From: Heterotrichella gracilis
Taxonomy: Eukaryota > Sar > Xanthophyceae > Tribonematales > Xanthonemataceae
Direction: 5' to 3'
Assembly (NCBI GenBank): GCA_032358255.1
Contig: JAULBX010021076.1
Coordinates: forward strand, 186,001-250,000
Length of the DNA stretch: 64,000 nucleotides
Shown here: positions 1 through 64,000 of the stretch, one piece after another
Position numbering within the stretch: position 1 is the first letter of the stretch
Layout: the number at the start of each line of letters is the position of its first letter
Notes under the pieces: model-generated
Told to the model about the DNA's origin: nothing
Seen by the model: only the letters and a program-made list of their open reading frames with translations
Database searches by the model: none
Position numbers and translations under genes: made by a program

Positions 1-264
1 CATCAACAGTGGTGATGCAACGCACTGGCACATGGCATGGCTACTTCATGTTGCAGATCGTTGATGCAGCGCATGCCTCGTGTACCATACATACCCAGGG
101 TACAATGTGCACAGGAGATGATATTGCAGGGTATTCGAAGACTGGTCACACTAATTATTTGCTTGTTCATCACTACTCGCAACCACCGGAAGAGGAACAT
201 TGAGGAATTCGAACTCAGCGTGCTTCTGGTCAGGCTCATACTTTTTTGCCCCCTTGTGCCTCAG

Positions 265-3200
265 GTACTCCACCCCTCCAGCGGGGCAGGCCCATGATCC
301 TGGACTACTGCAACCCCAAGACGGTAAGTCCCAGCACACATGTTCGGCGCCCCGCTGTACACTGACTGCCGGCCTTGCAACGGCTTGCTGCATGGCGTGT
401 GGGGGACGCGTGCCAGTTGTAGGCATACCTGTTTTGACTGTGTGCCTCCCCATTTACTTGATTTCGCATACCGTGATCAGCGGTTTCCTTTTAACGCCAC
501 TGGAGGGTTCAGTCCCCTCACCGTCCAGCGCGGTCCCCAGCGGCACTCCCTGGGATTGACCTTGACACACAGAGTCGTCAGCTAATTATATACCTGCACG
601 GCAGCAGCAATGTTCATCATGTGCAACCAAGGTGGTGTACACTTGTGATGGTTTAGGGTTTAAGGGTTTAGGTTTTAGGGCGGTGTGCGCATGTAATGCC
701 CTTGTGTGCCACTGACTGTGCCACGGGTGTGTGCAGGACTCGGTGGGTAACCCCACCACCTGGGCGCAGGTCCCCTTTGACAAGCTGTATGGGCCAAACG
801 GGTGGTGCGAGTCACCCAACCCGGTGCACACGTAAGCGAAACCCTGTACCTAAACCTGGTTCACACGTAAGCCTTCCCCTCCATGTGACCACGCGGTGGC
901 CAACCACAACCCACCCCCCCCCCCTAACAGGCTGTTGGGCAAGCTACAATGCACTTGTAGAAGAGCGCATTCCACGGTGTCCATCAAGCATGTCACCCGG
1001 CACTTACCCTCCACATGCACCACCTCACAAGTGTGTAATCGTTGAAACTAAGTCCTCTTTACCTGTGGATCCCGGACAATACATCTGTCTGTGCGCACAG
1101 GTGTGCTTGCCTACATGTACCCTCACATGCAACCTGAATGCGATACCATGCAGCCATGTGTTGTTGCCCTACTTGTATCAATGCACACCCTGTCAGGTGC
1201 ACACACGTGATGTGTTGTTCTCCTCGTAACCTGCACCTGCCCTGTTCTGATGACCGCAGCAGCCACATACGCACCACCTCTCACCCCTCAAACCACGTGC
1301 CCGCAGGTGTGGTTGCCTCATCGACGGTGCTGAGGGCCACCTGTGCGACGTGCCCCTCGAGCAGTACTGCCCCAACCAGTGCGCGGGCCACGGGGAGTGC
1401 AACTTTGGGTTCTGCAAGTGCCACCAGGGCTGGTATGGCCAGGACTGCTCGCGGCGCGTGGCGGGGCTGCCCTACGAGAAAGGTGGGGAGCGGGGGTAGG
1501 GTTTGTAGTGTAGGGTATTGCGAGGCTTGGTGGGAGTAAGTTTGCTGAAGGCGCGTGGCGGGGCTGCCGTACAAGAAAGGTGCAGATCCCTAAACCCTAA
1601 TCACCTTTTGCTTCTAAACTCTTATAACCCAGGCCTGCACGAAACAAGCAAGCCCTTGATGCGCGACCTGACATGCAACCCAGATGGGGCGCATCCTACC
1701 CTGAAACCCAAAACCCTCGCCCCCGTACCTGCACAGGACCCACAAATGCCTGGCTACACGAGGTAGTTCTCACCCTAAACCCTAAACCCTCACCCGCAGG
1801 CCTGCACGAGACCAACAAGCCCTGGTTGCGCGACCTGGATGCACAACCCTAAACCCTATTCCCCTATTGATCCCTAACCCTAAAACCCTAATCCGTAGGC
1901 CTGCACGAGACCAGCAAGCCCTGGATGCGCGACCTTGTGCGCAACCCCGTGGGCGTGCACCCCCCCAAGGTGAAGCAGCGCAAGCACCCGCTCATCTTTG
2001 TGTACGACCTGCCGCCAGAGTTCAGCAGCCGCATGCTGCAGTACAGGGTGGTGCGGGAGTCGTGCGTGTACAGGTGGGGATAGGGATCGGGATGGGGGTG
2101 GGGATGGGGTGGGGGTGAGGATGAGATGTGGGGGTGAATAGGATGGGGGTGTACAGGGTGGTGCGGGAGTCGTGCGTGTACAGGTGGGGGGGTGGGGGTG
2201 GGGTGCAGAGATGCATGGGTGGGGGGCACACCTGGTGCACAGTGAAATAACATAAAATCGTGGGACACATGAACTTCCAATTTTTTTTAACCTAAGCAGC
2301 TGTAACACAAGTCCGTGCATGAAAACTGCTCAAAAGAGAAGAAGGGCATTGCAAAGATCCTAAATACGCTGTTTGAGTTCCATTCCCTGGAATGGGCACC
2401 CATAACAGTACGGTATACGGCGGCAAAACACCAGCTTCCACTCCTGGTACAGTCACTCAATCCTCTTTAAACTGCAATTCCTCTTTTGCACCCCCCTCCA
2501 CCTCCTCCTGCAGGCTGTTCTACGGCGGCAACACCACCAGCTTCCACTTCTGGACCTACGGCATCGAGTCGCTGCTGCACGAGCAGCTGCTGCAGAGCGA
2601 GCACCGCACCTTTGACCCCGATGAGGCCGACTTCTTCTACGTGCCTAGCTACACCGGATGCTTCATGCACCCAATATATGGCTGGGCCGACTACCCCTGG
2701 TACTACCGCCCGGGAGGTGAGGGTTCTCCGCCCCAAACACCTGCATTATCGTGCATCTTGTTTTAGGGTTTAGGTTAGGGTATGTTGAAACCTGCATGCC
2801 TGTGTACCGCGGCGCACATGTGACCCACATGAGGGTAAATTTCTTCTACGTGCCCAGCTACACGGGCTGCTTCGTGCACCCAATCTACGGCTGGGCGGAC
2901 TACCCCTATTACTACCGCCCGGGAGGTGAGGCGGGGTGGTGGTGAGGTGGTGGTGGGGTGGGGTGGGGTGGCTGGTGGCCTCAAAAGCCTCTGTGGAGCA
3001 TGCGGATGGGTAACCATAGGCTGGTATCAAGATACCTAAGCAATTTTCAAAAGTATTGCACATGGCCAACATGGGCTTGACCCCCATCATTACTCACCGT
3101 GCTCCCCCACCCCATCCCTGTTATTCCCCCCAAACCCCCTCCCCATTTCTCCAGGTATCCGCGTCATGCACATGGCCAACATGCTCATCCTGGTCAAGGA

Positions 3201-5816
3201 GTACATCCAAAAGACCTACCCCTGGTGGAACCGGCGGGGGGGCAGGGACCACATTTGGCTATTCCCACACGACGAGGGGGCCTGCTGGGCCCCCAACGTA
3301 ATTTGGCCCTCCATCATCCTGTCGCACTGGGGGCGCAAGGACTTCCCCCACACCTCCAACACTGCCTACGCGGCTGACAATTATACCGAGGAGTATGTTG
3401 ATTCCTTCTATGAGCCCACCGGTTGGCTGCACAAGATCAACAAGCACCCCTGCTTCGACGCCGTCAAGGTGGGTGGGGTGAGGGGTTAATTTGGATGCAT
3501 CATACAGGGGGGATGGATAACTTAACGGAGGAGTATGTCGACTCCTTGTACGAGCCTACAGGCTGGCTGAATAACAAGCACCCTTGCTTTGACCCGGTCA
3601 CAGGATGGGTGGGGTGGTATGGGTGGGTGGGTGGGTGGGTGGGGAGTGGGTGAGAGGCCGGGGAGCTGCTGTATGGCACATCGATAGCTGTGATCAGCAA
3701 TCCTAATCCTGTGATCAGGGATTAGAAACCGAGTTGTAAACCTCATGCTGAAGGTCAAGTGGACCAACTGAAACACAGTGAATACACACTGCAGGTGTAG
3801 TCCAGCGGCATGCTGATACCTCCGTGCCCTAAACCCTAAAACCTAGATCCTACACCCCAGTATTGCCGTCACGAGCATGATTCCTCCACTTTTTTAGGAC
3901 CTGCTCATCCCGGCCTTCAAGCCCCCAAAGCACTTTTCCGGGTCCCCAATTGCCGGCCTGGCCCCCGTTGAGCGCAAGGTGCTCATGTACTTCAGGGGGG
4001 ATGTGGGCAAGCACAGGGAGAAGTGGTACAGGTAAGCACAGGGGAGGGGGGAAAGGGGTAGGTAGAGGGGAGGCCTATGGCTGGGGCAGGGTTTCGTTGC
4101 CTGGTATACTGTACATTCAGAGCTGTCCTGGGAAGCACTCCACATCTGAGCTGACCACAATGTCAAAAGCCAGCCAGAGCGGGCAACTCGTAGTCTACAT
4201 CTACAGTTGAAGCCTGAAGAGGGCATGGCTCAACGCCTCCATCCTACCTAATGCTTTGACTGCGTCCCCCCACCCTCCCTTCTCCAGCTATGGAATGCGC
4301 CAGGAGCTCTGCCCACACCTGTGCAAGCTGCTTTACTCTGAACCCAACCCCTATCACTTGTGCAAGCTATTAACCCCTAAACCCTAATCCCCCTGTTCCT
4401 CCTGCCACGGCATGCGCCAGAAGCTGTACAAGCTGTACAAACCCTAAACCCTCAACCCTGTGCAAGGTCCTAAACCCTAAACCCTAATCCCCCCCACTCT
4501 CCAGCCGCGGCGTGCGCCAGAAGCTGTACAAGCTGTGGAATCTAAACCCCAAACCATAAACCCTAAGCCCTAATTCCCCCCGCCCTCCAGCCGCGGTGTG
4601 CGCCAGAAGCTGTACAAGCTTTGGAAGGAGGATGGGTGGCAGCAGAAGTACCAGATCATTGTGGGTGGCTACGAGGACGCTCCCGGGGACTACTCTGGCT
4701 TCCTGTCTAGCTCACAGTTCTGCCTGGTGGTGGCAGGTAAGGGGGATACAGTCACAGTAAGGCATCCCAAATGTGTGGCGTTCAGGGGCACGCAAGGCAA
4801 TAGGCTGATTATGGCTGGCATTGTTTTTCTCTTTGATTGTAAGGCGGCCCAGGATGGGGGATGCAGCATTTGCAACAGTTGTGACAACAACAAACATCTC
4901 AGCCTTCGTCGAGCATCACCGCTACTGAATCAAAATACAATCAGGGAATGTATGCAATGCACTGAAAGAATTAATGTTCACTTAGCCACGCCCACGAGGT
5001 TCCACGTCACATCCATTTCTGTGCACTCGCCGACCCCCCAGATAAATCCATGGTATTGTACTGTTTTTTATTTTCAGACGTTTATTGTGTTTCACTTCCC
5101 GCCTCCCAGGTGACGGCTGGTCCCCCCGCCTGGAGGACGCCATGCTGCACGGCTGCATCCCCGTCATCATCATGGACAACGTGGAGGTGGTGTTTGAGAC
5201 GCTGTTCGACTTCAGCCTCTTCTCGGTGCGCATTGCTGAGGCTGATGTGGAGAAGACGCCGCAGATCCTGGGGGCCATTAGTGAGGAGCGCATCCAGGAG
5301 ATGCAGAAGGAGCTGGCGCAAGTGTGGCACAGGTGAGGGGGAGGGGGATTAGGGTTTAGGGTTTCGGGGGCTGGGCAGGTGGAGCTGGCGCAAGTGTGGC
5401 ACAGGTGAGGGGGGGAGGGGGGGGGGAGGGGGGTAGGCTTCATCCCCAGCTTTCAAAATGGTGTGGTACATATGAGGGGACAGGGGTCAAGCTTTTCTTT
5501 TGTGCGACGTCAGCAGTACCGTAGTCAAGAGGTTTAAAATCAAATTCACTTTCATCATGCGTAAAATCCATGTGCATTCAAGCCTTGTTTGTTCCCTAAC
5601 CACCCCCTCCCCTCCCCTCCCCGCAGGTACTTCTACGCCAGCACCCCCCTCCTCCAGGAGCAGGTGCAGTCCAGGGTGCGCGAGCAGTACCGCCCAGGTG
5701 AGATTCCCAACCCCCCGCCATCGTACCCGCTGCCCTTCAGCGGCGACGTGGCGGCAGACGACGCCTTCCAGACCATCCTGGCGTGGCTGCACTCGCGCAT
5801 CCCGCACACGCGGTGA
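265..5816 (+). CDS. EGF-domain exostosin-like glycosyltransferase (GT47), 5' partial
   Basis: Ten exons fit in phase: 265-323, 737-831, 1307-1482, 1899-2073, 2514-2716, 3155-3468, 3898-4031, 4591-4736, 5110-5332 and 5627-5816, giving about 570 residues ending at TGA 5814-5816. An EGF-like cysteine module (CPNQCAGHGEC, then CKCHQGWYGQDC) precedes the exostosin core, which begins HPLIFVYDLPPEF. Core landmarks are FFYVPSYTGCF, HIWLFPHDEGACWAP, SSSQFCLVVAG and DGWSPRLEDAMLHGCIPVII; the last two are typical of the GT47 nucleotide-sugar-binding half. GT47 proteins transfer sugars in the Golgi, and green algae carry many EGF-exostosin fusions; the substrate cannot be told. The exons upstream of 265 are not resolved. 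A hydrophobic stretch (LVTLIICLFITT) encoded near 140-180 could belong to a membrane anchor. Nearly every intron contains partial copies of the adjoining exon end. Confidence 0.85.
1500..1898 (+). repeat. Echo copies of exon ends with telomere-like motifs (intron of exostosin gene)
   Basis: 1551-1585 repeats the donor end of the preceding exon (encoding RRVAGLPYEK). About 1630-1680 and 1799-1850 repeat the start of the next exon (GLHETSKPWMRDL), each degenerate. CCCTAAA-type motifs lie between the copies. The true exon starts at 1899, because only that copy continues into the conserved exostosin core. Confidence 0.8.
2125..2515 (+). repeat. Echo copies of donor and acceptor exon ends
   Basis: 2149-2195 duplicates the donor end of the exon finishing at 2073 (encoding YRVVRESCVYR plus GTGGGG). 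2395-2450 is a degenerate copy of the start of the exon at 2514 (LFYGGNTTSFHFW). The intervening sequence is G-rich and low in complexity. Confidence 0.75.
2760..3095 (+). repeat. Duplicated exon segment FFYVPSYTGCF...RPGG with donor
   Basis: 2843-2926 is a near-identical copy of the last 85 bases of the exon ending at 2716, including the GTGAGG donor. It keeps an open frame but has no evident acceptor immediately before it. About 3056-3090 also copies the start of the next exon (MHMANM). TTTAGGG motifs occur at 2762-2782. Confidence 0.8.
3515..3660 (+). repeat. Degenerate copy of exon end (TEEYVDSLYEPTGWL)
   Basis: The segment repeats the last 90 or so bases of the exon ending at 3468, with small indels (one residue is lost in NKHPCFD). 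The equivalent of the donor is altered, and a GGGT tandem tract follows. Confidence 0.75.
4280..4590 (+). repeat. Three tandem echoes of the exon start (RGVRQKLYKLW)
   Basis: Copies of the acceptor plus exon start lie near 4286, 4406 and 4498, before the functional one at 4591. All share GCGCCAG and most share AAGCTGTACAAGCTGT. They are separated by runs of CCCTAAA. The first three run into stops or intron sequence after 30-45 bases. Confidence 0.85.
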
Positions 5817-8143
5817 CAGCGCCAGGTGGCGGCGCCATGACACAGGGCTTGGTGGTAGCGCCAGGTGGCAGCTCCCTGTGACAGGGAGGATGTGGCAGGG
5901 ACGTGTGACGGCGCCAGGTGGCAGCGTGACAGCGCATGCGACCACTGGCGGCAGTGCGGTGTGGCAGCGTCTGTGGCAGTGGCAGTGGCGTGTGGCAGCA
6001 GGTTGAGATGCAGCGCAGGCACACCGCGATTCAGATGCCCGGTCAGCAGCGGACGACGCGTTCCGGACCATCATGGCGTGGCGGTACTGGCGCATACCGC
6101 ACATGCGATGACAGCGCCAGGTGCCGGTGGCAGCGCCAGGGCGTCATGGCCGTGGCGCAGCGCCAGGTGGCAGGGCTGCATGACTGCGGCAGTGACGAGA
6201 GGGAGCCTGTCAAGAGGGGCATGTGGCAGTGCCAGGTGGTAGGGCAGGGGCATGAGAGCACAAGGGGCTGGGGGTGGGGATCCATCGAGGGTTGCGTGTG
6301 GTAGCCAGCAGGCAGGTGCTCCAATGGGGGAGTTGGCCACAGATGAGCTGGGGGTCAAGTGCTGGGAGCAGACCGTGCGGCAGCACACTGTGCGTGGGCC
6401 ATTTCTTCTGGTAGTGTGGATCGTAACAACCAAGTGCATTGCCCAGTGGTGTGCAGCACTGGGCAGTGCACTCGAAACCATCAAGCAAAGTGGGATATGC
6501 AGCTTGCGAGGCAAATAGCCACTATCTCTATCTTTCCATCGTGTCCCTGGCATATGCATGCGTCTCATCCAGTACGACCTGCTCGTCGATTCATAGTGTC
6601 TACACAAAAATGCAGTTGGTTTGCAAATTGGCTTTGCCAGTGATAATACTAAGTATTCTATGCCCAGCTAGTTCTTCTATGCCCAACTTAATATATTATA
6701 AGTAATTACACCGTGACCCTTGACAGACGGTTGAATATTATAAGTTGGACTTGTAGGCAGACAGTCGCTGTGTGTAGCAGTTGCGGCACAATGTGAGACA
6801 TGTCATCGGATGAATTCCACTGAAAGCGTACAATAAATGTCTTAGACTACCGTCAATGACAAAAAATGTAAACACTTTCAACTTCAAGCTTGATTCAGCT
6901 GGCTTCGGAAGCCACCCCCACAAAGCTACTGTCAGTAGCGCAGCTTGGGTCCGATGCCTTTTTGTTTGTGTGTTTGAGTCATTGCATCCTGTTCCCAAAC
7001 CAGCCATTGTGCTGCAATACGTTAGTAACGTAATACGCCGCTGCGACGGGCCATCGGTTGTGCATTGGATGCTGTAAAAATGCACATTGTGCCGCACGGT
7101 TATGCTGCCGCAGGCCGCAATGTAGCAGTGCTACATCATGCCATGGACCAGTCACTGACATCTTACAGTCACTGTGGTACAGCAGCAGCTGCTGTCCCAA
7201 ATGCTGACAAAATCTGCCAGACTCTAAGACTTAATCCACCAATACTTCCAGACTGCAGCCTACGTTAGGGTGGATGCCACTGCCTGTTTAGGGATTAGGG
7301 TTTAGGGTTAAATCCTAAACCGATGCCACTGCCACAAGCTTGTCTAGCCCTCCAGGATCCCAATGACATCTAACGCCATCTAGCTGGCTAATCAATGAGC
7401 TGCTGCTGATAAACTTTCAAATTCAATTGTTGAGCTACGCAAGCTGTGATGGTGCACTGTTCATGCATGTCAATTAGTAGCACTGTAGCCAAGTAAAGTT
7501 TGCCATTGAATGCGAACATAATGTAGTACGGTATATCATGTACACGGGAATGTTGCAGCCGCTGGCAAAGCTGCTGTTGCATTGAGAAAAAAATGGAAAT
7601 TCCTAACAATTTTGGCTGCGCTCAAGATATTTTCCAAGCAAGCAACAGGATGGACCCAGGCCGGGCGCGACAGCAGCTGCAGCCTTTCAAAGCTTGAGAC
7701 AGTTTCTGACATACCTCTAGCAATGCTGCAATGCGGGGTAGCCCAGATATCACCAACTTGCCAAGTTTGCAACCAGGAGGATCCTTCAGTCTATTCAGTA
7801 TTCAACACCACAGATGTGGGGCCACTAGTGGCACAGCGCAAGGCTGATATCACATGGTTTACCCTATCATAAGAATCTTCTCCCCGATACAGTTGTGGTG
7901 GTGCATGTCGTCGAGAATGAACTGTGGCAATGACGCACCATATCCCAATCCCCCTTTAAATTGCTTCCTTTGTTCTGCCAGCCATTTTAAGCGTGCAATG
8001 CATCTGTCATAAGGCTTGGCAGTGAAACTGCTGTGGTTTACATGCTGGGCCAACAACTGCAGCTAGACTGCTGTACTACTGTCAGCCCCCCTGCCCTCTT
8101 GCATACCCCCAAGTCAGCCCTCGTCCCCTCCATAACTTGCCAT
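5817..8143. other. Region between convergent genes; repeats, no gene seen
   Basis: 5817-6300 is a GGCAG/GCGCCAGGTGG-rich repetitive stretch. About 6043-6125 is a degenerate copy of the end of the last exostosin exon and its stop. From about 6300 to 8143 the sequence is AT-richer, open frames are short and no recognisable protein appears. TTTAGGG motifs are at about 7287-7305. TGTAA on the minus strand at 8042-8038, about 100 bases past the mannanase stop, matches the green-algal polyadenylation signal. Confidence 0.55.
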
Positions 8144-11100
8144 TCAAATTGAGATAGAGCAACCGTCCTTGAAGGCGCCCAGGCCCGGTCTGCAGCATGC
8201 TGCCTTGGAGGCAAAGGTGGGTGTTGCCCCGGCTGTGGCGCTGTAGCTGGTGGCTGGTAGGCGCTGGTGGGCCAAGTGGGAGCACACAGCTGGCTGGGAA
8301 ACACACCTGCATGGGTCAATGGTCACACTCATCCAGTGTCTGCAGTGCACAACCTGACCCACTGGCAAACCCTGTGTGCCATGATGGCGCAGCAAAATAT
8401 ATATGCGATGAACATTGGGATAAGATAATAGTTTGCAAATAGGTTTCTTTGAAAACTACAATGTGCAATGGTTAATAATTTATGATGTCTCAACTCGTCC
8501 TTGCAATGCATGGCTTCTATACTCACCTGCGGATTGGCCCTGTTGCCTGCCCTATCCAGCACCCTGTGCGGCAGTCGGGCTTGAGAGGCTGTGAGGCAGC
8601 CAACGGTCGCATCTGCTGTGCGTGCTCTGCCGCCAGAGCAAATGTGGAATCAGTGGGCTGGACGCCGTAGATCCCGGTGTTGGTCCCCACGTACATTTCC
8701 ACTCCCCAGCGCCAGAACAGTGATCCCTGTAAGCTGCCACCCCTGCGCAGGTCAAGAAATCGATTCAGTTTTCCAGGTTTAAAGGTTTCAACCTAAAATG
8801 TGGACCCGTGTCCTCAGGCAGCACAATGAATCACTGACCTCCTGTCGCTATTGTAATATAAGCCATGATTATTCAGCCCATCAAGTACAGCGCCCACCAC
8901 TCCTCACCTTTGTACCGACTCGTTCACTGCGCGGTAGGCGGCCTCAAAGGTGGGGTTGCGGGACCGCAGCAGCAGCCTCTCGTGGTTGAGCAGCCCCACC
9001 TTGCGCCCAAACTCCTGCAGCAGCAGCGGCATCTCCAGCTCTGCCGCTGCCGCCTCGTGAGAGGCTATCCAGTGGGCAAGGAAGTGTTGCGATGCGCTGC
9101 AGCAGGCCAAAAGTGCAAATTCAGTTTCATGATTCAATCGGAGTCCTTACACCCTAATTGGCACGTGCGAATTGCTAATCAGTGCCCACTATGCCGGGCT
9201 GTGTTTATCCATCTCTAAATGAGTAACATTTCATCCGATGCATATGCCAACTTATATTGTATGCCATTGTTGTGGGCGGGTATGTGCTTGCAATCTTTGT
9301 ACTTCCTGACTCAATTAGGGGGGCGGAACACAGTGACTATTGCACATAGTAGACCAATGCAAATGGCCTACTTGTTCCAGTTGTCCGGCCACATGTGGAT
9401 GGTGGCAAAGTCAATGTCCCCATTTGCGTGGTTGCCGCTGAAGTTCTGGCCCATCTGCTCGGCCCAAGAGGCTGGGTTGGCTGCCACATAGGGAGAGTCA
9501 GACCCAAAGAATCCCTCCTCACCAATGGTCAGCAGGTGGTTGGGGTCCAGCTCTTTCACATGGGCAGCCATCTCAGCCACCCAGGACTGGAACAGCTTGC
9601 CGCAGTTGGACACCTGCGAGACATGCAATGTACTTAGGAAGGATCCTGCTGAATAACATGATAACAAGGGTGCCATCCTGAGGAACCTGAGGACCACCTA
9701 TGAGCATTCAAAGGACTCGCAATCGAACTGGCAGCCAAAAGGACCACGGCTGTCCTGATACAAACATGGCATGCAAGCCTGGATACAACCTACATAGCGT
9801 ATCCCTCCTATCAGGATATTATCCTCAATGCAAGCTGTTCTAGAATCAGCCTCCTCTACATTTGCTTGAAATTCCGCTTCAGCGCACCTGCCAGCTCTCA
9901 CAGCGCGGCTCGTTGATGAGGTTCCAGGCCATGATGGTGGGGTCGTCGCGGTATAGGCGCCCGTTGTATGCGTTGCGGCGCATGATGACCTGGCGCACGT
10001 GGTTGCGGTACAGCTGGCGGGAGCCCTGGTCTGTGTAGAACAGGGCATGGCGCTCCACCTCGTACATCTGGCGCTGCTCGTCATAGTCCTGCATATGGGA
10101 AAGCAAGGGCTCAGAAGGCAATGTACCCAAAATCCAAAATACTCTGAATTAGCAGCTTTACAGTACTTTAAGCACCCAGAGTGAAGTGCACTGTACATGG
10201 GCTTCTGAGCCTATTGTGTGCATCATGCATAGAAGCAAGGGGAGACCAAACTGAAGTCCAATAGCAATCCATGCCCCTTGAAAGCAAACTTTGCCAGCAA
10301 ATTGAGAGAAAAATGTAAGCCAATTTGCTCACCGTGGGCGCCACATCCCCCACTTTGTTGGTTGGGCTGAAGCGCACATCCCTGGGAGGAGCGGTGGGGC
10401 TCCAATCCACAAGCTCATCAACCCCCCCAAAGTACTTCCAGTTGTTCACAAACGTGAGGATAACCTTGATGCCTGCTAGCCTGGCCTCCTCCAGGATGAG
10501 GTCCAGGGACTGGAAAACCTCTTCGTTGTACTTCCCTGGCGCCTCCTGTGGAGGGGAATCAGTGCAGGGATGAATCCATATTCATCAAGACAAAGCGTTT
10601 TGATGAAGGCACCAGATGATCCAAGGTGTGGTGAAAAGGGTAATCTAAACACAGCAGCATGGTGTGTTACTTGGATGTTTCCATTCATTGATAAATCATA
10701 ACAATATTCATCGGCTCTGTCAAGATGCCCAATGATTAGCACATGAGATGGGCCCACAGCATGCAGTAGTACTATACCTGTACACCCCTTTCTACAACCT
10801 ACAACGTGGATCAACAAGAAGGATTTGTGCATCAGTACTCACATGCACATTGCTTCGTATTTGTAACACTGATTGACAACAGTGCACCAGTGTTCCTCAG
10901 GGCCAGTGGCCTCACCTGGAGTGGGTAGGCTCGGTCTGTTGTGTGTGCCCATGTGCGCATCACATTCAGACCAGCGCCAGCAGCAGCGGTCATTACATCA
11001 TGAATCATCTCCTTCCCAGACTTGCCACCTGCAAATCCCACCACCCAGCCTGATCAGAAAGTACACAGTTTTGCCACAAGCAACATGTGCCGCTGGGGAT

Positions 11101-12375
11101 TCAAACGTATGATCTGTTATATTGCATGCTAAGTAAGCACTACAAGGGAACTTCTGCTTCTGCTCCTAATGTGCCGTTTTGAACCCCACCATCTCTGCAG
11201 CAATGCTGACCACTTACGCCTACAGAAGAGGCATAACCTCAACACTGCTTTGCCCTGTCCGCCAGCAGCTAAATCCCTAACCTAGGGTTTACCTGGCGCC
11301 ACAGCTCGTCCACTGTGTGGGTGCACCAGGGGCGCCTCCTTGAGGTCGTCTGTGTTGAAGCCAGCGATGTAGAAGGGCCGGCATTGGAGCTCAAACTGGG
11401 AGGGAAACAGGGGCGTCAGCGGAAGACCTTAAGCCGTGAGCAATTCAATGGCCATGCTGCAGCCACCTGATATCTTGTGGCCAATCTATTGGACATGGTG
11501 TGGCAATTGGCTTGCATGCACTTGCAGTAATATTTAGAACACTTGCAGTATTGTAGCGCGGCGCATAGGGATGCGCAGCATGAGGCATGGTGCAACAGGC
11601 TGCTGCTGCTGCTGCTAAGATAATGCACATTACTATAATGGTGTTAGTGTTGTACACTATCGTTGCAGCAGCAGCAGCAGCCTTATGCGACATGCCTCAT
11701 GCTGCGCATCCCTATGCGCAGCGCTGCACTTTGGTATCCCATGGTGGCGCTTTGCGTCTTGGATGATCATGCTTGTGACAGTGAGCATGCCGTGCAGGCA
11801 ATAAATGACACTGCACTCATTGAATATTGTATCCCGAGTGTATCCTGCTGCAGCCGTGGATACCACACAAGTCACTAAGCAGCAGAACGCACCTGTGTCC
11901 CAGAGACCCTAACAAAACCCTCCTCCAAGGCCACGTCTGGTGCGCCCCACTCCCCCCAGAACCCTGGTCGGACCAGGCCCACGGTGATAGCCCCCGCCAG
12001 CAGCAGGCCAGCAACCATCATTGCCCTTAGGCACCAGGAGAATCCTCCCCTCCGGCTCGCCTTGGGCACAAACCCCTTGCCATTCCCGTCCTCCACGAGC
12101 CTGCCATCCAGATCTGCTGGGGAGCTTTTACTCTTGTAATGCCCTGGCTGTAGCATTGGCGAGCTGGCTGATGCGTCATCCTCATCCACTGTGGATATCT
12201 TCTGGAATTGGGGGGAGTAGTGGATGGAGGCAGGGGAGAAGAACCCAACTGACAGGGGGAGCTGCGGCTCATGCGGGGCTGGGGCGGGGATGAGGGGAGG
12301 CGGGGTGTCGTGGTAGAGCTGGAGGGAGGCGGATGGGGGGCTTCTGGAGCGCTTCTGCGGGTGAGCAGGCAGCAT
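8144..12375 (-). CDS. Membrane-anchored GH5 endo-beta-1,4-mannanase
   Basis: Nine exons join in phase to about 640 residues: 12375-11893, 11395-11293, 11028-10916, 10545-10333, 10088-9888, 9613-9372, 9096-8908, 8742-8527 and 8306-8144 (TGA). The protein has a Pro/Ser-rich tail of roughly 114 residues, then one membrane segment (MMVAGLLLAGAITVGLV, about 119-135), then a GH5 domain. It has NVMRTWAH, the acid/base Glu in AWNLINEPRC (about E364) and the nucleophile Glu in LLLQEFG (about E480), as in plant-type mannanases (GH5_7). A cysteine-bearing C-terminus follows. It should cleave mannan chains; the type II topology suggests it acts in the Golgi lumen or at the cell surface. The start is the first ATG of the exon. 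An upstream exon near 12,600 cannot be excluded. Confidence 0.9.
11558..11722. repeat. Long inverted repeat (fold-back) in mannanase intron 1
   Basis: Two arms of about 55 bases, GCGCATAGGGATGCGCAGCA... and its complement, face each other. Each includes a CTG/CAG triplet run, with about 55 bases of loop between them. The transcript would form a strong hairpin. Confidence 0.8.
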
Positions 12376-14760
12376 TCTTGATGCTGCGCAGGGGCGTTGC
12401 CAAGCCTTGCACCAGGCAGCGGAACCCTGGTGGCTTCAACTGATTGCCCAACTGGCTGCCTGAATGGCTTCGGCTGATTGCCCAATTGTCTGCAGTGTAC
12501 TGTAGGCGCTAGTTTGAAGCAGTCTCCAACGCGTTGCAGCACCTCTTGAGCTGCTGCCAGGACCAGCTGGGGGCTCGTTGTAATTGTCGTCTACTGGTGG
12601 CCTCTGAAAGCAAATAGGGCATCCATTAAGGCAGGCAGCTTGCAGTGACTGTCAGTTTGCTAGGTAATAGGCAGCATGTGCAGGGCAATATTCAACCAGG
12701 CAGGCTTTTAGAGCTGTGCAGCATTTGCAAGACGGTATGGAGTGAGTGCTTGGCACCCGTGTGGTTGTAACAAGATCTTCACAGGGGCAACCGTTTGCTA
12801 CCTGCACTTTCAAACCTTCAGTACTGTTACCGAGTTGTCACAAACGTTTGTTTTAGCATGCTTACTTGGTTAACATATATGCACTCGACTGGTCAGCAAC
12901 ACTGTCTGACTGGGAAATAGCGTTGGACGGTAACTGAAAGCAAGTTGCTGTGTCACACTCTCAGCCAAAAACTACTCTATTGAAAACACGTGTGGGCGTT
13001 GGCAGCTTCAGGCATACATGGAGCCTCGCCACAGGGCCCGACACCCAGCACAATGACAGCATGACTCACTGGCCGAAAACAAGTTGTACAACTGCCTATG
13101 CCACATGGAGTTCAGCTGGTAACCACTGCCGCACCTGGGTGGCATGCACCGGTCCAGGACGTGCACGTAGACTGTCCTAGCAGCCCATTGTGACAGCAGC
13201 TGCGCTGGAAAGATGCTGGTCCTGCATGCGTCTCCCTCGCTGTGTCTCACACCATATACCATGGGTGCTTCATCCTGCAAAGGGGTCAGATCGCAGTCTG
13301 CAACTGGGTGTTCAAAGACCGTTGAAGATACTATATTTCCGAAGAGCAAGTGTTTATCTTCAGGTACGCCGTTGTTTACAGCCGGCTATGAAGATGACAA
13401 GGCGCGTCGGTGACCTAACCCTCGAAGCTGCTACGATTCCCTTCACTGTCTAGGACTGATCTCGGCACTGGCACTCGAGGTTTTAGCGGAACTTGCCGCA
13501 TGGCCACAGGACAGAGATTCAGCTCAAAAGAAACGCCATGCACGCTCGTAAGAGAGAGGTTTGCAAAGGTTGTCCATGTGAACAAGCTAGGGCCGTATGA
13601 CTAAGAATTTCCTTACGCGGTTGTTGCCCGGCATACGTACGTTGAACGGTTGCTGCAGCGGTCTGAACACTGCCTCTGCGAGTGGGCCCACACCAACTGT
13701 GTGCTGCACTGTAGCTTGTCTTGATCCCAACGCGAATGAATACACCCGGCATGCGCAGCGCTCCTGTTTTGGGCACTGCCTTGGTCCACAACAGACACTG
13801 TGTAGCTGCAAGCTTCAGCAGCTGTGTAGCATCCCTTAGCAGCTGTGTAGCTGCAAGCCTATGCAGCGATGGGTGTGGTTCCTTGCTGGTGCAAACAACG
13901 GGGCGTACCTTTCATGTCAACCGGTGCCATGGAACGTGCGGTCGGGGAGGTTGTGTCAAGTTGACACATGCCAATCTCGGTCGGTCGACCGGTCGCCTTC
14001 ACGGCCGCACATCACATGACGCCCCATGTTCCTCGCGGGAGTGGGGAAAGCAACAAAAAGCTGCGTTGACGTTTGGCATTGCGCGCACGTACAGTCTACA
14101 GCACAGTCCAGTACCGACAAAATCGCACTGCACGTCGCTGGTTACGCCACGAGGTATATGGTGCATGACGACAAGGTCCACGTCACACAGGTTTCAGGCC
14201 GCCCGCATAACTACATCACATCATCATGGCACTGGCGGACCGCCGGGTGGCGGATCCGTGGAATGTCACACCCGTCCTGGTGGTTTTTGCACATCTCCAC
14301 CACCACATGCAAGACGCCCCATGAGGGCCTGGAGTTCTTTAGGGTATCAGCAATGCAGAGACTTGCTATGCCCGCATGGATCACCGGGATTTCTCATGCT
14401 CAGCCTGCCAAGATGATGGTTGCACTGTATAGAATTGTGCCAGGTGCTATTACACCTTGGGCGACCATGCCCATGCCCATGCCCATGCCAAAAAGGCCAT
14501 GCAGTGCAGTGGATGCCGCATAATGGTTCTAACCTACTAAAAGTGGCTCACAAGTACAAGAAAACCTCATGTACGGTGCCACGTTTCCCCAGAGGAGGGC
14601 AGGGGCTCCGGCATGACACGCCACTCAGGCTTTCCAAAATGTTTGAACTGCAAGCAACATGAAATGGCAGTGACCAACAATTGCACGTAGTCCCATCCCA
14701 ACGCCCGACGGCGCACTGCCCTCTCCCCCCCTCTCCTCCTCCCCCTGCCCATCAACAGCC
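12376..14760. other. Upstream of mannanase; no gene recognised
   Basis: It holds the mannanase 5' flank and the 3' flank of VMS1. Open frames here (up to 231 codons at 13721-14416) show no conserved motif, no domain and no convincing splice partners. Around 14467-14490 there is a short CCCATG tandem repeat. Confidence 0.5.
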
Positions 14761-17700
14761 CTATACAGGGTGTGACGTCAGGTTCATCGCTTTCAACCTG
14801 GCCTCAGCGGCAGCAGCTGCCCGCTCCCGCATCTGTGTGCGCGGGTCCTTGCTCCTGCCCCCCGAGGCTTTGGCGCTGGCAGCTGCCTTCTTGCTGGCAC
14901 CCATCCTATGGCACACAGGGAGGGGTTCACTCTACTGGTGCATGCAACATGCGCACCCATCCTATGGCACAGGGGCGGGTCAATCTATTGGTGCATGCAA
15001 CATGCGCACCCATCATATGGCAAAGAGGGGAGTTCAACCTACTGGTGCATGCAACATGCACAGGGATGTGCTTTATATTTATGCAATCTGCATACTTTAT
15101 AAGGGGTTGTAAGCCTGTTCCAGGCACTGGTGAGTTATTAGGTTGCATGGACACCAGCGCAATCGTATGCGTATCACAAACTGTGCAATACAATCTACGC
15201 AGTTGACTGCAGATACACCAAGTGGTCAAGCCACATGCTACTCTCACGGACCAACCCCCGAGCACCAATGCAGGGCACCCAAGTCGCACAGATCCATTCA
15301 CCATCCACATCATGATGCACGTTGCATGCCCGGTCCCAGGCCCAGCGCACACTATGCATGCCCAGCACTCACATGGCCACCAGCCCTGCCGCTTGCGCCG
15401 CCGCACTCGCGATGGCATCATCCGACAGTGGTGCCACCTCCACGGTGCTGGGTGCAGGCTCCACCTTTGGCTTCGGCTGAGCGCCCGATCCCCCGCCTCC
15501 CTTGGACTTTTTCTGTGCGCATGAACAGCTGCATGAGGCGCAGCCTCACACCATGAAGGTACCAGGCCACACGCATACAATGCGCACAGATGCCAAGCGC
15601 CAGGGCGCATACGGGCGAATACCCATGGTGCGACCCGTGGTTGATGTCCTGTGCATGGGTGCAGGTGTATGGGTGGCAATAGGTATGCCATCATACCAAG
15701 CCATGCCATGCCACACATTTCTGAGCAGGACCACATGCCACGAACATGCCGTTATGTGCACTGGCACCAAGCCCCATGCATGCGTGCACACCTGCTTGGC
15801 TTTGGATTGGCGCTCCTTCCCCTTGTCCCCTTGTCCCACCTTGGCCCCCCTGCACAAGACCCACACGCATCATCACCAGCGGCAACCAATACCCGACATG
15901 CCTCCATGCAATTCTCAGACCCTGATCGCCCTGACCACTGCCTGTGCACCCTGTGCACATGTCACAGCACACAGCACCAACGTGACCTGCTGCTTTACAG
16001 CGATACTCAGTCCGCGATGACACCTAGCAACCATTGTGACACGCCGTCACACATTTTATTTTATTGTAGTCCACCGCTGTGCCATCCTCACCTATTGGAA
16101 GCGCCTGCTTCAAGCTCAGGGTCAGAGCGTCCCCCCGCAGTGCCATCCACGTGCTGCGTCCCCTCCTGCACATGCGATCGCTCCCCCTGCTGGTCAGCCC
16201 CACCAGTGCTGCTGCTAACTTGGCCATTGCCCGCGGCCCTCCTCTGCTGCTGCTGCATTGCAAACCACTCAGGGTTGTTGGCTGGTGCAGGCGGCGGGGC
16301 GGCCTAGCATGCTTCAGACGCATAGGTGCAAAGCATACATCCGCGCTGCATGAGGTGGTACATGGTTGCGCAAAGCAAACTAGTGTGCCAGACGATCACC
16401 TCTTCCTGCGCCAGTGCCTGCCCTGCATCACTGCCATTGGCTGATGCCGCCCCAGTGCCCGCTGCTTGCGTGGCAGTGGTTGGGGTTGCTTGTGGGGCAT
16501 CCACCTCAAACACCATGGAGAGCCAGTTGGCCACGCGCACAGTTTCTGAAGAAACGACGGAACAAGGTCAGTAAATGAAGTCCAATGCAACTGGACATGC
16601 AGACTTGATTGCCTCAACACAAGCCCAGGCACAGTGGGTCAAGCTGCTTTGCAACTCTCATAAGCCAAGAAGCAATGCATCCACTGCCGCCCACCTCCCG
16701 CTTCAGACGTCAAGGCGTTGCAGCAGACACGGCACACGATCGCATGGTACAAACCATCCCTCATCCCTCGTTCCCAGCCCTGTGCATCAGAATACACAGC
16801 ACTCACCTGAGAATGTTGGTCGCCGGGTCCCGAAGGGTATTGTGCGGACCCTAGGGTCTGCCCTGCGCAGCTGGTGGGGCCCGTCGCCAAAGATGGTCTG
16901 CGCATCCACGGCAGTTGCGTGCACGAAGATGACGTCAGCCGTCTCGAGCTGGGGCTGCCAGCTGGCGAGAAGCTCCTGGATCTGCTGGTGGAGCTTGGCC
17001 TGCGCAGGCAGTGGAAATGTGAACATTGAATCATTCAAGTCAGTGAATGTGAGGATTCGTATGTAGGGGGTATGCGAAGCCTAGCCGAAGGGTTCTTAGG
17101 GAATGTTCCAGGCAAGCTCAAATTTGGGTGGAGGTGCGAGGTATGCATTTATGGGTAACAAGTCCGTCACACCTCCTTGTGTTGGCCAAGGTTGTGCCAA
17201 CCTGTACACCCCAACTAAATGCAGTGAGCTGCAAATGGCGGCTCAACGTTCAACCGAATATACACAAAAAAATGCAGTCTGAATTTCCAGCTCCAACAGC
17301 GCACATGCACTCCCCATGCAGAAACCAATCTCCCAACATTTGTTGCTCTTTTCCGGCAACTGCCTGGCCGCCCTTAAACCTTAAACCCACCTCATTTGCC
17401 CTGCGCAGCTGCGACCCTGCCGAGCTAGCGACCTTCCCTGACGAGTCTTTCACCCCCTGCCGCCCACCTTGCTTGGACCTGCACACATGGGCATCGCCGT
17501 GGGTACCCACTGGCACGCCTGACGCAACCTCGTGGACCCAGCCAGGTAGTGCATCATTCCAAGCGGTGCCATGCAAATGAACAAATAGATGAATAAATGT
17601 ATAAAAATCTACGCAGTGCCTTGCAAATAAACAGATAAATGAGTAAATATGCGGTGCCATGCGAAGGGTACCACCAAGGGCCAATGCACAATGGGAGGGC

Positions 17701-20195
17701 TTGCTCAAGTCGGGGGGCAGTGCAACGGTGCTGTGCATCTCATTATCCATGCCAAACAAATTGTCACATTTTATCTACACCACCGCAATGGCGCATGCTA
17801 GTGCTCCGCTTGAAGGCCTTCTTGTACTCGTAACCATAACAGGGTATATAACCAAGCTGCACCTGCCAAGGCCATGGATTCCACCCACCTGACCACGTAG
17901 TAATGGAAGGTCTTGTTCATCACCACATCATGCTGCACAAACTCAGGCTTGCCGGTTTTGTGCCCCTTCTTTGCAGGCCCCCTGCCCGCGCCCACATTGA
18001 ACACCGCCCCCGCAAAATGCCCCCCTCCCGCCAGCAGCACCACCCACGTCTTGGCCCCCCGCCGCACATCCAGTAGCTGCTGAGGGGGGTCCAGGGGCGC
18101 CTGGGGGGTGTCGCGGCCTCGACTGTCTGCTGATAGCACCGTCCGCCACACTTGGAACACCTTGCCAGCTGCACGATGCACACGTGACCTAGACTGAGCC
18201 CCAGTAGGTACAAAGGATGTTGTGTGCAAGTGGGACCAGGGCTTTCAAAAATTCCTGATCCCTGATTATGTGGCTGTTTGGCCAGCGTGTGGCTGCCTGA
18301 AGGCGGCGAAAAAGTCTCCAGCTGGCTGCCATCATGGCTGCCAACCCTAAACCCTACAAGTAGGCAGGCACACCCCCCGCGCAATGCGATGCACATGCCC
18401 ATGTTCACATATCAAGGACACAGCCCACCACCCTGCCTCCAAGAAAGCTGCAGTACATCATGCTGATCCATCACAGCACCAGAGTGCATCGCGCGGCTCA
18501 ATCGCATGTGGTGACACGCGTGGCTCTAGATGGCACCTACCACCGTTGCTGAAGGTCAGTCGCGGGGACCCCTGCTGGCCCATGGCGGCTCGTTGCAATG
18601 CTGCCCCTTGGTGGTCCTCATCCTCGTCATCCTCTGACCCAGAAATGCTCTCGACCTATTCAGCCGAGTGCCATAAAACAAAGCTTTAGCAGCATTGGAC
18701 TGGTGCGGTTTTTGTATCATGCTGAGCGGGAGGGTGGGCAAGGAGCAAGGTATGCAGGTAGTTGGTTAGGTAATTAAATGGCATTTCAGCAATGCAGCTA
18801 AACTTTAACAAAGCTGTCAGTCCTTGCTCATGCTGATCCTGACACGCTACCAACTTAGGTTGGTCATACAGGCAAGTGGCATGAAACCCCCCTGCGGCAG
18901 CATTGAGCTGTGCAAATTTTGTATCATCTGAGCGGACGGGTGGTCAGACGCATGGAGCATGGTACGAAGTGCATCGCAACAGAGGCTTAATGCCCATCAG
19001 GACCCAGCAAGACCTCAGTAATCATTGCCAGCAACTGATTTGCGCAGGCGATGCAAGGCTGACTGCTAACATGGCTGAACATTGACACGCAAGTAGCCAC
19101 CTTGCCAGCGTTCAACCAGCCATGCGTGCTTACCTCGTCTGCATCGTCCGTGATCAGAGCATCAAACTTCTCCTCGCTGACCCCGACAAGGCCCACGCTC
19201 CGCCGCTTGACATTGTATCGATGCCAGTTGCATTTGAAGTGTGCGCGCTGGTCTTCACTGGAGGCAAACCCTGGCTCGCCACCCACACCTGAATGGCATT
19301 TATATTAGTAGCAACAAGGGCATGTGTTAAGATGCAGTTGCATGTAAACGGCAACAGTTGCATGCGTTGCAACGGGGGCAACTGTGCCGCCATGGCGTGT
19401 GGCGGAATTGGGAGGAAGGCAGGATGGTAACGTGCAAAGCAATACTAGACATTCTGTATCACGAATTCAGGTGATACCAACTACCAGGCTTACGCTCAAA
19501 GGGCAGATTCCAGTGGTGGCGTAGTTGACAAACATGAGGAAGTATGACAATGCATGGCAGCATTGCGCGACTGCCGTTTGCAGTAAGAAGCGTTCACCAA
19601 GCTTAACAAAACTAAGCGTGGAATGCTCACCTATCCCGCAAGCAATGCAGGTGGCCCCGACTTGTGTGCTGCTGCCAGCAGTGCCGTCAGCTTGTGAGGC
19701 CTCAAGGCTGCAAAAAGTGTTGCCGTGCACTATCAGAATGGACCAAGATGTAGAGCTATGTCAGAATTATGCAAGGCATATCTGCGTGTCAGATGGTGCG
19801 AGCTTGGCTTGACCTTGCCACGCTGCAGGACTTCGGGAACTGACCCACTACTGGCCCATATGCATGCATGTGCATGCATGCAAGTTTCAATCCACCAATG
19901 TTAACTTGTTGAGCATATAGTCCTTCTCAACAGCTTCACCAAATGACACTGCTTCAATTTAAGCCTCGCCCAAGGCGTTCAGGACCTCAGAAGTTGCAAG
20001 CAAGCGGGTACACCTAAACGGTGCACAAAAACAACGTTGCAATTCCTGGATTGTGTTGGACCCTGCAGTGTACCTGGAAGTTGGTGGTGGCAGCACTTGC
20101 ACTACTTTGTCTTTCGCTGTCACATTGGCGCTGTGCAGCGTGACCTCGTCAAAGAAAGCCTCTGGTAAACGAAAAAGGTTTCCAATGGGGGGCAT
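14761..20195 (-). CDS. VMS1: VMS1/ANKZF1-type peptidyl-tRNA release factor
   Basis: Eleven exons join in phase to about 556 residues: 20195-20074, 19707-19631, 19270-19134, 18655-18541, 18168-17889, 17478-17391, 16999-16807, 16545-16400, 16303-16092, 15528-15373 and 14905-14761. Splicing builds a C2H2 finger (C61, C64, H77, H83; CIACGIGFASSEDQRAHF). The VLRF1 domain follows (WVVLLAGGGHFAGAVFNV, NKTFHYYVVR), with Gln267 in SSAGSQLRRANE at the catalytic-Gln position, and RTIPFGTRRPTFS. The C-terminal RERAAAAAEAR fits the VIM motif (R-x5-AA-x2-R) that binds Cdc48/p97. Family members release stalled nascent chains from tRNA on 60S subunits in the cytosol. No ankyrin repeats are evident, unlike human ANKZF1. 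An in-frame ATG at 20261 would add 22 residues. Confidence 0.9.
14895..15062 (-). repeat. Three-copy tandem repeat over the VMS1 last-exon acceptor
   Basis: A unit of about 55-65 bases, GCGCACCCATCCTATGGCA... ending GGTGCATGCAACAT, is repeated three times. The copy at 14895-14910 provides the real acceptor (CCATAG, then GATGGGTGC on the minus strand). The others repeat the acceptor region as decoys, one carrying CATATG. Confidence 0.8.
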
Positions 20196-20982
20196 GGTCT
20201 GTATGAATGGCGTGGCTATAGGGAAAAAAGCGGAAGCTAGGTTCAACAGAAGCAAGTTCAAGATTGTCAGTTGCGGGCTCCAGCTTTGCTTATGCTAGCA
20301 CCACAATACGAGTGCTCTGCATATGGCGAGCTACATTGCCAGTTGGCACAGCAACGCCACCTGGCAATCGGTATCGACAGCTTTGACAAGTGTCGAGGCC
20401 TACAAAGCACAACAGCGAAGCGATGGGTGTGCCCATTAGCCGTATTTCCTACCTCTAGTGCTTGTAACGGAGCACTGAACGCGAAGTGTTTGCTTTGGCG
20501 CCCGTCGCCCGTCAAAGGCCTCCAATACATTGTCAGCGCTGAACTGTCACCCTGCACCCTTGAAAGCACAGGCACGGCAAGTATCAAATCGATACCGACT
20601 GCTGCTCTTGTTCCTTCGCCCATATCGCATAGCACTTGATAGTGTCTACGTGTGACATTTGCCAGCCAAATTGCTCCACATGCTCCACATGCATGCATGC
20701 ATACATATAGAGCCCTAACACTGCCAACACCCTCACTCTATCAGTGCCTGAGTGCTGCAGCTGTGTGTATGTCACTCTGTTAGGACAGACAAACTGCTTG
20801 CACGCGTGACCACAGGCAACACGAGGACAAAAGGTTCGTGCTGGCATTGCCCCACACCTGAAGAAGCTTCTAATAAGCACCAAGCGTGCAACCTCCCGCC
20901 CACAAGGGGCCAAAGGCAGCAGCTTCTCACATCAAGTGTGGAAAGTCCCATCAACCCACTGAGCTTTGGAAACTCAGCCAGC
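20196..20982. promoter_or_regulatory. Divergent promoter region of VMS1 and SnRK2-like kinase
   Basis: The two start codons point away from each other across about 790 bases, so both promoters must lie here. I see a CATG/TGCATGCATGCATACATATA stretch around 20,685-20,710 but no clear TATA box at a measured start site. Confidence 0.4.
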
Positions 20983-23900
20983 ATGGGTGATGCCGAGAAG
21001 CCTGCGCCAGAGTTCTCTGGGACCGAGCGGTATGCGGTGGTGCGGCTGCTGGGCGAGGGGTCCTTCGGCAGGGTGTTCCTGGCGCTGGACAGGCAGAAGG
21101 AAGGTGAGCACCTGTTCGCACCGGCGGGGAACACGCCAAGCGCCAACCATGCTTGCACCACCCATGCTTGCACCACCCTTGCACCACCCATGCTTGCACC
21201 ACCCTTGCACCACCCATGCTTGCGCCACCCATGCTTGCACCCACACCCCAGACTGGTATCAAATCAGGCCAGCCTGGGTGCAAGGCTGTGGTGGTTGTTC
21301 CCGATGCGCGTGCGCTTCCCACTGCGCAACCCGCAACGCATAATCTTCCCCGCGACCTCTGGGGCGCAATCCTGACGGCCTCGCTGACAGCCAGGGGCGC
21401 TGCAGGCATGCAGGTTGCGATCAAGTGCATGTCCCGGGGCCACGGCATGACCAAGTACATGGAGCGCGAGATCACCATCCACTCGCAGCTGTTCCACCCG
21501 CACGTGGTGGAGTTCCAGGAGGTGTTCCTCACGGAGCACCACCTGTGCATCGTGATGGAGTTCTGTGAAGGTGGGTCGGATAGGGTTAGGGTTTAGGGTT
21601 TAGGGTAGAGGTGTTCCTCACGGAGCACCACCTGTGCATCGTGATGGAGTGCTGTGAAGGTGGGTCGGATAGGGTTAGAGTTTAGGGTTTAGGGTTCAGG
21701 GTTTAGGGTATAGGGTGGAGGTGTTCCTCACGGAGCACCACCTGTGGATCGTGATGGAGTGCTGTGAAGGTGGGCCGGGTAGGGTGTAGGGTGTAGGATA
21801 TTGGGTCTGATAGGGGTTTAGGGTGGAGGTGGGTCTGATAGGGTTTAGGGTTTAGGGTTTAGGGGTTAGGGTGGAGGTGGGTCACTAGGTAGGCTACCCG
21901 GTAGGTTTGTTTGGCGGTCATGCATGACATGGCAACGCTTGGTTGCAATTCACGATGCTTTCATCGTTGTTGAAATTTGGCAATTGTTAAGGGCCGGTTT
22001 CTGTGACGCATCGCTGCAGCACATGTCAAAATGCGTAGTCAGTTGGTGTAACATGCCAAGCAGTGGTAAACTAGGCAATGCAGCCGTGTTGACTGACTTT
22101 TTTTGTGGCGTGTCAGGGGGTGACCTCTTCTCGTATGTCACGCGACTGCGTGGGCTGAAGGAGGCCATGGCGCGCTGGCTGTTCCAGCAGTTCATTCTGG
22201 GACTGGAGTACTGCCACAGGTACCTTCTTCCCCAAACTTTCCTTCAGTTTTTGGTCTTGTTTTCCCTGTCTTGTTACGGTCCCTGTTTTGTGTGTGCCTG
22301 TTCTCTTGCCTCCTTGGAATCATTTGCACTTTTTGCCATTAGCTTTGGTTTAACATGCCCTGTTCCTTATTTTAAATCCCAGGTGTAACGTGGTGAGCCG
22401 AGACATCAAGATGGAGAATTGCTTGCTGGATGGGAGCATGCCACCTGTGCTGAAGATCTCTGATTTTGGCTATGCCAAGGATCAACAAAACCACTCCCAG
22501 GCCAAGTCAAGGGTGCGTTGCTTGAACAAGAATTAATTATACAGATAAAAAGGGCGCATCTAGCGCATCTTTTCACCATGCTCACCACCTGCAAGCACCA
22601 TCCTGATTAAAGGATGTTTGTTTTTGGTTATACCTGGCTAATTCCACATGACATTGGTAGGGCAATGGATGGTAGCCCACTCCACCCTGCTGCAGGTTAG
22701 CAGCATGGGCTACACCGCGCCTGGGGTATCTCAAGGACAAACCCTAATCATTAAATCCCAAACATGGAAGACAAACCCTAAACTCTTCAACGCACTCCGC
22801 TGCAGGTTGGCAGCATGGGCTACACGGCGCCTGAGGTGATCAAGACCACCAAGAGCTCATATGATGGACAGCTGGCGGACATCTGGTCGGCAGGGGTGAT
22901 GCTGTACAGGTAAATTGTGGGGAGGATATGAGAATGTGAGGAGTGGCTGCATTGCATCATCCACATGGTCGATAAACGGCAAGTGACATGATTGGTTGGC
23001 CACCATCTGCTCGTTTGGACCAACAAATGGTTCAAGATGCCTTGTCTCTTGTTTGTACTGAAGTAAGGCAAGCCCACAATGCTAACTGGCTTTGCAGCTG
23101 GAACGCAGCCATGTGCTTACCTATCCATAGTGGGCACCTTACTGCAAGCATCTACAGCATGCATGCCTTACCAGCCCACGTCGCCCATGAGTCTGCGTGC
23201 ATGCCCGCTCTCCCCATTTACCTCCCCACTGACCCCACCGCGCCCCGCTGGATGTGCTGCAGCATGCTATTTGGCGCCTACCCCTTTGATCGGAAGGGCG
23301 ACAGCAGCCTGGACGCCATGAAGCGCGTGCAGGTGGTCATGCAGCGCATCCTCAACTGCGAGTACCAGGTGCCAAACGACGTCACCCCAGAGTGCAAGGT
23401 GGGTGTGCAGCCTGCCACGGCTTGGTACGCCAGCAGGACACCAAGTCTAAATTCTTGGTAAAATGAAATGCGGGTTTCATTTCACCAAGAATTTAGACTT
23501 GGTGCCCTGCTGGCATACCACTGGTCCAGACACTGTTGCTTCATCAGGTGCATTTCCATCCTACAAGCAAGTTGTACACGTTCACACAAATATTTCAGAT
23601 ATCCATTTGAATATCTGGAACAGCTATATTTGCAATGAAGTATAAGGGGGTCATGCGAGATTGTGTGTGGCACTGTGCATCATGTGTCATCAACAGGCCA
23701 TCATGTGTTGTGCGTTCATGCGTAGCAACGCATTTGCCTGCTGGACCACTGGACAAAGTGGTCATCACATTATCAATAATGGAATTACTTTGAAGTAGAG
23801 GCTTCTAATCTGGGTTCTAAGCTGGAATGCAAACTTACTTCCTTGAAGTAGAGGAGGCAGCCACGACTCATTGTCCCAATGTGCCGCCACCTGCCACAGG

Positions 23901-24598
23901 ACTTGTTGCAAAGGATTTTGGTGAAAGACCCCCTGCAGCGCCTCACCATCCCCCAAATCTACCAGCATCCCTGGTTCAAGAAGGATCTGCCGCCGGGGAT
24001 AGAGCGGTTCAATGATGAGCTCGTCGCCAAGGTGTGTGCGATATGAACGCCATGCCAATGGTTTGTTTACAAGGTGACTGCTCATTTCTGCAGTCCTGCA
24101 ATGCATGTGCCTACGGAGGAAGAAAGAAACAGAATGCACCCATACACAGCGCACACCACAGTCCAGCAATGTTGAAAAATACTGACATTGACATTGACAT
24201 TGACAAGGCGAGGCTTCAAGCTAAGCACGGGGTTATGCCGTATCATGCATGCAACTAGCAAACCACTGGCGCCGCTTTTGCAAGGCCAACCATAACCAGC
24301 AAAGGCTGCACTGCTGGAATGCATGCACTTAACCACCAACTTTTGCGTATGTGTGCAGAGACCGCCGCGCTTGCAGCCTCTAGAGGAAATAGAGCGCATC
24401 CTGGCGCAGGCTGGATCAGAACGCTTCAGCAACAGGTTGGCACAAGATGGCACAGCTGCAGATGAAATGGGGAGTGGGGACGTGGGCCTCTATGAGATGG
24501 TTTCAGGCGACCTCAGCCAGGTGAACAGCCTGGAGAGCACGTTCATTGATCCTGACATTGGCGATGAGTATGAGGTGGATGCTGACGAATATGCCTGA
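20983..24598 (+). CDS. SnRK2-like serine/threonine protein kinase
   Basis: Exons 20983-21103, 21406-21570, 22117-22219, 22383-22512, 22806-22909, 23263-23398, 23900-24031 and 24359-24598 join to about 376 residues. Features are the glycine loop GEGSFG (24-29), VAIK (K47), RDIKMEN (D137), DFG (D157), TAPEV (E183) and the subdomain IX string [19 protein letters not shown]. Together these match the SnRK2/SnRK family, and the C-terminal region is acidic ([17 protein letters not shown]) as in SnRK2. In plants SnRK2 kinases act in osmotic, nutrient and sulphur-starvation signalling. The usual HRD triad reads SRD here (S135), and the activation segment reads GSMGYTAPE where plant SnRK2 has GTPAYIAPE. 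The start is the first Met before the kinase domain in an open frame; another ATG at 20752 is in frame. Confidence 0.9.
21140..21250 (+). repeat. CTTGCACCACCCATG tandem repeat in kinase intron 1
   Basis: Units of about 12-15 bases alternating CTTGCACCACCCATG and CTTGCACCACC repeat about eight times within the first intron. They do not touch either exon. Confidence 0.75.
21580..21880 (+). repeat. Two exon-end echoes embedded in TTTAGGG arrays (kinase intron 2)
   Basis: The donor end of the exon finishing at 21570 (GAGGTGTTCCTCACGGAGCA through GAAGGTGGGTCGG) recurs at about 21608-21665 and 21718-21780. Shorter GGAGGTGGGTC remnants lie at about 21822 and 21869. Runs of TTTAGGG separate every copy. 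Confidence 0.9.
22680..22735 (+). repeat. Echo of kinase exon 5 start
   Basis: Acceptor plus about 35 bases (CTGCAGGTTAGCAGCATGGG, then GGCTACACCGCGCCTG) copies the start of the exon at 22806. CCCTAA-type motifs lie between the two. In the copy the conserved APE Glu is replaced (GAG to GGG). Confidence 0.85.
23424..23519. repeat. Fold-back inverted repeat in kinase intron
   Basis: Nearly perfect arms of about 44 bases (core CACCAAGTCTAAATTCTTGG and its complement) surround a loop of about 6 bases. It lies just after the exon ending at 23398. Confidence 0.85.
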
Positions 24599-25425
24599 AG
24601 GCCAGCTGCAAAATGGAATTCTTCCAAGGATGGGTGCGGGACCCATGGATGTTACTGCTGGGAGATGTAGGATTCTGGTGGCACAGTATGCGCCACATGG
24701 CTTGACCTCACACTTTACATTATTTTTGAATGCTGTTGGATCTAGATGCAGGAGCGTTTTCAGGGATTGATGATCTAGGTTGTGTTGCTTCAACAGGCAG
24801 GCAATGTTGAATCGCCGTACTGCCTGGTGACCCTTAAAAGCAGGTTTTGATGCTGCGGCAGTTAAATGTTGTCTTTAGTTTCCCCAATCTGGTTTAGTGA
24901 GCAAGATTTTGCACACCAACCCGCCTTGGGGGCTGTTTCTTGTGGTGTGCAGCCCAGAAACAACAACCCCAATCATCCCTATCGACTGAATTTGAAAGTC
25001 CCCGCTGACTGTTGACTGATCTGAAATACCCTGTCATGCATAAAAGTGGGTTAATTGATAATTCAGGCCAATTATTGAAATAATTCAGGCCAATTATTGA
25101 AAAACCGATTGCAGTATTGCATCAAGTAGTAAGTGGGCATTGCTTGAACACCCGTTCAGTATTGCACACGCAAAGCAATCACATAGCTGGGCAACCTCCT
25201 AGTGATAAGTGCACAGGGGACCCGATACAAGCTCGCTTGCAGTTTCAATACTGTGTGAGCATTGCGTTGGGCAGCCCAGCTAACCTCTCTTCTACTGAAC
25301 GCCGGGGTCTGAAGGGTCCTTGCTTATCACTTATTGTGTGCATGTTGCTGCGTACCGCTTGCCGGTGTACCCACTCGCCTGCCTTTCGTGCTTACGCGCG
25401 GAGAGCCTCGACAATCTGCAGTAGT
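24599..25425. other. Intergenic, kinase 3' flank to phosphatase 5' flank
   Basis: No gene is seen. A direct duplication of AATTCAGGCCAATTATTGAA occurs at about 25,060-25,101. Confidence 0.5.
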
Positions 25426-28400
25426 ATGGCTGGTGAGTCATAGCTTCCCCATGGTTGCACTCGGTGGACTTTCCAGATCAAGCTGTGATAGCTATGCCTG
25501 CTTCTATGAGCTAAAGTGTGCACAAGCAGAACGGTGTTCGCGCAGTGTTGTTATGGCTGCATATGCAGCGATGCAACATGTATGCATGCATATGCACTAA
25601 TGAAGTGCCCAAAATATTGACCCCGCAGGGACCGGAAAGACAAAGCAGGTGGTGGATGGCCAGTTATCACGGCTGACGACAGTATGGAATGCACGAGATC
25701 TAGCAGAGACTTGCGCCAACATCGCCCCAGGTGGGCTGGTGTTGGATGGCATGCTTGATGTACTCTGTCCAGACCAGTCCAGTTGCTGCCACCACACCAG
25801 GGTTGTCATCCAGTGTATTTTAATCTGACCGCATTCTGGAACTTTGCAGGGAGGGTGTTTCGGTCGGCATGCCCCACAGCCGCTTCAGCAGAGGATGCCA
25901 GACTCCTTTTCGACAATCTGCTAGTATCTGTGATGGTATGTTACGGCTGCTTTCCTTCAAGCACTTACAGCCGCTCTCACGTGCACACGCTTGGTTTGAA
26001 AGCACCCACGGTGCCCTGCTGCACAAAACCCTTACAATTTGTCAGCATGAGCTGGCGCCGACCCTACTAAGGGTAATCCCTCCGCCCCGCAGGTGGACCT
26101 TCGCAGTGCCGAGGAGGTAGATGAGGACGGGCCCTCATTGGTCATGAGCGGAGCCACCATGCTGCAGTACCGGAAAGCATACTCGAATTCTTTCAACGTA
26201 CGGCCATACACCTGCCCCCTGCACTGCAAGACAGTATTAGGTTGCTCAATACTTCCTTACCATCATTGCAGCCAGGTTTGAAAGACCACATGGCCGTCGC
26301 ATATTGCAAATACAGCGCAAATAGGCAATTGCGAAACATTACCTGGCGACTCCTGAGCGTCGTGTCAGATCAAATTTTGGTGCCACTGCTGCACACCTGG
26401 TGCTTGTGGTGCGCACTGCATCCATGTTGCCAGTTACACCCATGGAAGCTAAATCCTGCACCGTGCCCATCCTGCCAGGTCACGAGCCGGAAGTTTGAGG
26501 TGGTTGATGGGGCTGACCACAGCGACCTCACTGTGCACCACATCTCCTATATGGACAGGTGTGAAGTCAGGGACCGCCACGCTCTGCAGCAGTTTGCATG
26601 ACGAAACCCTAGGCAAGGGTTGCTCCTCCCCAGGGGTGGCCATGGCCCTAGGGATGACCAGTGCAAAACAAATAGCCATGGCCCATTGCCGCTGCTTAAC
26701 TGTCTTGAAGTTGGATAGCATGCAGCATGTCACATGGCAATCGGGTTGACATGCACATGCAACAGGCCAAAGCAGCAAGTTGGCAGCGTTCGTGATTACA
26801 CCCAGATGTACTGGGTTTATGCCAACTTGATTCTCTGACTTTTTGACAGCCAGATATGATGATCCATTTGCATGGCCGACTGTGGATTGACAACCTCGGT
26901 ACTGGCGCAGGATCCGATTGGCCAGGGGCCTCCTTGGGAGCTTAACCTGGAGCAAGGCCATCTACACCACCATGATCGGGGTGGTGGACCAGCACAAGGC
27001 GCGCCAAATGCTGATTGGGTGAGGCTTCTCTACGGCAAATGGCAACAGCACCTAATGTGTTACTCACTGGGAATATGTCCAGTCCAGGCATTCTTGCTGG
27101 CCTGCCTTTGGTCATGGCTGCGCTGGATGTTCAGGGAGGCCAAATTGAAAGCATGAATGAATGAAGAAGGGTGTTTTTAAAGTGTCCAGTGCCCAGCAGA
27201 CAGCGTTGGCGGGTGAAGTTTATGCTTGTGCTGTGCACTGCAGGGAGATGAACAACCAGGGGTTGGCGGGGCTGTACAACATCATCCTTGACACAGCTGG
27301 GGCAGAGCTGGTGCACTCACTCAGGGTGAGGCCTGAACCACTGAACGTTCAACCCTGACACTGCTTTAAAGGGTTTGACATGGACACGAGTGTAGTATGG
27401 GGACTGGATTCAGCCTTGCTCGATGACGTATTGCTCATCCGCCACGACTCATTGGAATTTTTTTGACATTGCGCTATCCTTGAATGACACAGCAGGGCAT
27501 CCTGGTCTCCATCTTCGACTGTCGTTTACATACCTGGGCTGCTGCAGTTTTTCCCCAGACCCGCGATCCCGCACCCTGTCGCGCGCAGGTGATATCTGAT
27601 GCGGCGGCCAGCGACCGCTCCGCCATGTTCTACTGCAAGCTGGGCAAGGACCGCACCGGCGTGCTGGCCGCGCTGCTGCTGCTGGCGTGCGGCGCAGCCG
27701 AGGAGGACATTGTGGCGGATTACAGCAAGTGCGTGCAATGCCAGGTGGCGCACAGTCACTGTGGTGCACCCTCTCTGCGAATTTATTCGAGGCACAGGTT
27801 TGCACTCACTATCTCTCGCCACAAAGAGTGCACAGGCTTGTTCTGCAGAAATTTGTGGGAGTTCTTGTCATGGCGATTCGTGTCAGACCTGCATCCCATC
27901 TCAATTCTGTGGGGAAGTAGTTGCACTGCAAATGCAAGAGTTGTTATTTACAGATTTGCATTCTTCACAGTCCTTTGTTGCCCTGCTGTGGGGAATGGCT
28001 TGGTTGCAGACGGTTATGTTGTCCGCAGGAGTGATGCTCATGGCAAGGTTGCGCTGGGGGGTCTGGAGAAGATGAAGGATGCCCAGGGGCTTGACATGGT
28101 GGCATTTAGCTGCGCTCCTCCAGAGGCAATGGCGTCCTTCCTGGCATACATCAGGTGCGCACAGGCCCTTGCGGAATTGGATTGGAACTGAAAGTGGCCT
28201 GCATTACTCCCATGAACTGTTGCTTCATGATAAACTGCCACCATCATAATCCTCCGGGGAAGCGCTTCACAGGAGCATCATGATGGTGGCAGAGCTGCGC
28301 CCCGCCACATGTGATGGTGGCAATGCATGTACCCTTAATTTATAGGCAATACTAATAGGGTATTGTTGCCTCAGAACCATGCTATTCTGTGCTGCTGGGG

Positions 28401-28661
28401 CGACACCATTGTGGTTGTCGCACAAATTGTGGGCACACCAGGCGTTTCCTTGAAACATTGGCGAAAGCTGTTGGGTCCCTGCTGTGCAGGGAGCGCCATG
28501 GGGGGATTGAGGCTTACCTTCAGAAGTGGTACTTCGGCCCTGAGGAGCTTGCCAAGCTGCGGGAGGCGCTGTCACAGCCCTTGATGCACCCACTGCCTGC
28601 TCAAGAAGGGCTGGAGCCAGCTGGTGCGAATGGAGCAGACTCAGCACGTGCCGCGTTTTAG
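25426..28661 (+). CDS. Protein tyrosine/dual-specificity phosphatase (Y_phosphatase3 type)
   Basis: Ten exons join in phase to about 346 residues: 25426-25432, 25629-25730, 25850-25935, 26093-26197, 26479-26558, 26926-27018, 27244-27325, 27589-27728, 28029-28154 and 28442-28661. The first exon codes only MA plus one base. Family marks are NARDLAETC, GRVFRSACP, DLRSAEEVDEDGP and the P-loop YCKLGKDRTGVLAALLLL (Cys201 to Arg207, C-x5-R). HGGIEAYLQKWYFGPEELAKL follows, as in the bacterial/fungal/algal tyrosine-phosphatase family related to DSPs. The Cys forms the phospho-enzyme and the Arg binds phosphate. The physiological substrate is unknown, and neither a signal nor a membrane segment is seen. 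The 7-base first coding exon is the weakest part of the model. Confidence 0.85.
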
Positions 28662-29622
28662 GGTCGTGACGGGGGTGTTCAGCGGATCTGTACATGCAGG
28701 GTGCTTTGGGTGGCACTGCAGTGTGATTTACCAATGGCTTACTTTGTTCATATATCAGCCAGTCTCAGCCATTCGGCGCCTGGAAAGTTTTCGTTGCACC
28801 TTGGGGATCAGATGCTGAATATTTGCCTATTTGAATTGGCAGACGCGGTATTCACTGATCATGGCGTCATGTACTTGCCACCTTGACTTTGGCATTGTCG
28901 CAATGACCTTGTACCTTTATTGTGTGGGATAGGCCAGCGATGGTTCTGCACGTGCCATAGGTTTTCCCCTTCTGAATACTGTCCACTGAATAGAGGCGTT
29001 CATACTCACCCATAATCGGGTGGAATTTTCCAAGAAATTTTGCTAAGGAACAGAAGATAGTGTGGGTTGTAGGGTTGATTGTTTGAAAATGGTGCAAGGG
29101 ATACCAGTGCCCAGTCAGTTGGTTGTTTGACAAGCTGGGGTGTGCTATGTTTGATCAACGTGCATATGCATGCTCCTGAGCATCAGTTTGGAGTGGACAC
29201 TCTGCATATGACAGCTCCATAGGTGAAGTTGACGTCAATGGTTTGTTGATATTCGGACAGACTTGTGCAAGCACTTACATTGACAAAAGCAACTCTGCCC
29301 AGAGGAAAATTGCAGTGGGAAAGTTTCCACCTGGCCTAGGCAAGGGGGAAAACAATTTGTGAGGGTTTGTGACCAAGAAGGTTTCTGGCCTTCATAGGAC
29401 AACCCAGCTCATAAAAGATGCTGCTCGATCAAACTCCCATCCACCGATATCGTGACAGCTTCTCTGCTTTGTTGGCGACGGGCACGAGACGAGGGAACTT
29501 CCCGCATGTGCACCGCATGCTCAACTACTCAGTCTCGAGGTCCTTGTTCCAGCTTTAGCCCTCGACGACCGCACATCCAATGTGGCAATGGCCAAAGCTG
29601 ACCATGAGTGACAGTTATAAGT
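28662..29622. other. Intergenic, phosphatase to ARM-repeat gene
   Basis: No recognisable gene is seen; open frames are short and AT content is higher than in the exons. It must hold the phosphatase 3' UTR and the promoter of the next gene. Confidence 0.5.
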
Positions 29623-32600
29623 ATGGGTCCTAAGAAGAAAGGCGCTGGTGCAAATAAGGATAAGAAGGATAATGCGTTGAAGGTGATGCCTAGGCAAACA
29701 AAGCTTGTGGCAGAACTCCAAACTTGCGTTGTGGCGCTACCCAGTTGTGTGATGTGGTGCAGATTCCTGGATCCAATACACATTTTGCTGTCACGGCTTT
29801 GAACAGTGTGTTTCATGTGCAGGTGGAAGTGCCCACCTTGCTGGCAGTGCTGCAGGTACGAGGCTGCCAGGAAACCACACACTTGTACTCACTGACAGCT
29901 GTGCACTTCCAAGGTGTACTTAAACCCATAGCAACGGGCTTTAAATGCAGTATAATATCTCTAGTAGCCACTTGGATTGCACCACAGACAACGTCAGGAC
30001 AGCCCACCAGTACTCAGTGGCACCCCACAGTGAATGGAGTGGATAATCTGTGACAAGCCACACACTAGCGTACTCCCCACAAAGTCACCAGCTCCACACC
30101 ATTTCTGCAGGGCAGTGACAGCGATGCAGCATCCACTTCCAGCTCCCCACTGGGCACCGATGCAGGGCCAGTCTCCAAGGAGTCAGCTGCCCAGCACCTG
30201 TGGAGCCTGGCAGCCTGCCCGGCCAACAGAGGCCCCATCGTGGCAGCGGGCGCACTGTCTATGCTGCTCAGCCAGATGCAGTCGGGGTCTGCAGTCACCC
30301 GGGCATGCTGCGCGGGGTGCCTGCTGTGCCTGTGCCAGCTGGGGCGCCATGTACGCACTCGCTGCAATACCCTTGCGTAGGGTTTTGTCAAGATGGTCTG
30401 CACTGCACTGCCGGGCCCTTGGGTAGAGTTAGTGGAGTTAAACGTCATTGTGCACAGTGCATATCGTAACTGGGTGGAGGAAAACACATGCATTTTCTGC
30501 AACTGCAAGGGCATATAGCCTGCAATGCTAGCACCAACCCAGCAGCAACCTCAAAGTTGCCCATCGACCCTTCCCATGAACCTTGCTTTGCTGTGCAGAT
30601 CATTGACGAGCTGGTGAGCCTGCGGGCCGCCCACGTGCTGGGCGCAATCATCAGCGACGCACCCACCACCCATCACTTCATTCCTACAAAGGTGAGGTGA
30701 TCATATGTGGGGATGGAGCCACACAGCCTGAGGCGGCGTGCGCCACATTGTATGCGTTGCATCGATGGTTGCACCCTATTGGGGCGCCAATTCTTGAAGG
30801 CGTGCGTAGTCACCTTGGTCACCTCGTGGATGCGCCTCATGCCTGACATCCCAGGGTGTGATTGCACTTGCATCCTTGATCAGCATTCTTTGGCCACAGG
30901 GAGGCATGCAGCTCGCATGTAATGTCCACGCACACCAAGATAAAAAATGCTTTAAGGAAACAAAATCTCAACACACAGCGGCACACCTCAACCCAGCAAT
31001 GCCCGCGCCCACCACTTACAGCCCAGCTCAGTTGGGAGCCAGGCTGATTACCTCTCAGCGGTAAGGCTTAGGGGTTGAATATAAAATCCCAAAGCAGCGT
31101 CAAATTCAAGGATCTCCGTTTTGCCGCTGCCTGCAGGTGGCTGCCCTGCGCTGCCTGTCTCTCCTGGCAGCTACCAGCCGGGAGCATGCTGCGCGGGTGG
31201 CTGAGGCTGCGCTGCAGCATGTGTGCCGCCATGTGCTGGATGCAGATGCTGAGAGCATACAGGTAGGGCATAGCTAGGGTTGACCAGCTAGGGCTAATTA
31301 GATTGTATGGCGTATGGACTCATGCTGTGAGCTGTAGTATAGACTGCTCAGGCACACTCCTGTAGATCATCTCATGCATTCCAGCCATTCAGCCAATTGT
31401 CAGATAGCAGTTAACCTTGCATTGACAGCAAATTTACCCATGGCACTGTTTACATCCATCATTCATTTGAGTAAATATTATGTGCACCAAGCGACACCTT
31501 ATCAACCAGCCACACCATTGCTATTGAGTCGCTCTTGTCCTTGTCCTCCTTGTCAGATCAATTGTAATGATGCAGGTAGCCGCCCTCCAGTGCCTGCGCC
31601 ACGTGACCACCGTGCCCACCACCCACATGGCCACCTGCCAGGTGGTACCAGTCAGGCGCCTGGCACACGTCATGGCACGTGCACAGGACCCGGCAGCAGT
31701 GGATGCAGCCTGCCATGTGTGGCTCAATGTGCTGGCCAATCCCTCCCCTGCAATCGTAAGCATGTGCAGCCCCCTTGGCGGCCATGATAATGCAAACCTG
31801 CAGCAGCTGTGTGGCAAAAATATGTTTGCCGCTACTCTTTGTGGCATTGGACAATGTGCTTGGCATTGTTCATGGTAGATGGTCTTACACTGGCGACTTC
31901 ATTCGTCTCTCTGCTCCAAGCATCCGTTGGTTTGAATTGTTGCAAATTGCACACTCAGACGCCGGTAGCGCAGCACATGAACGGCTATCACATTGCGCAT
32001 GTGCACCACCTTGCAGGCCCAGAAGTTTCACAACGACATCATCGCCTGTGGGGGCATGGCGCTCCTTGCTCGCCTCGTCACACCCAACACCACTGGTACT
32101 GCCACTGCCACTGCTACCACCACTGCCACCCCCCCCACGACATCCGCACCCATTCCCGCCCCCATCACTAAGGGTAGTTCTGCCACATCAGCGCTGGTGT
32201 GGGCGCCTGCCGCTGGATGCATGTATCGGCTGGCAAAAGTGGAGCACTGTCGGGGGCACAATATGCAGGCACGTTCCTGTTAGCTATGAAACAACTGTTT
32301 TGTAAATCCAAATGTTCAATTATAGTTGCAAAACTGGGGGGAGGCGTTGACCCAGCATAAAACTCAGAGACTCAGCACGCAGTACTCAGCAGCTCAGCAC
32401 TGCATGCTCCCAGTCTTTCCATATCGGATATAAAAATCATTTCATCATAACATTCTTAAAAGTTGCATTCATTGTCTGCCATCTTGTAGGCGGGCGGTGT
32501 GAAGGCGCTATGCGCTGCTCTGTTGGCTGCCCACCCACTGTTCCTCCCTTCCGCGAGCACCAGCGGTGCCAACAAGGGGAACCCAGGTCCAAGCACGGAT

Positions 32601-33866
32601 TTGGTGAATGGCATGCGATGGTGAGCATGCGCAGAATCATCCCTTGATGCTTGAGGGGCACACAATGTTGATTAATGCCGCATGGATGCCCCATATGGAC
32701 ACTTTGTCGGTGCTTGCAAACTCCATGGGATTAACGCTTTTAGGCGAGGTCGAGCGTTGGAGAGTTGTTACTCGAGAGTACTTCTCCAATGATCATTTGA
32801 GGTCCACTTATTGTCACCCACCCTGCATGTGCACATACATGCAACATCCTTTCAGATCTTGGAAGAATGAAGGCAGTTTGCCACAGCTACATGAGTCATT
32901 CTTGTAAAGGCACCAAGGTGTGAATTCTACCATAGGGTAACTGGTGCCCTGTGGATGCTCTCCCTGGACCCCACTGCCCAGGCCATTATGGTGCAGTGCG
33001 GCGTGGTACCGGTGCTGGTGCAGCTGCTGAGGGGGGAGGTGAACCGGGCAGCAGGGGGCGGCGGGAAGAAAGACGGTGCGGGGAGGAAGAAGAGTGTCAA
33101 GGGGCCGAAGGGCAAGGCTGAAGCAGGCGGCGCCAAGGGGAGTAAACAAGGCAGTGCAGGTAGGATCTCATTTAAGCATGATTATGATCATTCAGAGTGC
33201 TGACCACTTCTTCCAAGGCGACTCTAAGTTTGGGTGGTGAGTTAACTCGAGGCTGGCATACACATCCCCGCTAAACCCTAACCTAGGGTTCACCGCGTCC
33301 CTCCAGGCGGCCAGAAGGGACCAGGCGCAAGCCCGGCCTCAGCCCGCAGCCCAGCGGGCGCCTCCCCACTGCTGACCAATGTGCACGGCGTGCTGCGCAA
33401 CCTCACGCTCCAGGCATCAGCACACGCCACCATCCTGGCAGAGCATCCGCCAGAGGAGTTTGCCCAGCTGTGGGAGAGTTTCCGAGTGGCGTCCCCAACC
33501 CCCCTTGGGGCCTGTGACGCGAATGGCGGGGCGCAGCATGCAGGGGGTGCTGCGGGGGTGCCAACTGACGGCGGCACAGGCTCTGGGCGGTCGTCTGGTC
33601 GGGGCCAGCGGTCGCATGCGGGGGATGGCAGTACAGCGCCCGGGACGCCTATGGTTTTGGGGCAGGGTGCGGAGGGTGTGGCTGGCCTGCCACGTGGCAC
33701 GTCGGTGCTGAGTGTGATGGCCAAGGGGGAGGTGCTGAGTGTGGGTGCAGGGGAGGGAACAGGGGCAGTGCAGGATGGCGCTGGCAGGCAGAGCCACGCG
33801 GGCGAAAAGAAGGGAGTGGGGCTGTCCAGATTTGGCATACCAGGCACACGGGCAGCACTGGCGTAG
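29623..33866 (+). CDS. Armadillo-repeat protein of unknown function
   Basis: Exons 29623-29682, 29823-29855, 30111-30350, 30599-30691, 31137-31262, 31576-31755, 32017-32268, 32490-32620, 32936-33159 and 33307-33866 join to about 632 residues. A Lys-rich start (MGPKKKGAGANKDKKD) is followed by helical ARM-like repeats, for example SAAQHLWSLAACPANRGPIV, VAALRCLSLLAA, VAALQCLRHVTT, AGGVKALCAALLAAHP and VTGALWMLSLD. A low-complexity Thr/Ala/Pro insert and a Lys/Gly-rich linker (KKDGAGRKKSVKGPKGK) interrupt them, and the C-terminus is Gly-rich. ARM solenoids bind proteins; no specific family is recognised. The intron at 32269-32489 begins with GC, because only that joins HNMQ to AGGVKAL. TGTAA at 33973-33977 may be the polyadenylation signal. 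Confidence 0.8.
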
Positions 33867-34828
33867 CGCGCCAGACTGGCAGTGAGGTTTGCACAAAGGG
33901 AGGCGTTTGCCATTGCACCCTCTCGTGCGCGTTGTGAACTAGGAATTGTACATTGTGCCGCAAATCCTTCCTTGTAAGGTTTGAACTGATTGAGCAATGG
34001 TGTGCGATGTTGCAATGCTTTGGGTTAGTGGCGGCGCCTTCACGGCCGCAACCCAAGCTAGCTGTTGCATGCAATATTAGTTGCAATAATTCTTTAGTTA
34101 GTTTGCACCATTGTCACCCGCAAGTGCCCAACAGCTCATGTTATGCACACATGTTTTCGAATATCAGCTGGGCCCTGCTTCATCAGAAAGCTTTGGTCAA
34201 CTGCAGCGTAACGCTGCAAGGGCTGTGTGTGAGTGCATGTTTGACGGGGGGATAGGAGATGGGGGTTCTGATGATATTGTTACACTGAGTCAAATGCTCT
34301 TGCACGCCGTGTGTAAATAGATCACAGCGGAAACTGCACACTGGCAAGTAACAACATAATATCTCATAAGCACTACGGTGTATCTTTTGCCGATACGACA
34401 ATGAAATGGAGATGCAGTCTGTCACAAGTAATTAGACCGTCATCAGCCACCACTGTTCATGCAGCTAGAGGCTGTTGAGCCAACCCTCTGCTTTGTCCTG
34501 TAGAAATGTTGGTGTTGTGCCCTCATAAGTGAAAAATACCCCTGGTGAGGTGGCACTAACAAGGCGCCTGCTGCAACTTGCGTAACAGCCAGGTAACGTA
34601 ACTAAACGAGGGCTATGGTACAAGGGAATGCTGATCAGTGTCAGCATTGATCTGCCGAGTAGGTTGCTAGAAAGTCCTGTCCCTCAGCCGTGTGATTGGC
34701 TACTGCAGCTGCCCAGTGTCATTGTCAAACCACTGAGGGTTCTCCCGCTAAGCTGAAGGTTTTCCAAGGCCTTGTTCCTATTCAGCTGCCTCAAAAGTGC
34801 TACCCTTTCAGAATCTTCTCCACCCCAT
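33867..34828. other. Convergent 3' region, ARM gene and eS27
   Basis: No gene is recognised. It holds the 3' flanks of two convergent genes. Confidence 0.5.
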
Positions 34829-35733
34829 CTAGTCGCTCTTCTTCCGGAACGAGCACCCTGCAGGCAAGACCGAGGCAGGTTTGAACCCGTAGCACGTACC
34901 AGTACTACCAAAACACCACAAGCAACGTTTTGCATCCACATCCAATACTGCAAACTGGCTCTTACCCTCTGTCAGGTGAGCCTTGCCCCCTGATGGCGTG
35001 CACAGCACTGTGGAGCAGTTCCCGCACAGCACCACAGACTGTGAGTGGCTGAACACAGTGGTACTGCACCATGGAAGTGGGGCTTGTCAGCAAAGCATTC
35101 AAACCACGCCCGCATCCATACTGCATCATGCATGCAACTGTATGGCAACGTCCTTGCAAGTTGGGTTAGCCTACGCTAAGTGACAGGTGTATATGATATA
35201 TGGCACGAGTAAGATGGCACCACAAAACTGCACATAGCCACCACAGCATGCATACATCATCGCATCGAACATGGCTGCAGGCAAGTAGGCATCAGGGCCA
35301 TGCGGAGTGACAAGTTATTGGTGCCATCTGCCCGATAGCACACCTGTTTTAAAACACTTGGGATGAAGGAATGACAAGTACCCACAATGACAACATGGCA
35401 TGGAGGTTACATATGTCACAGTGCAGGGGTGCTTGCGAAGTGGCTGGCACTCACATGTTGAAGCAGCCCTGGCATTTGACGTCCATGAAGAAAGAGTTGG
35501 GCGACTGCACCAGCCGCTTCTTCTTGTGCTTGAGCTTTTCCAACTCTGCTGGCGGGTGCAACAGGTCTATGTCACTGGACAGCACCTGCAGCCAAACACG
35601 TTGATGCGACGTCAGGTACAGTTCAATAACCCGATGCAGAAGAGACCTCCACCCCACTCCAAAGTTTTGAAGGAAGGCTTGGCCTTGCGTGAAAACTATC
35701 GCCCATATATATGGGGCAGTCGCCACTCACCAT
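34829..35733 (-). CDS. RPS27: 40S ribosomal protein eS27
   Basis: Four exons, 35733-35731 (only the ATG), 35585-35455, 35063-34966 and 34857-34829, give 86 residues, the usual length. The sequence is unmistakable: [32 protein letters not shown], then the zinc-binding C-x2-C-x15-C-x2-C (C39, C42, C58, C61) with [11 protein letters not shown], ending GCSFRKKSD. It is a structural protein of the small ribosomal subunit in the cytosol. Splitting the initiator ATG from the body by an intron is common in algal and plant ribosomal-protein genes. All three junctions preserve phase. Confidence 0.97.
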
Positions 35734-37050
35734 CTTGAGCCGAGGTTGTTTGGTGAGGAAAGTCGGTTTAGTCGTTCGCTGCTGCGCGAGTATGGAGGGA
35801 TGGGTACTGGGTGGGATGCAAAGCCACTCTAGAGGCAGATGCTATGATCGCTGGAAAGGAACGAGACAGGAACTCGAGGCGGCTTTTGCACTCGTTGTGA
35901 GAAAGCCTCTAAGCCAAGGGGGGAGACAGTAAATGTAGGGCAAGCGAGAGGAAAAGCTTGCTGCAAAACCCTGTCCAAGGGTTTGCTGCTTGGCCATCAC
36001 AAAGTTTGCCCATCGATGTTTCTGATTCGCCCCAGACCAGAGCTGACAGTGGCACGAAATGTCACACAGAAGCTGGTATTTGTATTTACTGAAAAAAAAT
36101 TTTAGCGCCGCACAGAGCAATACGTTTACAGCACATTCCAAACAGACCACCACCGACGCTTCGTAGTACGTGGAACCCGTGGCTATATGCCTGCACCCAA
36201 GTACTGCCAATACATGGCCAGTCCACAATCAGATAGACACCTGCTAGTGTAGCTTGCTCAGCAGCCTGGAGAACAGCCAGTGGCAAGCTGCAATTGGGTT
36301 TGCCAAACGCCCATACGCACTGCATGCTGCAGTATCCCGCCCCAAAGTGTGTACCTTAATCAATAGTTATATCACATGAAAACCATGCAGAAGCATATAT
36401 AACGTTCATCATGTCAGGTATGAAATCATACAGGTTTTGCTTGCATCAGTTTGCAGGGTACACAGGCACGACACAAAAACCGTACAAGTAGGCATATGTA
36501 GGATGGTATATATAGGCATCCCATACTCCCTGCCCTACCCACCTCAACCCATCCTTACTAAAACAAAAATGCCTACCCCAGTCACAGGCCTTCCCCCACT
36601 TGTACCGTTGCTGAAAAGCAAACACCCTGCATGTGAGATCACTGCCCTACTCTGCTGCAACCCTGCAGCCAATTGGAGTACCCCGTGCACAGTGCTGTTT
36701 AGGGTTTAACCCCTAAACCCTAAACAAACACCAGGCCTTGCCTTTTATGGGCAGTGCTGGCTGTAAACTCCAAGCACCACCTGCCCGCTTCCCATCTGAA
36801 CCCTTGCTATAACCCTTATCCCATGTGCACCCTTGTTGAAACCCTACTCCCATCTGAACCCTTAAAACCCTTACCCCATCTGCTAGTAATAACCAATGAC
36901 AGCATGCAGAATTACCGTCTCAGTCTGTTGCCAGTCAGCACACAAAGCGGAGTACATCCCAGCTTAGGGTATAGGGTTTCAAATTTACGCCCCGGCTTGC
37001 AACTGTGCTGGTTGTGCTGACAGCCCACACGGTGCCTGCCTCCCCCCGCC
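35734..37050. other. Intergenic, eS27 promoter to SDR 3' end
   Basis: No gene is recognised. Around 36,700-36,890 there are CCCTAAA motifs and a short imperfect repeat of CCCATCTGAACCCTT. Confidence 0.5.
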
Positions 37051-39645
37051 CTATCGCACGATTGAAAACAGCTCCTCAAACGGCAACTTAGGGGCGTCTG
37101 ACTTGGACACAATCTCCACCACCTTGTTGCTTGCGTTGGGGTCAGTGAGGGCCTCCACACAGCAGTCCGCCACCTGGCAGGGGCAATGGAAGAGGTCATG
37201 CGAGTAAAGACAACTTGAAAAGCCCGCATTAATTAGCAAACATGCGTGATCGCTTCACCCCAGCACCGTGCATACTTGATAACATTTGCACATCTAGCTA
37301 GCCGATTTGACGCAAGCCACAGTGCCACCAGTCCAACAACGCCGTGCTCTTAACAGTGCATTAAATCGCGCTGTGAGATTCTGTGTGAGACCATAAACAA
37401 CACCGGGACTGCTACACAACCAGCCACTGCAGGGGGGTTTTACCTGGCGCCGGAGGATGCTGCCAGGTGTCACGTTCCCCTTGGCCACGCCATATGTGCC
37501 GGCGCTGGCCATCACAACCCCTCCCTCCATCTCCCCGTCCTTCAGCGTAGTTTTCAAGCCACCTGCAGCACCACCATGTGGATGAGCGACACGCACATGG
37601 CCTAGCTTGTCTCCCCATGCACAGGTTGACAATGGACATGCAAACAGGGAATATGAAGTTACAAATGACACACCCCCAATTTAGGGGTGGCACACCACGA
37701 TGGTATGTGGACCCTACACCCTGTACTCTATTAGATGGCAGGCATTGATCAAAGGAGGGGCACTCACCTGGCCTGATGATGGTGTAATCCAGCCCTGACC
37801 GCTGCAGCTCCAGCTCAGCTTGCTTCTTCCAGAACAGAACCTGAAAATAAGGGAAGGATACCAGTCCTCAGTAAACGAACGTTGCATTCCTCCGTCTGAT
37901 GTTTCTAATACTTGTGTAGGCAAGTGGCTGGTACCCTTACAAGCGGCATGGCACGCTTACATGGTAATGTGAAGGTAGATGTGCATTTCTCCAGCAATAC
38001 GTACAGTAACTCAACAATACGTACAAGAAACCAGTAGGAGTGGTTGCCTGGCTACATGCCATACGTGGTACTCATTCCCCATGGTAGCAATGTCTGCATG
38101 TACAGCAAGCAACAGCCCATCACACATGACCAAGGAGGGTGCACATCTCAGTAACCGAGTGTGCGCTGCTTACCCCCCAGAACAGGTTGAGTGGGTTGAG
38201 GATTTCGTCTGCTCCAATGGATGTGACAAAAATGAAGCGCTTCACTCCCGCCTGCTTGGCTGCCGCTATCAGGTTCTTCGTGCCCTGTCAAAGACCACAA
38301 TATCAGATATATATTAAATTTTTGAAATCAATAAATGCACCCGTGTGCAATATACTTTATTACGAGCACGTGGCAGCTTGTGGCAAATCTTGTACAAGTG
38401 TGCCGATTATCAATATGCAACCACGCCGAGCGACACAATAATCCGAGCACGACCATTTTGAAAGGCAGTAAGCAAGAAAGCACAAGTGAATAAACGGACG
38501 GCTGCATATACATACAACCAATGGGCACCAAGACTCACCTCGTAGTCGATGGTGAACGGCCCAAGAGGATCCATGGGGTTGGTTGGGCCGGTTGCGCACA
38601 GCACCACATTGCTGCAGAGAGGAGAAAAAAGCGCGTGATTTAGGGGTGCAGCAGGAGAGGGCAACGGAGTGAACACCACATATAGCACTGCTGCCAGCCC
38701 TTGCAACAGGTGTTAATTGTATGCTGTTACTTGTATTCATATAGAACCTACCAGCCTTCGAGTGCGCCAGGGATGGTGGTGTACTTGTACACGTCCCCCT
38801 CAATGATCTCGACATTCTGATCCCTCCCTGGCAGCATGGCAGTCTGCACCACACACGATTTGCCATTATTGCTTGTCGCACCACCATCGCAACACAACCC
38901 TAAACCCTGAACCTAAAAGCGCCCATAGGCCACCGCACTGAACATGCTATGCCTCATGACCCCCATGAGTGACAGGAAATGAGGCTTTTCCCCATGCTTG
39001 CACCGCGGTGCAGATGAAGGAATTCCCCATGATCATCCACCACGATGCCAAGCCACTGCCTGCATTTTGCAGGCATCCAGATTCCAGCACCGCTTACAGC
39101 ACAGAAACAGAACATGGGATGGCCTCACCGCTTTGACTGTGTTCCTGACCAGGGCCCGCACAGGCACCCCCTCAGCCACCAGGCGCTCGATGATGGCCCT
39201 ACCCACACCGCCAGTGCCCCCGGCGACAAACGCCTTCAAATCCTGCATGGGCGCCATTCGAGGGTTACTTAAGAATTATGCATGTGGTGGGGCAGTAATG
39301 CAGGTTTGTCAGCAAGCCATGCAGAGGCCAATATCGTCCACACCATGCATTAGTCCGTACTACCAAACTGTCCAGTGGCCACATTGGTAACAATGATGGT
39401 AAAGCACAACGGTCGCATGACGGAGATATCAAAGCCTAGCCCAGTTGCATACAAGCACTACACTGTAGATGTAAGATACACAAGCCTATCCCAGCTGGAT
39501 ACACACCACTCCAGGTCCCCGGCCTGTGCTGCACTTTGCCCCTGCCCCACCTGGTACTTCTCGCTTGCTTCCGGCAGCATGAGGAGGGGCACCACTTGGC
39601 CATCTGAGGGGGTCAGGTCCTCCATGGAGCCGGTGCTCAGGGGGG
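37051..39645 (-). CDS. Atypical SDR, NmrA-like NAD(P)-binding protein (5' partial)
   Basis: Exons 39645-39551, 39242-39129, 38843-38752, 38611-38539, 38284-38174, 37840-37768, 37562-37444 and 37173-37051 join in phase. The Rossmann start is DLKAFVAGGTGGVGRAIIERL, followed by NVVLCATGP, GVKRFIFVTSIGAD, LDYTIIRPGG and VADCCVEALTDP. This order matches the atypical SDR5 group of plastid proteins (Arabidopsis At2g34460-like), which bind NAD(P) in or near plastoglobules or thylakoids. The reaction is unknown. The exon at 39645 begins mid-codon, so at least one 5' exon, probably coding a transit peptide, lies upstream in the repeat array or beyond it. The alternative start MAPMQ at 39257 would lie in intron sequence. 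Confidence 0.85.
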
Positions 39646-40160
39646 CTGAAATTGGGGGTACACATAGGGGAGTGAGATGCATGCCATGGCACTAGAAACA
39701 ACCCTAAAACCATAGACCCCAACACATGCAGTCAGGTCCTCCATGGTGCTGGTGCTCACTGGGCCTATGGAGTTCTTGGAGAGGGGATAGGTATTAATCA
39801 TATGATTGAGGGTTTGTACCACACCCATGATAACACTAGCTGCTACCCTAAACCCCCAGCAATAGACGTCAGGTATTCCATAGAGCTGGTGCTCCTTGGA
39901 CCTTGGCAAGGGGGTACAACTAGGGGAGTGAGGTGCAAGCTGACGCACTAGAAACAACCCAAACCCTAGCCCTAAACCCTTACAGATGCGTTCAGATCCT
40001 CCATGGAGCGTGTGCTCCCTGGGCCTAGGAAGAGGGAAGCCCACGAGTGAAATGCACGCCATGGTTGTTATTAGGGTTATTGTCCAAACCCTAAGCCTTA
40101 AACCCTAACAGTGGGTGACCCTCCAGGGAGCTGGTGCTTGCTGGGCCTTGAAAAAAGGTA
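39605..40160 (-). repeat. Five-copy tandem array carrying the SDR exon start
   Basis: Copies of GTCAGGTCCTCCATGGAGC plus GGTGCTC, encoding (minus strand) STGSMEDLT, lie at about 39612, 39731, 39868, 39990 and 40113, spaced 119-137 bases. The linkers share GGGGAGTGAGATGCATGCC and CACTAGAAACAACCC and end in CCCTAA motifs. Only the first copy continues into an open exon. Confidence 0.85.
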
Positions 40161-42332
40161 CACGACGACATGTGAGATGCATGCTGTGGCGTATCAGCTA
40201 ATTACAGAGAACGTGGAGTGCACGTGGTGATGGAGGGATTCCCCTGGAGGATCCCCTGGAGGATCCCCTGGATGTCTGTGGTTTTGTGCACAACCCCGCA
40301 GTACCCAATGCATTACAGCAGCAATCTAAGACACACCTTGGCAACAAAGAGTATCTGACGATCCAAATGAAATTATTAAAAATGCATATGTGTACTCAAG
40401 CCTATTGTGGACTTGGCTACCCTGCCCTGTAATCCTGTGGTCATGCCAGATGGCGGGGAAACAAAAAATACATATATGGACGTCCAGTTGCACCAGCAGA
40501 TTACACAACCCAAACGCAGTCATTACCAACTGGTGTGCGAGGGAATCACGCGGTGGGACAAGGTTGCGTGGGGTTTGTGCACAAAACCACAGACATGCAT
40601 TCGGACCCATATCAGTCATGCAATGGACCACCCACTGAGTGCGCAACGGGTTTCAGCGGGCTGCTGCACACACCTGGTTCAAAAGACGACGCCGAGCACA
40701 CGTGGTGGGTCTTAAGCAAGCCCACGCTCCCTTTCCTGCCCCATGGCGTGGGCAGTGGCCTGGCCATCCTTGTGTGGCCAGCAGGCCTCGTGGTTGGGTG
40801 GCATGTGGTAGATGCTGCTAACGACGCCACGGACATTTTGTCAGGCTTTGCGAGGCACACAAATAAACGCTATTGGAAGGAGTGGCGTTACCGCAGGCAA
40901 CAGTAGGGGCCTGTTGTTGTTGTGTCTCCTTATAAGGGACGAATCGCCCAACAATTGTCATGAGGCAAGGGGTAAAATATCCTCTAATAAAAAACAAGGA
41001 AGCCATGGGTCAGCTGGTCATCACAGTGCACTTTATTTGGTCAAGCAGATCTGTTTCCTGACCCCAGAGACTGGCAAGGGACAACCAGATCAACTCCATG
41101 CCAGTCTGGCATACACCGGTTCTAAATGTCCCTACTCTTTTGTGGGCAGCCCCTTGTTCAAATTATACGCCATGCCATGGAGGCGATGTTTTATTAAAGT
41201 TTAACAACTGCCACAGCCCGCCGTCATTCCAGGTGATTTAAGAAGTGACACAGCAAAATGGTTCCTGCTACTTGCGTCAGCAATATGTGGCACCCTGGCT
41301 GGCATTGCCAACCCTTAACCCTCAGTGTAACTTGCCAGTTGTGGCGACCAGGCCCCGCATCTCCGCATCCCTTTCTTTTCACTTTTTAAGTCCTGCTGCC
41401 GCACTGGGCATTGCCTTATGTCCAAACAACCATGTCTGCATATCTACGCAGCTTGTAAACCCTACATGGGGTGACCCTGTATCCAAGCTCTGCCAAGCTC
41501 ATGAGCCAAAGTAAATAATACAGTAAAACAGGCATCATGCATAGTGATGCAGCGGTTCCAACCAAAAATACAACGGTTCCAACCAAATTGGTTGTGCACG
41601 CGCCAAATACATTGGTATCAACCAACTGCATTGTGCAAACTCTGCACACATTTGCAGACGCGCAATTGTTGCTTCAGAACAAAACCTAGAAACCGTTGTA
41701 CAACATATGAAATTCCAACGCAGCCTCTAAGTTGCCAGCAGTTACGTGGAATCGTCACTAGCATTTGCTATGAAAAGCTTTGAGATGAGCATGGAAGATG
41801 GATGACCTGCAACCGTAAAAAAACAACCAATGCAACGACACAACCACGACACTGCACAGTCAACCCACGCCAATCTGAACCCCTGTCCATATCTGAATCT
41901 CCTGTCCATGCAACCCCCTTTGCCCCGTGATGTAAGTTGTATGCTACATGAAACCATTTGATGCACGTTGATAGCAATAATACAATCCCCAAACCCTGAG
42001 CACCAGCTGCCCCACGAGGCACTCAGGTAGCTCAGCAAAGGGCTGCATGATGAAAGCCGCATTCCCCAGCATGGAGGCCAGTATCACGCCGCATGATTGA
42101 AGCTGGATCTGCCGCACATGTGCTCCTGTAGATGGCCATTCCCGGACCCTGCTCTTCAGCTCCAATGAATCTAGCGCTTTTGCACGCTCCAAGCCATGAA
42201 TCCCCCGTCATGATCTGAATCCTTGCGCCTCCCCCCACGTGATTGAAAAGGGGGAGTGTAGCTGCCACCGCCACCTAACCTTGCCAAACCCTACGCAGGG
42301 TAATGCAGCTTCGTTGGCGAGGTGATGCTCTC
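40161..42332. other. Intergenic, SDR 5' side to fibrillin 3' end
   Basis: No gene is recognised. A GGATCCCCTGGA triplicate is at 40236-40272. The missing first exon of the SDR gene may be here. Open frames up to about 130 codons show no conserved motif. Confidence 0.5.
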
Positions 42333-45300
42333 CTAGTCCTCCTCGCCCTCTTCTGTCTCCCTTGTGTGCACGAACAGGCTCCCCTTGTTGCCCCGCGTGA
42401 CCCTGATGCCCTCATCCAGGTAGATCCAATCGATGTAGCCCTCCCCATTGCCGTCGATCGGCAGGTTGATGCTGCTCCCCACCCACCTCAGCACCACCTC
42501 CTCGATCTGCACCTGGGTGCGGGTTTGGCCCTCCACCTCGGCGTCTGGCTCACACCTGAGAAGAAATGAAAAATGAAGTGAAAAACGAAATGAATTGTGG
42601 ACAGCATGCAAGACCTAAAAAGCGCCTAGGACAAAGCCCTACACTGCACACCCTCCACAAGTCATGAATAGCAGGCCAGGCACCAAGGAGTAGGCACCAG
42701 GATGAGCGACTAAGAACCTAAACCCTAACTCTACGCCTTAACAGCAGAGTATGCACCAGGAGCACGAACTCAAGTCAGCAGCAAAGCAACAGGCAGCAAG
42801 TGCTCAAAGCGCCTGGCTCCCACCTGGCCTTGGCCCTGACCCTTAGCCAGTCAGTGATCTCCACCACGTTCTCCAGGGTCCCGTCCCCAATGACCTGGTA
42901 GTTCTTTACGGAGCCGGACAGCAGGCGCTGCAGCCAGTTGGCCTCATCCCCCTGGGGATAAAAAAACAAGTATAAGAAAAGTTAGAGATGTGTAAATAGA
43001 TGGGGGTGGTGTTTTCCCCTGGGGTTTAAAAGCAGACATATGGTAAATATGCCGTGTAAGTAGGATACAGGGGATTTCTGTCTGTTTGTTGTAGATGGAC
43101 AAGAAGGGGAGTCAGGGCATTTTGCCTGAGGCTGACAATGATCAATGTGCAACAACTTACCACTCTACCAGGTGGCTGCAATCATGCATTCTGAGGCCAC
43201 GCAGCGCGAGATGAATCTTTCATGTGTCGATGAAGGTTCAGGGTTATGTGCTTGCACCTATCTGGGGAAATCACCCTCAGCCTTCACCTGCACTTGCGGA
43301 TTAGGGTTTGACGTTTAGGGTTAATGTGCTTCCACCTACCTGTGCAGACCACCTCAGCCTCCACTTTCCCTTGGCCAGCTCGCTAGTGGCTGGCTCGGGT
43401 GTGTTATCCAGGGACTCCTCCAGCTCCTGCAGCAGCGCCTCAACCACGTAGGGTTCAGCCTGCTGTTCCACCGCCTTGAGCAGGCGAGCCTGGGTGCGGG
43501 CATGTGCACGTGAGTAGAGTGGCACTTCAAATTTCAAAATACTCCCTAAACCCTCAACCCTAAAACAGGCTCAGGGAGGAAGGGTACACAGGGATACTTT
43601 GTCAGGCCAACATTTTTGCGTTTTTTGTTTTTGGTCATCTTCTGGGGTGGGTGCTTGCAACCTGTCCAGACGCAGGGCTCAATGGCGTCACATGGAGTAC
43701 CTGGCATGTACCTGATGTGCACAATGGCGCATGCGTGCATTGCTGTCGTGGTGCAGTGATCAACTTGCGCTGGATGACGAAGATCCTGCCCCATGGGGTA
43801 GGGTTGCAGTAGGGTGTTCTGCAGGAATCTGCCCTTACCCGTGCGGGTGCATCCTTGATCAGCACAAAGAGCGTGCCCTTGTTGCCGCGGGACAGCCGGA
43901 AAGTACCGTCATCCGAAAGGTACGTGATGTCGATCCAGCCCTGCAGGGGGAGGCACAATGACACATCTAAGAACAGGGGGGTGGCCATGGGGCCAACGGA
44001 TGAATACTAACACCTAAATATCCTATGTGCACAAGAACTCAAAATTGGAGTTTTGTGGAGTCGTGTGGCACATGAGTGATGATCACACACAAGGTCAACT
44101 CAAGCAATGCCAGCCTGCTCAACCCACCTTTGTTTCATCGCCCAAGTACTTGAAGGGCACTGGGTAGGGTATCTTGAAAGGAAGGGCTTTGAATGCAAAG
44201 GCTGCCTTGTCGAATTGGAAGTCGATGCGCATGTGCTGCAGCAGGTAGATCAATAGGAGGCGTCAGTTGACAGCAGCGCACATGGTTGACATGCCCAGTT
44301 GGCAACCAGCATGCATGTGCATTGGTGTATCGCATGGGCGTGTTTGGTTGGTTGATGCCTGGCTTAGATGAATAAAAAGGCTTTAATCTCCACATGCAAT
44401 AGCACCAACAAACTGCAGCCGGCCTCGTATTGCACACAGTTGTGCAACATAATCTACTGCTTACACCCGCCTGCACTCATGCGGAACACATGGCATGATG
44501 TGGCAGTGCCCATTTTGTGACAGTGCCAGGCACATTTTGATGCTTTTGCTTCCCCAGGCTGTCAGCTATCGAAATTTCAAGTGTATCACAGCCTGCGATG
44601 CACCCATGTGACACATCCCTGCTGCGCACCCATTACATGCATCTATTTGATGCACTCATTTATATGTGCACCGGATCAATCCTCCCAGTCCATGCATCCA
44701 CGTGGTGTCCCAGCACGCACCGGCCCCTTGGGCGGGTTGGTGAAGCTCTTCCCAAACAGCGGCAGCCCTTCGCCCCTGCGCGGCGTAAACCCCGCCAGCG
44801 GCCGGTCATCAGTGCTGGCCTCAGCCTCCACCTTGAGCTGGCCTATCCGCTCCCCAAAGTCCACGATGTTGCTGACGCGCACCCCCTCCTCGTGGTACAG
44901 GTCTATATCTTGGAACACCATAAAGGAATCCACGCCAGTGAAACCCCGCTGGATGGGGGAGGCGGTGCCCGGGCGGGTGGTGTAGAGCAGCTTCCACACG
45001 CCGTCCAGCAGGGGGGACTGGGTGGGCTCCTGCGGGGGGAGGGGGGGGCAGTGTGTGTGTGTGTGTGTGTGCAGACGATGGCGTGGACATGGCACAACGG
45101 GAGTATAATTTTGTTGCTTCCTCATGTCATGAGCATGAGCATGCTGACTTGGGGCATGCAAAGCAGTCCATTCTGCTTGGTTTCCACCGCACATGTGGCT
45201 GCTGGTGGTGTCAACCATTAGGAGGTAAACCCTAGACACGCACCGCATGCATGCCAATTCACTAGTACCCTGATAGACCATGCTCATGCACCATTGCGCC

Positions 45301-45965
45301 ATTGCTCCGCACACTCACCTCCACCCCCCCCTCTGCCTCCAGCACTGCAATTGCCAGGTTGAACAGCGCTTGCTGCCCCTCTGACAGCCCGTTCACGCCC
45401 CGCCCCTTGACGCTGGCCACCGCCTGGAGCACAACCTGCTCGGCGTCCTTGAGCTGCAGGGCAAAGGGGGGGAATGCTGAGCGGCGGGAAAGGGGAGGGG
45501 GTGGCAGCGAGTGGCATGCAGAGACTGGCTCATGAACACCTCAGTGCTATTTTTGCAGCAGTGCCTGGGTCGCTGTGATGGGGGCAGGTTGCTAACGCCG
45601 TATGGTAAGCTGTAAACATGGGTATGAGAAATATGACTTGCGGTGCACCGCTGGCGATGGGGCTGTCAACACCAAAGGGAGTGATCTGAGAGGCTTGAGT
45701 GGGGTACCTTTTTCAACTTTTCTTCAGGCGTCTCAATTTCTTGCGCTTCCCCGCTCTCCGACACCACCACTGCCCTCAGCGGGTGTGGTGCGCGGGCATG
45801 GCCAGTGCCCAGTTGGCTGCGCTGGGGGTGGGTGGGGAGGGCCCCCCATGGCTGTCGGTGCACTGGCGTGGGGGGCGGTGTGGGCAGGGTGGGTGTGTGA
45901 CTGGGGCCAACAAGGGGCAGAGAGGCGTGGCTCAGCCCCAGGGCTCGTGGGATGCAGCTTTGCAT
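42333..45965 (-). CDS. Plastid fibrillin with two PAP domains (PAP12/FBN10-like)
   Basis: Eight exons join in phase to about 470 residues: 45965-45708, 45453-45319, 45029-44721, 44235-44128, 43940-43839, 43489-43340, 42951-42824 and 42555-42333. The first 70 or so residues lack acidic residues and are rich in Pro, His, Thr and Arg, consistent with a plastid transit peptide. PAP domain 1 has LLDGVWKLLYTTRPGTASPI, the PFKIPYPVPFKYLGDETKGW core and RLSRGNKGTLFVL. Domain 2, weaker, starts at GKWRLRWSAQ and ends YIDWIYLDEGIRVTRGNKGS, LFVH. The double-domain arrangement matches Arabidopsis PAP12/FBN10 by memory of that sequence. Fibrillins bind lipids at plastoglobules and thylakoids. An echo of the exon-6 donor side lies at about 43250-43292. 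Confidence 0.88.
45045..45075. repeat. (TG)n microsatellite
   Basis: About ten consecutive GT units lie in a fibrillin intron, just after a G-rich stretch that abuts the splice acceptor. Confidence 0.9.
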
Positions 45966-47420
45966 GGCTGTGTGTGAACCAGGTGCGGTTTGCTGAGGCT
46001 GCGCAGCTCGTCAGGCAGTGGTGCCTCCCAGTGGGACACTGCTGGATGGGTTCGCTGTCGCGGTGTCACCGGAAGGGCTGCAGAAGAGCTGTCCTGCAAG
46101 AGGAGAGCCCACAAGTTGAGGGTGTGGGCTCAAAGGGAGATATGGGTTGCAAGGGTTGCAGAATACCACTGCCCACAACAGGCCTCAGGGGGTGTGAGAA
46201 TGCTTCAACCATGACTGATAGTAGACGATGGTTGCCAACTACGGTAATCGTCACTTACGCTCTCTGTAATAAAAACCCAAAGCTGCATGTGTTTGAAAAC
46301 GACAGGTTGTGGCGATCTACAGCCTCCTCTAGGGGTGCACAGTGTATCCTACTACGCTGACCACTACTCGGACCAGGACAGCCCAGGATATACACACCGC
46401 TTGGTGTACTGCTTTGTCGTCACGTACACTTACCAGGTGGTCTCAAACGCGTTTACACTCCTCCGCAATACAGGCTTGAGAGTAAAGCGCACGGCCAGTC
46501 TTGTTCAACGATAAGTATGGTGTGTGGCCACCAGACAGGGGGGCTGTTGCATGGGCTTTGAGGGCTGGTAGTGGCAGGTGCGGCGTACTAGAGGCAGCAC
46601 TACGAGGTGGCTTGTTTGAGTCTCGTTTGTTGCAGCTGCGCTCCTGGTTCTATCAGTTGTAGCCATGTTTTGACCGGGTGGTTCAGACAGTGCTGCAGGT
46701 GGGCGCTCGAGTGACCTGTGACTAATGTGTGTTCCCGCCATATGTTGGAAAGTTGTCGATGTGTCTTCCCTGAAAGCCAGGGTAGCAACGTAGCTGCAGC
46801 TGGAGCCCACCACTTCATAGTTTACTTCAAAAACTGTTAAAATTGACCAACTGTTTCGGTGTCACACCGTGCAACTGATTGTCAATGGAAGTCAATGCCA
46901 CCCATTGGCGTTGATGCTAGAACCAGAGCGGCGTCCCGGTTACACCAGATGCATGCCATTCCATACCGGGCAGGATCCCAGGATGAATCTTGCTACGAAA
47001 ATGCTTAAGCAGTTGATAAAGCAATTATTAACTATTAATTATCAGCCCAATGTGCTGGGCAGGAACCTTGGTTGCCGGGCGGAAAGGGTAAAAATTGTGT
47101 CAAACATTTCTAGGACAAAGTAGGTTCACAATCATTGGCATTGTTATTTGGTGTGTCGGTATCAACATTATTTGATTAGCAAGTAGCAGCCGTGCAAGTA
47201 GCAGCTGTGCAGCCAAGGGATGTTCACCCGATAACAAAGCTTGCTGTACACACTCAAGAGTGGATAATTCAGCCATGCTGTCACACCAGTACGGCGGAGT
47301 ACAGGGTCTGCCCTCAAGGAAGGGAATAGCAGACTCCATCACACGCCATCAAAGGACAAACCGCGTCAATTAGTCCACTGTTCTTCTTGGCAGGCGCTGG
47401 ACGAGGTGTCGCAGGCCAGT
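45966..47420. other. Intergenic; no gene seen
   Basis: It separates two genes transcribed in the same direction. Open frames here, including 45602-46360 on the plus strand, overlap the fibrillin first exon or lack conserved features. Confidence 0.5.
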
Positions 47421-47978
47421 CTACTTCTTGGCAGCAGCTGGCTTACCCTTGGACTCAAGAGAAGAAACCTAAAATACATTTGCATGGTTTGATCCTCGAC
47501 TCCAATATCGTTGTGGGGGTTACCTAAGCATGTGAGTGCACACTAACCTTTTCAGTCAGCTGTTCAATTTGAGCCCTGGCATCTTCGAGGTCTTTCTGTA
47601 GCTGTTCATTGTCACTTTTTGCCTTCTCGTATTCCACTTTTGCTGCCTCAAAGTCTGCCAAAGCTGGGGCCCCCAGTAGTTTATTCAACCACCTGCAGAT
47701 GGGGTGCAGGTGGGCGACAAGTTATTTGGGATTGGTAGGTTTGCAGGCATCCGACTGACATCAGGTACTTGCACTTACTGCTCGGCGTTTTCAGGCTTAT
47801 CCTTTTCAAGGTATATGGTTGCAAGCGCTGCGAGACAGCCCAAATGTTCTTTAGTAGTGGTAGAGTGAACAGCGTGGCAACCCATGTCACGGCATGTGTG
47901 CCCACCTTGCGTCAGCTTCGCAACAATACCGGTGCTTTCCAAATACTTGCGAAAGTCTTCTCTAGATTGCTGAGCCAT
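47421..47978 (-). CDS. MYCBP/AMY-1 homologue (FAP174-like)
   Basis: Four exons, 47978-47906, 47827-47779, 47692-47548 and 47468-47421, give 104 residues; human MYCBP has 103. The N-terminal helix SREDFRKYLESTGIVAKLTQ, ALATIYLEKDKPENAEQWL and LNKLLGAP match the family, followed by a coiled coil (about 55-92; EYEKAKSDNEQLQKDLEDAR). MYCBP proteins bind A-kinase anchoring proteins. The Chlamydomonas homologue FAP174 sits in the ciliary central pair, so a ciliary role is the first expectation here. The Lys/Ala-rich tail (KGKPAAAKK) is ordinary. All junctions keep phase. Confidence 0.92.
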
Positions 47979-48994
47979 GGAGACAATTGCGCCGCGCGCT
48001 GCGCAGTTTGAGGTTATACCTGAGACGCGTGTTTTTCAGCAAAAAGACTTGACAAGGCACTCGACCAATGTTGAACGGGTACTAACGCACCAATTAACGT
48101 GTAAGATGGTGTGTAATATACAGTAGGTATGCTTCAAAGTCCTTTGGTGGGGAGCCTCGGCGTCCGCAACCGTAAAGCTTCTTTATCATAGTGGCTATGA
48201 CTTGCGCGTTGCCATTGCATGCCACCCTGGCGAAGAAGATAGTCACCACGGTGGCATTTCACACCCTTATATGACTCAGTGAGACGGGTCCTGAGTCAGG
48301 ACCTGGGCTTCAGGCTGAGGACGTCCAAATAATTCGACGCTCACAGGAGTTCAGAGATGTAACTAAAGGAGGCAACTGATCTCAGACATTGGAGTTCGTG
48401 CCATCTTGTAATATACAGCCACCGCATGACTGGCATTACACTGCCATATATATGCATGGCGTTGCCAAAGTAATGGATTTTGGCCGCAGCTGCTGTAGAT
48501 AGGCAACCGCAGTTGGCTGGGGTTTCTTCACCCCAACCCCGACTGTGCGCATGAGCTATGGGCCACGCGCGCAGACGCCTGACTTGGGTGCAAGTGTTAC
48601 ACTCAGAATACCAGGCCACAATGTGCAACTCTGGTGGCATATGCTGGCATCTAATTGGCCTACTAGTAAGCCATGCTGGTGATATTGATGGCAAAGAAAA
48701 GTACTCAAAGTGCTGCTATATTACTCTGGTCAGCAACCTTGCTGGCAAGAACGCCTGTTTACCCCAGGGCAGCAACAGCCAGCTTCAAGGTGTGAATAGC
48801 AGGGGGTGCCTGCTCTGCTCAAAGACAACTTGCAGGTGGTGAGCACAGCGCTGATACAGTGTGTCACATATGAACTGTCTGCAGACATAAAACCTCGATC
48901 ACCCCATCAAGCACACAAAAGAACTGGTTGATACATTGAACAATCGCCTGTGTGTGTGGGCCCCATCCCAAAGCCATTGTCCCGCAAGTGTTAC
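47979..48994. other. Intergenic, MYCBP promoter side
   Basis: No gene is seen. It holds the MYCBP 5' flank and the 3' flank of the next gene. Open frames are short. Confidence 0.5.
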
Positions 48995-50595
48995 CTAGGC
49001 TATCGACTTTGGCACCTTCTTCTTGGAGTACTCCACCAGCGCCTTGTCGATGCATGGCCGCAGCTTGCCGTAGATGCCCAGGCTGCTGATCCTCATGTTC
49101 GACTGCACCAGCGAGAAGTACCCAGGGGTCTCTGGGTCAAACGCGCCGCAGGGCTTCCAGCTGCGGTACTCCGCCGCGTACCACACCGCCGACTTGAGCA
49201 TGGTGCCCTTGGTGTGGTACAGGTTCCAGATCTTGATGTGGTTTGCGTACAGCCAGTACAGGGTGTACTCCGTCCAGGCTGGCACGTAGAGCTTGTGGGG
49301 GCAGATGGGGCACCACCACAGGGGCTCTGGGGGCTGCTTTGTGCTGCGCTCGTGCTCCACGACGGCGCCCTTCAGGTACTCTGACCAGTCCTTGACCTGG
49401 AAGTGCGACGTGATGTATTCCTCCATCTTGGCCAGGACCTCCACGGCCAGTATTTGGGGGGTGACTGCGATGGAGTACTCTGTGTCTGGCTGCTGCACCT
49501 GGAGCACTGCCGCGCTGTTGAAGATCCACTGCACCTGGTCGCGGTTTCTGTGGAGGGTGTAGATCATGTCTGTTTTCGCGCTGTACGAGATCTGCCCAGC
49601 GGTGTCGCACACCCTTGACTCGGAGGTGCACTTGCCGGTTGAGAAGAAGTCTGTGGCTGTGGATGGCGCTGAGAAGAAGATGTCCACATTGAGGACGAGG
49701 AAGTATGGAGTGGAGATGAGTTTGTAGGCTGACAGCTTGATGAGCTGCTGCAGGACCCAGGTGCGCACCCTGCACAACAGCCACACCAACCACCGTCACA
49801 GTCCGTTCCCTAGAACACAACACAGGCACATACACTTTAGCAAGATGCAGACTTACTCCTTGCGCACGTCCACAGCTGTGTCCAAGAGGGGCACCACCAC
49901 CTCGTCAGCAACAACCTTGAACTTGCTCCTGAACTGCGTCTGGCCATACTCCTCCAGCACTGCCCCAATGGCGCTGGCAGTGGCCTCCACCTGCTCCTCT
50001 GGCGTCACCACGATGAACTCCTTGACGGAGCTGATATCAAAGAACTTGCACAGCGTGATGAGCTGTGTCCTGATGAAGCCCCTGTCGTTCTTTGCTGCTC
50101 CCAGTGGCACCAGGAAGGTGAGCATTTCTGCCTTGGGGTCCACCCTCATCTGCTCTGCAAACCGGTTTTCCTTGCTGTGATCCAGCATGGTCAGGTTGCT
50201 GCCCTTTTCCGTAGTGTAGTAGGCGACGGGGTCACCGTTCATGCTTGGGCCAAAAAACGGTGGGAGCAGGAAATAGCCAACCACCAGGACGGCGGCAATT
50301 GCGATGTACCTGCCCTTGAACCAGCTGCCCCTGCAGGAAACAGACGTACCAAGGCAGTGTTACGACACAGCAGGTCTAAAGAAGCCAGATCGAGGCCAAG
50401 TGTGACTAGTAAAACCTATTCCGGGAACGGATAGCAAAAGCACGTTTGAACGCAGTGGGTGGGAGTCCTATATGCATGACCGCCACTAGCCTATCTCTTG
50501 CAGGACCTTTCGACCAAGGTATAGTTGCAAAGCAGGGATACTTACTTTCCATGCCTCTTGCCAGCATACTTGTCCTTTTCTTTGTCCTTATACAT
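48995..50595 (-). CDS. Type II membrane protein, putative glycosyltransferase (DUF6492-like)
   Basis: Three exons, 50595-50546, 50330-49857 and 49769-48995, join to about 432 residues. A basic cytosolic tail (MYKDKEKDKYAGKRHGK) precedes one membrane segment (YIAIAAVLVVGYFLLPPFF, about 25-43), typical of Golgi enzymes. The lumenal part has FLVPLGAAKNDRGF, EFIVVTPEEQ, WVLQQLIKLSAYKLISTPYF, then LVLNVDIFF. The last resembles the D-x-D strand of GT-A folds, with the first Asp replaced by Asn. TEYTLYWLYANH is also family-like. I recognise the layout as that of the DUF6492 group of presumed glycosyltransferases; this is from memory, and no substrate can be assigned. The start Met is the first in an exon that supplies exactly the right phase. 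Confidence 0.75.
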
Positions 50596-51171
50596 CCTGC
50601 CTCGCCTAGTTCAGCACTTGTGCTCGCTCGCAAGTGGTTGTTTGACTGTTTTAGTCGCTCGCTCCACAGAGGTTGGCGCTCCAAGCCAGTGTGGACACAC
50701 CACCGCCAGCCATATACTGCAGTCGTCGGGGGAAAACAACTGTAGAGGCGGACAGGAGGGGGGAGACCAAGTATGACCAAATTTGGGATCCTGTCCAAAC
50801 ACCACGATGGGCCACAAGTAGGTGCCTCCTCAACAAGCGGCAGTGCCCCGTTGGAAGGTTTGCCTGAATGCTCTTGTCACTCCAGTGAGCTTTCCTATAC
50901 TTTTCAAGCAGAGCAAGATTGCAAGATTGGAATCTGATAACCGCCAGGGGTGGGGTTATGCAAATGAAACGAGTTGAGACTCCGTTGCAATCATGACAGG
51001 GTCCCTTAACATATTTGAACATCAGTATGCATGCAGCCAACAGTACTGACTGGATTGCGTTTCTTTGAGAGCACACTCAAGTTCCAGACTTGGGTACGTG
51101 TGGTGCGCCACATATATCTGTGCAATGCATCCCAATGCATGCATGCATGCATAAGTCACCACCAGAGCACC
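50596..51171. promoter_or_regulatory. Divergent promoter region, GT-like gene and MED27
   Basis: The two start codons are 576 bases apart and face outward, so both promoters probably share this stretch. No defined box can be named. ATGCATGCATGCATAA lies about 30 bases before the MED27 ATG. Confidence 0.4.
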
Positions 51172-53925
51172 ATGCAGCGCACAGAGGACGTGCTGGGGCA
51201 GATCAAAGAAGCAAAGGAGCAGGCAAGTATCACGTGCATCCTTTAACGGTGAAGTGCTTTGGCTGTGAATATCACAGCACGAAGATGGGTTGCCCTTATG
51301 CTGACCTCCTTGGGTTCCTGTGCAGCTCAACCAGATCAAGGTCAGTGGCATGCAGCTGTTGGAGAAAGTGATAAAACCCGGCAACACATCCCAAGCTCTC
51401 AGTGCTGCGAAGGCATCGGTCGAGGAGACCCAAGCACTCTTACAGGTATGGCCTTGACTTTGCCACCAATGAAACCCCTAAAGAGGGCACTGACTTCGCG
51501 TTTTTATACACCGTGTGCACGCTTACGTGTAAACACAGACCATGAAGTCCCTAACCTTCGTTGGTCAAAGCATGCCCTTGCACCCACTTGCGCAGGCCTT
51601 CCCCAGAACCTGCCAAGGCCTTGAGACCTTGTTCGATGAAGTGCGCCAGCACAAGGGGCTGCCAGTTGCTGACGTGGAGAAGGCGGAACAGCACCGCCTG
51701 GGCCAAGCCCTGCAGCAGCAAGTGCACACCCAGGTGCAGCAGCTGAGCCAGTTTGTGGACGACCTCGCCTACAGCGTGGCAGCCAGTGCGCAAGCCGAGC
51801 CAAACCACAAGTAAGGCACAGGCACAGGCGGCTTATTTCAGTAAACGATGGTGCAGTGTTCAGTGTTGTATGAGCAAACTCTGGCGATGGAATGCATGCT
51901 GTGGTTTGGAATGCCGTGCAACCAATGCATAGCTTGGGTGCATGGATCGTAAGCGCTTCCCCCTTGCAGGCGGCGGCGACGAGAGGCAGGTGCAGCAGAC
52001 CTATCACAGGAGCTTCAGGCAGTGGTAACGCACATAGACTCCCTGCAAGGTCAGCAGAGCAAGTGCAAGTGCAAGGCTCCCGTTGCATGACTCATAGGTG
52101 TCAGCCATGCATGGGTGCCTGCCCTTCAAGCGCTTTCAATGTATGGCTCTGGTCCCTGTTTGCCCCGCAGCATCCATGCATATGTTGCTTCCGGACCACC
52201 AATTCCTGATGGACTGTGTAGCAGGTGTCAGCGCGGCGTTGCTGGACTCGACAGGCAAGGGAACTGATGACGCCGGGCAGGCACACTATGTGAGTGCATC
52301 CTCATCTTTGAAAATACAAACATTATGGTCACACAGATCACGATGCATTTGACTTGCACTCCAAGTCATGCCTCGACCTGGTATGCATTGTGGTGTGCAT
52401 GGTGCTGACAGTAACCATTGCCTTATTTGTTTGTGAGGCATGCGCCACTGATAATCCCTGTCAGTCGCTCACTGCGCTTGTGTGCGCTTGCGCGCAGATT
52501 CGGGTGAGCTACGCAGGATTCATGCAAGCCCTCATACCCCTGGCATCACCTGGACAGCCTGACCCATGCAGGTATGCAGGCTACTACTTGCATCCATGCC
52601 CATGATTAATCATCGGCATGGCATGTGTTATGGTGGACGGGGTGCGCACTACTATCTGGGGTTTGGGGTTCCCAGCTGTGCGTCATGTGGTGGTGCCTCT
52701 GCAGTGCAATCTTTGGCCGTCAGCCACTATGTCCTCCTCATGCGGTGCCTCTGGTGCATGAAAGTTAGGTCCACAATTAAACAACCTACTGGTTCTGCCC
52801 TCGCCACGCTGCATCACGCGCGGGGCCTCCATTGCATGTCAAAGCAACCTCAGAAAATTAACAGGGAATGATCAGAAATAGCTACTAATTTTGCTGATAT
52901 CCCCCACTGCGTGTGAAATAAAATCCAAGGATTTTTATTGGCGATTTTGTTGACCTGCACAGGGTTGGTTTCTATGCCTCGGACGACGCTACGGCGGACG
53001 GGTGGGCGCCGTCCAAGTTTGTTGTATTCCGGCGTGCGACTGCTGTGTCAAATGAAGCGCTGGCCTACCTCAAAACACGCGCTGCAGGTGGGTCAAGATA
53101 GTCAAGAGACATACATATTCTATGCTTATATTGGTGCATTGCTATGTGGCAGGCATTGCTGTGTGGCGGTGCAATTGTGTTGGAGGGCATGGGTGTGGTA
53201 GGGGGTTACGTTGTGGAGCAGATGGCATGTGCCCACGAATCATCTGCAACTGCAAGGCATATTCTCACCAAACCTCCCGTGGCGATACAGACTGCTATGG
53301 CCGCTTCCCGATCGACTGCGGTAGAAACAATCACAAAAGATTGTCACTCATCACCCCACAACCAAATTGGATCCACACGCACGACAAAGCCACCATGCAC
53401 CACCACCCACCACCACAGTCCATCCCCATGCACACCATCCCACCCATCCCGTCTCCCCGCACGCACAGGCCATGCGCCCGCCTCCGCCGCACTCCCCGAC
53501 CCCCCACCGCCAGTCGCCACCTCCTCCCCCAGCAGCCTGGCCACCCTCCATTTGCTCCTGTGGCTGGCAACCTACTCCGACCTCTTCTCCAGACCCTGCT
53601 CAGCAACAGGGCGCCTGCTGGCGGTGGACCCTTCCAGCTCCCACCTGCTGCCACCCGTTTACCGGCCATACAGGTGAGGAGGCTAGGGCTGCCCATGGCT
53701 AGGGAAGTACTGGCACGTGTCTCCGCATGAGCTAAGCAGGAGGGGCTTGTGGCTAGTAGCGATGGTGGACTGGGTGTTGGAACCAGCTGTTTTTTGGGTC
53801 AAAGGCATGCTCAAATGGTGTGGCATGTAGAGTGCCCCGTGAGCCTGCTGGCGGTGGATCATCTAGGTCACACCTGCTGCCACCCGAGGTCCGGCCATAC
53901 AAATGACGCACATGTGCTGTGGTAA
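51172..53925 (+). CDS. MED27: Mediator complex subunit 27
   Basis: Exons 51172-51222, 51326-51445, 51596-51810, 51970-52049, 52171-52289, 52498-52571, 52963-53087, 53469-53673 and 53805-53925 join to about 369 residues. N-terminal helices and coiled coil (LNQIKVSGMQLLEKVI; EEVTQ-like segment; VQQLSQFVDDLAYS) lead to the diagnostic C-terminus: LLWLATYSDLFSRPCSATGR, then LLPPVYRPYR, then HAQMVWHVEC, which supplies the H-x2-C that ends the MED27 fold. MED27 is a tail/upper-tail subunit linking activators to RNA polymerase II in the nucleus. The first intron, 51223-51325, starts GCAAGT, a GC-AG intron. After WHVEC the frame runs into a degenerate copy of the previous exon before TAA, so the last 28 or so residues are uncertain. 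Confidence 0.8.
53826..53912 (+). repeat. Echo of MED27 exon 8 donor end
   Basis: GCCTGCTGGCGGTGGA followed by CACCTGCTGCCACCCG and CCGGCCATACA repeats the end of the exon at 53609-53673. It carries substitutions, and the donor GTGAGG is changed to ATGACG. Confidence 0.8.
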
Positions 53926-55175
53926 AAAGACACTCACGTGACTCTGGCCAGGTGTCTCGTTGGGTAATGACAATGCTCTCACGCGTGCCTTGGTTCAGCC
54001 TTTGACTTGCCCTGCCCCCCCTTACCAAGGTGCGTGTTCCAGTATGGCTCACACCCTGGATTGGCATGTAGGTTGTCAGGCGCTGACCTGATGGAGGCAG
54101 CCACCGACCCCAGCAAGCGGCGAGCATACCACCTTGCAAACGTGCCTGAGATAGGCAAGCAGTGACCCTGGCGGTGGTGGAGGGCAGGGTCAATGCCGCC
54201 ATGGCAGGGGGAGGAGGGACAGAGCAGCGCGGGGCTAGGGGGCATAGCTGTAAAGCGCCAGGCTGGATGTCTCCCTTGAGCCCAAATTGTTTTAAATATG
54301 TGAGTACCTGTTTGACTGGGGAACTCAATTGCCTTTCTTTTCTGGCGTGATTTTTTGGTGGGAGTGGATGGCCGAGGGGGCGTCTGCACTAGCCTTGGCT
54401 GTCAATTTGAACACGTATTTCCCAGGTTTCGTTTATATGCTGCGTACACATTCTTTTTATACGCGGTGTTAAGGAATGTCTTGGCATGCATCGTTCACAC
54501 TGTGATCAGCAGCATACAAAGCATACAATGCACTGTATCTGCAAAAGCTGCAGTGCGTGACATGGGCAGTGATTGTCTACATACCAGGTATAAGGCGTAC
54601 CAGGCGCTGGGCGTGTGCGTATCACATGTCCACCAGAGCCAATGACTGTTCTGCCCAGATTTAACCTGGGACGAACAGTCATTGGCTGCGGATGGCCATG
54701 TCTTGCACACACGCCCAGCGCCTGGTGCGCCTTATACCTACCTGCCTGCATCCCACTTAGCTCAGCACAAGCAACATGGCAAATTGGTGTGTGCATTTGT
54801 ATCAAATGTGCTAAAAAGTTAAATGCTGGTCTCAAGAGTTGGTTGGGTTCCATGACATAAACCAATAAAACATCACATCTCCAACAAATACGAAAAAGAT
54901 CACACATTAAACCAGGGTTGCATAGATCACCATTGCGGGGAGGTCAACCTTGGCCGTGCTTGCACACCCCCTACAAAGTGCAGTACATCGTTCCATAGGA
55001 GCCTTAACATACAACGATTACGTCCAATCGTGCTTACCTTCACTGCTGGGATCCCTTGGTACCACGGTCCAAACCGCATTTTGCCCTGAAACTCCATGCC
55101 TGGGGGGTGAGCACTTCGCACTGTGTAACTGGGCAGGGACAAGCAACAGCACAGCACTGGGAGCAGTTAGAGGCC
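53926..55175. other. Intergenic with fold-back; no gene seen
   Basis: It lies between MED27 and BRF1 and contains the inverted repeat at 54588-54743. No conserved protein is found; the minus-strand open frames across 53,753-54,389 have no recognisable domain. Confidence 0.5.
54588..54743. repeat. Fold-back inverted repeat, about 75-base arms
   Basis: Left arm AGGTATAAGGCGTACCAGGC... pairs with right arm ...GCGCCTGGTGCGCCTTATAC. GCCAATGACTGTTC and GAACAGTCATTGGC form the inner arms around a loop of about 20 bases. A few mismatches lie mid-arm. It could be a MITE-like element or small-RNA hairpin source. Confidence 0.85.
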
Positions 55176-58100
55176 ATGGTGTTCTGTCCACAGTGCCAAG
55201 TGGACGTTGAGGCGGAGGCAGACGACGCACATGGCTTCTCGTACGTACCCAACACCCATGGTGGCCGCTTGTGTGGGCCAACTACTGGTGCCCACCCCCA
55301 TATATAGGAACTTACTGGGTGTACTGGACCAGCATATACTGAGCATCTACTATATCCACTCCAGCACGAGTGTATGGACCAGTGTATGTGGACCAACTAC
55401 TTGGTGTGCTGTGTGTAGAACCATGCTGGTTTGTGCACCCTATTGAGGGTGGTGTCCTTGTGCTGCTGCAGCTGCTGTACCCAGTGTGGCCGGGTCATCG
55501 AGGAGGTTGCGTTCTCCAGCGACCCAACCTTCCTCAAGGATGCGGGAGGGGAGAGCACCGTCGCTGGGCAGTACGTGTCTGAGACTGGCGTGGCTCGAGG
55601 CATCGGGCGAATATCTGGTGGCAGGGTGTATGGAAACCAGGTGTGTATGCCCCCTATTTGTGTTCAAGGGCGAAGGTTTATGACATCATTTATCGACTCC
55701 TGGAGTCGCACAGAGACTGCATGTTCCCTGCACAACCCCTTGTTCAAAGACAGGGGCAGTTGCCACAGGGCACCCACCCTCTGTTTTGGTGGTGGCACTA
55801 GGTTGGTTCGCCCCTGCTCTGGTGGGCACACAGGAGGTGGAGTGCAGCACAAGGTGTTGATAGGTGCTGTCAACACATGTGAAGCAGCGTATGTTGCTTG
55901 GCGGGGCGTGCACTAGTGTGCACTGCATCGGGCTTCCTGCCTTAGTATCGGGGGAGCAGACACACTTCACCTGTCTTCCAGCGCCAACTTTGGCACAACA
56001 CACCTAACCCCTGTACCCTTTTACTGCTTGAATAAAAGCAGCTTGCTTTTTCCCCCGTGCACCACCGTCCAACTCCTGCCTGTGCTCTGGTCCAGGTGGA
56101 GTCGCGTGAGAAAACCCTAAACAAGGGCAAACAGGAGATCACGTTCCTGGTCCACCAGCTGCGCATCGCGCCCAGGGAGGGCACCATCGATGGCGCCTTC
56201 AGGTTCTACCAGATAGCGCTGCAGCACAACTTCACGCGTGGCCGACGGACAAACCAGGTGTGCACAGACCCCTACCAGAGGGTTTCTCCTTGGGTTTTCC
56301 CTGACCTGTGCAGACGTTGGGGTAAAGGGTGCACAGCACATAGGATAATGCACCAAAAATACTGCAAACTTGATGCTGTTAGTGCACATGCAACACACCA
56401 TCAAGTCCCTTGCATGCCCAGACTTGATGCATGCTTGATAGATGCAAAACCACTTAGCAATGGACCTAGGAACCCTAGGGAATCCTACTGCACTGCGCAC
56501 ACGTCACACAGCAATGACGTGGCGGACGGGGTGTGCATGCAGGTGCATGCATCCTCTTTTTCCAAGCCCTGGTGACAGTTACTTTCGTGGGATGCATCCA
56601 CCAACTGTGGCCACACGCTGTTCACACCGCCGCTGCCAAGTGCCAGCCCATATTCCTGCTCCCCAGAAAAACCGTAGATTTGAATTACGAATTGAACTCC
56701 CCCTGTTCCCCAGGTTGCCGCTGCGTGCGTGTACGTGCTGTGCCGCTCGGAGCGCCCCCCAAAGCCCTCCCTGCTCATGGACTTTGCCGACCTGCTGCAA
56801 GCATACCGTTAACAGGGATGCTGTTAAATCACAGTCCTGATGCTGCACTTGAGCTGCATGATCATTCCACTAACCCGGCATCCAACTGCATGAAAAATGC
56901 ATCCCTGAATCCCCTGCCCCCCCTTTTCCCAGGTGGCAGCAGCATGCGTGTACGTGCTGTGCCGCTCGGAGCGGCCCCCCAAGCCCTTCCTGCTCATGGA
57001 CTTTGCCGACCTGCTGCAAGTGAACGTGTTTGTGCTGGGGGTGACGTACCTGCAGCTGCTAAAGTGCCTGAGGCTGGATGAGCACCCAGTGTTCACAAAG
57101 TAGGTGCCTGCTGCCCCTGCAGCTGATCAAAACTGAAGAAAGAATTGAGTAGGGATGCAGCAGTACAGGTTCCCCTGGTTGCGCGGGCTTGGAGTTGTTG
57201 CAATTTAGATCCCCTGGCGGCATCTGCATGCCCATGTAAAAGTTCCTAGTCCCACGCGCCCGGGATGCAGCGCATGTTGCACTCACTGCTCTGCCCAGGC
57301 ATCGCTATGCTCCAAGTTATGTACATTTCATTTCCATATGGCCCTGAGCATGCCAGGGGTATTTACCGATACACTAACAGTATATATATCAGTACACCCA
57401 TGCACATGTACAGCACCAGTACTCAATCACCCTCCCTCCCCGTACCGTCCCCCACTCCCCACCTCACACCCCACCACACTCACACCGCTACCCACCCACT
57501 CCCCACCCAGGCCCATCGACCCCTCCCTCTTTGTGACCCGCTACGCCGAGCAGCTGTCTCTGGGTGCTGCCAAATCCGCCATCATCAACACCGCCATGGC
57601 CATCCTGTCAAGCATGAAGAAGGACTGGATACTGACTGGCAGGCGGCCATCGGGCCTCACGGGAGCAGCCCTCTTCTTGGCAGCTAACTACCATGGTAAG
57701 CGGTTTGGGGGTAAACGAAAAGAGTAATTACCTTTTACGTGGTAAAGCTTTTTGGGGTTGTTCAAGCTTCGATTTACCTTTAGCAGTATCTTTTCTGGGT
57801 CGTTAATTTTTTGATCTTTTTTTATGTAAAAAATATATCGCCTGAAAGAATGCGCAGGATCCACGCCAATTTAAATTCTCAAGTTCAACATCTAAAATTC
57901 AATTCCCTATCAACCCCCCACCCCCGGCCGCCTCCCCCCAGGTTGCGAGATCAGCAAGCGCGACGTGATGGCCATCGTGCACATCGGAGAGGAAACCATC
58001 TCCAAGCGGGTGGCGGAGTTTGCAGGCACGCCCTCCGCAGACATGTGCATGACGGAGTTTGAGGAGTACATCCGGGATGTGGACGAGCAGCGGCGGCAGG

Positions 58101-61100
58101 CAATTGAGTCGGGTGCCGAGCAGCGCTCGCTGGCGCCGGCGTCCGCTGCCTCGCAGTGTGAGCATATAAAAGGTGGGTGGCGGCGGCGGTGGTGGGAAGG
58201 ATGGTGCATGACATATGCATGGCAGGGTACGTTTGGGATGTTGGGTGAGCAGGGGGGCAGGCAATGGAGTCGGGTGCAGAGATCACCGCGCGCTTGAGCC
58301 GACATCTGCCAACCTCCCAATGTGAAGTATCAATGAGATGCAGGCCATGTGCATGGCATGCACAGCTCTGCATGCACTGCGGACATGGACTGTGGGGAGG
58401 GTGGTTCGCTGGGGATTGCGTGGGGTTGCTGTGACGCTTGCTTGCAATGCATGCATGCTCGAGGGGCCTTCAGCCTGGGTAACCACAGCATCTCAACCCG
58501 TAAACCATCATCTCCCCTCGCCCTGACCCCCGACCACCCCCACCACCTCCACCACCTCCCTTACAGAGCTGGGCGCGCAGCACTACTCCTACGGCATGTG
58601 CTCCCATTGCTACGCGGAGTATGTGGGGGTGACGGGGGCGTTTGAGCCCACCCGCCGCGCAGCCGACCCCCCCGCCTACGCGCGCAACCGCCTGGCGCTG
58701 CTCAAGGCACTTGCAGACAAGCAGGAGCGGCTGGAGCGGCTGGCGATAGAGGCGGGCACAAGTGGGTGCCGGGGGTGTTGGGGGGGTAGGCAGGAGGTAT
58801 TCGTGGCGGGTTATGGGGTTGTCGAAGAATGGGGCACGTGTGGGTGGGGTGGGAATGGGTCATGGGGAGCATGGTAGGGCGTACTAGGTGAAATTGGGCC
58901 TACCAGGGGAATTGCCTGGCTGTGCTGAGGGCACTGGCAAGCAAGCAGGAGCGGCTGGCGCTGGAGGCGGGCACAAGTGGGTACTGGGGTGTGGCGGGTG
59001 GTGTGGGGGTGGGGATAAGGGGTGTCTTAGGAACATGTCGGTGGGGTGGTATAAGTGGGGGATTGCGGTGGAGACCCACACACCATGATAGGGTGTGACA
59101 TGATGGACCGACGTAGCCAACTTCTGCTGGGGGCCGGCCAATTATTGCCTGGTGCACTTAGAATTGCACAGTTGAGGGCAGTTACTTATGCCAGTAATGC
59201 ACGGTGCATTGCCACGCATGCAACTGTGGTTGTCGGGCAGCACCGCAGCCCCCCGCCTGCCTCTCACCCCCTCCCCTCCCCTCCTGCAGCGCCACAGGTG
59301 GTCGCCGCTCTGGAGGCCAGCCAAGGGGGGCTGGCCGCCCTCCCCGCGCCCCCCACCTCGGGTGCGGGTGGCGCCGCCTCCGCCCCCCCTTCCGTGTCCA
59401 TCACCTACACCTCAGCCACGGTGCTGACGCGCAGCAGGCAGCGGAGGGAGGCGGCGGCCGCGGGGGGGGTGGGCAACAGCGGGCGGGGGTCGCAGGTGGG
59501 GGGTCTGGTGGGAATGGTTGCATGTGCAGGGCATGGCGGGCTGTTTTGCAAAAACGCGACCCATGTGTGGGGTATGTTTTGCGCATGACTCGCCCTTTGG
59601 GAACAGGCACCATGGTAGCCTGCATTGGCGGCCTGGCAAGGTGGCTATCGAATATAATATTGAGGCACCAGCCTGAATCGTCACTTGGTGTTCTTCTGGT
59701 CATGGCTGCACCTCCTGCCGCTGTATGCTGCTCCACCTTGACCAGCCCTACCCTCTCACCTGCCCCCCGCCACACACAGGCCAGCACCAGTAACGGTGCA
59801 CCCCCACGCCCGCCGCGCGCACCCACCACCACCGCCACCGCCGCCACCACCGCCACCGCCGCCACCAGCATCGCCATTGGTCCTCTCACTCTAGTACCAG
59901 ATGACAGCGAGGAGGAAATTATACAGCTACCCGTAGAAGGGGGCAGCGGGGGGCTGGAGGATGTGCTTGATGTAATGGAGGAGGGGGAGGAGGAGGAGGG
60001 TGGGGCAGAGGAGGCTAATCTAGGTGGGTGGGGTTTGTGGTTGTTGGCATTTGGTCTTGGGATCTGCGCAGGATGGTTTGTGCAACGGGCGGCTGTGGAA
60101 ATGGCAGCAAGCACGCTGTCAGTGCCTGGGGTTAGGGCTTAGGTTTGGGATTTAGGGTTGGGTGCGGGGTACAGCATAGTTGCACCCTGGCGCCCCCGCT
60201 GACCCATTTTTACAGAATCACATCCTGCGTGCGATGCCATCGTTCATGCGCAATTGCATCCCCACAGGCAAGATCCTGCCCGCTGACAGCGACTGCAGAG
60301 GCCTCGGCGCCTCAGCCGCTGGCAAGCAGGCCCAGCTCAACCCAATCCACCCACCCATGCACCTAACCAGTAGACACACCTCCGTACCCTTCTTCAGCCT
60401 CCCCCCCGTGCGCAGTGCTTCATACCCCTTTTCCCCCTTCTTCCCCCAGGCGAAACCCTTCCCGTTCATAGCGACTGCAGCGACCTTGACGATGAGGAGC
60501 TGAGCGGCTACCTGGCCACTGGCGAGGAGGCCCAGCTCAAGGGGGTTGTGTGGGAAATGAACAACAGGGAGTACCTGGACAAGCAGGCGGCGAGGGAGGC
60601 GGCGGCAACTGCGGCCACAAAGGTGGGAGGGTGGGTAGATGGTGAGGGGGTGAGGGGGTTTGTGGCCGGTGAGGTGGGGAGTTGTGCACACATCGACAAA
60701 TGCGTGCTGTACATCTGGTAAATTGATGCATTTTTTTGTGCGGAACTTGGATGGGGCTGTACTGAGTCCCCAGCGGCGGCACCGCACTTGCTGCTTAGTC
60801 ATGACTAAGGGAACTGCATTACATGCAACCTTTTCCCCCTCCTAAGGGGCCTAGGGGCCCTACACTGGAGTCATGGTGATGTTGACTTCCCCGCCTTTCT
60901 TAGACCTTGTCTTCTCCCTTTTCCAGGCTGAGGAGGAGCGGCTGGCAGCGGAGGAGGCGCTAGGGCCAGACGGAAACCCTAAGAAGCGGGGCCGCGGCAG
61001 GCCTCTGGGGTCCAAAACCAAGCCCAAGCCCGAGGAGATGCTGGGGCCCAGCGCAACGCCCGAGGTAAGAAAAACAATCAATTTGTGGCAATTTCACCTT

Positions 61101-62094
61101 TGTTACTGCGATTTTCACCCCATTTGGGTTTAGGTAATGCCAGAAGCAAAGACATCTTAGGCTCATGAATGTGGCTGCCAATGCCAATGAATATGCAAAC
61201 TGACTCCTGTACATTGGAATGACATGTAATATTCTCAATGACAGCATTTCTTTACGTACTTTTGCCTCTTACCTTGACTCTGCTATACTGGTGGTACTTT
61301 ATGTTTGAGGACATTTATATACAATTATATGATCTGCGCCTGCAGGAGGCTGTTGCCAAGCTGCTTGAGGCCAAGTCCCAGCGGCACAAGACCAGCATGA
61401 AGGTCAACTGGGAGGCGGTGCAGAACCTGTTCAATGTGGAGGAAGGGGAGGGGGAGCAGGTGGGGATGGGGTGGGGTGCGAGGGGAGGGATGGCAGTGCC
61501 ATGCATGGTATCACGGTATCAAGCATTTTTTATGTGGTCCTCAAACTACATCACTTTGGACTGCGCCACCTGGCATGTGGTTGCGAACCCTTAGCGAGGG
61601 TGTACATGGTGGCCTGCCACGCCACCCACACCCGTGCCTCGTTGCATGCCTGCTTGCTTACACGTGTGGTGCTCGCTCAGCTACAGGGCCTGCCCAAAAC
61701 CCTTTGTGCCCTTCCCGCTTGTTTCCACCCCCTGGCCGAGCCCTGACCATGCCTTCCCTCCTTGGTGAACCTCAAACCCCTTGTGTGTGCCTTACCACAG
61801 CCACAGGAGGAACGCGGCGGGGGCGCGGTGTCGGAGGCCATGCGCGCAAGAGACGATGCGCGGCGGCGCGAAGCGGCGCAGGCAGCCGCCCAGGCCCAGC
61901 TGGCGCTGCGGGCGGACAACCAGAGCAGCCTGCGACGGCGCGCCAGCGGCGCCGGGGATCGGGGGCTGGATGGTTCGGGGGTGGCGTCGCCCCGCAGGGC
62001 GGGTGGGGTGCGGGCGGGGTCGCTGGGGTCGCTGCGTGACTCGACGCTGAACCTGCGGAGTGTGTCGGCGAGCAAGCGGGTGCGGTTCTCGTGA
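55176..62094 (+). CDS. BRF1: RNA polymerase III factor TFIIIB subunit BRF1
   Basis: Thirteen or more exons join in phase to about 780 residues: 55176-55240, 55472-55640, 56096-56257, 56933-57099, 57511-57695, 57942-58172, 58567-58761, 59290-59495, 59780-60023, 60450-60622, 60927-61064, 61346-61459 and 61801-62094. The zinc ribbon (C4, C7, C24, C27) leads to VIEEVAFSSDPTF and GVARGIGRISGGRVYGNQ. Two cyclin folds follow (ACVYVLCRSERPPKPFLLMD; SGLTGAALFLAANYHGCEIS), then the BRF1-specific block SDLDDEELSGYLATGEEAQL with EMNNREYLDKQ and a VNWEAVQNLF motif. BRF1 recruits Pol III to tRNA and 5S genes with TBP and BDP1. Acidic and AT-hook-like (KRGRGRPLGSK) segments lie in the C-terminal half. The last acceptor has a second AG six bases on. 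Confidence 0.95.
56713..56815 (+). repeat. Duplicated BRF1 exon 4 start
   Basis: About 100 bases including the CCCCAG acceptor copy the exon beginning at 56933 (VAAACVYVLCRSERPPKP, then LLMDFADLLQ). A stop follows soon after the copied part, so it would truncate the protein if spliced in. Confidence 0.9.
58908..58990 (+). repeat. Echo of BRF1 exon 7 donor end
   Basis: The donor-side end of the exon finishing at 58761 recurs about 220 bases downstream (AAGCAGGAGCGGCTGG, then GAGGCGGGCACAAGTGGGT). It includes the donor. Confidence 0.85.
60255..60345 (+). repeat. Echo of BRF1 exon 10 start
   Basis: CCCACAGGCAAGATCCTGCC, CTGACAGCGACTGCAG and CTGGCAAGCAGGCCCAGCTC copy the acceptor side of the exon at 60450. 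The copy has substitutions that remove the acidic DLDDEEL block. Confidence 0.8.
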
Positions 62095-63058
62095 CAGTTG
62101 GGTTCAAGGGTGCGGGTGGGAGGGTTTAGGCTAAACCCTAAGGGGCCACGAGGGAGCATGCCATGCGGTCTGATGGGCTGGCAGCACACATGTGGGTGGA
62201 TGGCGGCGCCCGCATTGTGATAGCCACATACGCAGATGGTGTCATGGGTGGCGGGTTCATCTTTGGAGTCCAGGTCCGACCTGGATGAGGTAGTGTAGAA
62301 AATGAATGTGGATTTTGCTTTGAAAGAACAAGATATTTTGTTTGCACCAGTTTTATCGATATAACAATCGAGTTTAGATATATGGATCATTGGATGTCTT
62401 CACAGTTGCTGTGATTGTAACAAAGCTTGCCATTTGTACACCACATAGGATAATGCCCTGGCCATTGCGATGGGCCACTGTACGATACCTGGCGATGGTC
62501 CATTCACATCTGTAATTGGATTCAGCAATGAGTGCTAGCTGTGCGTATCGCTTTCTAGCGGCCGCTTCATAGGGTGCTTAATATATATGCAGCGGGCTGG
62601 CCATGGGGTGATCCAACATGGTATGCTTTACAATGTCATGCTTAGCCTAATAATTACGTGCTGCAGCCACTTGGCAATGCAAGCCTTGAGGCAATTGACT
62701 ATATTGGCTCCAGCGGCGCGTTCCCCAGCTTCTTTCTGCCTTAAAGCTCAAACTCCGGGTTTATTCTTTCCGAGTTGAAACTTTGCAAGTGGACGACCAA
62801 GAGCTGACGTGATACTTGGCAATGCCATTAATGGGATGCAAGCAACTGGAATCAAAGGGCGTAGCAGTGAACTGGTCAATAAAAGTAAAATGGAATGGAT
62901 GCGTGCTATTACAACAGCAGAGGAAAAACAAAGAAAAAATTGCAAACGCGTGCAGTATGAGCACTGGGCATGGTGATCAAGATACAATCATATACAGTGT
63001 ACAGAATATTGGCGCTGTGTCAGCCTGCGGTGTGCATGTTTCATCAAGGTGCTCTGGC
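62095..63058. other. Convergent 3' region; no gene seen
   Basis: BRF1 is followed by a CTAAACCCTAA motif at about 62130. TGTAA at about 62415 may be its polyadenylation signal, although it is over 300 bases from the stop. No conserved open frame is seen. Confidence 0.45.
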
Positions 63059-63559
63059 TCATGCCCTGTAGCCATCACACGCCCCCTCCACCAGGTGCAC
63101 CACTGCCTGGGGTGGCGTTGACCGGTCAAAGGTGCACAGCAGCACCCCAAAGGGCAGGTTGTTCACAGTCAAACCCAGCCGCCTCCTTCCCGCCAGCGCC
63201 ACAAAGCTCCGGTGCGTGCTCTGCACAACCATCAGCTCATGCCCCAGTAGCTTGAAGCTGATTGGTGGTGGGCCAGAGGCCTCAAACAGGCCAAAGAACT
63301 GCAGGGCATCTGGGTGGAGGTGCTGCTGCTGCGGGAGGACGGTGGTGGGGCTGAGGGAGGGTATTGCATCAGGGTTTTGGACCAGGCCTGGGGCCAGGTT
63401 GCCGTGTGCGGTCTCGCAGATGCCCCTGTTGGACAGCAGTGCGTAGCCTGTGAGCTGGCCTGCTGCCAGTGCTGCCTGGAGGGAGTGGTCCCAGGGCGGG
63501 GTGGGTGGAGATTGGCGGGGGTGCTGCGTTCTGTGGGGCGCTGCCACCTGGCCTGCCAT
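63059..63559 (-). CDS. Unidentified protein, 3' exon (5' partial)
   Basis: The open frame ends at TGA 63061-63059 and has coding-like composition: YALLSNRGICETAHGNLAPG, FKLLGHELMVVQSTHRSFVA and LGLTVNNLPFGVLLCTFD. The alternating hydrophobic strands near the end recall small profilin- or longin-type folds, but I recognise no family and would not name it. The first 30 or so codons look like intron; a plausible acceptor (CTCCAG) precedes the codons for AALAAGQLTGY at about 63480. More exons should lie toward the right edge, where a possible coding piece (KYLLGSTFELSHNP) is near 63,610-63,660. Confidence 0.4.
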   Translation of the reverse strand: MAGQVAAPHRTQHPRQSPPTPPWDHSLQAALAAGQLTGYALLSNRGICETAHGNLAPGLVQNPDAIPSLSPTTVLPQQQHLHPDALQFFGLFEASGPPPISFKLLGHELMVVQSTHRSFVALAGRRRLGLTVNNLPFGVLLCTFDRSTPPQAVVHLVEGACDGYRA

Positions 63560-64000
63560 CTGTGTGCTTGGGTCTGGCTAGTGGCACAGTCGAGGGTTGC
63601 GGCAAGGGGTCACAGGGTTGTGGGAGAGCTCGAAGGTTGACCCCAGCAGGTACTTGACCTGAGGAAGGGAAGGAGCCTGTTGGCACATTCAGAGTAGCAC
63701 AGATGGTTTGTAACGTCAGGTCCACCGCTGGAGATGTGAGGTGGGTGTGATTGGACACAGCTTGGAAACGCAGTGTCAAGGCAGCTGCACAAGATTCCAG
63801 CTGGCAGTGTGTAGCATGCACCACAAGGCGCACAGTACCCATATACGCATGCATATGCAGTACGTACCTACTTAGCCTAACAACGGGATATGTGCAGCCT
63901 GACAATACGGCGGGTGAAAATCCTGGAAGGCTTTCCCTTAACGGGTGATTGACTGTTGGGCATCAAGCTCTCAAGCCAGCCCCCTATTATTTATGTGTAG

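What the first reader, a model, noticed from the sequence alone, without database searches (positions are those of the whole stretch)
265..5816. Systematic splice-boundary echoes in the exostosin gene
Eight of the nine introns between the recognised exons, or the 3' flank, carry one to three partial copies of the neighbouring exon end together with its splice site (near 1551, 1630, 1799, 2149, 2395, 2843, 3056, 3519, 4286, 4406, 4498, 5379, 6043). Copies of donor ends lie downstream and copies of acceptor ends upstream. Many abut TTTAGGG-type motifs. Such regularity suggests a process that repeatedly duplicates exon-intron junctions, possibly break repair with telomere-motif filler, and which could create alternative splice sites or new introns.
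Basis: partly seen in the sequence, partly recalled or inferred. Interest (0 to 1): 0.8.

Follow-up and report, generated by a model that had tools for sequence, protein, structure and literature searches.

The report
Exon-edge copies beside telomere repeats
In this alga-like genome many introns hold decaying copies of the neighbouring exon's edge, often next to telomere-type repeats, which look like scars of sloppy local DNA-break repair.

Summary
The echoes are real. Of 13 listed copies, 11 score far above chance, one (3056) rests on a 17-base exact match and one (4286) is borderline. They occupy six of nine introns plus the 3' flank, not eight introns. The exostosin gene itself is intact.

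They are not peculiar to this gene. In 170 kb of the same contig 66 of 67 local repeats are direct, and 38 of 48 complex families span a predicted exon edge, against 34% simulated. Twenty-one of 134 introns match the upstream exon end in their 5' half and 16 of 134 the downstream exon start in their 3' half; controls, crossed pairings and the classical intron-gain signature stay near 1%. Loci on other contigs repeat it.

Telomere-type sequence abuts the exon-internal end of 17 of 43 echoes, against 15% of random windows. Substitutions fit decaying echoes beside constrained parents.

Best reading: local duplications from end-joining of staggered breaks, some with telomere-repeat filler, kept only where one coding copy stays whole. 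Junction bias is partly selection and visibility; a residual excess is likely. The mechanism is inferred.

The parts
737..5816 (+). Exostosin (GT47) gene, nine modelled exons: 737-831, 1307-1482, 1899-2073, 2514-2716, 3155-3468, 3898-4031, 4591-4736, 5110-5332, 5627-5816 (a further first exon ends at 323)
   Evidence: One open frame of 551 residues, all introns GT-AG; Exostosin_GT47 E 1.8e-50
1550..1582 (+). Donor echo of exon end 1453-1485
   Evidence: 94% identity; score 28 against null maximum 12.5
1630..1670 (+). Acceptor echo of exon start at 1899 (first copy)
   Evidence: score 31.5 against 12
1773..1849 (+). Acceptor echo of exon start at 1899 (second copy) with CCCTAAA repeats
   Evidence: 86% to 1872-1947
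2151..2189 (+). Donor echo of exon end 2041-2079
   Evidence: score 39 against 16.5
2416..2447 (+). Acceptor echo of exon start 2521-2553
   Evidence: 91%; score 23 against 14.5
2813..2931 (+). Donor echo of 2605-2722; TTTAGGG-type repeats in the spacer
   Evidence: 85% over 119 (spacer)
3057..3073 (+). Short acceptor echo of 3167-3183
   Evidence: 17 bases identical
3525..3616 (+). Donor echo of 3385-3480; donor GT lost; differences mainly at third codon positions
   Evidence: 78%; 2, 0, 12 by codon position
4282..4308 (+). Possible acceptor echo of exon start at 4591 (borderline)
   Evidence: score equals null maximum
4398..4434 (+). Acceptor echo of exon start at 4591, beside CCCTAAA repeats
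4493..4540 (+). Acceptor echo of exon start at 4591, beside CCCTAAA repeats
4032..4590 (+). Intron 7, absent from all four paralogues compared
   Evidence: tblastn runs without break across this site in L038, L039, L040 and L041
5375..5421 (+). Donor echo of 5303-5347 with TTTAGGG repeats between the copies
   Evidence: 91%
6046..6173 (+). Copy of the gene end 5751-5871 with its stop codon, in the 3' flank
   Evidence: 77%; score 50.5 against 13
21518..21879 (+). Donor-edge array of a protein-kinase gene with TTTAGGG repeats
   Evidence: Pkinase E 2.1e-8 for the exon
56699..57020 (+). Acceptor echo 56699-56801 of exon start 56919-57020 in a TFIIB-repeat (BRF-like) gene
   Evidence: 91%; TFIIB E 1.8e-5; single copy in the assembly

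Best explanation
The echoes are non-functional, decaying by-products of repeated local duplications of a few tens to about 180 bp in genic DNA. Proposed steps: (1) a staggered break, or two offset nicks, near an exon edge leaves complementary overhangs; (2) both overhangs are filled in, so each end carries the same stretch; (3) the ends are joined, in a share of events after telomere-type repeats were added, giving copy - filler - copy, always direct; (4) only products that leave one complete coding copy survive, so the truncated copy lies in the intron or 3' flank; (5) the surplus copy drifts. Shown here: direct orientation, short spacing, telomere-type sequence enriched at the joint, near-neutral decay, exon-edge bias. 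Inferred: the break, the fill-in, the source of the telomere repeats (telomerase, or copying of existing tracts), and the G-rich intron edge as the fragile or primable site.
For: 66 of 67 local repeats direct, copy starts 56-314 bp apart although 1500 bp were searched. Edge-spanning 38 of 48 families against 34% simulated, 13 of 15 at 88% identity or more; 12 of 14 in exostosin loci and 5 of 7 in telomere-repeat loci on other contigs. Intron-exon test: 21 and 16 of 134 against about 1%. Telomere-type sequence in the 20 bp abutting 17 of 43 echoes against 14.8%; in spacers TTTAGGG 9: CCCTAAA 1 on the donor side and 1: 6 on the acceptor side. Codon positions 86/79/163, 157 non-synonymous against 114 synonymous codons, 3 stops in 50 pairs. 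The 3' flank echo has no splice site. Known precedents for the steps: PMC8355091, PMC2246262.
Against: No break, no reads and no strain without an echo were seen. In 26 of 43 echoes no telomere sequence abuts, and in the 17 that have it the outward orientation is 11 against 6 inward, weaker than in the spacers. Spacers are often unique sequence of 50-170 bp, longer than typical filler. Third-position share varies too much between pairs (p 0.0025, 27 pairs), so some echoes did not simply drift.
Confidence: 0.5

Rival explanations
1. Random tandem duplication without preference for exon edges. In intron-rich genes many 100-200 bp units span an edge, exon-internal ones are removed by selection, and copies of coding sequence stay recognisable longer.
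For: The 3' flank echo is at a coding edge without splice site.
Against: 13 of 15 families at 88% or more span an edge against 34%; outside gene bodies only two non-coding families; replicated on other contigs.
Confidence: 0.3
2. Replication slippage or backward template switching at G-rich or telomere-type tracts beside exons, without a double-strand break.
For: Introns are G-rich at the donor and C-rich at the acceptor even without telomere sequence; it also gives direct copies only; three-copy arrays with tracts exist.
Against: Unique spacers between copies are not expected from plain slippage; 26 of 43 echoes have no tract at the joint.
Confidence: 0.25
3. Echoes are functional: alternative or back-up exon ends kept by selection.
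For: Echo splice sites keep their dinucleotide in 34 of 43; some pairs are third-position biased, e.g. 2/0/12 and 1/0/7, and heterogeneity is significant.
Against: The copies shown end inside the exon without the other splice site; pooled third-position share is 50%, 157 codons non-synonymous.
Confidence: 0.07
4. Assembly artefact: diverged haplotypes laid in tandem.
For: One echo is interrupted by 100 N; a few pairs differ in an allele-like way.
Against: Identities spread from 68 to 97%; pooled differences are not allele-like; no second haplotype of two tested regions is in the assembly; only 110 N in 170 kb.
Confidence: 0.05

Closest known systems
Direct repeats from staggered breaks in new introns of Daphnia pulex (PMC4202315; abstract and passages seen)
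   Same: Direct repeats in introns, some copied from the adjacent exon, ascribed to staggered-break repair that lengthens introns
   Different: There 4-12 bp exon-derived repeats in newly gained introns; here copies of tens to over 100 bp including the splice site, in introns shared by paralogues as well, and with telomere-type repeats
Small tandem duplications by CST-guided Pol alpha fill-in (PMC8355091; outline, abstract, introduction and discussion seen)
   Same: Complementary overhangs filled in and joined give short direct duplications
   Different: Mammalian cells; mostly without filler; no exon-edge or telomere-repeat association in what I read
Telomere repeats inserted at double-strand breaks in mammals (PMC2246262; passages seen)
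   Same: Short interstitial telomere repeats at repair joints, some with duplicated flanks (6 of 130 rodent, 4 of 25 primate cases in its table)
   Different: Duplication is the minority there; no link to exon edges in the passages seen
Intron gain by tandem genomic duplication (review PMC3443670, passages seen)
   Same: Local duplication of exon sequence with splice signals
   Different: Its signature is at background here: 2 and 2 of 134 introns

Membership tests
Staggered-break end-joining duplications | Direct repeats only, close together | tested here: met
   66 of 67 direct, copy starts 56-314 bp apart
Staggered-break end-joining duplications | Copy, filler and joint absent from an unbroken allele | not testable with these tools
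   No second strain or species held
Telomere repeats inserted at breaks | Telomere-type repeats at the joint | tested here: met
   17 of 43 against 14.8% of random windows and 9 of 43 at the other end; the other 26 lack them
Telomere repeats inserted at breaks | One-step insertion seen against an empty orthologous site | not testable with these tools
   No relative held (message)
Intron gain by tandem genomic duplication | Intron start like downstream exon start, intron end like upstream exon end | tested here: not met
   2 of 134 and 2 of 134, control 1%
Introner-like or other mobile element | The inserted piece recurs elsewhere in the genome | tested here: not met
   Exostosin region: paralogue matches 72-85% and two dispersed short repeats outside the echoes; TFIIB-repeat region has no other match
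Duplicated alternative exons | Whole exon with both splice sites under coding constraint | tested here: not met
   Copies end inside the exon; pooled 157 non-synonymous codons and 3 stops. A third-position-biased subset stays unexplained
False duplication of haplotypes | Differences like those between alleles; second haplotype present | tested here: not met
   Third-position share 50%; no second copy for two regions. Reads not available

The most novel reading that the evidence does not exclude
In this lineage G-rich intron edges are preferred sites where broken ends gain telomere repeats and are rejoined with a second copy of the exon edge. This would be the main engine that lengthens introns and now and then starts a new one: intron 7 of the exostosin gene (absent from four paralogues) and an intron found only in paralogue L039 both carry such copies.
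Probability: 0.2. Interest if true: 0.85.

Novelty: new variant of a known kind. Interest (0 to 1): 0.6.

Why it matters
Passages of PMC8226300 call introns of Chlamydomonas relatives conspicuously long (medians 198-343 bp) and leave the driver open; the predicted median here is 347 bp. A pervasive duplication process at exon edges would be a measurable source of intron length and of decoy splice sites, and perhaps of new introns. Each echo keeps its parent alongside, so events can be dated and compared. If the telomere repeats are added during repair, it also ties telomere-repeat addition to everyday repair inside genes.

Tried and rejected
Paralogue as source of the echoes: paralogue matches are 72-85%, and where an echo itself hit a paralogue (69.5-84.8%) the identity is below that to its local parent. 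Haplotype as source: no second copy of two regions. Synonymous-only divergence looked general in the first pairs; pooled over 50 pairs it is not, though heterogeneity remains. Classical intron gain: at background. Echoes as marks of new introns only: shared introns carry them too. Telomere polarity as a plain intron feature: 42 against 16 tracts in introns with local repeats, 24 against 16 in the others, so it is weaker but not absent there. Naming the organism: the 18S search did not complete and a literature search by contig number found nothing. 'Green alga' is my inference.

Weak points of my tables. Exons outside the exostosin gene come from a gene finder that I trained on this region without modelling gene ends. 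Of the nine modelled exostosin exons it gave six exactly, one too short, one too long and put the last on the other strand; my notebook entry that says eight of nine is wrong. Because of this the pair 71751/72046 was read in a wrong frame. In one search two rows (8657/8873 and 71751/72046) have parent and echo swapped, one row is an in-exon repeat, and pair 9980/10174 is missing; none of the three faulty rows has telomere sequence in its spacer. The same rows enter (the in-exon row excepted). From 53 rows two in-exon pairs and one duplicate were dropped before the count. Seven of 66 direct pairs fell below the complexity cut. Duplication multiplies telomere tracts, so the counts are not independent events. 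No other intron-bearing genome was available as control. One search failed by a script error and was redone.

Full report
What was checked. The finding says that introns of an exostosin gene hold copies of neighbouring exon edges with their splice sites, beside TTTAGGG-type motifs. I read the sequence, aligned it to itself, rebuilt the gene, widened the search to 170 kb of the same contig and to loci on other contigs.

The gene is sound. Nine exons with GT-AG introns give one open frame of 551 residues up to the stop, with an Exostosin_GT47 domain (E 1.8e-50) and an EGF-like match over its cut-off. A further first exon ends at 323; I did not include it. The echoes lie outside this frame.

Self-alignment gives 13 direct pairs in the first 8 kb, 11 of them joining an exon edge to a copy. 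Against exon edges of other genes, 11 of the 13 listed echoes stand far above the null; 3056 rests on a 17-base exact match and 4286 is borderline. Echoes occupy six of nine introns and the 3' flank. The copy at 6046-6173 covers a stop codon, not a splice site: a coding edge is enough.

It is not peculiar to this gene. In 170 kb, 67 local repeats reach 45 bits: 66 direct, 1 inverted. Copy starts lie 56-314 bp apart, although 1500 bp were searched. A protein-kinase gene and a TFIIB-repeat gene in the window show it. Exostosin paralogues on four other contigs have their own echoes, while their exons are only 72-85% identical to the window gene. In 17 exostosin loci on other contigs (75 kb), 12 of 14 families span a predicted edge against 27% simulated; in seven loci around telomere-repeat sites (21 kb), 5 of 7 against 33%.

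Is the exon edge preferred? With a small self-trained gene finder, 38 of 48 complex families span an edge, 5 lie in exons and 5 in neither, against 34% for random units as long as the offset; of 15 families at 88% identity or more 13 span an edge. A test on 134 predicted introns agrees: the 5' half matches the last 60 bases of the upstream exon beyond the controls' 99th percentile in 21 introns, the 3' half matches the downstream exon start in 16. Crossed pairings give 1 and 3, exon interiors 1 of 69, 1 of 65 and 1 of 65, the classical intron-gain signature 2 and 2 of 134. Two effects inflate this. Inside gene bodies random units span an edge in 45% of trials, and copies of coding sequence stay recognisable longer. 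Outside gene bodies two non-coding families were found. So the process is tied to genes, and a moderate edge preference is likely rather than proven.

What the copies are doing. In 50 pairs, differences fall 86, 79 and 163 on codon positions one to three; 114 codons changed synonymously, 157 not, 3 of these to stops. That fits a free echo beside a constrained parent, with roughly a third of the changes on the parent. But the third-position share varies between pairs more than expected (p 0.0025 over 27 pairs). A few echoes, such as 3525-3616, look as if both copies had evolved as coding sequence; I have no explanation. Echo splice sites keep their dinucleotide in 18 of 23 donor and 16 of 20 acceptor rows, so they could act as decoys. 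Identities from 68 to 97% suggest events spread over time.

Telomere-type repeats. They cover 2652 bases of the 170 kb; seven control units of the same length cover 12-175. They make up 3.4% of predicted introns, 0.87% of other non-coding and 0.1% of coding sequence, and 0.6% more than 400 bp from exons. Introns with local repeats carry them in 25 of 41, others in 32 of 102 (Fisher p 0.0014). They lie within 20 bp of the exon-internal end of 17 of 43 echoes, against 14.8% of random windows in the same introns and 9 of 43 at the other end. In spacers the repeat mostly reads TTTAGGG outward from the parent exon: 9 against 1 on the donor side, 6 against 1 on the acceptor side. In the 20 bp abutting the echo the outward share is weaker, 11 against 6. 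Introns as a whole have the same outward G-rich bias, also without telomere sequence.

Mechanism. Direct copies flanking a filler are what fill-in and joining of staggered breaks gives. In mammalian cells CST-guided Pol alpha, which also fills in telomeres, does this (PMC8355091; abstract, introduction and discussion). Telomere repeats inserted at breaks, in a minority with duplicated flanks, are described in mammals (PMC2246262, passages). I infer that breaks near G-rich intron edges are joined this way, sometimes after telomere repeats are added, and that selection keeps only products with one whole coding copy. Template switching at G-rich tracts is a serious rival; random duplication filtered by selection is the main rival for the junction bias.

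Relation to intron gain. Intron 7 (4032-4590), which holds acceptor echoes with telomere repeats, is absent from all four paralogues compared; in L039 an intron with a donor echo lies where the window gene and the other three run on. Paralogue-specific introns thus carry echoes, but so do shared ones, and a single case could be an ancestral intron lost elsewhere. Intron creation is possible, not shown.

Known or new. The nearest published case that I saw is Daphnia, where staggered-break repeats lie in new introns, with exon-derived copies of 4-12 bp (PMC4202315, passages). Listings of searches for duplicated splice sites, telomere repeats with introns in algae, duplication with intron gain and break repair with telomeric sequence in intron gain (no paper) showed no title or abstract start describing this pattern; the library holds open-licence papers only, and I read none of the listed papers beyond those named.

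Noticed in passing
window 417-491 and 4762-4842: Two short stretches in introns of the exostosin gene each recur at about a dozen places in the genome at 75-87% identity; they look like old dispersed repeats.
   Followed up: no
window 3385-3480 and 3525-3616; contig C211 129980-130092 and 130174-130286; window 56699-56801 and 56919-57020: Some echo-parent pairs differ mainly at third codon positions (12 of 14, 7 of 8, 6 of 7), more than the other pairs (heterogeneity p 0.0025), as if both copies had been coding or came from different alleles.
   Followed up: partly
window 4006-4046: The first bases of intron 7 resemble the exon 25 bases upstream, one C-to-T change and one extra G apart; a possible tandem origin of this donor. 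Seen by eye; the general test shows no such excess (3 of 134).
   Followed up: partly
introns of contig C211 (170 kb): Predicted introns run from G-rich at the donor to C-rich at the acceptor (skew +0.22 to -0.25), also in 69 introns without telomere sequence or local repeats.
   Followed up: partly
contig C211 128989-129088: A run of 100 N interrupts the second copy of an exon edge: scaffold gaps may gather at such duplications.
   Followed up: no
window 39612-40184: Further local direct repeats of 100-160 bp at 74-75% with CCCTAAA tracts near a weakly predicted exon.
   Followed up: no
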